Shown: piece after piece, positions 1 through 64,000 of the stretch | How the letters are laid out: every line of letters begins with the position of its first letter | How positions within the stretch are numbered: position 1 is the first letter of the stretch | Source: Hericium rajendrae | Lineage: Eukaryota; Basidiomycota; Agaricomycetes; Russulales; Hericiaceae | Assembly: GCA_033439255.1 (NCBI GenBank) | Contig: CM065887.1 | Coordinates: 744,001-808,000, forward strand | Length of the DNA: 64,000 nt | Direction of reading: 5' to 3' | Translations under genes and position numbers: made by a program | The notes under the pieces: generated by a model | Told to the model about the DNA's origin: nothing | The model's input: the letters and a program-made list of their open reading frames with translations, nothing else | Databases searched by the model: none

Positions 1-3000
1 AATAGCACAAAGCGGATATTACGCACTGATCAGGCACCACGATGTTCGTCGCAGTCTCCAACATGGTCATCCCGAAGCTGCCAAGCGTCCAATATGAGCG
101 CCCTGTTCTCTCATGCTCACGCAATGTGCAAAAATAACAGCTCACCTGAACATGTCGGCCGCCTTGCCGTAGCGGCCCTGAAGGACCTCAGGAGCCAAGT
201 AGACCTTGTCTCCTTCGCGCTCAAACCCAGTCGCATGGAGAACCAGCTGGCCGTAACCGTGGTTTCCTTCCATTGATGAGACTAGGTCTGGACGGGGCCA
301 CCGCGACGCCATGCCAAAGTCGCCGATTTTGAAACGGCCTTCGCCAGTGACGAAAATGTTTGCAGGCTTCAGGTCGAGATGGATGACACCCGCGTCGTGG
401 ATGAAACGCATACCCTGTAACGCACCCCAGATCAGCATCAGCCAACAGCATCAAAAAAAGAAAGTGCAAGGCAACTAGAAACGCCACATACATTGCTAAG
501 GTCCGCGAATATCTTCCAGACACGCGCCTCCTCCAGCTTGGGAAACGCCCTGCCGTACTCCCACAGGAAATGTGCGAAGTTGCCCAAGTCGCACAGCTCC
601 GTTTGGATGTACAGCACCGCATCCTGTTCCCAGCTGTCGATGTAGCCAAGGACATTCGGGTGGCACGAGCTTGACCCGTGGGTGGCGGCCGACGAGGCTT
701 GAGAAAGATGTTGCAGAATCTCGACCTCTTCGCGGAGCCGCAACCTAGATGCAAATCGGGTTAGCCAATGAACATGCACTGCACTCCGCGACAGCGATGT
801 GCGATGGGATCACAAGGCTACTATCTGCCTGGCTCTCCACAGGGGGGCATCACATCAATGCATGGAAGATGTCTAGCGGTGCAAAGCTTCCGACTCGCGT
901 CGTTCGCCCGTTATCAAAATCCAATCATCTGTACGTGACGGACACGCCGGCGTTAGAGTCGAGCGTCAACAGAACATGCCAGCCCGCACACATCGATGCA
1001 ATCGCGAATGTCACAAAGGAGAAAATAGGACACTGACCTATGCCTGCCCCCTTCGAACTGCTTCGACTTCTTGACAGCCCATACCTCCCCGGCTGCCCCA
1101 GCGTCCTTCCGTCTCACCTTCATCACTTTCCCAAACTCACCACTGCCCACTTCCGCAACCTCGACGAAGTCGTGCTCAAACTTCCCCGGCCGCTCGTCCT
1201 CCGACGGCTGAGCAGTCAACCCGCCGAGTGAGGAGCGCGGACGCACTCCTGTAACAGCAGAACGCTGAGGCAGATTGGGGACTTTGAACGGCGACGCCGC
1301 ACTACCGGTGACACGCGCGCTCTGTCCGCGGCGATGCTGCAACTGAAACGGTTGCGAGATGGTAAGTCCGGCACTACTAGCATTCTTGAGCGGCGAGTTG
1401 GACGTTGCGGTAGACGAGGAAGAGTTGGAAGCAGTCCGATTTGGCGATAGTCTACTTGGCACAGCAGGCTTCGACGGCGATAAATGCGCGGGGAACCTCG
1501 GTGGAGGTAGATGCCATCCTGAACATACATCGAGACATTTAGCCAATATATCGGTCGCCGTAATCTGACGTACCAGTGCCCTTCTCTCCCGTCGGCGTAG
1601 CAGGATAGCTGCCATCGCCACTCCCGCTGCCACTAGAAGCCGAAATCGCACCGCTACTGCTCCTCCGTAGCAGCCAACCTGCCTTGCCCGCACTAGGCCT
1701 CCCGAGTCCGAGGCCCTGATACTTCTCCTTCTCCAACGGCTCATCCTCATCCGTGCTCTCGTCCGCACCGCGCCGCGACCCAACACCCAGCCGCTTCGTA
1801 CCCTTCTTGGCAGGTGCGCCGTTGAGCGTCGGGAACGCCGCAGGCAAGCTCTGGCGCGGCTTCTTCTTCTTCCCGCCGTCTGCCTCTTCCCCAAAGTCGA
1901 ACCCAACCTTGCTCGTCACTGCGCTCTGCCATGGCCGTGCGCCCGCGCCGGGCATGATGCGCGCACGTTTCTGTGGCGTGCCCGGCGGGCGCTTCGGCGC
2001 CGCGCCGCGGTCCTGCGCCTCCGCAAGCGTCCGGACAATGAAGCGGTCCACGTCCGAGTGCATCTGCAGCCCTTCGAGCGAGCCCGAGCTCCCGAAGCTC
2101 GGCCAACCCGAGCCAAGCGTCGGCCCTACGCCCGGCGTCACGAGCTCCTGATCCGAGCTCGCGATCGTGCTCACGCTCGTCGACGCGCGCGGCATCGCGA
2201 GCGACACGGAACCCGAGCGGCCGATGCCCATGCCCATGTTTCGGATTGGCAGTGGCGGCGCTGACGCTGAAAACGCGTCCTCGTCTTCTGATAACACGAC
2301 GCCCGAGTCCCGCGGCTTGTACTTCTTCTCGAGCTTCGGCACGCCTGTACCACCATTGAGCTTGCTGCGTGGCGAGGGCGTGCACTCCGTGATGTTGAAT
2401 GAGAAGGAAGAATCGGGTGGGCCGGAGTGGTCCCATGCAATGCTGTCATCGCCGGGACCGCCAATGCCCTCGTCCGTGTCCTCCTCCTCGCGGATGCTCC
2501 GCGTGAAGCTCGTGTTTGCACTCGCACTTCCGAAAAACAAGTCTTCTTCGTCCTCGGTCGTCGGCATTGCCATTGGAATGAAATCTCCCTCCTCTTCGTC
2601 GTCAATCCCCCCCATCTCCTGGTCGTCCGTGCCCGGGCCTGTGAACGCCGAGAGTGGTGATGAGCTTTTCATTGGCGACGCCCACGCTGCAAGCGAAGAG
2701 CCCGCAAAACTGTGTCGTACTGCGGTCTGTGGACGACCGAACAATGGTTGCGGCCTCAGGTGCGGTGGTGAATCCGAGTCGAGATCGATAACCATGCTAT
2801 GTCTGGCCGCCGTTGTGGACGAATTGGCACCAGGCGCACGGGGAATTACCGGACCGAAGAACATAGTCGCGCTGCCCGAGCTCTCTACTCGTTTGGCTGG
2901 GCGTGGTTGTGTGGTGGACAGCGCTTGGGCACGAGGGCGATTGAAAGTCGTACTCTGCGTGCGTGTGCGCCGTGATGAATTGCTCAACACGCTGGAGATC

Positions 3001-4180
3001 GATTGTCCGGTGTTCTTCCGCGTGCGACGCACAGGCGAAGTTGACGAAGATGAGGATGAAGACCCCGTGCGCGAGCGCGTGCGCGGGAAAGTGACCGTCG
3101 AAGGCGCAGGCGAGGTTACGGCTGGCTTTGCGGGTTTCTACAAGACTATGTCAGCATGTATGCGCGTCAATACACATGATGAATGTTGGAACTCACCTTT
3201 CCCGCACTTGCTGCTGCGCTTTCCATAAGTTCCCAGCTGACAGGGCGGCTTTTCGCGCGTCTCTTCGTGACGTGGCCACCCGGTGAGACGTCCACCGCCT
3301 CCTCATCCTGATCGCGAGCAAAGTATGACGGGGGCTTCCCACTCGCCGTTGTCTTCGCTGGTAAGTCTGCATCCTCATCGAGACATAAGCGCCCGATCGT
3401 CTGAAGTCCACCTCTTAGGAAGCCTTCCGTCTCCCCCTTAGGCCTCTGACCTCGGAACCTCGGTGCAGCGAGAGGCGCTAGGCGGTCGAAGCTACCCTCG
3501 CCACCAGGCTTAGTCACACTGAGAGGCGTCAGATTCCCCTTACGATGGGGCGTCGAGGACGAGAGCGGCGCAGGTTTCCTTTTGATGCCAGTGGTGTTGA
3601 TAGTCAGTTGATCTGGAGGAGCGACAGGCGTCACGATCCGCTCCGGGCGACCATTATACATTTGGAGCGGTGAGGGAGAAGGCGAAGGGACAAATTCGGA
3701 GTCGGGGGAAAGGGTGTCGGGGACGTCAGAAGGCAGGTTGTAGGGTTGCTTGATGGGGGTCTGGAGACCATGGGCCTTGGACGGAGCGATCAGAGATGGT
3801 GGTGGTGGTGGCATCATTTTGCGCAGCGGTAATCGCACGCGAGGTGGCACGGTCCTAGGGGCAGGACTTGAGGATGACGCGGAAGAGAAAAATCCATCTA
3901 CATCCGTATCCTCCACCGGGACCGTACCCACTGATGCCTTGCCCTTCTTGTCTGCTGACTTGGCCGACGGAGCCCCACTACGTGATAAATGGGTCTGTGG
4001 ATGTAGATTTTTGAAAGGCGCCGAAAGACGGTAGGACGACTGAAGAAAGATGTCGTCCGGATCTTGGGCAAGTTCAGAGCCCAATTCGCCGTCGATTGAG
4101 TCGGCTGGAAGCTGTGACTTTCTGCGCAGAGGCGAAGGGGTGAGCAGCGGCGATTCAAATTGAGTAGGTTTCCTGGGCAT
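1..4180 (-). CDS. WEE1: WEE1-family mitosis inhibitor kinase, C-terminus off the window
   Basis: The start is the ATG at 4180 (MPRKPTQFESPLLTPSPLRR). A long Ser/Pro-rich N-terminal region follows, in several exons down to about 1560. The kinase domain then shows the glycine loop GSGEFGKVMKVRR, the ATP lysine in VWAVKKSK (about 1060-1110), the Wee1-type stretch LGNFAHFLWEYG (about 560), the catalytic loop IHLDLKPANIF (about 375), DFGMASRW, and EGDKVYLAPEVLQG (about 190). HLDLKPAN and the altered YLAPE signature are characteristic of Wee1 rather than general Ser/Thr kinases. The family phosphorylates the inhibitory tyrosine of Cdk1 in the nucleus and holds cells in G2. An exon near 45-100 (MTMLETATNIVVPDQ) continues the C-lobe; the rest lies left of the window. 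At least six introns are implied. Family assignment is secure; exact exon edges are not. Confidence 0.93.
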
Positions 4181-6425
4181 GGTGCGATGATTGATTGGAG
4201 AAGTGTGTTGGAGCGCTGAAAGAGAACGACAAGAAGGCGAAATGCTGGGTGCGCGTCGTGAATGGTGATGGCGGTTCGTCAGAGAAGAAGGTGGGGTGGA
4301 TAGGAGCATGAAGAAGGATGCGACGTCGCAGACGACGAAGGAGACATAAAATAGGGAATAGTTATGAGGAGGAGATGGGCGAACAAAAGGGCGAAGGAGG
4401 AGGTACAGACGCCAGAGTTGCCTCGTGGCTTCTCGTCCCTTTTGGGGTCATTCCCGTGCGAACCACTCAACAACATCACGTGATCGCGTCGTGTCCCATT
4501 TTCCTCGTCGTCTCACGAGGCTCCCGGCCCCGACCCTGACGACCATCCCATCCCCATTCTAGCCCGATCTTTTTTGTTCCGTGTACGAGTTATCTCACGG
4601 CATCCTACTCGGCAAAGTCCGTCGTCGCTGGTGTCGCTGAGCTTGACAAGGCTCTCACAAAGCAGCTGCGCGCAACTCGCCGTAGCACTGGTGTACACGA
4701 GGATGCACAGTAAACGTTGCATGAACGCGACGCGACGCGCCTTCGCGTACACAATTTTACTTCCGTTCCTTGTCCGCAGTGCAGATCTCGATCGTCAGGG
4801 CCTTCCCCTGCAAATTTTGCTTCCGGCTCAACGATCTCAACTTGAACTTTCCTCCGCTGCGGCTCCGAACGAGTCCCCGACGTCACCACAGGCATCTGCC
4901 GCTCGCCTATGTGAGTTTGCTTTGACCTGTCGAGCAACTGCGTTCGGGTTGCGGTCTTCGTCGCAAGCTTGCCTTGTTGTGATTTCTTGTGTAGTATGTT
5001 TACAGGCGATCCAGACGGGACTCTCCTCGTACTCAATTAATCTCGCAAGCGCTGTTGATGGCACCCGTGCCTCGACGCTTCTGGGGGCCGAAGATAACAG
5101 TTGTCAAGGCCATCGAGCTTCCTCATCCTTCTCATCGGCCGCCGCACTACTTGTGCCCGTATGATCTGCGTTATGACGCGTTCCTGCAACGTGCTCCCAT
5201 TGTCCCTCATCGCAACCCATTGTCGTGTACAGACATCCTAGGATTTCTCCCTAGTCACACCGTCAGTTTCCATGATTCTTTGTTCTAAACACGATATAAT
5301 CGTCAGATCCTGCGACCGCGACGTGATCGTCTATCACAGCGTGCAGTCCACTGTCCATTGTGCTCTGCAGTATCACACTGATCTCTCCGCTTTGTCCGTT
5401 CGTTAGGGCATCCCGACGGTAATGCAGGCTGCACACACGTTGCCTAGACAAGCGCTGCGAACAAAGGAACAATGTTCATACCGCACTGAACTTGGGGGCC
5501 AGCGCGGCGGCGCTTTGTCAACTCCTGCAAGTGATGTAATCCTGCGGGTTTGAATATACGGACAAGTGACGCAGCGTCAGGTATGTCCATGATACGGACC
5601 GTGTAATCTGTTGGATTCAGCTCCGTCGGACCGCCGAACATTGGCGTTGCGCACCTCGTCTATGGATCATGCTCTATCCTCGTCCTTGATAGCGAGAATC
5701 GCTTTACGAGGCACATGTTTTACTCGCTTGCCATTACTGGTTGGTCGGCACTCAAAAGAGCTCAGCTGTCGGGCTTTCATTCCTGTATCATCATGCCCCT
5801 CCATCATTGGCTCTGACGGTTCTTTCGAAGGAATGTTACTTAGATGAATCGCCGTCGATGATACAACGCGATGTTCCGCCCTAGGCTGTTGGTTTGATGT
5901 AGTGAGCAGATGACTCAAGTTCATCTCCGGCATAGGAGTGGTGCGCTCTTCGCTCTCCCTTCCTCGTATTATCATGTCTGACGTGCATATCAGGCGCATG
6001 GGATGGATGTGCAAATGAGCGCGTTAAAGGGCGAGCTGAGAGGCTATTTCATCCACTTTATCGACAACCTTGACCCAAGCAGCATATGGCCATGGGCAAC
6101 ATGGCCCCAGTGCAGCACCTCGAGCCCGATATATGGTGTTTGATACGTTGATCCACGGGTGTCTACGGAGAGGGATGATTTCTGCCAAGGACCACTGGCA
6201 TCTGTAGTGAATCTGTCGCTCGCATACCCGCTGTGAACGCGTGGCCAACGAGTCGTTGTATGTCCGCTCAGATTGTAGACAAGCACGGATGACGGGTGGT
6301 GTGTCTAGTCCGCGATGTTAATTTCTTGTCCTTTCATTTAGTTACTTCAAATATCGTTGCATTTGTTACATTCATATGACAAGATGAGTTACATATACGG
6401 GCATGCCGAGCCAGTGTTCCCGTTA
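4181..6425. other. Gap upstream of WEE1 with unresolved coding-like patches
   Basis: No complete gene could be built here. On the minus strand, patches at 6050-6290 (SVLVYNLSGHTTTRWP), 5480-5641 (ELNPTDYTVRIMDIPD) and 5263-5440 (HAVIDDHVAVAGSDDYIVFR) look protein-like and have the loose flavour of agaricomycete F-box or beta-propeller hypothetical proteins. They do not join into one frame with good splice sites. On the plus strand, 4780-5288 has a plausible intron (GTGAGT at 4910 to ACAG at 5004), but the flanking peptides match nothing I know. The segment just upstream of 4180 probably holds the WEE1 promoter. A decayed gene or an unrecognised intron-rich gene are both possible. Confidence 0.4.
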
Positions 6426-8184
6426 TCATCTAGATAGCACAGCGATGATGCTCCGCATGAACCACAAGGCCTGCAAAGACACGAGCCCGAACGCGATAAT
6501 GCCAACGAGTGCTCCGTAGAACAACTGCGGGTTGTTCCCCCGCACGTTGTCCAAATCTTTCTTGAGAATGTTGTACCATTCCCGTCGACTTTGAATCATG
6601 GTCTTCAGATGCCTTTCGCGTTTGGCGAAAATCTAATACAACAGATCGCATTAACTTGTTGAACGAGCGTTCCAAATGCAACCGACTCACCGAGGGTGCA
6701 ACCGACTTTGAAAACCTGATCATGTTTTCGAGCTGATGAACATGAGTTATGTCTGTTTCGAGGTCTTTCTCGAAAAAATTCTCCGGGAAATTCATGGATC
6801 TGTAGCCCTCCAGCAGCGCCTTCCAAGAAGCAAGGACCTCGTCACCGAGACCTTCAAGGCCCAAAGCACTATCGATCAAAGTCAGTCTGTAAGAATGCAT
6901 GGGCAAAGGGACATAACGCACATGGCCAGGCGATTGCCTCGATAGCTGCGCAAAGCGGAAACTACAGCTGGGCTCAAGTGGAAGACCCTGACTGTGTCTC
7001 CGATGGTCTTGAGATGTTCATCCAGGCAATACGTGACGCTCACGTGGATCCCGGCAGAAAAGAGGTCTTTGAGGGACACTGTGAAGGCCGGCGCTGAGGA
7101 ACTTATAGAATCCTTCCCTTCCGTCGGCGGTAAGTCTGGAAATAGAGTCCCAATGATGTTTGAAATAGGGCCGCTGGTTTTCGCGGGCGCGTCGAATAGC
7201 GAGTGTAGCGCGAGCTTGAGAAGCGTAGCCGGATACTCCTTTGACAGTATAATGGAGAATTAGCTATGCGGTGTTGCGCAGATACACAAGTGAACGGACC
7301 TTTTCTCTCTCCAACTCCTCTGCGGAAACTTTGATACCGGCATCGTCCATCTTGGACGCAATGTTCTGCAAGACTAACAGTTGCCCAGATGGCTTGGCGT
7401 CTTCGAGGGCATTGATAAGGCCCTCTAGGTAAACCAACTGCTTCTCCATAGAGATCCCGTCGTCATCCTTCATCATCATATGGATCATCATAGCTCGCGG
7501 AGTGAGCTTCTCCTCTGCGATGCCCTTTGTATAGAGTATGCGGCTCAGCGCCGCCACGTGCTCTTGCATGAACTGATCGGCCAGGAGAGCATAGGGCTCC
7601 CGTTCTGTATCATGCAATAAGAGCTCTCTTGCTGATTTCGTCGCCCGTGCCATGTCTCTGTGGGAGATGCCCACCCAGGCCCGAAGCTCGGCATCCGTCA
7701 TGTCTGTCACATCGTGATAATAAGCCGGGACTGGTACCAGATTGTGAGGATGCTCGCAAGACTGACTATGCGCAAAGATCTCACCTGTACGAGGTTCATG
7801 AATCCCGGACGGACTTTGCAATCGAGGATAAGGAGGCGAAACAGGTCGGGATGCAGCTCCGTAACCGCTATATCCAGGATTCGGTGCGGATATGATTATC
7901 GGAGGATACACGTGGCTAGACCTGCGGTCAACAGAGCTGCGAGATGAAGATCGAGAAGACCGGCGGGTAACTGGTATAACTGTAGGGGGAGGTTGTATGA
8001 TGAGCGGGGGAGGTTGGTAACCTTGTGTCGATACAGCAGCCGGTGCCAGGGTAGAAACGCGGCAAGCGGAGCTGCGAGATGAAGATCGAGAAGATCTGCG
8101 AGACGCAAATCTTCTGTCTCCATAGCGAGATGAGGTTAAAGATTCATGTGACGGGGACCGATTTCGGAGTCCTGGCGAATAGTA
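6426..8184 (-). CDS. Agaricomycete-specific helical protein with C-terminal membrane anchor, probably 3' half of a longer gene
   Basis: The first exon segment (8184-7264 region) is Ser/Arg-rich with Pro-rich stretches. It becomes a helical region around AELRAWVGISHRDMARATKS and ISMEKQLVYLEGLINALEDA. Four clean splices then work: GTGTAT...TCAAAG near 7290, which skips an in-frame stop; GTGCGT...TTACAG near 6900 (36 bases, short); and GTGAGT...ATTAG near 6690. The last exon ends KKDLDNVRGNNPQLFYGALV followed by a hydrophobic segment (IIAFGLVSLQALWFM) and stops at 6426, so a tail-anchored topology is likely. No ATG opens this reading frame. A phase-0 intron at 8185-8248 would join it to the upstream gene (8222-9832). 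The family looks lineage-specific and its function is unknown. Confidence 0.6.
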
Positions 8185-8221
8185 CTGTATCTGGAGCAGA
8201 GTCAATGAGTGGCATGATATC

Positions 8222-9832
8222 TCACGAGCTCGGAGAAGAAAGTGCTACTTTGTCGCTTTCGACAGAGCCACGCCTTCGCGAAGAGCTCCTTCCCCGCTCG
8301 TCAGGTTCAACCGGATCCTTCTCTTTATCCAGGCGCTCGATACAACCTAACAGCAAATGAGTGAGGAATAGCATGTGGACGCTTCCCTTGCTCACCATAT
8401 GTAATGTCATCTGCAGCTTTGACCACCGACGGGCCATTCTCCTTCAGCCTGGCGGCTATATCTAAGGCGCACGTCGCATCCTGTGGGCATTGTTAGGTCT
8501 CGGAACCTGGGTTACCAAACCAAGTAAGACTTGCCTCAACATAGGGTTTGAGGTCGTCATCGTGTACGATAGCAAAGTCCACATCTGAGTTCTGCGCGTA
8601 TCATCCATCAATTGTCACAAACTCGTGAGGATGATCAAAGAGATGTTGCTTACCTCCAAAATATAATCTAAAATGGGAAAGACCATGTCGGTATGCTGAA
8701 GCAATAGAAAACCCGTTAACGCGCACACCCGCATCACCAGTTTGGTAAGTGCCCACCTCATCATCTGAGTCTGTCTGAGCTTCCATGTTCTGCAAATGGG
8801 ACCCTTCCATCCCATTGTCGCTCAGATCAACAAGGACAGGGCTGCTCGTCAGGCCATGCCCATCCGGATCGATGCTGTCCTCAGACCTCGATGGACCAGG
8901 AATGGGCGTCGCCTCTGCTTTCATTTTCATGGGCAGAAATCGACCGCGACTCTTTCCTCGATATCCGCGCACGAAGACACACTGGTTGTACTTCGTGTTG
9001 ATAGGCATTTGTAGATCCAGAGGACCCTCGGATGTCGCCGTCAAGGCATCACCGTCCATCATACGAGCAGGCTCTACTTGTGGCGGGGCGTCATCTGCAT
9101 CTGGACCCCAATTATACTGGGCGTTGTTGTCCTGGATCCATGCCAAGCTAGACGCCAAAGTCGCGGATCCTATACCAGCGAACCCCACTTTCAGGGATAT
9201 GCGTCCTTGGATCTCCCGATTCACGAACGCTGCCGTGGCCCACGACGTTGTCTTGTCGCAGCCCGTTACCAGAATTATGTCTTCCTGGCGAAGGCCGAGT
9301 CCGAGCATTTCTGTCAACGCGAACCATCGATCGCAATGCGTGCGAAGGTAAGTCTTGTAGATTCCGCGATTCCGTGTATCTGTCCTGTTCGCCTTGTCCG
9401 GGAGAACCAAGACCGCACCCCGCCGCCGAGAGCATGAGAATTCGAGGGAGACCTGACCTCCAGGCGTCGCCACTGCGCTGCGATAGATATAAGGATCAAA
9501 GAGTCGTCGTTATCGCAGTGTACTCACAACGGCGCGTCTACGTTAAGGGAAACGACGCTTTGAGATCGATAAGGTCCAGGATGGAGAACACGGCGGTAAA
9601 CGTGCTCCGGGCTCAATTCGAGTGTTTCAAAGTATTCTGGCAGGTTCTTTCCTTGACGCGGATGGCCTGCGGGTAGGTGGATGTTGAAGAGCCGGTGGAA
9701 TCCACCATACAGGACATAACCGACATCGCCGACATCGACCTGCTGGCTAGAGTCATTTGGATTGGGCTCCCAGAGCGCGTGACCGATGTTGAGAGCCCTC
9801 AGTTGGTCCGTGTAGATGTGGTGGCAAGCCAT
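8222..9832 (-). CDS. Agaricomycete-expanded hypothetical protein (MACHHIYTDQLRALN family)
   Basis: The start ATG at 9832 gives MACHHIYTDQLRALNIGHAL, and exon 1 continues with VGDVGYVLYGGFHRLFN and PGPYRSQSVVSLNVDAPL. Exon 2 carries RRGAVLVLPDKANR, ALTEMLGLGLRQEDIILVTG and CDKTTSWATAAFVNREIQGR, then NQCVFVRGYRGKSRGRFLP. Later pieces read VDFAIVHDDDLKPYVEA and DATCALDIAARLKENGPS. I recall this module order from a large family of uncharacterised proteins in mushroom-forming fungi; no biochemical role is known to me. Read without further splicing the frame stops at 8222. If instead the 64-base intron 8185-8248 (GTAGCA...ATACAG) is removed in phase 0, the SR-rich tail continues into the SR-rich start of the next block (6426-8184), making one gene. 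Confidence 0.72.
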
Positions 9833-10540
9833 CGCGCAGCGTGCACGCTCGAGAGGTCGTCAGAGGAACAGAGCAGGTAGCACACAGCCTGTACAGCATC
9901 CAAGGACGTACACAAATGGCACCCACACTTATGTACTGTAGCGGTAGCGCCTGGCAGCGTCTTGCGCGTCTACGTCCCATACATGGCTTGCGCATGCCTG
10001 CCATGTGTCAAAAACCCGATAATGAATCAACGTAGGCTTCTGCTTGTTCACATCCTTTTGATCTTGCCGCGATCTGCCCGAAAAAGCTACGAGGAAGCGA
10101 TCGCTGAATCACTGCTCTTTAGTCCAAAATAGTATTGAATCGAGTGGGATGTTTTCAAGCGTGAGGTGAGTTCAATTCTACGCACCAGGTCCATCATAGG
10201 TTCGCGTCTGCACAAGAAACTGAATGGCGTATAGTAGGAAACTTGAGTTGCTGCACAGATCGACTATCAGGATGTGCAGAACCAACACGAACTGTCCTGA
10301 ACCGATGTTAGCATCGTTTTGCGATTGCATTCGAGGAGTGCGAGAGGTTGTCAACAATCGCGAGTTGAAATTGGAATTGAATTTGATAAGATTCCATGGG
10401 CGCTTAATTGGTCGTCGCGCGACGCGTCGGAAATGATGAGCGCGGCGTCGACGTCACTTTCGTCATGGCCATGCCCATGGACCAAACCAGACCAAGCCTC
10501 GTCTTCCCCTTTGTTTGCTCAGGAGTAATCCGCCAGATGG

Positions 10541-10548
10541 TATAAATA
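10541..10548 (+). promoter_or_regulatory. TATA box of the con-6 gene
   Basis: TATAAATA lies 93 bases before the con-6 start codon, followed by pyrimidine-rich sequence and CCACCACT-type stretches typical of a fungal core promoter. The assignment is by position and motif only. Confidence 0.6.
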
Positions 10549-10640
10549 CAACGCAATAATGCGACCTCTTTTAGCCTCGTCACTCTCCCACCACTAACTT
10601 TCACTCGTATATCAAATTTTGCCGATTTTTTTTTGTCAAA

Positions 10641-11294
10641 ATGACCGGTGCGTCTAGCTACATTTTCACCGACGCGTTGAGCGTCCACTTAACAGACCGT
10701 TAAAGATCCTGCTCGCGTTGCTGCCGGTCTGAAGGCCACCATGCAGAACCCCAACGTCTCGATGGAGGCTAAGCGTCATGCTCAGGAGAAACTAGAGCAG
10801 ATGGGCGCCACCGAACCCGAGTCGGAGCATGGCATTCCTGTGCACTATGCCCCTGCAGCGAGCGAGGAGCACCGGGTGCACCAGCTTGGTACGCGATTTC
10901 TCTGGATTATGTTGTTGTTCATAACATCTCACGGCTTGCACATCTACCAGCGGGCTACAAGGCAGCGCTTCATAGTGCGTCCACCTTTCTATCGTATGTG
11001 CAGGATACTGACGAGCTTGTTCTCCAGACCCAAGAGTGTCCGAGAAAGGCAAGGCCCACGCGCGCGAGGTCTTGGAGGCCTCTGGATTACAAGCCGAGAA
11101 AGAACCCGAAGTGACTCACGAGGAACACATGACCCACGTCCTTGCGGGCTACAAGGCTGCTTTGAACAGTAAGTACTACTCCATATGGGTCGCCCCATCC
11201 AGATCAGGGCTGAACTGCCAATGCAGATCCGCGTGTATCCGAAGCGGCGAAAGCGCACGCTAGGGAGTTCCTCGAGTCTCAGGGTGCTATTTGA
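10641..11294 (+). CDS. con-6: Conidiation-specific protein 6 (con-6) family, three repeats
   Basis: Four exons encode about 140 residues, beginning MTDPARVAAGLKATMQNPNV. Three con-6 repeats are visible: NPNVSMEAKRHAQEKLEQMG, NPRVSEKGKAHAREVLEASG and NPRVSEAAKAHAREFLESQG, the latter two each preceded by GYKAAL. The family comprises small, hydrophilic, stress- or sporulation-induced fungal proteins of unknown biochemical role. The first exon is only 7 bases (10641-10647). Its intron must end at TTAAAG to keep the frame; a canonical CAG ten bases upstream would give a stop after four codons. The last two introns both interrupt the Asn codon of the NPRVS motif in phase 1, consistent with repeat duplication at exon level. 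The stop is TGA at 11292-11294. Confidence 0.93.
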
Positions 11295-11598
11295 GTCGCC
11301 TCGCCATCGCGCATCGATGCGCCGCATTGTGAGAACACTTGTCAGATCTGCGAATGTATTATAGTTGTATCCTTATTCTGTACGATATTTCTTGATTGAA
11401 TCATGCTGTATCTTGTATTCGAGCTCCTAAATAGCCAGAGCGTCTCGTCCATATGTTTCTGTGTTGGTTGATCTGGTGAATGGAGTCCAAATGCCAAACT
11501 CAGATGTATAAACCGTCAACATATTCGACGCCTTAAAATAAAAGAGGAAAACGGGAAGCCAAAGCAACGAGGAGCCAAGAGTGAGCAGCGCAAGTCCA

Positions 11599-13752
11599 TC
11601 ACCAAAAATAAATCCATGCCCTAAATCGTGCGAAAAGCGGTAACCCACCGCTTTCCTTCGTACGCGGCATGTACGCCGCACCTCGGCTCGAGGATTTCTC
11701 AGCGTCGCGGTGTTTGGATTCATCCTTCTTCGTGAAGACTCCAGATATACGAGACAGCACCACATGCAGTCGGTGCTTGAGTCTCGATGGCATGTTGTTC
11801 GAAGCTGGGATCAAAGTAACTTCGGAGGCGCAGGCGCCACGGTTCTCCTTGCAAGCGAGTGCGAATGCGGGGGAGGTATAGGCGAAGTGAGGATAGGGGT
11901 GTGTATCGGGTTCGTATGGCTTGCCGAGAGAGATGCGGAGGTTCTGTCGCGGCGTTGGGGGAGATGGATCGGGGATGTGGGGTGGAATGACTTCGCGAAG
12001 ACCCACTGCGTCCCAGTTACTATAGAAATATGACTCAACATTAGCTCAAAATTAGAAGCGCTGAGACGTACATTGTTGAAAAGAACGGATCGGCCTTGAT
12101 GTCATCAATGTTAGGTCTTGACGATGGGTTCACGTTTAAAAGCTAAACAATCCTTTAGACATTTCATCATAAAAAGGAACGGGTGAATAACTCACTCGAG
12201 CCAAGAACTGCTCCGCATCTTTGTCCATCTCCCCAGGCTCGAACGACGGCATCGGCTCCTCGCCAAGCGCACCAAATGGGAACTGTCCAAATTTGCTTTA
12301 GCACCATAAGCCGAATCAAACCGGCGACATGGAGTACTCACTCTGCCCGTCAGCATCAAATACATCACGACCCCCAACGACCAGAAGTCCACGCCGTAGC
12401 TATACGGCAAACCAGCCCTGACCTCCGGCGCCGCATACGCGAGTGTGCCGTATTTCGAAGTCGTCAGGTCCACCGGGACGTCTGCGCCCACGTACGGGTG
12501 GTACAGCCGCGCGCGGAGCGCGTCATCGTCGACGTGCTGCCGGAACGGAGGCGCGTCGTCCTGGTATGAGGAGCGCTGCGGGAGCGGCGCGAAGAGCCGC
12601 GCCAGGCCGAAGTCCGTGAGCACGATGTGGCCTGTGGTGTCGAGCAGGATATTGGCGAGCTTGAGATCGCGGTGGATGATCCCGAGTTTGTGAAGCGTTT
12701 CGAGGGCGAGGACCTGGTGGTTTGGACGGGATGGATCAATAAAAGTGATGCTATCTCAGGTAGGAAAGGGGACGTACAATTTCTGCTCCGTAGAGCCGTG
12801 TGCGAGCGTGTGTAAAATTCGTGAAATGGGCCAGCTCGGATTGAAGGCTTCGAGGGTGATATTTCTACAACTCATTCACGCGTCAGCATGTAATAGACCA
12901 AACGAAGTTGATATGAAACATACCGTCGCGAGATAAAAATTCCTCTCGTCACAGAAACTAACCTCCAAGCCTAGTAAAAATGGACTCTTGCCTTGCTCAG
13001 CAATCCGCGTCAACGCCATCTGCTCCTGCAGCACGCGTTCGCATGTCCCAGTGCGCCGGCGGATGACTTTGAGCGCGAGCGAGATGCCCGTCGGAGCGTG
13101 CCTGACGAGATAGACCTTGCTTGTGGAACCTGCGCCGACGACTGAGAGGGGTGTGAAGTCGGCTGGACTGATGCTGGCGGAATGTGGGGCAACGAGGGAA
13201 ATAGAGCTAGAGAGCGCGGTAGTGGTAGCGATAGCGGAGGAGACCGGGCTCTTGAACGCAGAGAGCACTCTCGGATCAGAAGATATCTGGATGGCATTTA
13301 TGACTGGAATGTTCTTGGAATATGGCAGGGAAAATTATACCAGCTGTGTTACGTTATGGTGGTCCAGACCGGTTGGAACTGACCGTCTGACATCCCTCGG
13401 GTGATCGGACGTGTCCGCGATATCATCGAAGTGCTCACTTTCGCGCTGAGCATGTCAGTTTAAGACATGTTCAAAATGATGGTGGGATGAAGAAGAAGCA
13501 CGACACGCACGTAGTCAGGTGAGCCGACGGTGACAATCGTGGAGAACACGGCCGATGAAAATGCACCCGAGAAGGCTGCTGAGCACGGCGAAGACGTGTG
13601 GCTGGAGGCCGGTGACTGAGGAGCGTGAGGCTAACAATGTGCCTTGACATCACTACCCGCTCTAACCTAGTACGTGAAAGCTGGCCACGTACCTTGTGTC
13701 TGAAGACATTCTGGAAGATAGAAAACATATTACTGGCTTTGAAGATAGCCAT
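11599..13752 (-). CDS. AGC-like serine/threonine protein kinase
   Basis: The start is taken at 13752 ([20 protein letters not shown]); an in-frame ATG at 13791 is possible. Three small Ser-rich exons splice in phase 0 into the kinase domain. It shows [18 protein letters not shown], the lysine in [49 protein letters not shown] and [26 protein letters not shown] replaces the common HRDLKPEN. About 60 residues separate DFG from APE, far more than usual, so the activation segment carries an insertion. A late exon has [20 protein letters not shown], and the protein ends in a basic, Ser-rich tail at 11599. The layout suggests an S6K/RSK-like or related AGC kinase. Substrate and pathway cannot be told from sequence. 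Confidence 0.88.
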
Positions 13753-14796
13753 GGAATCGCGAGTTAGCAGAGGGTGGGTGAAGATAAGCACGACTGGTGG
13801 TGGGCCCGTTGAATGCGAGGTACTTTCATGTTGCCTGAAAAACTAATGCGGACTGAGACGACACGAAACTGCCTTTTAGTCGGACGTATTGCGAATCAAG
13901 CTGGATATTGAGCTTGAGCATCGCAGTCTAAGTACCTCTGCTCTGGCACCGTTGAGCGAGATGGTCTGTATTCCAGTGCAACGCGACTCGCACTACCCAG
14001 GACGACAAACCTGCGCCTGGGACTAAATGAAAATGCCTCCGATGTGGATGGATCATATCCTTGAGCTGTCACGCGTTCCTTAGGCTGATCATGATCGTTT
14101 TGTGACGCACCACTACTTCGCTGGGCTTTCTGGAAAACAATCGTACCTTGACTATTGGAGCACGGTCAAGCCAGTCAAAAATGGTGGCGAAGACCAGTCA
14201 ATACGAAAGAGACGCATTTTGGTCAGACGCGTCACCCTGGACTCAGGGCGATTTCGCAGGCCATGAATCTTTATTTATGCTGGGATTATATGGATCAGGG
14301 CACTGATACTTGAATAATGGAGGCGAAATGGACGCCCACCCGTTCGAGAGTTTGAGCTTTCAGCTCGACAGCCGCTGTACTACGGAATCGAGACCAGCAT
14401 TGCTGTCCGAGCGGAACAAACCTAAGCGGCCAATGCCGGTACTGCCTTTGCATGTCAGTCAAGTACGAAGTATGTCAGGACCAAACAGAGAGCGAAGTAA
14501 TACTGGGCACGAATGGCTTATAAAAGAAAGAAAATATGCGGCGAAATACTTAGAATTGTCTTTGCCAGGATTCGAGCTTGAGTTGCAACAATGTGGTGAT
14601 CTAACCACTAATCTACAAAGACGCTAAGAGTTACTGGGAAGGATAGATAGATCATTCCTATCTACAATTGCCGGGTCCGGGGAGTCACTGGTACTGCTGG
14701 ACTCATCCTTCGTCTGTGCAAGAACCAGGATTCTCTCGCTTTTGCCTTTGGAGTCAGCTCTACAGCACATAAGTATTTCATACGTGAAGCTCATAC
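13753..14796. other. Intergenic gap between divergent kinase and R3H-type genes
   Basis: This stretch is AT-richer than its neighbours and has no convincing exon; the short open frame at 14310-14630 has no recognisable content. It probably holds both divergent promoters. The one notable item is a degenerate tRNA-like sequence at 14557-14622. Confidence 0.6.
14557..14622 (-). pseudogene. tRNA-like relic
   Basis: On the minus strand a 7-base acceptor stem (GTCTTTG with CAAAGAC) encloses TA, a D-arm GATT-AGTGGTTA-GATC that pairs, a box-A-like TAGATTAGTGG, and a box-B-like GCTCGAATCC. The anticodon and T stems do not pair, and the body is about 7 bases too short. It is therefore a decayed tRNA or the head of a tRNA-derived SINE rather than a working tRNA. 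Confidence 0.4.
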
Positions 14797-16304
14797 ATGG
14801 CCATGACCTCAGTTCAAGCCCCTCAAGTTGTTCTAACGGAATCTATCAAACCATCCCCTGATACCACAGCAGTCCCCATCCCCGTCCCCCTCTCCTTCCC
14901 CACATTCCTCCGCAACCCAGGCCTCAACAACAGATATGCTTATCTTATTTCGGACGATGAGCCTAGACGGGTTGCGTCAGTCCCCGCGCTATCGAAGAAG
15001 AGCTTGAGGCGACATGATAACGAAGGCAAGCGTTGGGTCCGGCGGAAGGATAACGGTACGTTCGTCCCACATACCGAGATTTCCATTGGAATTACTAAAT
15101 CACTTCTTTCCAGCTCATTTCACGGGAAACCCACACATTGCTGCTCCTACAAAGTGGGATCTAGACCCGGTTCATCCCCCTGTGGCCTCCACCTTCCCGA
15201 TACCCCTCCCGCCGTACCTGCCTCGCAGTGTCACCCTACCCGCGACGACGGTGCCCACCTCGACTCCACTTACTGCACATGCCGGCCGGTTCGGCAGAAC
15301 GCTGCGTGGGATGCGCCGCACCCTGCGCAAAGCAGGTCCCCGCACGCAGGCGCTGGTCCAAGGCGTAGAGACAGAGCTCCTGGAATGGCTGCAAGATGCC
15401 CACGTATCCATCCGCACTCCGGCCGACGGTCTAGATGCCGACGGGTTTGACCTCCCCGGACGTGCTGTGGGCGGCGAGGAGGGCGTCCGCGAGGTCGAGC
15501 GCACCCCCGCTCGTCTGGTATGGTGGATCGAAGACGACGCATGGGCACGGTACGTCGTGCACTGCTGTGCGCGATACCACGAGGTCGTCAGTTTCAGTGT
15601 GTCGGTCCTTTGCCGTCCTCTTTCACTGTTTCTGACCGCCCTTGGTCCCAGGCAAAGACACAGCGGAACACCGACTGACTTACCTTCTGCGCCCGAACGC
15701 AACGCGGCCGGATCGCTCCGCGCGCGATCACCTGGTGACGCCCCCAACCACCGATCATGATCTCTCCTCGTTATCTGCATACGATTCCGACCTCGTCTCG
15801 TCGTTCTCGGACATCCAATCCGACGGTCTATCCGACATAGTTTCGGACTCGGAGCACGGCAATGCGTCCGATGATGCGGCCCCAGCAGCTCGCGCGCCAC
15901 TCTCCGATATTGCGTCGGACGTCGAGGCAGACGTGGAACCAGACGTGGAACCAGACGTTGCATCCGAACGCGCGCCTTCGCGCGGATCGATAGGGTCGCT
16001 TTACCATGCCGCCCTGGAGGAAGCGGAAGCGTGGTCTGTGGACGGCGCGAGCGATCCCGATCGCGCGATCGACGAACTGTCGTTGCACGACGACGCACAT
16101 GCCGATAACACGCCATCTCGGTACCGGCGCGCGATCCCGCATGGGAACAGTGTTTGGAACCGCGCGCGTTCTGGATCTTCACCGTCGAGATCGCCTGCGA
16201 GGAGGGTTGGGCGGAGGATGCGGAATCTGCCTGTTTCGTCGAACATGGAGATAACAACGGGTAGAAAGGAGGGGAAGAGCCTCTTCGAGTTCCTGTTTGC
16301 ATAA
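14797..16304 (+). CDS. Putative R3H-associated N-terminal domain protein
   Basis: Three exons. The first begins MAMTSVQAPQVVLTESIKPS and has FLRNPGLNNRYAYLISDDEP, then SKKSLRRHDNEGKRWVRRKD. The intron at about 15056-15113 joins to AHFTGNPHIAAPTKWDL. Exon 2 carries AGRFGRTLRGMRRTLRKAGP and WIEDDAWARYVVHCCARYHE, and a second intron (GTGTGT...CCCAG, about 15600-15651) leads to SKDTAEHRLTYLLRPN. The NPxLNNRxxYLISDDEP start and the RYVVHCCARYH stretch match my memory of the fungal R3H-associated N-terminal domain, but I could not check this. The C-terminal third is acidic and Ser/Asp-rich with repeats such as VEPDVEPDV, then a basic tail. A nucleic-acid-linked role is only an inference from the family name. 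The stop is TAA at 16302-16304. Confidence 0.85.
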
Positions 16305-16535
16305 CCCACTTCCCTGTAGTGTTTCCCAGCCACTTCTCACACCCCGTGTACGTGTATGTTAGAGATCTGAATGAAGAAGAGGGATCCGTGTGCTGTTATA
16401 TACATGTGTTCCTATGGCCATAAATGAAGTATAGAAAATGTACTGGAAAGTGTCCGGGATCAATATCTGACACCAGTTAGGGAAATAAAACTCTGGTTAA
16501 CCCTAAGACGGCTGAAACCGATTTGATGCTCTAAT

Positions 16536-19500
16536 CTAGCCAGTGAACACTCTTGCGAGTAGATACAGCGTAGATCCAGTAAAGCGCTGCAGCCAGATTA
16601 AATATCATTAGCAATCATGGACGTAGAGAAGAGCACGCACAATGATACTAGTGAAGCCGACAAACGCGAGAACGAAGGTCATATATGCTTTGGCAGCAGT
16701 GAGGTTGGCGCCCTTGGTGAACGTTACCGTCGACTGGCCGCCGCCAAGGATTCCGACCAAAAGCAAGCCCTGCGAACCAGACAATCAGACGATTGCATCT
16801 GACGGAACAAGAACGAGACTGCTCACGTTCGACAGTACCCATGCCAGCAGAACCTGGACGATCCAGAGTCAGCACAAGCAATTGTTGGGTAAGAGACAGC
16901 CCGTACATTAGTTCGCACACTCGCGTAGTAGTCTTTAGCGGCCTGTTCTTTCTCTGCCGCGGAAATACCAGCCTTGTTTTTGGGACCTTTCCGGACGGGA
17001 GTACGGTTCTTGAGATTCGAGAGCGCCTCCTCATACAGCTCATTTGCGTCCGCCGCCTCGGCCAGCATCTCGACGTCAACCAGAGAGTGCGAATCCTGGA
17101 TGACAGCACCGAGATCGGAATCTGGCGTCGAGTCCTCCTTCGTGCCCCAGGATATCTGTCAGCAGGGGCCGAGATCAGCTTTATCCAACGAGAAAGAATT
17201 GTTTTATCGACGCACGTCATCCAGATTACAAAATGCGTATCTGGAGAAATCAGCAGAATCCTGGACACGAAGCAGAGTCCGGCAACTCACATATTAAGAA
17301 TATTGATGTACGTGGGGGATAGCAGCATATAGGGTATGAAACTGGTAAACATGTGCCAGGGATCAATTGCCAAGAAGCTGGCAAACGTGTAAACTGTGAT
17401 GCATGAGGTTTTGGAGCTGTGGAGTACAAGAACGAAACTTACCTCCATAGGTCACGATAATACTAAACACCATGACTTGGTAGGCTCCGCCACCCTGCGT
17501 CGATGCCTGAACTGCGCATCGCACAGCAGCGAAGAGCAGGTACACCATCAGGATGGCAAGGAATAAGGAGATGAGCTTGTATTTCCATTTTGCACTAAGG
17601 CATGTTCGTAAGTCGGTCTGAGCAGGGTGTAGACGGGTCAACTTACGCTCGAGGTTTGTTGCCCATGGAAAAGAGGAAGCAGGCGATGACGATTGAAGCC
17701 ATTAAATACTGGGAAGTCCATCGTGAGATCGAGACGGATGGAGTGAAAGATGCGACAGACGTACTTGAATTATTGAGTTGAAGTAATTTATTCCCTTCAT
17801 GTGAAATTCCTTCGCCTCCAGCGACGAGGTTAATATGACGAAGAATAGATAGAAATTCCCCTGGAGAAAGGAACAAATGTCAGTAGACCATCCCCAGACC
17901 AAGTCGAACAACTGACGATCGCAAACCACGACGAAATCAAGTTGATGACGTTGTATATCATCTGGAACAGAAGAGCGACTTTTCGTCCAAACGAGTGTCC
18001 CGAGTGCATGACCTGCCCGATGTGGGCTATCGAATAGGTTGCAGCAAAGAAGGATCCATTCAGCCATCGTCGACGTTGGCCGATAAACTCGGGGAGTGCC
18101 TCTGGTACATCCGTTTCGCCGACGGCACTCTTCACGTATTTCAGAACCCTAGATAGATGCGAAGTCTTCTAAGTTACAATGCACGATGGCCGGAGAGAGT
18201 TCGAACGCACCAGTTGCTATTGGCTTTGGCAACGAGCTCGAAACAAAGGATTCGCTGCACTATCCGTCAGGACGCAAGCTCAAACGCATTCAGTGTACTC
18301 ACATCTTCAGCGAGATCTATAAAGTCTTTGTCAATATTGACACTTTTAATGCAACAAAAGCCGCCAGCCAACACTCACACATGTTTGAAGTGAAGATATC
18401 TGTGTCTCGGCCATGGAGAATCTCACCCTTGAAATACGAGGCCAGCGGTCCTGTTCCATTCTTATGGTTCTTCAGTGCTATGTATCTGTAGGCTGAAAAC
18501 GCGCCCGGCTGCTCCCGTAATGAGCTAGATATCCGTCGGTAAGACAAAGAGCCATACCAAAACGCTGATGTACCCGAATAGGCTTTCAGTCGGCTTGTCT
18601 AGGATATTGCTGATCTTGTATTCAAAGTTCTGCGCAGCGACTGCACATGGATTCAGTCAAATTGCTACGGCAAGAATAAACCGAACGCGCTTGTACCTAA
18701 AGGGTTCAAGAGCAACTTCCAGTTCTTGCCCTTATACGTTGCAATCTCGCCGCAGGCTCCGGCGACATTTGAATTGACATCAAACGCCTTCCAGAGGTGA
18801 TATATACTCTTGTTACCTGGCCTAGTTCCGACATCCAAGAGTACACAGACGTTTGGCTGTGAGGAATGCATCGAGTCAGACGGAACATTTGTAGGAACAA
18901 TCGTGAGTACCGGCACACCTGTAACACGGCGCCGAATGCATTGAAAAACCATCGGTGGCTGTTGATTTTCTTCGAGTTCTTCTCCTTGAGGCAGAAGATG
19001 ATCTGCGTCGGTACAATACCTTTATCCGGGTATCGGAAATGAAGATTCGGATCTAGAGCAAACGAGGTGGTATATTCGAACATATGCGCAGCGACGGCTT
19101 TGTTGTTCACCATATTCTTCATGTGGTCTCCGGGCTGGTACACGCCGAGTAACGTCAGACAGTCAAGGACACGAGGATGTATCTTCTTTCTTCCATCTGC
19201 GACGATGCAGACCACGACCTGGCCAGGTCTTTTAGGGCTTGAGCGCATAGAACAGGACCACAGCATACCTTTTTCCAGGCGGCGCCCCAAGTCTGCGAAT
19301 TCTTTCGCGAGCATAGATGTGCAATATTGCGCATGACGCCATACATGGTCCTACAAAACAGAATCTCATCCTCCTGTGACAATGGATGAGCTGTAGTCGG
19401 CATTTACATCGCAGTTGCATACTCACATTGTACATGGTAATACATATGAAAAGTTCGGTCCTTCGTCCCCTCTCATTCTGACGAAGGAAGAACCCGCTCT

Positions 19501-20758
19501 TCTCAAAGTCATCAGGATCGCATGTGACGGCCGTATACCGCATCTTCATTACTTCGGGATCTCCTATGCGCGGGAGTACAAGCTTTGGAGGCACTGGGAT
19601 GTCGATGACGAGATTACCGTTCGTGAGCTGCACGCGTTTCTTCGTCTTATGCCGACGAAGGATGCGGCCAGCGGGTGCTGGGCCAAAATGGCGCGTCCCG
19701 ACCGGTGTACCTGGGACATCAACATCCTGCGTCTTCTCACCGTATAGCAAGTTGGGCTTGTCCAGGTAGATAGAGATGTCGTCGTCATCTTCGTCATCTT
19801 CATCGTACTTCTCATCCGCATTCACGTTTTCGTGTTTGAGAGGAGAGCCAGTGTAGTGGATGCTGTCGTTCCCAACGATGTGATAGTCCTCGTCGTCGAC
19901 TGCAGGCGTGGGCGACCGTGAGCGAGGCGGTTGATATGACGCACGGGAATAAGTGCCGGAAGCGTAGGCTTCCGTATCGTGGCGAAAGTGGTCAATATAC
20001 TGAGGAGATCCAGTTGTCTGAGATGGTCCTTCAATTCGGCGAGCGGCACGATTCGGCGTGGTAGGGGATTGAATAGGGTATGATCCGTAAGGCGACGAAG
20101 AGCCATAATTTCGTACAGGAGATGTGTCCTTGTTGGAGCTAGGTAGTGCAGACATTTGAGATGCCGGGCGAGAAAAAGGGCCTGTGCTGAAAGGCACAGG
20201 GGATTGTTGCGATGCCGCTGGATCGGATGACGGGTTTCTGTCAGTGGACCTTGAAGTGGAAATATCTCCGATTTGAAAGGGCTCTCCAGAGTCGATGGTA
20301 GGAAGATGCGGAATTCGTCGTTGGTTATGTGTCGGAGGAGGGGGTTTGACCACCGTCGTCTGGCCATTGTCGTCGTGAACTTTTATTCCCGGTACATCAT
20401 AGTCGACGACTATCTCTCCAGAGACCGTACTCCGTCCTGAAAACGAGTCCCGACGCGAAGTGCCCGCATACGGCTGGGGGAGCGGTGAAGGAGCTGCGGG
20501 GAGTGGTCGGCCTGTCGACGAGCTGGCCTGCATACGGCCATGCATATGGTCTACAGCATGGTCGATCTGGTCCAGGTCTGACGCGTCCGTAGGGTCATCG
20601 GTCAGAGTATATCGTCGTAATTGGGAGTTTGCAGGGCTGTATTGTGATGAATGTGCATATCCATGCGAGCCGTAACTTGTGTCGTCATCGTCATGTTGAG
20701 GCAGAGGTTCCTGTTCGTAGGGATAAGACGGTGCAGGTTTTCGTCTGTTGAGCGCCAT
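16536..20758 (-). CDS. Chitin synthase (GT2, Chs1-3 type)
   Basis: The start ATG at 20758 ([20 protein letters not shown]) opens a disordered N-terminal region of roughly 350 residues. The chitin synthase core follows in many exons: [44 protein letters not shown] for UDP-GlcNAc binding, [11 protein letters not shown], the catalytic AEDR near 18230, and [12 protein letters not shown] near 18070. Several hydrophobic membrane segments then appear (for example [20 protein letters not shown]). The last exon ends [16 protein letters not shown], which matches the usual C-terminus and fixes the final intron (GTGCGT...CTGCAG). The enzyme makes chitin from UDP-GlcNAc at the plasma membrane. Length, near 900 residues, suits the QRRRW-containing zymogen-type classes; the exact class is not decided. 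No disruption seen. Confidence 0.95.
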
Positions 20759-21645
20759 TATGAATGTCCTGAGAAGGAGATGCGTGAAGTGGTTCGTGAG
20801 ATATGGTCGTTGAAGGAAGGGGAGAGCGCACAAGTTGGTTGAACTGTAGGCAGTCCGCAGCGGCGCGCCAGACGCGTCGAGCACGTGATCGCGTCGAATT
20901 CGTTTGTTTTTCCCACGTTCTTATGTAGAAGTTTCTTCTCAGAATCTCTTTCAATATTCAATTTCTCGGTCAATCTGTTCCGAGTCTGTGCCCACGGTGC
21001 CCCAGCTCATCGAGATACTCAATTTCGCAGCACGAACTCATCAGAATATGGGCCCAGACGTTTGGCAGGTCTTGGAGTGGCTCCTGACGACGGACCGTGT
21101 ACTGGACTGGGCACCTAGACTGGTGACCGTCTCTCGAACACAATGATGGACGAGTCGAGAACTGTACCCCAGTTCGAAGTCTGCAAGTGTCACTATCCGA
21201 GACCCCGAGTCTCGGTACGCCTTTATCACAAGCCCTGGTACACAGGTCAAGGTTTTATCGCACATATCCGCTGCACGGGTTTGTTATTCAAGAACAGCGG
21301 TCATGCACATTGCAGGCGTATTGAATCGATGTTGAGAATTTGACTCTTCTGCAGTCTTGGTCGTTGATCGTGTACTTGGCGAAGAGGGAACATAGGGGAG
21401 CATTCTGCGTTAAGGGGGACGTGGGCCGCGGCCACAGGAGGAGACGAAGAGGCTTCGTCCAGCACTCCCGCCTTAATGCAAGGTCCCTCTCCATCGCTAT
21501 TTGTGCGTACTTATTTTTCGATCAGCCTGAGATTCCCGCCGCAATACGCCATCTCAATTCCTGGTCGACTGTCGAGATTTGTGTAGCTCAAGAGCTCACC
21601 GATACCTATTGCTCTGCCACCCCCTTTTCCATTCTCATCCGCACC
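20759..21645. other. Shared promoter region of chitin synthase and hydrolase genes
   Basis: About 890 bases lie between two divergent genes. I see no convincing exon; short open frames here have no family features. It most likely carries both promoters and 5' leaders. Confidence 0.55.
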
Positions 21646-22744
21646 ATGGATAGTCCCGTCGTGAAAACACTCCAATCTACCGATGGTTGTGATCTCTATG
21701 CTGAAGCTATAGGAGAACCCAGCAACCCACACGTCATCCTATTGCATGGGATGGGGTCGAGCGCTGCGATCTTTGATGTCTTTTGTCGCTACTCCAGTCT
21801 TGTCCATAACCTTTATATCGTGGGTCTTTCACCGTTGACTGGCCAATTTGAGTTGAACTCAGTTACGACCCGTGCGCAGGTACGATATGACATGCGCGGC
21901 CATGGACGAAGCGGAATGCCCGAAACACCGGAGGGGCACTTGTCAAAGCTCCATGCGGACGACTTCATGACCGTTCTTCAAGCATTTGAACTGACGGCGC
22001 CTGTCCTGGTCGGATGGTAAGTTTACTATGTGCCGTTCCCTGGTGCCATAATGGGGTACATCGAGCTGAGCATTGCACATAGGAGCATGGGATGTACGCG
22101 TCCTCGAATCGTAACCCCTGCCGCAGCTAACGCGGTGTTTACCTAGCTGTCGTCGCCGCTGACCTCTGCGAACATGTCCGGCCACTTCCGATCTCAGGCA
22201 TCATGTACATGTCAGGCCATATCAGTATCCAAGGCATGCACGAGTACAGCTCGTCGCCCTTTCTCCGAGAAACAATCAAGATGGTTGCTAATCCAGTCGA
22301 CGAGCCAGCGGCGCTGCGACGGTTGATCGACGCGTGCTTCATTTCTCCTCGCAACGTACCGGCGGCGTACTCACTGCGTTGCTTTTGGGCGGGCATGCTC
22401 TTACTTCAGCCCCGAACGACGCGCGGGTGCTGGCTGACGCACCCGCAGAATACCGCGCCGCTGTTCAAGGCGCTAGGAGCGGGTTTACCGGTATTCACAC
22501 TTCATGGGACCCACGATAAGTTGGTGGACAACACGGCGGTAGAGAGGGAACTCCGGAAGCATGCCACGAACCTAGAGGTCATGGTGCTGCAGGACTTCGG
22601 GCACGCAGTATTTTGGGAGGAACCGGAGGAGACGGCTTCGCACATCATTAATTTCGCAAACAACGTCTGGATAGAGGTAAAGTTCTTATGCTTTATGATG
22701 TGTTGTCCACTCATCACTATCGTTTACAGGACTGGAATAGGTAG
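21646..22744 (+). CDS. Alpha/beta hydrolase with an 11-base micro-exon
   Basis: The start ATG at 21646 gives MDSPVVKTLQSTDGCDLYAE. HVILLHGMGSSAAIFD is the oxyanion-side motif. The intron at about 21819 restores VRYDMRGHGRSGMPETPEGH. The nucleophile elbow GWSMG is assembled only by splicing: TG at 22015-22016, the micro-exon 22083-22093 (which supplies the Ser), then SVVAADLC from 22147. The acid and His of the triad are probably in FTLHGTHDKLVDN and LQDFGHAVFWEEPEE. The last exon adds DWNR and stops at 22744. The family cleaves esters, amides or similar bonds; the substrate is unknown. Length, about 310 residues, is normal. It lies convergent with the telomere-protein candidate, 168 bases away. 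Confidence 0.9.
22083..22093 (+). other. 11-base micro-exon carrying the catalytic Ser
   Basis: GAGCATGGGAT is flanked by CATAG on the left and GTACGC on the right, with introns of 66 bases (22017-22082) and 53 bases (22094-22146). Including it turns TG into TGG AGC ATG GGA T, that is W-S-M-G, and keeps the downstream frame (SVVAADLCEHV). Skipping it would shift the frame and remove the nucleophile. Confidence 0.88.
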
Positions 22745-22912
22745 TATGCTTCGGAGATCATGTATGCTACGCATGGGAGTTGTATGAACCGGGAAAGGAG
22801 CAGTTCAATCTTCTGGAAGGAGCTCCTGGAAGAAGCTCTTAACTCTCTACACACCTTTGGCGGATATCAATGCTCAGATAAATAGCAACAATAAGAATAC
22901 AGGTGCTAAGGT

Positions 22913-25565
22913 CTACAAATCGGTTTCCGCGCTCTTCCGTAGCCTCCGAGTTTCGTCAAGAATATCTGCGAGATCCTTCCAATCGAGCAAAGGCAACGGA
23001 TCCTTGTCGCTATCCAACCTCCAATCGAGCTTGAATTTCAACTTTCGGCTCACTTTCTCGCTTCTCCATGTCAAGGGTGGAGGGTATACGGAGGTGTCAT
23101 CGAAGGTTGAGACGATCTCTGCCTCAGGATCACGGTGGCTGGGATTATGCTTTCGGGAAGCAGAGTCCTGTCCGTGCACGATGTCGAGCTCCTTCTCCTG
23201 GTCCGAGATCGCCTCGGGTTGCTTTTCGTGATTAGGGCTCCGGTGTACTGTGTCGAGCTTGGTTCTCTTGCTCGGCCTTGACACATCTGCCGATGGTGAC
23301 GCAGACGTGGGTCTCTTCAATGCTGCTCGAGGAGACGTAGGCCGTTCATCGTGATGGCTGGGACTGCCGTAATTCGTTTCGAGACTGGACCCAGGTAACG
23401 CCACAGTCTCCTCAACAACGCTGGGCGAGCGAGATCGACCGACATCCCGTCTTCCTGGTATGTCATCATCGTTTTCTGGCACAGGAGATGCACGCCGTGC
23501 TGTGACACTTTCGTAAGTGGCGACGGGGAGAGACGGAGGTGAATGTAGGACCGGACGTGAGTCGTTGGTTGAGTTGGCTTTTGGCGATTTGATAAGGTGT
23601 GGCAGCAGGCGGGCGTGAGTGATAGCGTCATCCACGTCCATGGCGTCCGGCTGTGTGCCTTTGACAGCCATGCCGCTGATATTAGCGAGCTGAGAGCTCG
23701 TCTGTTCATCCTCAACGTCGTGTTGTGAATGTGTTTGCACTTCAGCAACCTGAGATGCCTGTAGCGGGCCCGCGGTATCAGACGGCGCGGCTTCAGGAGG
23801 TGCATGGCCTTGCGACTGCCCTTCAGCCTGAGATTGAGACTGAGTATTAGGTTGCGACACGGTGCCCGACGTATCGGAATTTGGTACGAGGATCATCCCT
23901 CGGCCATCGGCCTTATCACTGGGAGACAGCATCCTAGTACCAGGAGGAGCAACCCTGCGCTTGTGAAGTTCTATGCGATGCAAGTTTGGGAGCGAAGCGG
24001 CCCTGTGTGAACCCGGACTTGCCGGTGCACGCGCCGAGGGCGGACGAATGGACGACGAAGGAGTTGCGCGTCTTTGCCGCTGAGCAGGAGTTGGCGCCGA
24101 CAGAGTTGGCTCTGTCGATACATCGGCTGGAAAGCCCGGCTTCCCGTCAGCAAAAGCAGCAGGAGAGCTGCTTCGTGAGCTCGGGGGCACTGACGAGCGA
24201 TAAATTGGTGACGAGGGACCATCGTTCATGACAGGTCGCATGGATTGTGATGGCTGCCACTCAGTCGGCGTCGTTGGTCCACTCACCTCCAGACCAGTGC
24301 TGCTTCGCGGAGGGGTCTGCACGGGAGAGCTAGGGATATCCAGTGGACCATTCTCTGTGAATGGACTTAGAATCTTTGGGTCCGTGTCATAAATACAAGC
24401 TCACTTTTCCGAGTTCGCTTTGGGGTTGAGACAGGGGAGCCTCCATTACTATATGGACGGCGCAGATCTTCCGTCGAAATTGCATTCGAAGCGCAGTTCT
24501 CAATGGAGAGCTCGTCCAGCTGGGCTGGCAATGAGTAGATGTTAGATCTTCATACAGACTGCCTATATACTCATGAGATGACAACGCACCAAATACCATT
24601 TTATTTCTGCGCTTTCGCAAAAACATCGGTTCTCTCCCCCTTGTGTAGGGCTGGATGGCATAAGGTATCGGTGGCTTGGAATGAAGTGAACGCAAGACAC
24701 GTACATCCCAATTGAACGTCTCCCGCTCATCAAACCCTGGAAATATATCATCCTTCGCTTTCTCCTTCCCTTTACGAGAAACTGTGACAAATGTATCAAT
24801 GGCGGGCTCTGATGCCTTGACCTCAGTTGCTTTGCCAGGCTCGATTGAGCCAGAGTCAGCAACGCCAGTCAGCGACTGCTGCTCTTTCCGGAGCTTCAAG
24901 ACGTTGCTATATCTACTCAGCGTCATTCAAGATATAAAATTAGAACCACAACTTACCCACCGCCCCCGGGCTCTCGCAGTCCTTCCATCCACGTTTGAAG
25001 CAATTCATTGCATTGCAGATCCTGCGGAGAGCCAAATACAGGCTCGTGTGCACTCCCAATGATACTAACGCCGTCCACGTCCAGCGCAAGAGTTTCGAGT
25101 TTCGTCATCTTCTGGACGTTCTCGCCAACAGGAATCCTACGGAAGACAGGCTTGAACTGCTTAATCGATACAAGCGCGCCTTTCTGTGCGGTCAATCGCT
25201 TTCCTTGACTGTCCTCTAAACTGAAATTCAAATGAGCACAACGCGCAAAGAAAGCTAGTCTCCCGACGCACTTCAGCATCTCGTACTCTTGTAGAGCTTT
25301 GGTCGTGAAGCGAACCGGTATTTCATTAAACTTATCGGAAACCTTCGCCCATATGCAGTCATCCGCAGATGATGTTTGGTAGGTAAGAAACTATGTGTAG
25401 TATATCAGTATATATCCCGTACTCCAGGCAGGTCAACCATACCTTGACCAGCTGGACCTTCTTCCCCTTCTCGTGAACCGGCACGCCAATGAGGTTCCCT
25501 CCATATGTCTGTGCCACGTCTATCAGGTAGTCGGCGATCCAGGGAAATTTGAGAGTATTGGACAT
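22913..25565 (-). CDS. Candidate TPP1/Tpz1/Est3-like telomere OB-fold protein
   Basis: The start ATG at 25565 gives MSNTLKFPWIADYLIDVAQT, then GVPVHEKGKKVQLVK. Introns link FLTYQTSSADDCIWAKVSDK, FNEIPVRFTTKALQEYEM and RLTAQKGALVSIKQFKPVFR, followed by the LQCNELLQTWMEGLREPGG segment. The opening PW..Y motif, the 'I/VRFT..A...YE' strand pattern and overall size of this N-terminal region (about 180 residues) resemble the TPP1/Est3 OB fold, which bridges telomere-end proteins and telomerase. The remaining 600 or so residues are disordered, rich in Ser/Pro/Gln, with a KRTK basic patch. The C-terminus is conserved-looking (KLKFKLDWRLDSDKDPLPLL), ending DETRRLRKSAETDL. The gene model is good; the functional call is a motif-level inference. 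Confidence 0.72.
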
Positions 25566-26789
25566 GGGCTTTCACAGCACCGAGCACGTTCGTGTTGAGA
25601 CTTGTAATATTGAGACTCATGGAAAGTGAGAGTCAAGTCTCGCAGGGCAGACGACCGGAAAGACGTGACAAGACGCGACCGTGATGGTACGCGACACGTA
25701 ACGTAACGTAACGTAAATCGGCGTGACTGTATCTCTCTTCCCTCCCTCCTTCCTTCTTAACTTCGAGTCTAGCCTGCCCCGTCGACGTCTCTCATGTTCT
25801 GTAACTGCGCCAGCTTGAAGTTGGCAGAAACAAGCTGAAATGTTGGTTCGTCCCCTGGAATGAAGGTACGCGATCCTTCGAATAGACCATTGTCGACTCT
25901 TGGTCTTGGGAAGGCTTGTTCCGCACAGGAAATAGATCTGCCCGAGCAGCAGCAACATAGGTGCAGAGCGCTTGTAGAGCGCTGAAGCTGACATTTGTAA
26001 CGGATGTCAAAATTCACGTCTTCCATGTTTGCAGGATTGTTTATTCTGGAACTGTACTGCATCTGCTATCTTCCATTCAGTCAGTGCTTCTTCCGGGGCG
26101 ACCTTGCTCCGGTCCCAGCTTGACAAACCTACTATCGAGTCTAAACCGCAAGCAGTCTGCCATTCACATTTACCCTCACTCTGCACGTTCTGTCGGTGAG
26201 TGCTACAGTTTCCATGTCTCACCTCAGTCTGCACCGCTCTCCAAGAAGTTGCGAAGCAACGTGGCCAACGTTTTTTTTTTTTTTCAATCAATTCACATCA
26301 GCTTCAAGTAAGCACGGACATTATTCCTTTTTCTGTGTTGCCGTGAGCCCGTGTACGCGGTTATTGACTGACCTTCATGAGGCATTGGACAAGATATCGA
26401 GGACTTCAGTGGCGCCCAGCGCCTTGCCAGCCCCTGAACGTGAACGGGTGTGCAGGTTGAGCGTGCTGTTCCGACATCGAAGTTCATTACGCAGGAAGAA
26501 CGGCGGCGAGGACTGCGTTTTTAAGACGGGCGATGTCGTAGACCTTCCTAGCACTGTACATCTCCTGCCTATGTAGCATCGTAACAAATTTACAGGCGCG
26601 ATTGTAGGACTCCCATCGCGCTGCGCCGTATAAGTAGGCGCGCTCGAGCTCGGAGTCGGACCTGAACTTCAAGCTTCATGTCGAATACATACTCCGAAGC
26701 CGTCATCTTGGTCATCCAAGCGGAGGATCGCAAGTTAAGTACCAGCAGTTTTCCAGCAGTAAAAGCACCGTTCTTTCTGCGACCAGATC
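25566..26789. other. Gap between TPP1-like gene and plus-strand F-box gene
   Basis: No secure gene. It should contain the TPP1-like promoter at its left end and the F-box promoter at its right end. A minus-strand stretch at 26487-26672 (ELERAYLYGAARWESYNRAC, then HRQEMYSARKVYDIARL) is protein-like, but has no start codon and no convincing partner exon. A run of 14 T lies at 26271-26284. Confidence 0.5.
25696..25715. repeat. ACGTA x4 tandem array upstream of the TPP1-like gene
   Basis: Four head-to-tail copies of ACGTA lie about 130 bases upstream of the ATG at 25565. Each copy contains an ACGT core of the kind bZIP factors bind. This may be regulatory or a plain microsatellite. Confidence 0.7.
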
Positions 26790-28023
26790 ATGCTCCCTAC
26801 AGAGTTGCTGCTTTCCATTGTGCACTACCTGCCCCCACATGGAAACTCGAGAGCCGATCTCCGCTCCCTTCGAGCCACCGCTGCTATATTCAATGCCCTC
26901 ATTACGCCCAAGTTGTTTTCCATCCTCTACGTGACAAACTCAGTATCGAGCGCGGAGGCCCTGCTCAATGTGTTGGATGACACTACATTGCGTGGGTATG
27001 TGCGAGAGATCGTATACGAAGACCGCGAAATTCACCATGATAGTCGAATGACTATAACGACCCCTGGTGCGCTGCTCCTCTGCAGCTAATATCCAGCCCA
27101 TCTCAGAATAACAATGGCTTTCCATGACAGGCGGAAGCCACGTCCTCTCTGACCCCGTTATCGACGAAGAAGCCCAACAGCATGTGATGCCCATCCTCGA
27201 TGCCGCTTTTCGCAAGATCCACCTCGCGCCATCCCTGACCGCGCTGACCCTCACCTTCTTCCCTCACTCCTACGAAGACTCCACATTCGCCGAAGGCCGC
27301 CTCAGCGCGTCCCCCATCACTCAGCTCTACTGCACCGTCCTCGCTGCACTTGCCAGCAGCCCCACGCCGACCCCCCAGACCCTCCGCTCCCTCACGCTCC
27401 AAAACCTGCGCCCCGTCATCGTGCCCGAGCTGGGCAGCACAAGCTTCAAGCAGCTGCTCACGGGCCTCTCCGCGCTGCACCTGCACGTCTGCGACTCACC
27501 CTTCGTCCCCGAGGTGATCTGGACGTTCTGGCGCTCCGGCGTGCGCGACATCCTCCTCGCCGTCCCGCAGGCGAACCTTGCCGCGCTCGCGCTGCACTGC
27601 AACCGCCACTCGTACATGTACTTCACGGGCTTCAGCCTCGAGCGCCTGCACTTCCCCCGCCTGCAGCGGCTCAGCATGAAGAACATGTACTTCAGCTCGC
27701 CGTTTCTGCGGCTCGAGGACTTTGTGCTGCGCCATGGCGCGACGCTCGAGCGGCTGGAGCTCGAGTCGTGCAGTCTGCTCATGCATCCTGCGACGGCGGG
27801 GCAGCCGCCACGGCGGACGTGGGCGGAGATCTACGACGGTTTCGCGGTGCGGCTGGAGAAATTGGCCGAGCTCCATATCAGGCATGGCACTCAGATTGTA
27901 GATCCCGTGTATGCTCTTTTATGCGTTAGTGCTGCAGGAAATGCTGAAATTATTTCTAGTGGCCATGATGTGGCGCTGCGGACTCTAATGGCGATCGTCG
28001 ATTCAAGAAGGCTAGCCAGCTGA
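26790..28023 (+). CDS. F-box-like / LRR-type protein
   Basis: MLPTELLLSIVHYLPPHGNS at the ATG (26790) is a compact F-box start (LPxELLxxIxxYL). The intron at about 27070-27130 (GTGCGC...TGACAG) joins TTPG to GSHVLSDPVIDEEAQQH. The second exon has irregular Leu-rich segments (LRSLTLQNLRPVIVPELGS, RLQRLSMKNMYFSSPFLRLE, LERLELESCSLLMHP). Proteins of this plan recruit substrates to SCF ubiquitin ligases, and the family is very large in agaricomycetes. About 390 residues. It faces the minus-strand F-box gene at 28548-30502, but the two sequences differ clearly, so they are not a recent tandem copy. The substrate is unknown. Confidence 0.85.
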
Positions 28024-28547
28024 GCGAAGGTCCTACTTAACGAATTTATCAGTGTCAGTGGAGGATCAAGTATCTATTGAGGATGGATGTAGCCTGTAGC
28101 ATGATGGAGAGGACCGGCACGACTAACGATCGGACAGTCATTGCAAAGCGTACGGGATCGATGTGAGTATATGTATAACACGGCGCTAGCGCAACTCTTA
28201 TGGGAGAAGCGTGATCAAGTCAGAGACCTGCCGGTGTACCTTTTTGGCATTAGTGAGTGGATTGGCATGAAGCCGCCAGCAAGAAGTATTCGATGCTGAA
28301 ATTTGACTCCGCGATTGCCATGATAAACAGTCTGAGGGCACACTGAGAATGTCATCGAAATGTATAAAGATGATAACACCGTCTTGGACTCTGATAGTGA
28401 ATATTCTATAATCTAGGGTACTCAATTATCTAGGACTACACATCTACGAGGCATGACATAGATAGCTCGAACCTGATACAAAAAGTAGGGGTAGGATGCT
28501 CATTCTTATGGCCTTTTCCGCCGCTCTAACACAGATCAAGCGACGAG
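28024..28547. other. 3' gap between two convergent F-box genes
   Basis: The sequence is AT-richer than flanking exons and without any convincing coding stretch. It should hold the two 3' untranslated regions and polyadenylation sites. Confidence 0.6.
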
Positions 28548-30502
28548 TCACAATCTCCGCAAACCTCCTTCGGGAAAGACACTGAAGCTCGCCACCGCCA
28601 ACCCGAGGAGCACAACACAGCACAGGATCAATCTCGCGTCCTCCCCCGCTGGAGATCGCTCGACAAATAGGCGCATCCAGCCGCCCTTGCGCTGGTCCCC
28701 GTCCGCGCGCAGCTGCATGGTATACCGCTTCACCCTCATGCCCCCGACGTAAACGAAGCCCATCCCCCACCGCCGCCGCTCAACGACGCGCAGGCTTGCG
28801 GGAAGACCGTGCTCGTCAACCGCAAGCTCGAACGAGGCGCTTTCGAGCACCGTCGGTGGGGGGACGCGCGTGGGGTGCTCTGCGGTGCGGGCGAGGAAGG
28901 AGAGCGTGAAGCGCTGCAGGCGCGGGTTGATGAGCGCGATGTGCAGACCCGCGGTGGAAAGCGAGTGGTCCGTCGGGTAGCGCACGACGCGGAGATGCAG
29001 TGTGCGCAGGCGACAGAGGCCACGTATCGTACGCGCGAAGTTGTCCTACATAGACCGGGTGTCGGGGGTTAATATAACATGGCCATGGCCATGGAGGGAA
29101 ACTCGTACCAGGCTAAACGACGGCTTGCAGGAGTAGGTGAGATTGAGGTCCTGCAGCTGTGGGCAGGACGAGACTAGCGCCCGCAGCATCCCGCCGTTGT
29201 CATATCCGTGCTCCATGCCGAAGCTTATGGTGAGCGACGTAAGCGATGTAAGCGTGCCCAGGACGGACGAGACTATCAATGGCGTCCCCTCGCGCAATAG
29301 AATCGGATCCGGCAGGCACACCGTCTTCAGATGCGCCTTGTGCTGGAACGCCTGTATCTGCTCGAGGCTACCGCTGAACTCGTCTACGTTTGCCAGCGCG
29401 TCGGGATGCACAGCGCTCAGCAGATCCGGCGCGGCGACGCTGGGTTCGTGTCCGACGAGATGGAGCTTCTCCATGGACTTGTGCTCCTCGAGGAACGTGA
29501 TGAACGGACGCTTCGTCGCGGGGTTTACAGTGGTGTGCCAGTCGAGCACAATATTGCCGAGCAGAAGCTCCCGGAGTTTGGGCCATCGCCCACGGGAAAG
29601 GCGCTGTGCGTCGACAGGCTCGATAGGCGGATCTGTGTCCAGGGCGAGTTCCTGCAGGTTGGGACACCGCTTGATGAGCATGTCCCATAGGCGGTGGTAT
29701 CCTGGGATGAGCTCATCTGTTTAAAATTAGATTGGCGATGACTGGAAGATGAGGACGGCTGAGCATACCGCGGTTAAAATCGATCTGGTTCCAGTAGAAG
29801 CCGCGTTTAAAGGTCAGGGAGAACCCATGCAAATCGGTGAAGTCGAAAAGCTAGGGATCATTTGAATCGACCGTGCATAACCACTCGACGAAATTGCCTA
29901 CGTGGCTTTTCGGCGACGGCAGTATAGAGCCAAACGTCGCACCAATGTACCTGAGCCTCGTACAGCTGCATACAAAAGCCCGTTCATCCCAAATTGCACC
30001 TCACGGGTCGGCGAGGCACATACCAGATTCGCAGCGCAAACCACATGTCGTCATACGGCGGCAGCTCCTCGCCCTCCCACACGAACCTGCTCAGGATCTC
30101 CATGTTGTGCGCCGCGCGGCGCACCGCCGCCGACACGCAATACCCGTCGCCCAGCACCCGCCGGCGCGCGTGCCCGAAGTCGAAGAATCGGGAGGGCGTG
30201 GAGGACGGCGCCTCGTACCCCGCGTCGAGGCACACGCGCAGGTCGCGCACGTGGCGTGCGCGGGCGGGGTGCGCGGAGAGCATGTTGAGCGTCGTAGAGC
30301 ATTGTGCGGCGCCGCGGAGGGTGATGTGGGAGTAGAGCGCGGGCGTGAGGCGTTGGAAGATGCTCGGACACTGCGTGGGGTCAGCTCCGATCGGCGATCG
30401 GCGCGCGACGTCACTTACTGTTAGGCTGAGGTGGAGGACCTCGGTGGGGAAGGGGAGGTAGCTTGCGATTTCGAGGAGGACGTCGCCAGGGAGGGTGTCC
30501 AT
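28548..30502 (-). CDS. F-box / LRR-type protein with hydrophobic C-terminus
   Basis: The start ATG at 30502 gives MDTLPGDVLLEIASYLPFPT, a clear F-box. Introns connect CPSIFQRLTPALYSHITLRG, RVLGDGYCVSAAVRRAAHN, FDFTDLHGFSLTFKRGFYWN and then a long exon with Leu-rich content: LIKRCPNLQELALDTDPP, LRELLLGNIVLDWHTTVNP, SLTSLTISFGMEHGYDN. A further exon starts DNFARTIRGLCRLRTLHLRV. The C-terminus is a hydrophobic stretch (LILCCVVLLGLAVASFSVF) before the stop at 28548, so this F-box protein may be membrane-attached, which is unusual for the class. Role: a probable SCF substrate receptor, target unknown. Confidence 0.85.
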
Positions 30503-30969
30503 GTCGACGTCGTGGTGAGGAGAGAGCGTTGTCAGCGAGATGCTCCGACTCGGACGCGGGATGGATCCAATTGCCCCATGCTTCGAATTCTGATTCCGAT
30601 GCCGGGCATCTTGCTTCTCATCATGGCGCTTCGGAGACTCACCGGTATTCAGGACATAGTCGTGCGACTACGGTATATAACATAGGCATCAGGACATCGC
30701 AGCAGTCTGCGACACCGGCAAAGCTCTAATTACAGCACCCCTCCGCCGCCCAGCCGGCTGGACGCATATTACATATCAGATCGGCGGCAAAGATCTCGAC
30801 GTACAACAGTATGCAAGCAACATTTTAGTACCTATATCATGCACATGGATACACGCAATGAGAGTTCATGCAGGATGAAGGGGTCGGTGAGTGTTGAGGA
30901 ACCGTTAATTACGGACGGCAGTGCAATATGACGGTGGACGTAGGGAGCAAATTATGGAGCACAGGTAAA
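30503..30969. other. Gap between F-box gene start and PRMT1 3' end
   Basis: 467 bases without a visible exon. It holds the promoter of the minus-strand F-box gene and the 3' end of PRMT1. Nothing else was recognised. Confidence 0.55.
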
Positions 30970-32524
<1,555 letters not shown>

Positions 32525-32955
32525 CTTAGGATTCCTGTCTGTCACTAATGTCCTTCATGCTAAAGGCATGATACTCACTTTATAAAAGGTTATGGAGCGT
32601 GGAAGATGGAGATGGTTGAAGAAGAACGAGTCTTTTTGCAACCTGCAGAAGAAAAAACAATGACAGATCGCGATCGGCCCGATCTGGGAACCTCCACGTG
32701 CTCTCGTTTCACGTGATGCACATTTAGTCATTGGAGCGGCGTCGGTGTCGCGGAGCTCTGCCGTTGCGCAGCTGCCATTCGCGGCGAGCGGGCTCTGTTT
32801 GGGCTGGCCATGCACCGCAATTCCGCAGTCGACCCAAAGCCAGCTGCCTGCTGCAGGATTCCTGCTCTTTACCATCACTATCATACCCTCTAGACTCTAG
32901 TGCATAGTCAAGGATGATTAACAAGTCGGTGAGTGGATTGCTTTTGTGGTAGCGC
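32525..32955. other. Bidirectional promoter region, PRMT1 and BRI3-like gene
   Basis: 431 bases separate the two divergent start codons. No exon is visible. A TTTATAAAAGG stretch near 32579 could serve as a TATA element for the minus-strand PRMT1 gene. The remainder shows no clear motif. Confidence 0.5.
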
Positions 32956-33537
32956 ATGGATCCTGAGCGCGGGTATGATCAATATCAGCAGGTTCACGAT
33001 GACGCAGCGTCGTCGCCAGACTCGCCCACCGACAGCCCACCCACCTACGAGTCGGCCACGGGGAGCACAGAAGGTATGTCTGCGGACACTAGTATCGCCG
33101 ACGTTTCCGCTCACCTACGGCCTCAGCACCCACCACGTCCTACGGCCCATCTTATGGCACCAAACCGGCGGTGCCTCCGCAGCCCTCCCAGCCGATGAAT
33201 GTGCATGGCGCCACCATGGCCTCATCTGGCGCGGGTACCTCGACCCGGGTGTACCACTATCAGAATCCATTAACCGGCGAACAGGTGGCAAGCCTTCTCC
33301 CGCCTGACCATCCGCAGATGATCTGCCTCCAAGAAGGCCGCCACATAACGCAGTCGAAGTTCGGTCTGCTAGGTGCGTCATGTCGTTTCTGAATAGAAAG
33401 CGCGGCTGATCGGCTGTGATTTAGGTGTGCTTGCGGCCGTTATCTGGTTCCCGCTTGGCATCGGCTTGTGCTTGCTGGACAGGAAGGTGTACTGTAGGCG
33501 CTGTGGAGAAACCGTCGAGGAAGGTCTCTGCGGTTGA
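32956..33537 (+). CDS. Brain protein I3 (BRI3)-like small membrane protein
   Basis: Three exons: MDPERGYDQYQQVHDDAASS with Pro/Ser/Tyr-rich sequence; then APTTSYGPSYGTKPAVPPQP after an intron at 33073-33126; and, after an intron near 33371-33424, GVLAAVIWFPLGIGLCLLDR. The core QSKFGLLGVLAAVIWFPLG followed by CLLDRKVYCRRCGE matches the BRI3 family: a Pro-rich N-terminus, one hydrophobic segment and a short Cys-containing end. The protein is probably in lysosomal/vacuolar or endosomal membranes; its fungal role is unknown. About 155 residues, ending with TGA at 33535-33537. Confidence 0.85.
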
Positions 33538-35239
33538 GAGATCTTCGATTCCACCTCATGACATCTATGATTTAGTTCATCTGCTTCTGCTGTCCTATAA
33601 TATTTCGGATCGTGCGCATGATCTATGCGCATCATTGTTACCCCTCTCGCATCTCGTTTCAAACGCACAAACGCACACGTGTATCATAACCATAGTACTA
33701 CTTCATGATGGCAGATCGCTTAAATGGTGTATGTTCTGAGAGAACATTCTTGAAGAACATTCTTGAGACTTGCTGGAAGTTCCAGGGTCCTGGGAACGTG
33801 ATATTGGACATGGGCTGTGGGGCTCCCGACGCCGTTGACGCGTTAGCGCCCGCGAAGCATGCGCCTCCCGATGAAATGCCAAGTCGTGAGTACGTCCATT
33901 GCGTCATGTATGCATCTATTGTACTTGCTGGATGATCCAGGGTCATTGTAACGACACAATTATAGCGCTATACCCATTCATCCTAGCATGGAGACTGAAC
34001 GACGTGGATGGAGCTGATATGGGTGCTGGGTGGACCCCCATGGAGGAGTCCTGATAAAGTTTCGGGATATGCAAATGTGGATTGCAAACTGTGCAGACGC
34101 TTCTCCACCTTGTACCGGTCACAACTTCCGCAAGGATATGCCAGTGACATGCCCGTGCCTGGGAAATGGTCCAATCGGACCGCACTGTGTCCACCAGACG
34201 TGTATGGACGTCAGGAGGATCCGCCACGAATTTCCTATGGAGATTTTGAGGGTCATTTTTACGAACCATAGGACGTACCATGCCGGGGTCGGCTCCAAGA
34301 TACAGGCACGGTTGACGTCGACGGCGTCAAGACCCTTTACGCGTAGTCACTGACGAAAGCCCGAGGGTGTGGCCGCGCCGCGGTGGTGACAGTCTGGAGA
34401 CGCCCTCGAGGTCGCGTCGCGGGCGCGTACAACCGCTGGAGGGGCAGATCCACGAAGGACGAATGGCGCTTATAGGTTTTACATACAAACTTACATATAG
34501 TACAAGGGACATGAACGCGAGAGATCCTGATCACGAAGGAAACTCGAATCTACGCGCGAGCTGCGCGCGAGCCGAGGGGGTGCGATCCGGAAGAAGTTGA
34601 GGCGCCGCTCGGGATCCAAAGCGATGAGAACGTGTTTTGCAAACGAAAAAATATTTGCAGAGGCAGCTTGGGAAAGCCAGATCACGATTATCGATTGTGA
34701 CGCGTGTATTACGAAAAATGGGCAGCAGGGTCGCGACATGGAGGGGAAGTCGAGGAGCCCATCGCGGATAAGAAGATGGAAGATTCAAGGTCAGCGGGAG
34801 GTTGTTCAGGAAATGAAGAAGGGTGGCCAAGAGGGGACCCCGACTGCTGGCCAGCGGCGCGGCATCGGGAGATTAGCGTTCGACGATATGACAGCGCTTG
34901 AGCTGTCAACCCGCACGTGGCGGCGTACGCGAGATACACTCCAGATCCTGCCGTCGCTTCACCGCTACGGTCGCCTTGTGCGCCTCGTCAAGTCGATGCT
35001 GATGACTCGAGCCCGAAAACAAGATCGCAAGAACATCACGCCGTGGGTGCACTCGATGCGACGCCAATGTCCCAATGCAGAACAAGGACAAGACCCACGT
35101 GTAGATGTACGTGACAGGCTATGTTGTGACAGTGACAATGATTGTGGAGGACAAGCGTCCTGGTCGTCTGTCTGTCCGACGCCGACTGTATGCGCACAAA
35201 CTCTCTTTTCCACATCCACCACCCTCCTCGTGCGCCCAC
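33538..35239. other. Low-information gap with one small candidate gene
   Basis: Apart from the candidate at 33705-34054, no reading frame here looks conserved. The plus frame at 34597-35298 is open for 700 bases, but its translation is basic and featureless. The right end should carry the promoter of the Ser-rich gene that starts at 35240. Confidence 0.5.
33705..34054 (+). CDS. Small hypothetical protein, two exons
   Basis: The ATG at 33705 opens MMADRLNGVCSERTFLKNIL, then FQGPGNVILDMGCGAPDAVD. A textbook intron (GTGAGT at 33886 to ATTATAG at 33965) joins to PLYPFILAWRLNDVDGADMG, and the frame stops at 34054 after about 90 residues. VILDMGCGAPDA recalls methyltransferase motif I, but nothing else of that fold is present. 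The support is the clean splice and continuing frame only. It could be chance. Confidence 0.35.
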
Positions 35240-35579
35240 ATGCTCCAACCATCCAAGCGTTCTGCCCGCTCCTTTGTCTCCGACAGTCCTGCTTCTGATC
35301 CTTCCCATAGCCGGAGTTCGACTCCAGACTCTACTTCGCTAGCCGAAGCACAAGCACCACCCCTGCGCCGCTTTCCCCTCGCTCCAATTGATCAGCGTGC
35401 TCTGGCCCCAACTCCCGATCATATGTCATCTTCCTCGTCCCCTTCGTCCACCATGACGCAAGATTCCTCCCAGCCTATGAATACCCAGAGTCTCGCGAAG
35501 CCGCGCCGTGTCTCCCAAAACGGTGAGGATGCCTACCTCCTGGGCAACTCATCATGTCCTTCTCCTCGCAAGAAATCTC
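35240..35579 (+). CDS. First exon of a Ser/Pro-rich hypothetical protein, 3' part unresolved
   Basis: The ATG at 35240 opens MLQPSKRSARSFVSDSPASD, then RRFPLAPIDQRALAPTPDHM, ending RRVSQNGEDAYLLGNSSCPS and PRKKSL at a good donor (GTGAGC at 35580 or 35581). Composition and the exon-like end argue for a real gene. Downstream candidates, such as a stretch at 35660-35920 or the terminal MSRGLGSVRAAGAKLFGYFL at about 35981-36055, cannot be ordered with confidence. Family unknown. It may be a regulatory, largely disordered protein. Confidence 0.5.
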
Positions 35580-36244
35580 TGTGAGCATCTCTCCTCGCTT
35601 CCTTCTTTCATCTTTGTTATTTCACCGCATGTATTCTATATTGTGGCTGCGGTCAAGCATGCTGCCCTCGCAAGGCGAGCTGTGGATTCGTGATGAAATG
35701 GAGACCTCCTCCGCATGGCTTATTTGCCGCAGGAGAGAGAGCAGGCATAATACTCTGCCTCGATTCCGATCTCGTTATCTCTGCCGTCGCAAGTGCGGGC
35801 TTCTGTTCGGGCTCGTGATCGCATCGCTTTGTACATCTTTTCGAGGCATTTGTTTGGTTGGTCGGACGGTCGATACTTCAGCGCCGGTCGCCATAGAAAT
35901 CCTCGTTTTATGTACTCAGTAGCCGTCTTTTCATAGTCGCCATTTGACCTATTTCCCACACGCCCGTCACCTCCCAGTAGTATGTCTCGGGGGCTCGGTT
36001 CCGTCAGAGCCGCCGGCGCCAAGCTGTTCGGCTATTTTCTGGTTGATCCATTTTAGACAGCCGCCACTCGGGATTGTCTGGGATAACTAGGAATCAGCCT
36101 CGCGCTACGCCTGAAACGTTTATCTTTCCTCCGCGTTGTTCATTCTTTGTTTGCTTCATTTCCGTTCCCAATTTTTTGTCCATTTTTCCTGATCAGTTAC
36201 CCATTACTCAATGCTCACGGCACGCCTCAATCCCCAGATCGCAC

Positions 36245-39200
36245 ATGGCCAACCCTACCCGTCCCTCACCTTATCCACCCACCAAACCCACCCGGCGCCC
36301 TTCACACGCACCCTCCCATTCGGCTTCTTCAATATCTTCTCAACGCACTTCACTTCCCTCCATACACCTCCAGGCACCCACCACTCGAGCGACTCTCCTG
36401 GCTTCGAACCCGTCACCGCAAAACATGCAACGGAACGAGGAGAATATAAGTGCGGATGAGTTTCAGCAGACCTACGCCGCCCTCTCAACCTATACTTTTG
36501 GTGCGGCAACCACATCGACTCGCGCACAAGACACGGATATGCTCAGTCCGCTAGCCTCTCCAGGCGGGAATGACAGTGACGGTCGCAGCTCTAACTCCAC
36601 AGCCCGCCGCTCGATATCCCGTCCGCGCAACGAGGACGAAGACGATGAGGCGGCAGCCCGCCGCGACAGGGCCAAGATGCGTGCGGTCGACGACGGTGGA
36701 CGCAGACCTTCTTTGCCCAGCAATCTCCCGTCAACACCTGCCCCCCTCACCGGCGCCGATATCAATCCCTCTCACCCCTTTGCCCCGTCCCGCGGCCAGC
36801 ACCCAGCGGACGATGCAGGCGACGTGACCGACGTATCCGATGTCGATCCACACGACTCCGGCGTACTCGACACCGACGTGGAGGTCGAGGACGTCCCGGC
36901 CGACACCGCATCGCAGCACACTTTCGGCGCGGGCCTGGGCCGCACCCGCAGCCAGCGCACCACCACCCGCCTCGCGTGGAATACCTCGGACTCGGATGCG
37001 GAGTCCGAGGCCGGGCGCGACTGGGAGACATACACCGTCGACCCGAACGACCGCCGCGCAGCCACGACCTCCCCCGTCACGTTTGCCCGCACGCTGCTCA
37101 GCGACGAGGAGTCCCTCTCTTCGGAGCACGGGCAGTCCATCAGCGTGTCCTACATCTCGACGGGTCGCCGCGGGAGCCTGCCGCTCGCGATCCCTGGCCG
37201 CACGCCGCCGTCCGCCAGCTTCGAGGGCGGACTCGGTGCGGGCGATGCGGCGCGCGACCGCGAGGGGAGCGTGGCGACGCTGCGGCGGCCGAGCCGCAGC
37301 CTGGACGACGATTTACGCGCGATCAATGCTGGCATGAGCGGTATGGGGACGAGCGAGCCGACCACACGTGCCGATTGGCATGCGCTGGAGGAGGAACATG
37401 CCGCGATGCAGGCCTCGGCCAGTTCGAACCCGTACGATGGCGTGGACCTGGACTACATCCTGTCGGGCGCGTCTGGGTTCGGGTCGCGGCGCTCGTCAAG
37501 CTCGTTCGTGCAGCCTCTGCCTGCGCCGCCGCCGATCCAGGGAAAGGGCAAGGGAAAAGCGAGTTCCAAGGGAAACAAAGGGAGGGAAAAAGAACGGCCG
37601 AATCTCCGTGCTAATGTCGCAGAATGTGAGCGCAGCCTTTGCCTCTAGACTGCTGCCGGCCGACTGATATTCTTATCTCTGCAGTCTTTGGAGGCTATGT
37701 CGATGCCGGTCCCTCTACAGCAGGTCTAGCCGGCACGATGGCAGAAATCACGCCTTGGGCAACGCCCGCGGACCTCTCGCAGCGGAGGCCTAGCACGGTC
37801 ACCCTCGGCGAAGACACGTTCACTGGTCACTTGCGCCGGTATGATCCCCAGGGCGACCAGAAGATGTCCGAATGGGTTTTCAAGAAGGCACAAACTAGCG
37901 CCGATACCCCTTCGCAGACACATCACTCCTCGGGCATGAGGTCGACACAGCAAAATCTCGAGATTTGGACCTGCGAGCAGGTCGGCAAGCTGCGCGTGGA
38001 AAGGCTTACCTTGGCATCTGGTAGGGTTTCGCGCCAGTGGAGTTATCGTCGCCTCGCTCACATGACATCAATTCAGCGAACCCTGCCAAACCCCCTCAGC
38101 AGCGCTTGCGCGTCCGGCACGAGCGCGATCCTCTTTGCAAGGCGAATGACCGCGGTGGACCTGAAACCGTTGTCCACAAGCACTCGAAGGCCGTCGCTTT
38201 CTCCATTTTCCGCGGATATGGCCTTTTGGCGCCGCGGTCGCGGTCCGCTGGAAATCGGCCAGTTCATCACAACGCTGTTCTCGACCCGTCCAATAGCATC
38301 CTTCTGGCTCCAAAACACGTCCAGCCCGAGTACACCAACACGCAATCGACGCGATTGCTTAGTACACACGGCCTTCTCGAACACGCAAATGCGTCCGAAC
38401 AGCGTCAGGGTCACCATCCTAGAGACAGGAGCTCGGCTCCTAGGCGCACGGCTGCGGACGTACCTTCGCTTCCGCCTGCGCCGCCCGTCCCAGCCAATCC
38501 GCTTCCGCATCTTGAGCGGCGAATCGCCGACCAGAATGCCATCGCGCAGGCGATGCGTCCCTCGACTTCTGGATCGGCCACGGATAGCTTCTTGACCGCT
38601 ACCGCGACCACCACCGGCTCTGCACAATCGTCACTCGACCTAGCCCGCTCCGCCGAGTCCGCGACATCGCACGGGACCGCGGGCTTCGTCGTCCCCGAGC
38701 CGCCTGTGGCCGGGCCTTCGCGGCAGGATAATGAGTCGTACTCGGACAGCGATTCAGACGAATTCCGCCGCCACCCCCAGCGCACCTCGCATGCAGAGGC
38801 ATTTGCGACGCTCGACCACGTCGCCCTCGAGCAGTACCGCGCCCGCCCACCGTCGCCGACCATACCACCGTCTGTCTCCAACTGGTTCCGCAGGCGCGTG
38901 CGCGGCACCACGATCTCCTCACGCTCGCCCCAAGGCAACATCAATCCCGTCAATCCGCCGTGGATCACGTTGTCGTCCCGTGCGCACCAGGACAGGAACA
39001 GCCGCACGTTGTCGGACCTCAACCAGTCGTTCAAGGAAGTCGGGCTGCTGCCTGCGTACAAGAAGCGCGGCAGCTCTGGCATCGGGCGCACGGGGCAGAT
39101 CACCGGCGGCGACGTGCTCACCCAGGTCCCGGACGACTCGCCGTACATGCTGCTCCCGCTCTACCCGCACGAGACGGACCCCGAGAGTGCGGCGGCCGCG

Positions 39201-39788
39201 GCGGGGGACCAGGCGCCACACGAACCGGACGTCCAGGACCGGCTGTACCTGCTGGTATACTACATCCCCTTCGAAGAGCAGAAGCCGCAGGGCGGCGGCG
39301 CGTCGAAGAAGCAGCGCTCGCGCTCCGTGTCGGGGCGCGGCGAGCCCGCGTCACGCACGGAGCACGCGAAGAGCATCTACCTGCGCTCGTTCCGCGCGAT
39401 CGCGCGGCTCGTCGCGTACTCGGACCTGAGGGGCTCCGGCGTGCGCCTGCCGACGCGCGGGCTATCCGTGACGGGGCCGATGGACGCGGCGGTGCGCGGG
39501 ATCCCGCCCGCCGCGCTGCGCGACGTGCACCACGACGACTTTGTGGTTGCCGTGTGTTTCAAGCGCGAGCGCGGCGTGCAGATGGTGCCGGACGGGCTGG
39601 AGAAGCTCGGGCTCTGCGAGCCGCGGCCGGAGGCGCAGATGCGGCCACCTGTGGCGGCGGGGATGCAGGTTGAGGAACTCCCGGAGGAGGAGAGGGCAGA
39701 CCCGCAGCCGCTCACGGCGCTGGGGCGGGCGGCGGTCGAGATGGCGTGGTTGGGCTGCATGGCCGTTATGGACTTTGCGGGATACTGA
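36245..39788 (+). CDS. Large, mostly disordered conserved hypothetical protein
   Basis: The ATG at 36245 (MANPTRPSPYPPTKPTRRPS) was chosen because the upstream frame is low-complexity. Three exons: the first is long, to 37626; the second starts FFGGYVDAGPSTAGLAGTMA after GTGAGC...CTGCAG; the third starts ANPAKPPQQRLRVRHERDPL after an intron at about 38023-38079. About 1,140 residues. The N-terminal half is disordered, acidic and Ser-rich. The centre has FTGHLRRYDPQGDQKMSEWV and IWTCEQVGKLRVERLTLAS, and the last 300 residues look folded: LNQSFKEVGLLPAYKKRGSS, DRLYLLVYYIPFEEQKPQ, KSIYLRSFRAIARLVAYSDL, ALRDVHHDDFVVAVCFKRER. I do not recognise a domain. The splices are clean and the gene is intact. 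Confidence 0.82.
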
Positions 39789-40309
39789 GGCGGGATGTAG
39801 ATGTGGATATCCGTCGGTAATGTATATGCAGCTGCGGTTTTTTCTAATCTCTGTCTCTTTTCCCTAAGATATCTCATCTTAATTTGTTTCCATATGACTG
39901 CTATACCCTCTGATCTGTATACGTCACAGCTCGCTCTGGAGAGACACTATTCCCTCGGAGACCTTACGACCCCATGATTCCCCTTGCATCTGACATCTGT
40001 ATGGGTTACCTGGCTACCTGACTGTATTTTTGGCTGCACTGAATTGACATTTTTGCGACTGACACATCTCTGGAGAATTGTCGAGAATGCAGCGAGGCAG
40101 TGCGGGAAATTGGACGGAAGATTGGAGCACCCGTGATGTATGCGTGTGTTTGGTGCGCAGCAGGAGGATACGTGGCAGGGACGTGTCCACCTTTTCTTCA
40201 CGAACGACCACGTACGTCCTGCGCCAGCCGTAGCCCCTTCTCCCTCGACTACAAGTTACACTCTTTATCATCCTTTCGCTTTAGACACGTCTGCAGCTTA
40301 ATTCGCATC
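39789..40309. promoter_or_regulatory. 5' region of the HAC1-like gene
   Basis: 521 bases between the stop of the large hypothetical gene and the HAC1-like ATG. It has a T-rich left half (3' end of the upstream gene) and a pyrimidine-rich leader close to 40250-40309. An upstream open frame begins at 40100 in phase with the bZIP start. No specific operator was identified. Confidence 0.4.
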
Positions 40310-41517
40310 ATGCATCGAAACGCAATGTCTATCTCAGAGTCTGCGCCCCCCACACCGTCATCGGCCTCAGAGTCGCCCGAAGCGTCGTCTTCCACGCTTC
40401 CCTCCACGTCAGTCAAGTCTCGTCCTGCTCCGTCCTCCACCGATGGCCCGCCGCGCAAGCGCACTCGGACGGATCTTACCCCCGAGGAGCGCAAGGAGGC
40501 TCGTGCCCACCGCAACCGCATCGCTGCTCAGAACAGCCGCGACAAGCGCAAAGCGCAATTCGCCACACTCGAGCGGCGCATCGTTGAACTCGAGGAGGAG
40601 AACCGGACCCTCCGCGCAAGCATGGGTCTTACTGCCCTCCGGGAATCCGAGGAGCAGCGCGCGGCGGACCACGCGCGCGAGCAGGAGAACCGAGAGCTCC
40701 GCGAGCGGGTTCGCACGCTTGAGGCTGGATGGGACGCCATCGTCAAGGCGCTCCAGACCCATGGGGTTCCTCCGGGGATCCCAGGCTTGATTTCCCAGCC
40801 GCAAGCGACACAGACCCCGACTCCATACCCCGAGGACAGGTCTTCTTCTTCCTCGACGCCTCCGCCCTCACACACGACCACATTCCCCGTCTTCGTCCCA
40901 CCGTCGCCCATATTCCCTCTTTCGCCAGCGCCCTCCCAGTCTTCTATGTCCACAGCAAATGTAAGCATGTTCGACGAGCCCGAGACCACTCGCCACCTAG
41001 CACGGGTGGCGACCACCGAAGCGTTCACTTCGGTGCCCCAGCAGCGGGTGGTCTCGACGCAACTCAACGCGCCGCGCATGAGCTCCCGGGCATTGATTTG
41101 GGAATCCAAGCGAGTGCATTTGGCGACCAAATGGGCGCACGTTCTCCGCCGGCCGACGACATCGACGAAGCAGCGATGGAGAATCTCTTTCGCGAGATTT
41201 TCGCCCCATCTCCGACGCTGTCCACCAGCCAAATTACGTCTGTCGATGATGCCGCGCCGTCCGCGCCCGCCGCGGCGGTGACGCACCACGGGTCGGAGGC
41301 GGAGGACACGGGGAGGGACTATGAGCGGGAGCGCGAGGCCGAGGCGCAGGCGGAGATGCAGAGACTCTTGGATATGTTGCCCCCGGTGGGAGATGCGGTG
41401 ACGGAGATGGATGATCAACCCAAGTTCGATGCCGACTTCTCTTCGGCGTTGAACTTGGACCTTGGCGGATGGGACTTCGCCTCGGCGGCACTGTCGTCTG
41501 GGCCCAGCGTCTTCTGA
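40310..41517 (+). CDS. HAC1: HAC1/XBP1-type bZIP factor of the unfolded protein response
   Basis: The ATG at 40310 opens MHRNAMSISESAPPTPSSAS. The bZIP sits early: basic region RAHRNRIAAQNSRDKRKAQF, then leucine-heptad positions in LERRIVELEEENRTLRASMG. NRIAAQNSRDKRK is the HAC1/XBP1 type. Unspliced, this frame ends at 41281 with a basic, arginine-rich tail (323 residues). The downstream frame instead holds an acidic region (DIDEAAMENLFREIFAPSP, MQRLLDMLPPVGDAVTEMDD, LNLDLGGWDFASAALSS) that stops at 41517. Removal of 41001-41041 joins the two as RHLA-AGGLDATQRAAHEL and gives 388 residues. In this family Ire1 cuts the mRNA on ER stress so that the activator is made. The gene call is strong; the intron is predicted. 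Confidence 0.9.
40991..41048 (+). promoter_or_regulatory. Predicted Ire1 splice element, 41-base unconventional intron
   Basis: The 5' hairpin is CGCCACC-TAGCACG-GGTGGCG (40991-41011), a perfect 7-base-pair stem with a 7-base loop; the predicted cut is after the loop's third base (41000). The 3' hairpin is CCC-CAGCAGC-GGG (41036-41048); its loop fits CNG|CNGN, with the predicted cut after 41041. Between them an 8-base-pair hairpin (41014-41035) fills the intron. The intron length, 41, is 2 modulo 3, exactly what the two frames need. The 5' loop departs from the consensus at two positions. Confidence 0.72.
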
Positions 41518-42343
41518 GCTGATGATTAGAGGTTGTGGAAGTAGGGGGAGGGGCACACTATCTGGACAAGGAGAGTTTCTCGTTTCTCGGTTTCATCGTC
41601 TCGGTTTCATATTTAATCGCATCATCTCGTTTCTACTGTATTTGTCCTGGACCATATCTCCGTTTCTTCTGTTTCTCATCCAACACTCGAGCTGCCTTCC
41701 ATCCATTTGCATACTGCCCGCTCACCCTCTACTATACGCTCTCACCTACTTGCATCTGATTTGCGCGGTGCCGGCTTCCTGCGCTGCGTGTCTCGGCCCT
41801 GGACTGTCTCTGTCGCCTCCCGCGCTACGCTCTTGTTTCTCCCCATTGGGTTGACGAAATAGTTGCGTGGTGCGGTGAGCCGGGGACGGTTTGGTTCGGG
41901 ATGCGCGTGTGGGTTTGTCGGGTGCCGCAGGTTTGGATATGGTAGTTTGTCTGTCTGTTAGTTGGCTGTAGTTCGGGGGTTTGTGAATGGAATGATGGGT
42001 TGTTCGAGACATCGTGCGCCGTGAGGAAAAAATGGATGCTTGTCATGGAACCTTGAATTACTGCAACACCATGACGTCTGGCGCCGTATGATATATGATG
42101 TTTGTCGTTCATCTCACGCCAACCTCACGCAAACGACAAAAATAGTCCCGATCGACACGCAAAAATGACAGATAAAAAGGACAACAAACAACATCTCGAT
42201 TGGGTGCAATAAACAGATATAAGCATTTACAGCATTTACGCGCAACATGGGGCAGCAGGTGCCCTGCTGTCCGTGTCACCCACGAGACTCAAGGACTGGA
42301 AGCCACGACACGTCCCGCCAGAGGCCGCGGAGAGAGGAGCCCG
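41518..42343. other. 3' gap between convergent HAC1-like and CHZ1 genes
   Basis: About 825 bases, with T- and C-rich stretches on the plus strand after 41570. No coding content recognised. It probably holds a long 3' untranslated region of the HAC1-like gene and the end of CHZ1. Confidence 0.55.
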
Positions 42344-42840
42344 CTAGTCGTCGCGCATCTCGTCGTCGGGCGCGACGAACGAGTCCTCCGCGTCGTCGTT
42401 GTCGTCCTCCGCGGTGAGCCCGGCCTTGGCGAGCGCCTCATGGGACGTGTAGTCGACCTTGGCGCCGCGCGTGCGGCGCGCGCCCGGGAGGATCGCGGTC
42501 GGGTCGATCGCCTGCAGGTCTTCCTCCTGCGGCAGCATCAGTCAGCTGTCGCGTCGCGAAGAGAGGGCGCGCATATACGCGGAAGACGCGTCGCGCACCT
42601 CTTCCATATCGTCGTCGTCATCCTCTTCTTCCTCCTCCTCCTCTTCGTCGTCGTCGTCGTCCGCGTCCATGGGCTCGTCAGCGGGCGGCGCCGCGCTCTT
42701 GCCCTTGCCTTTGTCCGCCGCGGTGGGCGCGACGGGCGCGTCGCCCGCAGTTCTGCGCGCCGTCAGCACGCGTCACACGGATTCGAGCGGCGCACTCACT
42801 TTCCGTTGGTATTGGTAGGGACGGTCGCGTCGTTCGTCAT
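42344..42840 (-). CDS. CHZ1: Histone H2A.Z-specific chaperone CHZ1
   Basis: The start ATG at 42840 gives MTNDATVPTNTNGK. Two phase-consistent introns (GTGAGT...GCGCAG; GTGCGC...CCGCAG) join a linker, a nearly pure Asp/Glu run of about 20 residues, and the CHZ motif EEDLQAIDPTAILPGARRTR followed by GAKVDYTSHEALAKAGLTAE. The acidic tract plus IDPxxIxxGRRTRG is the hallmark of CHZ1, which binds H2A.Z-H2B dimers and delivers them to the SWR1 remodeller in the nucleus. About 130 residues, acidic tail, stop at 42344. The acidic run is encoded by a GTC/CTC-type triplet repeat at about 42605-42665, so its length may vary between strains. Confidence 0.92.
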
Positions 42841-44667
42841 TTTGAGTGGCTTGGGCGTGTGGAGAGATGATGGGGTGGTGGTGGTGGAGGTTATGGACAA
42901 AGGCGCGGAGTTGAATGGACGTGTCGGACCTTGGCCCCGCGCGCTGAATATAATCGGCTGGCGCGTTCCCACGCTCGGAACGCCCACATGACCGCAGAGC
43001 GCGTCTCGTGGCCGACGCGACGCGACGCGTCCGGACGCGCTCCTTCCCCTCTCTGACCTCCTCAGGGAAGCTATCTGCACGACAGCACGACAGCCACGCT
43101 GACACAGGCTCACAGCAATGATCTGCAAGCGGCTGTTATAGATCTTCGGTTTGAGAGGGAACAGCTGTGTACTTATATTGAATGTACAGCATCTCAGTTA
43201 CGCGGCGGGCCCGCTTCATGCCACCGGCGATACATAACTCTCTAGCCGTCTCCTCTCCACAACGGAACGGCTGTCACGTTCAAGTCACGTTTGTCTTTCA
43301 ATGAACGAAGGATGGCAGCATTTGAGGCAAGGTCACCAAGAGGATCAGCATCGTCCGGTGTCGCCGTGAACCGCGGGGCCACCTCGATGCCATGGTAATT
43401 ATTTCCTGTTACTTCGCTACGCTCGTTGTCCTGGACATGCAGCAGCATGAAGTCGATTGAAACGCGTCGGCGTGGTTCGGGCATGTCGCACTGTTTTTAT
43501 TGTACGTGCCTTGTCGAAGACCCAATGCCGCCCAGACATAACGAAATGCTGATCGATGTTCTCACCGGATTCCCCATGAAGGGACAATGTGCGTGTGATT
43601 GGCACCGTACCTCGCTGCAATCGCCATCTTGCCCTGTTCCGTCGAAGGGCTTCAAGTGTACTTGTTGGCAGCAGCGCGGTATGGCAAACTAGGCAGCATC
43701 ATGTCAACACTAGCCTCGAGTTGACGTGGAATCCTGCTGCCGTCAAATCACCTTCACCTGGTGGGATTTTAGTCTGTAAAAAAGGCACGTTTGGACAGGG
43801 TTTTGTGTTGCGTGGCGTAAATACGTATGGAACTCTATTTCGCGCCGCTGCCGGCTCACACGCACATGCCTGCCCAATGTGCTTTAGAGGGGTTTTCACG
43901 TCTTCCCGACGCGGACTCGGACTCGACTGGTGGAACGCCGAGCCCGACTGGGATGCAGCTGTAAGCAGCTATGGGTGGCAGGGTGGAACGATTAATGGCG
44001 CGTAGGATTCGACTGGCTGGGGCCGAGTCGGAGGGCTGCGAAAACTCTCTATTGCAATGGCGACGCTGCAGAAGAATCAAGATCTCCTGGACGAATCATG
44101 CTGTATCAATCACATGCGTCAGTAATCGTACACGATGCCCAAGTTCTGTCGGTATTGCGAGGGTACCGATGCTGCCCCCCGAAAGGAGTCAAGGGGATCA
44201 TATCGCGCCCATCGCGATTCCGCTGCTAGGTACTTAGACTCACCCATTGGTAGATGCGTCGGGGCGTCGGGGGAAGAGTACATATGGGGGCGCTGTGACG
44301 TGTTCTCCGACGGAGAGGGCGAGCGCCGGTATCGTGGATGACCGGTGGTGGGCGCTATAGCACCAACGGAACGCTGTATTCTGGCGCCGAGCAGGCAGAA
44401 AGTTGGGAAACGCATGTCGTCGTGTACATATCCATGACACGAAGTTAATAAACGATCAGGGGAGTGCATGTGCATGGAGGAGGAGCCCAAGGCCGCCATC
44501 ACCGGTGGACCCTACGAATTAACGCAGGCGGGCCGATAGTGCTTACCTCATTATCGAGAAGCACCATCAACCTCTTTCGGCTCAGTCAAGCCTGCGCGCA
44601 TTCGTCCACTGGACCCTACCTCTCCTTGCTTTCCGCCTCCATCTCCCGTTCACGCCGTCGCTTTCCT
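42841..44667. other. Gap with a possible small minus-strand gene or relic
   Basis: The minus-strand frame at 43242-43484 reads MPEPRRRVSIDFMLLHVQDN, then NNYHGIEVAPRFTATPDDAD and ASNAAILRSLKDKRDLN, and stops at 43242. It looks like the last exon of a real protein. A phase-0 intron (about 43493-43567) would add QSHAHCPFMGNP upstream, but I found no start. A second minus frame at 44119-44502 is open but featureless. The CHZ1 promoter lies just right of 42840, and the DUF6593 promoter left of 44668. Confidence 0.4.
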
Positions 44668-46394
44668 ATGGTCAGGCTTTCAATCCCCGGGTGGGACAAG
44701 GACAAGGACAAGGTTTACGCCGCCGGCGACTCCTTCACACCCGACTTCTCCGGTCGTCCCTCCCGGCCCAGGACTGCCCCGCCCACCCCCTCCACATCCC
44801 TCGCGCCCCTCTTCCGCCTTAACTCAGACACGAGCAATCGTCCAGAAGCGTCCCCTTTCATCACCCTCAAGCTCTCCTCCCCCTCCTTCCTAGACTCCGT
44901 CGTCCACGATGATCTATCCGACAACCCTCTCTACGCCATAGAAACTGTAGACAACATTACCAAGATCCGTCGCTCAGATGCGAAAGGCTTCATCACCACC
45001 TCGCGCGTCCGCTGGACGGCAAATTCGCGACCGTCCCCTGCTATGCGCCGCAGCAGGGAGTTCGACGACCCGTGTATTTCATTTGGTAACGGCTCGTGGA
45101 AGCCGGTCGACGAGTTCCTGACCTTCTCATATGGAACGTTGTCCATGTGAGTACTTCCGCGCGTCTGTCGGTTTTTTCACCCGAGCTCAACTTCGCTAGG
45201 TCCCGAAAATTCTATATTCCTCATCATCTAAATAGTCTGCGGTGGAAACGCGTCGGAGCTGTTTATCACGTACGGATGCTCCACTCTCTGAATTATGATT
45301 TCTATCAACTGTTGACAATGATATTTTAGTGCCTCACGAATGATATCAAAGGCCCTGTTGCCATCCTTGAGCCCGCCGTCTCTGCGACTCTCCCGCAGCT
45401 CAAAGTATTTAATCCCATACGCTCACGAGATACATCACGACCGCAGAAGATGCATGGCGGTGTACAAATTAGCCTTCTCGACTTCCTCCTCGCGACTGCC
45501 TTGCTTTTAGTCACGGAGCCCAATGAGTGGACGAACGTCACACGTCCTGGCCCAATAGACGAACCGGATGAGGATGACGAGATCAGAGCGGGACCCTCTC
45601 ACATCTCTCGCACATCCCACGGTTCCAGCCTCTCATTATCTTCTCGATTTAACGCACAAGCACCGCCGGAACCACAACCATTACCACCGCCCGTTCCAAA
45701 CATGCCATCAGTAGAACAATGGCGGAAGACAGTGCCGCCGCTCCGCGCCACCTCACCAGATGCACTGCGATCAGGAAGCCCGAGCAGTCCCGCACAGACC
45801 TCGGGCGGCGCCAGCCACTCATCCGATTCCACCGACCCATTATCGACACCCGCATCCCCCGGTGCATCCCACCTGTTCTCGTTCCACTCGCCCTCACGCC
45901 AACGCTTTTCCTCCGTGCCGTCCCTCGCGGGCTCCTCCGCGCCCTCTCGCGAACTCCCTATGCCCCCGCTGCCGGTCCCACGGGCAGATCAACCGTGGCT
46001 CCACAGCTACGCAGGCTCCTCATCATCCACCCCCACACCAAATCCGTACTTCTCGCCGACGCACGCCGCCTCCTCCTCCGCCCCACGGTCCCTCCCGCGC
46101 ACCCCCGTCGACGTGCGCAAGTCGATACCCAGCGCACCGGCGTCCCCGCCCGAAGGCTTCGCGCTCACGCCGCAGCCGCCCTCGAAGCCGCCGCCGCACT
46201 ACATGGCGAGCGCGCACCACGCGCCGGTGCCGCTCGGGCTCGGGTTCGTGCAGAACCCGGACGAGGGCCTCGAGCCTGCGATGGCGGGCCTGAGCATCGC
46301 GACGGGCGGCGCGGAGGCGGGGTATGATCTCCCGCCGCCGGCGTACACCGCGGCGGACGCGGCGCGCTCGCCGTGGCAGAATCCGGCGTTATGA
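44668..46394 (+). CDS. DUF6593-type protein with long Pro/Ser-rich tail
   Basis: The ATG at 44668 opens MVRLSIPGWDKDKDKVYAAG. The folded part runs over three exons: NPLYAIETVDNITKIRRSDA, KGFITTSRVRWTANSR, GSWKPVDEFLTFSYGTLS, then SRKFYIPHHLNSLRWKRVGA, then CLTNDIKGPVAILEPAVSAT and VQISLLDFLLATALLLVTE. This succession is that of a basidiomycete-specific domain I know as DUF6593; no function is established. Introns at about 45149-45199 and 45271-45330 splice in frame. The last 300 residues are disordered, rich in Pro and Ser, ending AYTAADAARSPWQNPAL. About 540 residues, intact. Confidence 0.87.
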
Positions 46395-48016
46395 GCGGGC
46401 GAGGACTGCGTATGTGCATATCGCGGTTCGTCCCCGGCTGATTACTGTCTGCGGATCTCCATCTTGTTTGCTTCGGAAAGGATATGTACCAATTTGCTTT
46501 ACCCTTCGCTATCTTACTCGCATCTTTAAAACGCCAGCGCCCGCGCCCGCGCGGTGTCTCGCTTGCTTAATCGTTCCGTGCACGGACACGCCCACGTTAC
46601 ATCGGATTTGTCGCATACATCTACCGCTACTTACATGCGCGCGCCATACGGCATAGCGTCCACGGTCCTTCTGTTTCAATATCAACGCGTTTGCGCGCGG
46701 ACGGCGGGGCCCCCCGCCTTCTGTATTCTCTGCTGCACCGTGGCGTTTACGTGCGCGGACATGTACGTGTATGTACGCGCATATACTCACCCCTTCCGCT
46801 CCGTCCTGTACTGCACATATATAGCAGATCTCGGGCCACGGCCCTATATACTGGATACCATGTACATCGTGCACCACCGCTGCATATGGGCGCGTTCTGA
46901 ATACGCAGCCAGTTCTCCACCCACTGAGACGGCGGTATAAAAGGGCGCGCACCTCCGGCGATTGCGCCGCCGAGGTCCGTCCACGCTTGTATGTTGCGGC
47001 GCCCGCGCGGGGTGCCTGCAGCCGGAGCGCCCGCGGTGCGAGATTCGCGTTCTGGAAGTTCTGCCGGAACGTTCGTCGTGCACGCAATGGCTTGACAGGA
47101 AAAACATGGGCTGGGAAAGGCTGGCGATGCGCGTTTTCAATTAATTGCGGAAGCTCGCGAGGGATCAGAAGAAATGCGGGTTTGTGGATTTTATTTTCGA
47201 TGTGTGTGTGTATCAAAGCTCCTCCTGCCCGCGAGCTTGAGCGCTTGTGACGTACGGACGAGGGGCGGGCAGGTCCCAACGGCTATGCTGCAGGGGCCAG
47301 CGTGATCGCGTGGACTTGACTGGTCTTCGCGGTGTAAGTAGGTTCGTCCCACCCTGCGTGTCGATCCGCACGAAGTTGCATAAGGGTGAGCGCGCGCGAA
47401 ACATAGTCTGACAATGAATCTCAGTCTGTCTGCAGCTAATCTCATACCAGGACCGCATGGAGTTGGGAACGGACTTGCATCTGCAGCTGGGTGGGCTGTT
47501 GGAATAATATGGTCGAACGATGCGTAGGATCGACCACGAAATCGAAGGGATATCAACTTTTATGCGATGCGACCACATATCCTCATGGCCCCGCAATTCG
47601 CACGCTTCATATCCCAAATGGATAACGCTGAATGGGTATAGCCCACCGATGCATCGAGTAGACGAGCCAACAAGAACCGCCGGGATGCTGGCGCAGGTAT
47701 ACCCCACCGACCTGATCCTGAAGCACGATGGTTGAGTATTCGTCTACTCTGCCTTAAAGAGACTATACCGATCCCCCACCCTCGCCGATAGATACCAACA
47801 CCAGCACCCTCCCTGCACATGACGCGCCCTGCCACCGTGGCACCGCAAGAAGACACATCGCTCCAAGCCAGCTCACGTCCGCCCGCCGACAATCCCCCAT
47901 CCCCGCGCGCCCATGAATAACGCGAGAAATCCCCAGCATCGCGCCGCACCGCTAAAAGCGGCCCTGTGCCCCCACCCACCACCCACATCTCTCTCCCTCC
48001 GCGGATCCAGAAAAAA
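46395..48016. other. 1.6-kb gap upstream of the CBM1 gene
   Basis: No recognisable protein. Long minus frames (46509-47279 and 47560-48219) have no domain, odd composition and no splice support. A TATAAAAG box at 46936-46943 on the plus strand has no evident gene behind it and may drive a non-coding transcript, or be chance. The last 250 bases are C-rich on the plus strand, as expected for the promoter and leader of the secreted protein at 48017. Confidence 0.5.
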
Positions 48017-48858
48017 ATGAGACGAACCGCGCTTGGTGCGACCAGCCTGCTCCTCTGCGTCGCCGGCGCGCACGCACAGGCTACGGCGCCCGTCTGGGGG
48101 CAGTGCGGCGGCATCGGCTGGTGCGCATGATCATCGCGGTTCAGGCGCGGGCGCTCACGTGTGGTGCGCAGGACGGGCGCGACGGTGTGCGCGGCGGGAT
48201 CGGTCTGTACTGTCAGCAACGAGTGTAAGTGTTCACTCCCCTCCTCCGTCTACGCATGGAATAGGACGCAGCTGACGCGTGGCGCAGACTACTCGCAGTG
48301 CCTCCCCGGCGCAGCATCGAGCACCACAAGCAACACGCCCCCGACGCCGACGAGCGCGCCGGCGTCCAGCTCGGGCGCGCCGACGAGCACCGCGAGCGGC
48401 CCCGCGCCGAGCGGGACGCAGATCCGCGCGGACCAGGACCCGGTGTACCACTTCTACCTGCAGGACCAAGGCTCGTGCCCTCCTCCGCACCATAACCGCG
48501 CCCACTGACGCCCACCCACTTAGATGGCACGCCCGTGCTCGGGCCCGAAGCCTCATCGGGCTACTTCACAATCGACGGCAGCATCTCGCTCGTAACCACC
48601 AACGGCACGCGCTTCCTGAACGTCGACGCGGGCGGCGGCGCGTCGTACAAGGCGCTGACGCTCGACGCCGCGGCGAGCACGACGGACTGGGGCCTCGAGG
48701 GCGACACGATCATCACGACGAGCCCGCGGCAGCTGAACTTCCTCGCGTGCGCGACGGCGGACGCGGACGTGTATGGTGTGTATTTGCAGGAGGGGAACGA
48801 TACGCCGGGCGGGCAGACGTGTGCGCTGGTGTCGTTGCATTTGCCGTGTTTGTGTTAG
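48017..48858 (+). CDS. Secreted protein with N-terminal CBM1 cellulose-binding module
   Basis: MRRTALGATSLLLCVAGAHA is a signal peptide, cut before QATAP. The CBM1 follows, spread over three exons: VWGQCGGIGWTGATVCAAGS, then VCTVSNEYYSQCLPG, with the usual four cysteines and aromatic Trp and Tyr positions. A Ser/Thr/Pro linker leads to a C-terminal domain of about 110 residues (DQDPVYHFYLQDQDGTPVLG, SGYFTIDGSISLVTTNGTRF, ADADVYGVYLQEGNDTP) that ends in CALVSLHLPCLC. CBM1 binds crystalline cellulose or chitin. The C-terminal domain shows no glycosidase motif and resembles secreted beta-sheet proteins of unknown role. Introns at about 48122-48172, 48222-48285 and 48470-48523. Confidence 0.9.
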
Positions 48859-50558
48859 GGGTGGGGGGTGTCGTGTATATCGCTGGTTTCGTGCGGTGGT
48901 GCTCTGCTGCGTATGGGTATTAGAGTTGTGTAACTCTATCGTTGTCTGATGTGGTCAGAATGTGTATTCCGTGCGTCGACGTGATGGTGTGGAAATGGAA
49001 TCTGCGGACTTTTAGCGTTGAGGTGATACAATGCGAACAGAGATCAGGGCGACGGGGGATGGGGGATGTAGGATATGTTTGCAGAATAATGATATGCAGC
49101 AGGGGGACACGCGCCTGTGCCGTTGGATTTGGCCGTGAATCCCACCAACGAGGATTGTTGTTTGAATATGCTGGCGTTTGGTAGTAGCAAATTACGCTGC
49201 ATTCCATTCGAGCCCTGCTGCACAGGCGGTGGCCGCCCGCGTGCGGCGAGGCGCTGGAGCCATCCAGGCCTGTGGCTGTCCAGCGTCGTGAGGGTGTAGA
49301 CACCTACGCCACGCGCTGATGTATGAAATGAGGATGGTTGGAGATGATATCAGCGGACGCGAGGCTTCTGAGGTCAAGAAACACGACGTCACCCGTGATT
49401 GGAAGTCGAGGTACTTGAAGAATGCTGTTCGGTGTAAACGGACTGAGCAGATCGTGCACACCCGAAAAGGTGCATGATCACGTCTGTTTGATGTTGTGAA
49501 TCTGTTCCATAAGGCCTGATGAATGAAGGGAGATGAACCTGAGACTCTGCAATGAGGTAAAGAGAAACACAATTGCTTCATGAACGTTCGCTCGAGAGAT
49601 GGACCGACCAGATCGCGCGGACCCGACAGAAAGAGCTATGTCATGGTCGCGGAGATGCCACGATGGGTAGATGAACTGCGCAAGTCGCAGGTACATTGCT
49701 GCGCACCGCTGCGATGAAGGCTCATATGAAGAACGCCGCACCTTATGAAGCCAGCGAATACGACGGCGTTAGAGCCGATGGCTGACAAGGAGCAATTGAA
49801 GACACAAATGAGCACGGTCGCAGCGCTCACTGCATTTCCATGATGGTTGGTACGTTTGTTCATAGCAAGGAGACTATACGTCGCCCTTAAGGCCGTTGAT
49901 ATGTTCCCCGCATAACAGCTACTTATCGCCATTAGGACCGTGTATGACAGAAATAGACAGATGACGCGGGAACTGCGCCGGATGGCCGTGGTGATAGAGC
50001 TGACGATAGCGAGGAAGCAACGCAGGATTTCTCCGATATGTCGAACGCACGTCTCGAGGTTGCAGGAAGCATGATAAGTGTGGCACACGATCAATTGGAG
50101 GGGGTCGAGAGGAGACTGGACAGGATAAGCATGGGTCATGGGTGCTCGTGGTGATGCCTGCAGGTCGGCTGCACGAAGATGAAGCAACGCGCTGGGAGCA
50201 TCGACTTCGAAGGCCGCAGCTGACGATGGCCGCGACGGTCTTGTGACGGGAGAGAAGCCGGCGGCTGGGCGGGCATCGATGGCGGGCGGCGGTGGCGGCG
50301 GCTTCGGCGCGGGACCGAGGCCGAATCCGGGAGACTCCGATTGGGCGGTATGGCCGGGACCGGAAAGACTTGGTGGTCGTTTTCTGTTCGTTGGTCAGAC
50401 CCGGCGGTGCTCTCATCTTCAGTTCCTCTCTCCGGGGACGTGCTTGCTCACCGTCCCCTTTCATCCTGAACGACTTGATATCCAACCCTCGAGGCTGCCC
50501 TATCATCACCACACCACAACCAAGGCGGTGGGCATTCCCCGCCCTCTTCTCTTTCGCA
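48859..50558. other. 1.7-kb gap with weak minus-strand open frame
   Basis: A minus-strand frame at 49636-50187 contains hydrophobic stretches (VLICVFNCSLSAIGSNAVVF) that might be membrane segments, but it lacks a family match, a convincing start, or splice partners. The rest is unassigned. The right end, pyrimidine-rich around 50400-50550, should be the promoter and leader of the gene at 50559. Confidence 0.45.
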
Positions 50559-53436
50559 ATGGGCAGCCTCGGCGTTTTCGTCGCCGCACGGCCGTTCGCC
50601 CTTCGCTCCATTGCCTTCCTCACGTCCAGCATCGAGTTCAGGACCATGTTCTTGCTCACGGTATCGCTTTTCGTCTTTCTTATTCTCGGTGAGCTTTCCT
50701 TTTCTGTCCCCATCGATTTTTTCATTCCCCATCACTCGACATCTCTCCTATCTCCCATGCCCTTACTTCCGCTCTCTAATGCACCATCTCCTCGTACTGA
50801 CCCAACGCACTCTCCACCTTTTAGCCTATTACTCAAATCCCACCGAAACGTCCTTCAGGTCCTATCTCACAGAACAGTCTTTTCGCCACCATCTCTCGCG
50901 TCTGCACGATGCCAATGATGGCGATCTCTCTGATTCCGATGATTCCGGCGTGCACTACACCTCGAGGCGTTCATCCATCGGCCCTCCCTCCCGCGCAGAC
51001 TCCCTCGATACCTGCGCCTCTTTTCCCTTCTCAAATCGCGCCTCCGTCGCCCTCCGCACACCCAAACACGCCTTCCACACCTTCGGCATCTTCACCATCG
51101 CTGCCGTCATCCCGAACGACGCCCCGGCGCGATCCACATCGCCATCGACCACCTCGCGCAGCTCATCTTCCTCATCCACTGCCTTTAGCGAGATCGTTCG
51201 CCGCACCGCAAGCGCTGATGGCGATTCCGATGGCGCGTCCGTCAAAGAATCGTGGTTCATCGGCGCCTTTGGCCGCTGGTGGCGCGGCGGCGTTATCGAG
51301 GCCTCGTGGCCGTCATCCGAAAGCCGCGCCAAATGCGACGAGGAGGGCTGGAGCTCGGGCATCCTCGACATCAAGGCCCTAGACAAGTCTGACTCATACA
51401 ATGGTGAGCTCCCCTACCTCCTCTAACATAAGGATAGACACTAACCTTGGCATGCAGGCCTGCCGTTCCCGACGACCGCGTCTCTGCGTTTGCCTCCGAA
51501 GCTGAGGTCGCGCGACCGCTCCGCCCCGCACTCTCGACGCAGCTCTACGCCACCCCCGCTCCCCAAATCGGCCACGCTCCCTTTGCATACGCCCAAGCAG
51601 CCTCCGCCAACGACCTCACTGCCGAAACTGTCTCCAATTCCGACTGCCCCGCCACTTCCCTCGCCGCTGCACAGCCGCACGCCGTCCAGCGCCAACATCA
51701 CCGCCTTCGCCCATTCCCCCTGCTCCTCGCTATCCTCCGTCCCCTCGCACGCGTCTACGCCGAGCCCGCCCCCAGACACGCACCCCGCGATCGCAGACCT
51801 CCTCGCGCAGATCACGCAGACGCGCGCGCAGACACACGACCTGCGCGCACAGCTCGCCGAACATGCGAGGAGCGCGGGCGACACGGATGCGGCGCTATCA
51901 GCCGAACTGACCGACGCGCGCGAGGCAAAGCGTGCGGAGGACGCGGCGCGTGGCGAGGTCAAGGGCCGGCTGAAGGTGCTCGAGGAGGGCCGGCGCGCGG
52001 CGGAGGCGGGGCGGCGCGAGGCGGAGCGGCGGCTGCGTGCAGCACAGAATGCGCGCACGGATGCAGCCACAAGAGCGGTACGGCTACGTAACGAGATTGG
52101 GATGCTGGAGGAGCAGATCCGTAGAGATCGCGAGGCGGTCGCGGGCGCGAAGGAGGGCGCGGAGCGGGAGGTTGTGGAGTTGGGCGAGTTGTTGGAGAGA
52201 AGGAAGAAGGAGGTGGGTGTTGCGGAGGGCGTCGTTGCGGCGCTCGGTGCGCGGGTGAAGACGCTGGAGACAAGGGTCGAGGAGGAGCAGGGAGGGTTGA
52301 AGGGCGTGAAGGAGCGCGCGGAGCTGATGAAGCAGGACCGGCGGTTCTTGTCCATGACGGTCGTCAAGAGCGAGGTCGAGCGGGAGGCGCCGGACACCGG
52401 CGGCTTCGAGCCTCCGCGGCACGCGCAGCCCGCGCCCATCCCCGACGTCTTCCCGACGCCCGCAGAGAAGGAGTTCGCGCACGCACACCTGCAGCCGCGG
52501 ACGCCCGAGAAGGACTTTGCATACGCGCACCTGCAGCCCGCACGCTCGCGCGACGCAAGCCGCTCGCCACAGGGCAACCTGCTCTACGTCTCACCCGACG
52601 CGCACCCCGCCCGCGCGAAGGGCTACGCAATCTTCGACGACGACCTCGCCTCGCTCACGCCCGCGCCCGCGCCCAAAACGACCTTCGCGCCCTTCGGCGA
52701 CGACACCGCCGCCGAGTACCCCTTCCCCGGCGCGGACACGTCCCCGCACGGCATCCACATCGCCGGCGCCGGCGGGCAGTTCGCGCCGCTGCTGCCGGGC
52801 GGGCTCTTCCAGTCGCTCGACGGCGCGGGCGACGCGCTCCCGAAGAGCTTCCAGTCGGAGAGCGACGCGTTCCTCGCGCGCGACTGGCGCCAGCCGGCGC
52901 CGAGCACCATCGGCTCGCACAGCACCGGCACGAGCGCCGTCGGCTCCAGCACGGCGCTCAACGCGTCGCCCGGCGCGCTCGTCTCGCCCGGCTTCCCCGG
53001 CTCCGGTTCCGCTGACGATCGCGAGGAGGCGTACGACCCCTTCGAGGTGCGCCCGCGCGTGGAACGGCGGCACCGCCTGCTCTCGGACCCCGCGTGGCCG
53101 CTGCGCACGCACGCCGACCCGCCCGCGCAGACACAAGAGAAGGCACGCCACTGGTGGTCCGCGGCGCCGAAGCGCACGGGCCTCAACCCCGCCGCGAAGG
53201 AGTTCCGCATCTCGCACGCCCCCGCGCCGAGCACGGCGAGCCCGCTGTTCATGCGCGCGTTCGCGCCGTCGCCGGCGGAGCGCGCGCTGCTGAGCGGCGG
53301 GAGCCTGCCGCCCGCGCCGCTGCTCGAGTTTGGCGCGCTCCCGGATGCGCAGGAGGGAAGGCGCGCGCGGACGTGGGGCGAGCGCGAGCGTGAGTTTGTG
53401 TTTAGCCCGTGGGCGGACGGGGAGGGCGAGGAGTAG
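50559..53436 (+). CDS. Single-pass membrane protein with coiled coil, basidiomycete hypothetical
   Basis: The ATG at 50559 opens MGSLGVFVAARPFALRSIAF. One hydrophobic helix (FLLTVSLFVFLILAYYS) is completed by an intron (GTGAGC at about 50689 to TTTTAG). YYSNPTETSFRSYLTEQSFR follows, then disordered Ser-rich sequence. The splice near 51403-51458 links KSDSYN to GLPFPTTASLRLPPKLRS. The second half starts Pro-rich, then forms a coiled coil of roughly 170 residues (HPAIADLLAQITQTRAQTHD to KERAELMKQDRRFLSMTVVK). The tail has a short internal repeat (EKEFAHAHLQPRT / EKDFAYAHLQPAR) and many Ser/Pro/Ala-rich stretches. About 920 residues, intact. A tether or scaffold role is an inference from layout only. 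Confidence 0.82.
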
Positions 53437-54942
53437 TATGCGTATGGGTGTGGTATGGGGAAACGGGTTGCTCGTATCTGCGCGCGTATATATAAAGCAC
53501 CGAATGCATGAAATGAAATGAGTGAACTACCTTTGATGGGCGTGAGCGCATTTTTGGAGGCGGGGTGTCGATGCGTTTATTGTATGTAGGTGACCGTGGG
53601 TGATCGTTTCCTGGGGTGCCGAGACGGAGTTGCGCGACGCACGCATCGATGGCCCTTCTTATTATAAGGAGCCCCGGTGGGCATGGTACAGTGCTTCCCG
53701 AACGGACGCGCCGTCGCCTGCCTGCCCGATGGGTGTAGATGGATACGCTGCACCCATGTCATCATCGCCTCGGAACGGCAGTTGCCCGGGATGGCCGTCT
53801 GCACCAGGTGCTGCAAGCTAGGCACCGCTGCGGGACGTGAGAGCGAGGGGAGGAGTGACTGTTCCTCCATGACCTCAGCGGCGCGGTTCTTTATCTATTG
53901 TGTCGACCGCCAATGGGCTCTAAGATGGGTTCCCGGGCAACAGAGTCTCTAAACACCGTGAACCAAACGAATCGTGAAAACAACCCATGTATAAAAGAAA
54001 CCAGTAACCACATTCACATGTCCCGAACTCACTCCTATACCTCAACGCATGACCATATGCATGTACCTAGCTTAAATAAAGCCCACACGACGAAAGACAA
54101 CCGCTCCGACGCAGCGCAAGTTAAGAATCGCAGACGGCCGCGCGGCACACGCCGCCAGGCGAGATGGAAGTCAAAACAATGCACCAGGCGGGCGGGGTAA
54201 ATTTTATGTATAGTGCAAGGTCCAGGAATCATCATCGCTTCGTACGGGTTCGTGATTAAAAACGGGAATACGGAATGCGCAGCGCAGAACGTGCAGAAGG
54301 GTATGCGGACGTGCAGAAGGAAGGAAGAGGGAGAGGCGGCCGCAGTCGCGGGGCCAGAAGCGAGCCAAGCTATGTGCAGAAACGCCTGTCCGTCGGGCAG
54401 CCCGGAGCGCCAGATAAATATCATAGCGTGCGGTAAGAATATAAGTAAGATGGGAAGTGAGGGCCATGACAGACGCGGTATACGGAGACATAACGGGTCG
54501 GGCGGGGGTATGCGAGGGCATAGCCGTGTATATTTCCAGCGCAGCGAAAGCGACAGCAGCATTAGAGACGCGAGGGGAAGCAGAACGGGGATAAAAGGAA
54601 ATAATAGAAAATCGAGAGGACGAAGGAACGCAGGTCGGTATTGGGAGTAAGGAGCGGACTGATCGCGGCGCGGAGGCGTAGAAGGTAAGGCATAAGGCAG
54701 ACGGCGGGCTGCATCCAAAATACATTATGAGACGGGCGCGAACTGAGACTGACGGGAATGACTGACTTGATTGCGGGGGTATACGTGACTGACTGTATGT
54801 ACCAATGAAAGTGGGAGCAAAACAGAGGAGGTCGTGCAGAGTGTCTGTCTGGGGGTGTGCAATGAAGAGGCTCCGACTCCGAGACCAGCGCAGGTAAAGG
54901 GGAATAACAACCGATCCGCAACAAGAAAAGATATGGGGACAA
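53437..54942. other. 1.5-kb gap between convergent genes
   Basis: Two long overlapping minus frames (54035-54718 and 54204-54977) are open but read as Ser/Leu/Arg-rich, featureless sequence in both phases, so I take them as chance openings in purine-rich plus-strand DNA. The stretch probably holds 3' ends of both neighbours. Confidence 0.5.
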
Positions 54943-56994
54943 CTATAGCCCGCCATCCAGCACTCCCCGGACGTCATCTACCGAGGCCAGGTCGGCCAGG
55001 AATGGGCAGAGATCGGTGAGTTCGGTGTCGTGCGGGTCGTTGAACCATGAGGAGACCGGTACGGCATTGTTGGGATGGAAGATGTAGGACGCGGGAGAAT
55101 TATCAAGGATAATGGTATCTTGTGTTGGTCTGCCCAATTGTGACAGATCCTGCGACGGATATCAGAGCAAGGCAAGTGAAATGAAATCAACGGGTCTGAC
55201 CTTGACATAATTCCCGCGATGATTGTAGCAGCTCTCCCGGAACAGTCGATGCGATACCACGTGGTGGATATCAAGTTTGTCTAACACCGGGTCCGCATAC
55301 TGTACACGATCGACAGAGATCGGGATCAGATAAACAGCCGCAAGGGAATGTGAGACATACCTTGCTCAAGCTCGCTGTGAAAACTACGATCTCATAGATC
55401 TCACCCATCTTCTTCAAAAATTGGTCGACGCCTGGCCTCTTGATGACGTACACATTATGCCAATGGTACTCAATCTCAACAGGGACGACATAGTCGGCTT
55501 GTTGTATCGACTAAACGAGCGATCAGAGGCGAAACAAGGCGTCGGATGAGCATAGAAAACAGACCTTGAAGCTACTATGCACTAGAGTCTCGTCGAGATC
55601 GAGCACGAGGCATTTTCGGCCCGTGAAATGGGGCATAAGTACGGGTAGCAATGGTCGCGGGGTGCCGTCCTACAAAGAAAAGTGATCAATGTCAGTAGAC
55701 ACTTGACGAGGAAGAGCGTACTGACAGGACCAATGGGTATCCCGGCACCGCCATTCATGATCAACCGGTCTTCCTCATCCTCAATTTCGTCCACGCCTCC
55801 AGGCTCCTCTGCTTCCTCGTCTTCCGTGAAACTCGTGCCATCACTCTCGTCTCCCGAGGACTCGTTGCGAAGGCTTGTAATTTCTCCGGCACCAGTCGAA
55901 CCAGGAGCTTGGACGGCACCCGATGTAAGGCCCGCCGTTTCCGACTCGTCGAGGAGTTTGGTCGGCGTCGGTGGAACGATGACTTCCTTCTCAGCCACGG
56001 GAGTCGAGTCGACAGTCGATATAGGCGACAGCTCAGGTTCAGCCTTCGGCTGAGACGGAGCTACCACGGATGTAGATGGTTCTGGATGCTCGGATACAGA
56101 CTCCCCAGAAACAGGGCTTTCGTGAGCGGGCTGTGACTCGGGCTCTGCGTCGCGTGGGGGCTGCTTCTCCTGGAGAGCAGCAGCGGAAGAATTGGGATCC
56201 TGGCTGGCGGTCACATCGAGGTCGATGGGGCTGGACTGGGAAGGGACACAGGGAACGAGGACGTGTACGAGACGTGTGAGGAACGACACGCGAGCGCGTG
56301 CGGGGGCAGAACCATTTGCCCTCTGCTTGCCTGCTGCTTTTGATGTCGCGCCTCGAGGCGGCTCTGTGTTGACAGAATGGGCGCCTTCCGATCCGGACAC
56401 GGCATCTTTACGGCGGGAGGAGCGGGTGTGGGTCTGCGTACCAGTCAACGTGGTCGACAGCGAGCCCTTGTCTTTCTCTTTTTCTTTATCCACCTCGTCA
56501 GACTGATCTGCGGGTGCGGAAGTGGGTGTGGCTACGAAAATAGGCGGTGGTGCAGTCGTCGTGTCGGAGGTCGTTGTCGTCGGCCCAGCCGAGGCTTGCT
56601 CAGCCGGCGAAGTTGTCTCTGGCTGAGACGAAGGAGGGTCCTGCCCTGGTGAATCCGTGGGCGGGCCTGCGCCCTTGTCTCCGCCAGCCGCACTCTCGCC
56701 CTTCGGCTCGTCCGCCTTCGGGGGATCGCTGGCGCTGACTGAAACTCCGCCTGGCGTCGACGCAGCAACCGGGCCCTGAGGCTGCGCTATCACCTGCTCC
56801 GTCTCTGGCGAGGAACTGGTACCATTGGGCTGCGATTCAGGCTCGGCTGCCGGGGCTGCGTTGAAGGCGGCCTTGCCCTTCTTTGTCGCCTTACGCTTCG
56901 AAGCCCTGGTGAAAAGACCATGCTTTGCGGGCTTTGCGGGTGCTGCGGCTGGTGTCTGAGCTGGTTGCTCTTTCGTAGAGGGGGCGGGTGCCAT
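54943..56994 (-). CDS. SCP/PSR1-type HAD phosphatase (FCP1 homology domain)
   Basis: The start ATG at 56994 ([20 protein letters not shown]) opens a disordered region of about 440 residues rich in Pro, Ser, Thr and Glu. An intron near 55671-55726 joins it to [20 protein letters not shown]. The catalytic core follows: [16 protein letters not shown] (the DxDxT/V nucleophile motif), [77 protein letters not shown] and [20 protein letters not shown], ending LDGGL at 54943. Members dephosphorylate serine on the RNA polymerase II tail or membrane-stress targets; the yeast counterpart PSR1 acts at the plasma membrane in salt stress. The long N-terminus is typical of fungal PSR1-like proteins. Intact. 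Confidence 0.92.
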
Positions 56995-57460
56995 GAAGGA
57001 CACGGCGGAGAGGGGGAGAGGGAGGAGAGGTAGAGCAACAGACAACACAGCGAACGATTCCTCTGCCCGCCACGGGCGCGCAAGTCCCAGTCGTGTTTTC
57101 TTTCATAAGCCTTTCTCACGCCTCCTCGGTCCTGATCCCTACCGCCGGCGGTTACTCGGCGGTTGTACGACTCTTGTACGCCTGCCATCAACGTTGATCA
57201 GGCAAGTCGTCTCGAGAATCCATACAGTGCAGCCCAATCCGAGGCCGAAGTATCGATATCGCTTCTATTCGACTTTCTCATGTGCCTAACATATGCATAT
57301 GGATCCCTACTCCGTCCATGCGTTGCCATCGCTCGGCGAAGCTTTCCGTCATGCATGGTATGCTGGCTTAAAGACGTGAATGCTGCAGAAGGCTCGAAGG
57401 AACGCTGTTCGACAGCTCTTTCTGCTCGTCGAGCTTGACGGTTTCTGGGAATTGTACGGT
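56995..57460. other. Gap between phosphatase gene and amylase relic
   Basis: 466 bases with the phosphatase promoter at the left. An in-frame extension of the phosphatase to 57048 exists, but the ATG at 56994 begins the more typical sequence. Nothing else recognised. Confidence 0.5.
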
Positions 57461-60400
57461 ATGCGCGTCCTCTCGACGTGTTTGCCATCAGCGGCATTGC
57501 TGCTGCTGCATTCGGCTGTGCCTGCCCATACCCACACCGGCAGATCTGATGCTATCCTTACGGTAGTCTGAATGCGGAACGAGCTAATGGGAACTCCGGT
57601 GCGTCGATTGTTGAATGTGGCCTGCGTATTCTAAGTAACTCCCATGCGGTTAAAGGTGTGATTGTCCAGATGTTCGAGTGGACATGGGACAGCATTGCTG
57701 CAGAATTGCACCAGTTTTTAGGACCAGCAGATGCGTCGCATTTTCATTCTTCAGAGAGGTCATTTGTGCCGACGCCAACCAGGTTATGAATACGTGCTAG
57801 ATAACCATCCCTCGACGGGATCCAAGCAGCGACAATTAAAATGAGATATTCAACTAGTCAGTTCTGCCCAGGAGCACGTAGTCGGTATCGCTCGCATAAG
57901 TATTATCTTTCTTCAAATATCTTACACGATGTAGGTGACCAATGGTGGACCGATTACCAGCCCGTGTCGTACAATCTCACTTCCAAGCGTGGTAACTGCG
58001 ACCAATACAAAAATATGATCGACGCATGCCATAATGCTGGCGTCAAGATAATTGCAGGTTGACTTCCAAGATTCAATCATCTGCAGCAGCTGGTACTTAG
58101 ACCGTGAGCAGACATTCTCTGGAACCATATGTCCGGCTTTGACTCGGGTAAACATCATTTATCAGTCAAGACCTCCACAATACCGATAGCATCGTGACAG
58201 GGACCGGCATAGGTGGCATGAGTGTGCCGCCTCCGATGATAAAGCCATTTAACTCACGCTCCTCATTCGCGACAACATTCACCCACTAGGACTATTCAGG
58301 AATCTACGACACCACTGTGAGCGTTGTCGGTTAAACATATGGATCACCCTCATCATGGCTTTTTTTAAATCTTAGAACTTCCATTACTGCAGTACCCCCG
58401 GGCATGACATAGACGGCTATGACACCAGCATTCAAGTACATATGGTCCTGTGAATCCGACAATCTGGTAGAGTGAGTATCTCATTCAACTATCGTTCTTT
58501 TCACAGGCATTTTACACCAATGTGTTACGAAGCCTTGCTACGGAGCAGGAGACGTCCGCGCCTGACTCGCAGTCTATGGCAATGAACTTCTTAGTCTTCG
58601 TATTGATATCTCCCGGCTGGATGCCGCCAAAGGTGATTATGATGCTTATCCTCATTACAATGTTAGTGTCCCTAACTCCTGCCAGACATCCCTCCCGATG
58701 GTATCGCCAACATCACCGCACGGCTGTCTAGTGCACCATACGTCACGCAAGAGATGAAACTCATAGTAGTCCATATCACTGCGGATTCTGACAGGTCTCT
58801 GTAAAGGTTGTATGGGGTAACGGCCAGTCAATCCAGGCCTTAGACTACGCTAGCATGGGTGACGTGCAGGAGTCAGTGCTGTGCACCGTGATGACAGGTT
58901 TCTAACTGATCCCCTTCTGGATTCCGGTATACTTCGGCACTGCAGGAGGCGTTCCTCAGTGGCGACACTTCCGAATCGCCGCGGAGCCTCAACAACAGAG
59001 GTAGTCCACGGCGCTTCGGCGTCTTCGTGCTATTCTATACTTATTCTCGTAATAGGATGGGCTGCAAGCGCAGGCGCCAGTGCTTTCATTTTCACCGCGA
59101 CATAGAGCGCGTACGTATCCGTGCATTTTTGAAAGGAATGTATGAACGCAGGGTGATCCAGAGCAACTCATCCCTCAGCGCCAATTCATCGATCATCCGG
59201 CAATGCGTACATCCTGCCGTTTATCTTCTCGCTGTAAGCAGATGACACGTTTTTTCTTTGGTGAATGTTACTTAAGAATGGACGACAGCGCCCACCGGGT
59301 ACTGGAACACGGATGCGGGGTCCCCCAACGGCGGTGCGCAATCAATCTCTGCTGCACAAGCTTTGACAAGAGCTTATCATCAATATTTGGTAGGCGCTGG
59401 GACTTGGAACGACAGCCCAGGATCCAATGGCTGTTGAGTGACATCGGCGACTCTTCCCCCCGTCAGCCACCCAGCTGATCCGTCGCAGACTGGACCAGCA
59501 CCGCTGGACGTCCATTGCAGGCAAGATTGGCCTCCGCAACACCGTTGGCGATATGGATCTCATGCAATGGACCTCCCCGACTCCGCAGCAGATCGCCTTT
59601 AGCAGAGGTAGTTACAGCCCCCCCCGCATCTCCACCCCATCACCAATGATATGTATCCCAAGATGCAGTATCCTAGGGCTTTGTGGCGATCAATAACGTG
59701 GACGCGGACTGGAATGCGACTTTCCAGACTTTCCTGCCGGCAGGCCAATACTGCGACGTCATCAGCGGGACAAGCTGCTCCGGCGTCTGCTCCGGCTTTG
59801 CGTGTCTCCTCGTCCTCGGGCTTCGGGATCATGGCTTACCGCAAGGGTATATCATTATGTTCACCGTGACACTGGGCGCCGTGCTCGCAGCCACCGTCCC
59901 CGCGCGCTCTGCAGTCGCCGTCCACGTCGGCGCCCTCGGCGCGCCCAGCGGCACCGGCGCACGCTCGCTGATGCTATCTGTCGGCGCTACCACGCCGTTC
60001 GGCGAGGTGCGCGCCGCGCCTGTCCTTATCCACGCCGCACTGAATAGATAGAATCGCGCAGAACTTGTACGTGACGGGCAGTCTCCCAGAACTGGAGCCC
60101 GAGCGCATCGGTGCGTGCCTGGCAAACGCGCCATGCGATAGATACGAGACGAGGCGGCCGAATCGAACGTGCCCTGCTAGATCCTGCTTTCCGCGGCGCG
60201 CTACCTGTTGTGGCAGACGACCGTGCGCGTCCCCGGGGATCGACGTGCGCGTGGAAGGCCCTGCGGAAGGCGCGCGACGGCAGCGTAAGCACCAGACTGC
60301 AATATCGCCGCGCCGCAGGCTTTGTCTCCGACTCGGGTTTGCGGTTTGCTATTTCACAGACCGCCCGGGAGGCGGACCCGAATCGCAGCACCATGGCGCC
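57461..60400 (+). pseudogene. Decayed GH13 alpha-amylase with CBM20
   Basis: A signal-peptide exon (MRVLSTCLPSAALLLLHSAV) is followed by recognisable amylase pieces in order: [161 protein letters not shown], then CBM20 pieces LYVTGSLPELEPERI and WQTTVRVPG. Several original introns still splice (for example the ones before DQWWTDY and before DILWNHM). The gene is dead: a TAG replaces Tyr in the FTHY motif (about 58288), a TGA precedes LAVYGNELL, and the pieces sit in shifting frames with spans lost after LATEQE and in the middle. The family degrades starch outside the cell. Confidence 0.85.
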
Positions 60401-62669
60401 GGGCGTGGGCACAGCACCGTCGGCAATAAGGGGCGTTCGTATTCGTCATTGTATGTGGCCGCCGTTGCTTCGTTTATCAGATTCTGGGATGTATGTCGGA
60501 CGCCTGATGGTGCCTAGTGAGTACCGGGGACAAGGTTACGACATGCAATGTACACGAGTGATTATTTCGATTTTGACTACGCGATATAGTGCACGAGGCG
60601 TGCGTGCCCATCGCAACTGCGTTCGTGCAGAAGCCGTGGATCCTTGGCGCGGACGAGGCGCAGAGCGCAGACGCACCGTGCCACAGCCGGTACCGTACAC
60701 TGATGCGGAAGCCGGTACACTGACGTGGAGGCCCGCGCCCACATCCCATAGCGGCTGGGCCCAGCGCTCCCGGGTGTATCTCGGCGGCAGATCGCTGCGA
60801 TAGGCTATTGCAGCTGGACTTGCGTGATCGCCGTGTCGCTTCGGCCTGCCCAGGCACTTCTTCGAAAGAGATCACTGGCATGGAAGAGTGCGAATGGGGA
60901 CCGCGAAGACGGGACCTGGAGCCGGACGCGTCGAGGTTGGGCCGCCGCGGCGAAGACGATGGGGGCGCAAAGCTTCGAGTTCTCTGACTTCTGGGAAGAT
61001 AGGGCCTGTCAGTGAGAACAAACTAACACTGGGGATGATAGTGGCATGCCGCACAACTTCGGGTTCTGAGAAACGTCATCGTAGATTGCGGCGACGGGGC
61101 CTGTCTGCTGGGAAATCGACTCGTGATGCATTGATGGATGAAGCATGCATGAAGAATGACATGAAGCCGATCGAAAGTTTTTCATTTCATGTTGACGTTC
61201 AGGACCAGAGACGTGGGGCGATCATGAACTCCATGAGGACAGTACGCATAAGTAGTCGCATTGAATTCGAAATCGCCAGTGCCTAAGTCTGCAGGGTCTG
61301 AGCCGTAAGTGTGCGTGTGCAGGACGTGCAGGCGGCAGCTCCGGGAGTCGATCGCACGCGGTGTCTATTTCGAGCAGAGACGCAGATATCGGGCGTCAAT
61401 ATTGTGGCTTCAGTATGGCGGTGCATGCGTGATGGCGCATCAGGTCGTCTGCGACACAAGCTCAAGTGTCGATAGCTTCGAACATACTAGATCGTGTAGA
61501 GCGAGTGCAACGCATCAAACGACCGGTGCGGTCTTGATAGAAAGCACAGATATGTTCTGTGTAAAATTAGCAAGGGGAACTGCATTTTGAAAATCAGCGT
61601 TGACGTTAGCGAGTATCCCCACAAGTAATATTAGAGCCGCACAGTAGGGCCGTATATTCCCATCATTCTCGAGCACGAGCTCTGGTCTCTTGCACCTCAT
61701 AGCGTAGACAAAATGACTGCCGTGCGTGCATGTGTGTGAAGTCAGTAACGGGGCTTTCCATTCATTTTGCAATTCAGCACAGACCTTCCTTAGCGATTAT
61801 CCCCAAAGCGAAATGGGGATTGCGCAGCGCGGTCCATCATCTCGCCCGCCGGACATGCGATGGCCAGATATTTCCAGCCTCTCGTACCCATGGCGCAGCA
61901 ACACTGTCCCGTGCCCATGTGCGCTGCAGGCCAACGATCAAATGCGCTGCCATGCATGTCGTCCAGCCGACGTCGAGACGACGAGCGCGGAACAGTTGAT
62001 AGGAGTCGAAATTACAGACGCGATATCCAAGATATCAAAGCTTGAACGCCGCGCGACTCCACGAGGCGACTATAGTAGCTCGGTGCGCGCGAGGCTGTTC
62101 TCATCGCCGTCGCCCTAAACGGGAGATTAAATAATCGATAAATGGCAACGCACCGCGAGACGAAACACGCGTTGGACGCTGGTATGCAGGCGGCTTGATG
62201 GCCTGCATCATGGCGCGCGAAGCTGCAGAGGAAGACAGGATTGACGGAAGCACATCTCGGTCGCGCAAATGTCGCTGTACTGTATTGCCGAGCTTAGTCA
62301 CGGATCGTGGGGAAGAAGGACAAGCGCCTTACGAAAGGCGGCTTGTCGTGCAGCCGTCTTGGTATCAGCAACGCCGCGTAAAATGCTTGATAGAACAAAC
62401 CAGCAGAAGCAGGTGTCTCGATGGGTGTTCGCCTCCTATATGATAGCGGTGCAAAAGGGACATCAAACGCGGTTATTGTGAGCGATGGATTTAGATGGCA
62501 ATCGTCACCAGAAATGACTGCGCGGTCGGCGGAGTGTGTATGAGCGCTTCTTCAAGCGGGGGTAAGCGAAAGGGGTACATAAGGTAAGGCGTTCCGGTCG
62601 AAGGAAGACGGAAATCGCCCACCACGATTAGCTACTTATTTTCCAACGACGACAACAATCAAGGACACG
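60401..62669. other. 2.3-kb stretch without recognised genes
   Basis: Many short frames, none with family features, splice support or sensible composition. The longest plus frame, 60888-61286, is a shadow-like basic sequence. The segment may be further decayed DNA belonging to the same degenerating area as the amylase relic. The Yap-like promoter occupies the right end. Confidence 0.5.
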
Positions 62670-63712
62670 ATGACATTGGTACAACCTCGCGCGTCGAGTT
62701 CTGTGCTGCCATCGATGCGGCGATGGTATGGGCCGGGATCGGCGGCGGAGTTGTATGGGCCGGGCGGACGGAGAAGTTTCTCGGACTACCGTGAGTAAAA
62801 TTCCGGGGGGGCCGGCCGGCTGCTGACTGATTTCTTACTAATACTTGCGCGTCGGTGTTGTTTGACTTTCCGTGTCCCGCCCATGTTAGCTCAGTCCCCG
62901 TTCCACTCCCAGCAGCCCTCCAATGCTGTCCAGCAGCAGCAACAGCAGCAGCAGCAGGGCAACCCCCAGCCCCACGACCAGCAGCCCCAGTCCGTCCAGC
63001 CCATGCGCCTGAGACAGGATCCACCACCCGTCAATCCCCCAGCCGCACGCTCCTCCCGCAAGCGAAAATCCCCGACTGAAGGGCTCGAGCAGCAGCAGTC
63101 ACTCCCCCCACCTCCACCTCAGGCCACCATGCAGCACACACTACCCCCACCCCACACATTGGTGCCCCCACATCTCCAGGCACCGCCGCCGGGCATGTCG
63201 CCCTTCCAATACCCGCCCGACTACACGACGGGCGGTCTGCCACCGCCCCACCCCATGCACGCCGTACCTCAGCCCCCGCCCGAGGCGCCCGCTCCATCAC
63301 CAGAACAGCAGCAGCCCGGTTCGGCGCAGAATTCCGCGAATCAGGGGAGGACTCTCAGCCAGAGCAAGCGCGCAGAGCAGAACCGCAAGGCGCAACGTGC
63401 CTTCAGGGAGCGGCGGGATCAGTATGGTTCTCCCTTTTCACTTTTTGCGTATCTAACCCCTTCTGCAGACACGTAAAGGCGCTCGAGTCGCGGTCACAGC
63501 TGCTTGACGCCGCGCTGGCCTCGGCTGATGAGGCCAATCGGCGATGGGAAGAGTGTCGTGCCCTGGTGGATCAGCTCCGGATTGAGAACGCCGCCTTGCG
63601 GGCGGCACTCAGCCAGGCGCAGTCCGCTGCGAACGCGCCTCCTACCGGCGTCTCCCCTTCAGAGACCAAGTCTGGGGAACTCGGAGACAAAGGTGAAGAT
63701 ACATCGGGTTGA
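62670..63712 (+). CDS. Yap/AP-1-like bZIP transcription factor with polyglutamine
   Basis: The ATG at 62670 opens MTLVQPRASSSVLPSMRRWY. The intron at about 62791-62886 (GTGAGT...TTAG) joins SDY to PQSPFHSQQPSNAV and a nine-Gln run. A Pro/Gln-rich region follows, then the basic region LSQSKRAEQNRKAQRAFRER, completed across an intron near 63424-63471 to RDQHVKALESRSQLLDAALA and a leucine-zipper-like helix. NRKAQRAFRER is the Yap-type signature (N..AQ..FR), which recognises TTAC-type half sites. The protein is about 300 residues. Only one cysteine is visible after the bZIP (WEECRALVDQ), so the redox Cys-rich domains of Yap1 are absent. The target set is unknown. Stop TGA at 63710-63712. Confidence 0.9.
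62931..62957 (+). repeat. CAG/CAA triplet repeat (polyglutamine) in the Yap-like gene
   Basis: Nine triplets, eight CAG and one CAA, encode a glutamine run between AV and GNPQPHD. Such tracts in fungal regulators often differ in length between strains. Confidence 0.9.
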
Positions 63713-64000
63713 CGGGCTCTTTTGTATGTGTGTTGATTCGTTGGTTTCTTATCAAGGCATCCAGCCCTTGACCTATTCCTCTTGATATCTTGGCCCGTAG
63801 TTATAATTGTCTCTTTCAGTGTTATGTTATGAGGTATGGCCGTATGAAGAAGTCATTTACCTTATCTGCGGGACCTTGTGCACTAATGAGTACATATAGT
63901 CCTACCATGCGCGCTGTACACCGTTTCCTCGTCGTTGGACTCTGTCAAAACTGTGTTATGGTCTCTTTTTTGTACACTGCGCCGAACGGCTATAGAATGG

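Follow-up and report, generated by a model that had tools for sequence, protein, structure and literature searches.

A bZIP gene with two overlapping reading frames

The window analysed here, a stretch of 64 kb to whose positions all coordinates refer unless a contig is named, carries on its plus strand a bZIP gene whose frame runs without interruption, by ORF reading, from the presumed ATG at 40310 to a stop ending at 41281 and shares about 558 nt (40723-41281) with a second, acidic frame that stops at a TGA ending at 41517 (Table 1). The bZIP domain sits upstream of a predicted intron, its match to PF07716 is above the cut-off, and its basic region, NRIAAQNSRDKRKA, appears to be like that of XBP1. 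The original prediction, made from the sequence alone, held that the two frames can be joined only by losing a number of bases equal to 2 modulo 3, and this is borne out by ORF reading: when 41001-41041 is taken out a single ORF of 388 aa results, and when it is left in the product has 323 aa. Since the 5' exon coding part measures 691 nt, the intron would be in phase 1. As predicted from translation, intron loss swaps a basic tail (22 basic and 2 acidic residues) for an acidic, activation-type tail (8 basic and 30 acidic residues). The length of the overlap means that the position of the joint is not fixed by frame logic alone.

Table 1. Features of the HAC1-like gene and of its predicted intron (window positions; arrows mark cuts).
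Feature	Position	Strand	Details
Promoter box ACGTGGCA	40170..40177	+	reverse complement, without mismatch, of the Cib1 UPRE core TGCCACGT of U. maydis; starts 140 nt before ATG
Coding part of the 5' exon, with presumed ATG, bZIP and a linker rich in Ser/Thr/Pro	40310..41000	+	691 nt
bZIP domain	40481..40621	+	PF07716 (bZIP_2) E 5.6e-9; PF00170 (bZIP_1) E 1.2e-7 (Pfam)
5' arm of exon-exon helix	40981..40993	+	9 bp (40981-40989) uncut, 13 bp without intron
H5, predicted 5' splice-site hairpin	40990..41012	+	8-bp stem; loop 40998-41004 TAG↓CACG, cut after 41000
Predicted Ire1 intron	41001..41041	+	41 nt (2 mod 3), C...G ends; placed by hairpin bracketing
Unspliced-frame C-terminal extension	41001..41281	+	93 aa, pI 12.0, 22 K+R
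Intron-internal hairpin	41014..41035	+	8 bp (41014-41021/41028-41035), 6-nt loop
Rival 5' Ire1 site CCG↓AAGC	41016..41022	+	no stem directly around it
H3, predicted 3' splice-site hairpin	41036..41048	+	loop 41039-41045 CAG↓CAGC, cut after 41041
3' exon coding part, acidic C-terminus to TGA	41042..41517	+	158 aa, pI 4.05
3' arm of exon-exon helix	41044..41056	+	41048-41056 used in uncut RNA

Two bZIP family searches of the genome (46.77 Mb, 19 contigs) pointed to five places besides this HAC1-like gene. L045 (C10:474935) matched PF07716 at 2.8e-9, better than the 2.7e-7 of the HAC1-like gene in the family search. The basic regions of L045, L047, L048 and L049 presumably belong to other bZIP classes. 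L003 (C5:2551331-2554426) has the bZIP basic region KNRAAAFLSRQRKR, interrupted by a stop or an intron; it fits such classes less clearly and may be a UPR factor, a second stress factor.

Two further domains were seen in the window, both on the minus strand: a CHZ histone chaperone domain (42344-42541, E 1e-11), which adjoins the HAC1-like gene and is transcribed towards it, and a chitin synthase N-terminal domain (19232-20920, E 7.5e-27). Elsewhere in the genome, class II peroxidases gave 8 matches at seven places, five of them clustered at C14:971330-991420; for the one piece that was checked, the best solved relative was the versatile peroxidase VPL2. The peroxidase genes fit the agaricomycete origin that had been proposed for this DNA, and we take them to point to a white-rot agaricomycete.

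Hairpins and an exon-exon helix form a predicted four-way junction

Two hairpins with 7-nt loops had been proposed to bracket exactly 41 bases. The bracketing stands, with the correction that the stem of the 5' hairpin, H5, has 8 bp (GU allowed) and not 7; it is the longest among the 8 hairpins of the overlap with a 7-nt loop and at least 4 bp (GU allowed). The segment begins with C and finishes with G, and it contains a third hairpin, both as originally described. Metazoan XBP1 is not known to have an internal 8-bp hairpin of this kind. The stem of the 3' hairpin, H3, reaches up to 5 bp alone and 2-3 bp alongside an outer helix in which the flanking exons pair (40981-40989 with 41048-41056), a helix absent from the original prediction. 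The exon-exon helix, H5, the internal hairpin and H3 together make the predicted fold a four-way junction. Pair probabilities were 0.68-1.0 for the exon-exon helix, 0.74-1.0 for H5, 0.95-1.0 for the internal hairpin and at most 0.24 for H3, the latter in part because the outer pairs of H3 use bases of the outer helix. With a predicted U40998.G41004 pair (p 0.94), only 5 nt of the H5 loop stay open. If both loops are kept at 7 nt, the fold lies at -41.7 as compared to a minimum free energy (MFE) of -44.6 kcal/mol, a gap of about 3 kcal/mol that could be paid by Ire1 binding. When the exon pieces are cut, the helix is predicted to extend to 13 bp, 40981-40993 with 41044-41056 (cofold -26.9 kcal/mol), and the predicted cut complex puts the 3' end CACCUAG beside the 5' end CA. 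A zipper-like structure that keeps the exons together for the ligase is described for XBP1 mRNA in PMC6037481.

The MFE was obtained for 40980-41057 (78 nt) and corresponds to a z of -5.4, with none of 1000 dinucleotide shuffles as low (z -5.13 and 0/200 in a second shuffle run). A scan sliding by 6 nt along each strand of the window found 37 of 21,308 equal-length windows that fold as well or better, part of which overlap the element, so that raw stability is rare yet not unique and it is the arrangement that stands out. We searched 236,022 strand-bases, comprising both strands of the window and of 11 fetched loci, for pairs of hairpins with G↓C 7-nt loops, one loop being CNG[CA]NGN, at a spacing of 15-120 that is 2 mod 3. 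When stems had to reach 5 bp the only pair was the 41-nt element itself, and when 4 bp sufficed the search gave 3. A stem of at least 13 bp that contains no more than 1 GU and whose arms are 30-90 nt apart also occurred once in these strand-bases; both sets of criteria were chosen post hoc, with the element already seen. The five other bZIP loci of the genome held no such hairpin pair at stems of at least 5 bp and one, on the minus strand of L049, at stems of at least 4 bp. Finally, the exon codons were resampled synonymously. An equally low energy was reached by 10 of 2000 sequences in which the intron was left as it is and by 4 of 2000 in which it was shuffled as well; a zipper of at least this length arose in 9/2000 synonymous resamplings.

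Between 40700 and 41300, Rfam at E ≤ 10 returned only 2 matches, far below gathering scores, and no HAC1/XBP1 family, RF04247 included; PMC11701678 presents RF04247, the Hac1/Xbp1 intron family, as metazoan. No relative was found in viral and prokaryotic collections (protein and DNA-pattern scans of viral contigs; prokaryotic scan).

Splicing machinery and cut-site specificity

At C2:1020786-1021225 the genome encodes the RNase domain of an Ire1, which scores E 5.8e-33 against yeast Ire1 and keeps RNKxHH. Reading by eye of the ORFs upstream shows a kinase, then a hydrophobic segment as well as a region that may be luminal, the ORF of the latter giving Pfam matches that are all sub-threshold. 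A Trl1-type ligase domain, PF09511, lies on C9 in three pieces; in S. cerevisiae, HAC1 mRNA is cut by Ire1 and joined by Trl1 (PMC6592678). Separately, L011 (C2:642000-648000, minus strand) is a second gene with a kinase (PF00069, E 5.6e-33) and an RNase 2-5A domain (PF06479, E 2.1e-13). Its N-terminal ORF has no Pfam family match, its RNase profile match covers only positions 1-72 of 127, and by eye no HH motif, a feature of the C-terminal half, could be spotted.

Each predicted cut falls between G and C, at position 3↓4 of its loop. The 3' loop, CAG↓CAGC, fits the pattern CNG↓CNGN, as had been proposed. The 5' loop, TAG↓CACG, fails it at two positions, being without C at -3 and without G at +3. 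The overlap contains 12 CNG[CA]NGN 7-mers, of which the 3' site is the only one with a stem of at least 2 bp; none of the three that lie upstream of H3 has a stem. According to PMC8104961, yeast Ire1 requires CNG↓(C/A)NGN, and a relaxed yeast mutant (D at 992, R at 1059) read CNG↓NNGN on a HAC1-derived loop; on a loop derived from S. pombe BIP1, G↓C was enough for this mutant, which also cleaved further G↓C loops that varied in size. The same source finds the acidic-992, basic-1059 pattern in 175 of 230 Ire1 orthologues and ties an S. pombe-like Ire1 pattern to less stringent cutting. In the genome's Ire1, the residues aligned to yeast 988/992/1059 are A/D/K, offsets that we verified by counting along the alignment; they are S. 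pombe-like and differ from the strict E/K/Y pattern of S. cerevisiae. The objection raised by the 5' loop is thereby softened, not removed, the pattern itself being common. The preference of S. pombe Ire1 is UG↓C, as compared to AG↓C at the predicted 5' site. It is conceivable, if rather doubtful, that within the pre-folded four-way junction the 5' cut is set by the helix and the G↓C sites and not by a CNG↓CNGN loop, and that this goes along with a relaxed Ire1 of the S. pombe/human type which might possibly also carry out mRNA decay.

Placing the joint between the frames

In the full version of the codon model, which comprised 2,724 codons and omitted a training segment containing a stop, the best single change point fell at 40837 with a 95% interval of 40756-41079, and a switch at 41042 fitted 3.6 log units worse; the synonymous-only model gave an interval of 40826-41213. 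The joint is therefore neither confirmed nor excluded by codon statistics. In 41042-41160 the bZIP frame has a third-position GC of 0.79 and thus exceeds the acidic frame with 0.56, which would be explained by a dual-coding stretch, by a later joint or by noise in 40 codons. Taken as an observation of its own, this GC content is a possible sign of dual coding.

Ire1 might cut at the same 3' site and use CCG↓AAGC as the 5' site, cutting after 41018 and releasing a 23-nt intron, 41019-41041. This 7-mer matches CNG↓ANGN, and 23 is 2 mod 3 and inside the 20-26 nt reported for filamentous ascomycetes (PMC8071499). However, the stem around the 7-mer is 0, and the 7-mer overlaps the 5' arm of the internal hairpin, whose pairs are predicted at 0.95-1.0. 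With 12 such 7-mers in the overlap, one in the right phase is unsurprising, and the 8-bp stem of H5 would be left without an explanation. We consider the shorter intron unlikely; it nevertheless qualifies, together with the off-consensus 5' loop, the 41-nt borders, which are the best choice.

A conventional spliceosomal intron somewhere within 40723-41281 could also join the frames, the RNA fold then being incidental, and the overlap offers 78 GT-AG pairs that span 40-130 nt, 22 of which are indeed 2 mod 3. The best-scored pair, 40840-40928 (GTCTTC, CTNAY, CCAG), is adjoined by the codon change point at 40837. Against this, a good 5' site, CTNAY and YAG occur together in none of the 78 pairs. 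Introns elsewhere in the genome carried CTNAY and YAG in 10/10 cases and GTRNGT in 8/10 and measured 49-56 nt in 9/10. They come from conserved genes in which 19 gaps separate the domain pieces; 10 gaps gave an intron and 9 no candidate, the choice among intron candidates having favoured CTNAY/YAG/GTRNGT signals. Such an intron would moreover leave the fold and the zipper unexplained, and we regard it as distinctly improbable. One GT-AG look-alike, GTAAGC...CCTAG at 40961..41000 (plus strand, 40 nt), was rejected: it is 1 mod 3, has no CTNAY and leads into a frame closed before 41097.

An assembly error or a decayed gene, in which a single-base error breaks one frame, is very improbable: one missing base would shift the frame as well, yet the unique parts are GC-richest at the third position (bZIP 0.72, acidic 0.81), the element is structured beyond codon constraint according to the synonymous resampling, and the frame break lies 3' of the bZIP, the place of the intron in HAC1 homologues (PMC3154848). 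Least probable of all is -1 programmed ribosomal frameshifting. The acidic frame is indeed -1 relative to the bZIP frame, and a strong RNA structure that could act as stimulator is at hand, but all three XXXYYYZ heptamers of the overlap are out of phase, and frameshifting has no need of two cut-site loops and a zipper.

A Cib1-type box upstream of UPR genes

The promoter box of the HAC1-like gene recurs in other promoters. Target sites of U. maydis Cib1 have TGCCACGT in common (PMC4836707), and for the pit1/2 UPRE of this fungus (TGCCACGTCG) a copy in the promoter of cib1 is reported too (PMC4836707; PMC8071499). Counted from presumed ATGs, the exact box was found in one orientation at -140 in the HAC1-like gene, at about -100 in BiP, whose protein has the C-terminus SHDEL, and at -127 in calnexin; the promoters of ERO1 and DER1 lacked the exact box. 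IRE1 (L010), which had been listed as a control, has a ACGTGGCA box about 273 nt before its open frame begins. Overall, a box lay at most 300 nt upstream in 4/6 UPR genes and in 0/10 other genes (6 other HSP70 places, Trl1 and 3 bZIP places), the distances in these comparison genes being taken from the first domain match. Two of the ten have a box farther away, at -322 in L045, inside the open frame of its match, and at -1032 in L039. The box occurs 1778 times in 46.77 Mb and the reversed pattern 1495 times. At the genome rate, the probability that at least three of the first five genes carry a box is 1.4e-5, a value that assumes promoters like the genome at large and that includes the gene which had prompted the test. 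As a separate observation, the box before IRE1 itself suggests feedback on the sensor.

Proposed identity and mechanism

The gene is very probably an orthologue of HAC1/XBP1/HXL1/Cib1 with an Ire1 intron, as first proposed. This reading is supported by the layout of frames and tails and by the presence of Ire1 and a Trl1-type ligase domain in the genome, by the Cib1-type box shared with BiP and calnexin, by the 13-bp exon zipper and by the finding that no GT-AG pair shows the customary signals. That the intron measures exactly 41 nt, 41001-41041, is probable, at a lower confidence. We infer cutting, joining, induction and the exact borders from the frames, the predicted fold, the Ire1 and ligase domains and the promoter boxes. 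Upon ER stress, Ire1 would cleave the 5' loop behind G41000 and the 3' loop behind G41041. The exons, already paired over 9 bp, would zip to 13 bp and eject the intron, and the zipped helix would keep both exon ends close to each other until the Trl1-type tRNA ligase seals them. The ligation would shift the frame from the 93-aa basic tail to the 158-aa acidic tail, giving a 388-aa bZIP activator that would induce BiP, calnexin and its own gene via ACGTGGCA boxes.

Comparison with known systems

Two of the closest known parallels come from other basidiomycetes. C. neoformans HXL1, as described in PMC3154848, is likewise a bZIP UPR factor with an Ire1 intron 3' of the bZIP whose borders, too, are predicted in stem-loops. 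It differs in the length of its unspliced and spliced products (406/426 aa in serotype B as compared to 323/388 aa here), in its intron of 56 nt with CAG at both borders (here 41 nt with TAG at the 5' border) and in a conventional 55-nt intron before the bZIP, none being needed here for an open frame. U. maydis cib1, also a basidiomycete HAC1-like gene, has an intron of 65 nt instead of 41 (PMC8071499). Metazoan XBP1 resembles the gene described here in its frame switch and its exon zipper (PMC6037481), both predicted here; its two cleavage sites lie in 7-nt loops, which can be drawn here as well, and its intron has 26 nt (PMC4490496) in place of 41. The HAC1 intron of S. cerevisiae has 252 nt and pairs with the 5' UTR (PMC6116095), in contrast to the 41 nt here. 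The original prediction regarded 41 nt as a distinct size; the 56 nt (PMC3154848) and 65 nt (PMC8071499) that it quoted for other basidiomycetes were confirmed, but yeast HAC1 introns are reported to range from 19 to almost 850 nt, so that 41 falls inside the known range and does not define a new kind.

Hxl1 homologues of Coprinopsis (CC1G_02249 in C. cinerea) and Laccaria were named in 2011, as uncharacterised (PMC3154848). Among the literature matches listed there was no paper on an agaricomycete HAC1 intron, and we make no claim of its being unpublished. For the genome of Pycnoporus cinnabarinus, PMC4101180 reports Ire1 and Trl1 as present and a clear HAC1/XBP1 orthologue as not identifiable. 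Frames that can be joined only by a C...G intron would explain why HAC1-type genes have been missed. The off-consensus 5' site bears on how far the specificity of Ire1 can relax, and the unfolded protein response is important to fungi that secrete wood-degrading enzymes.
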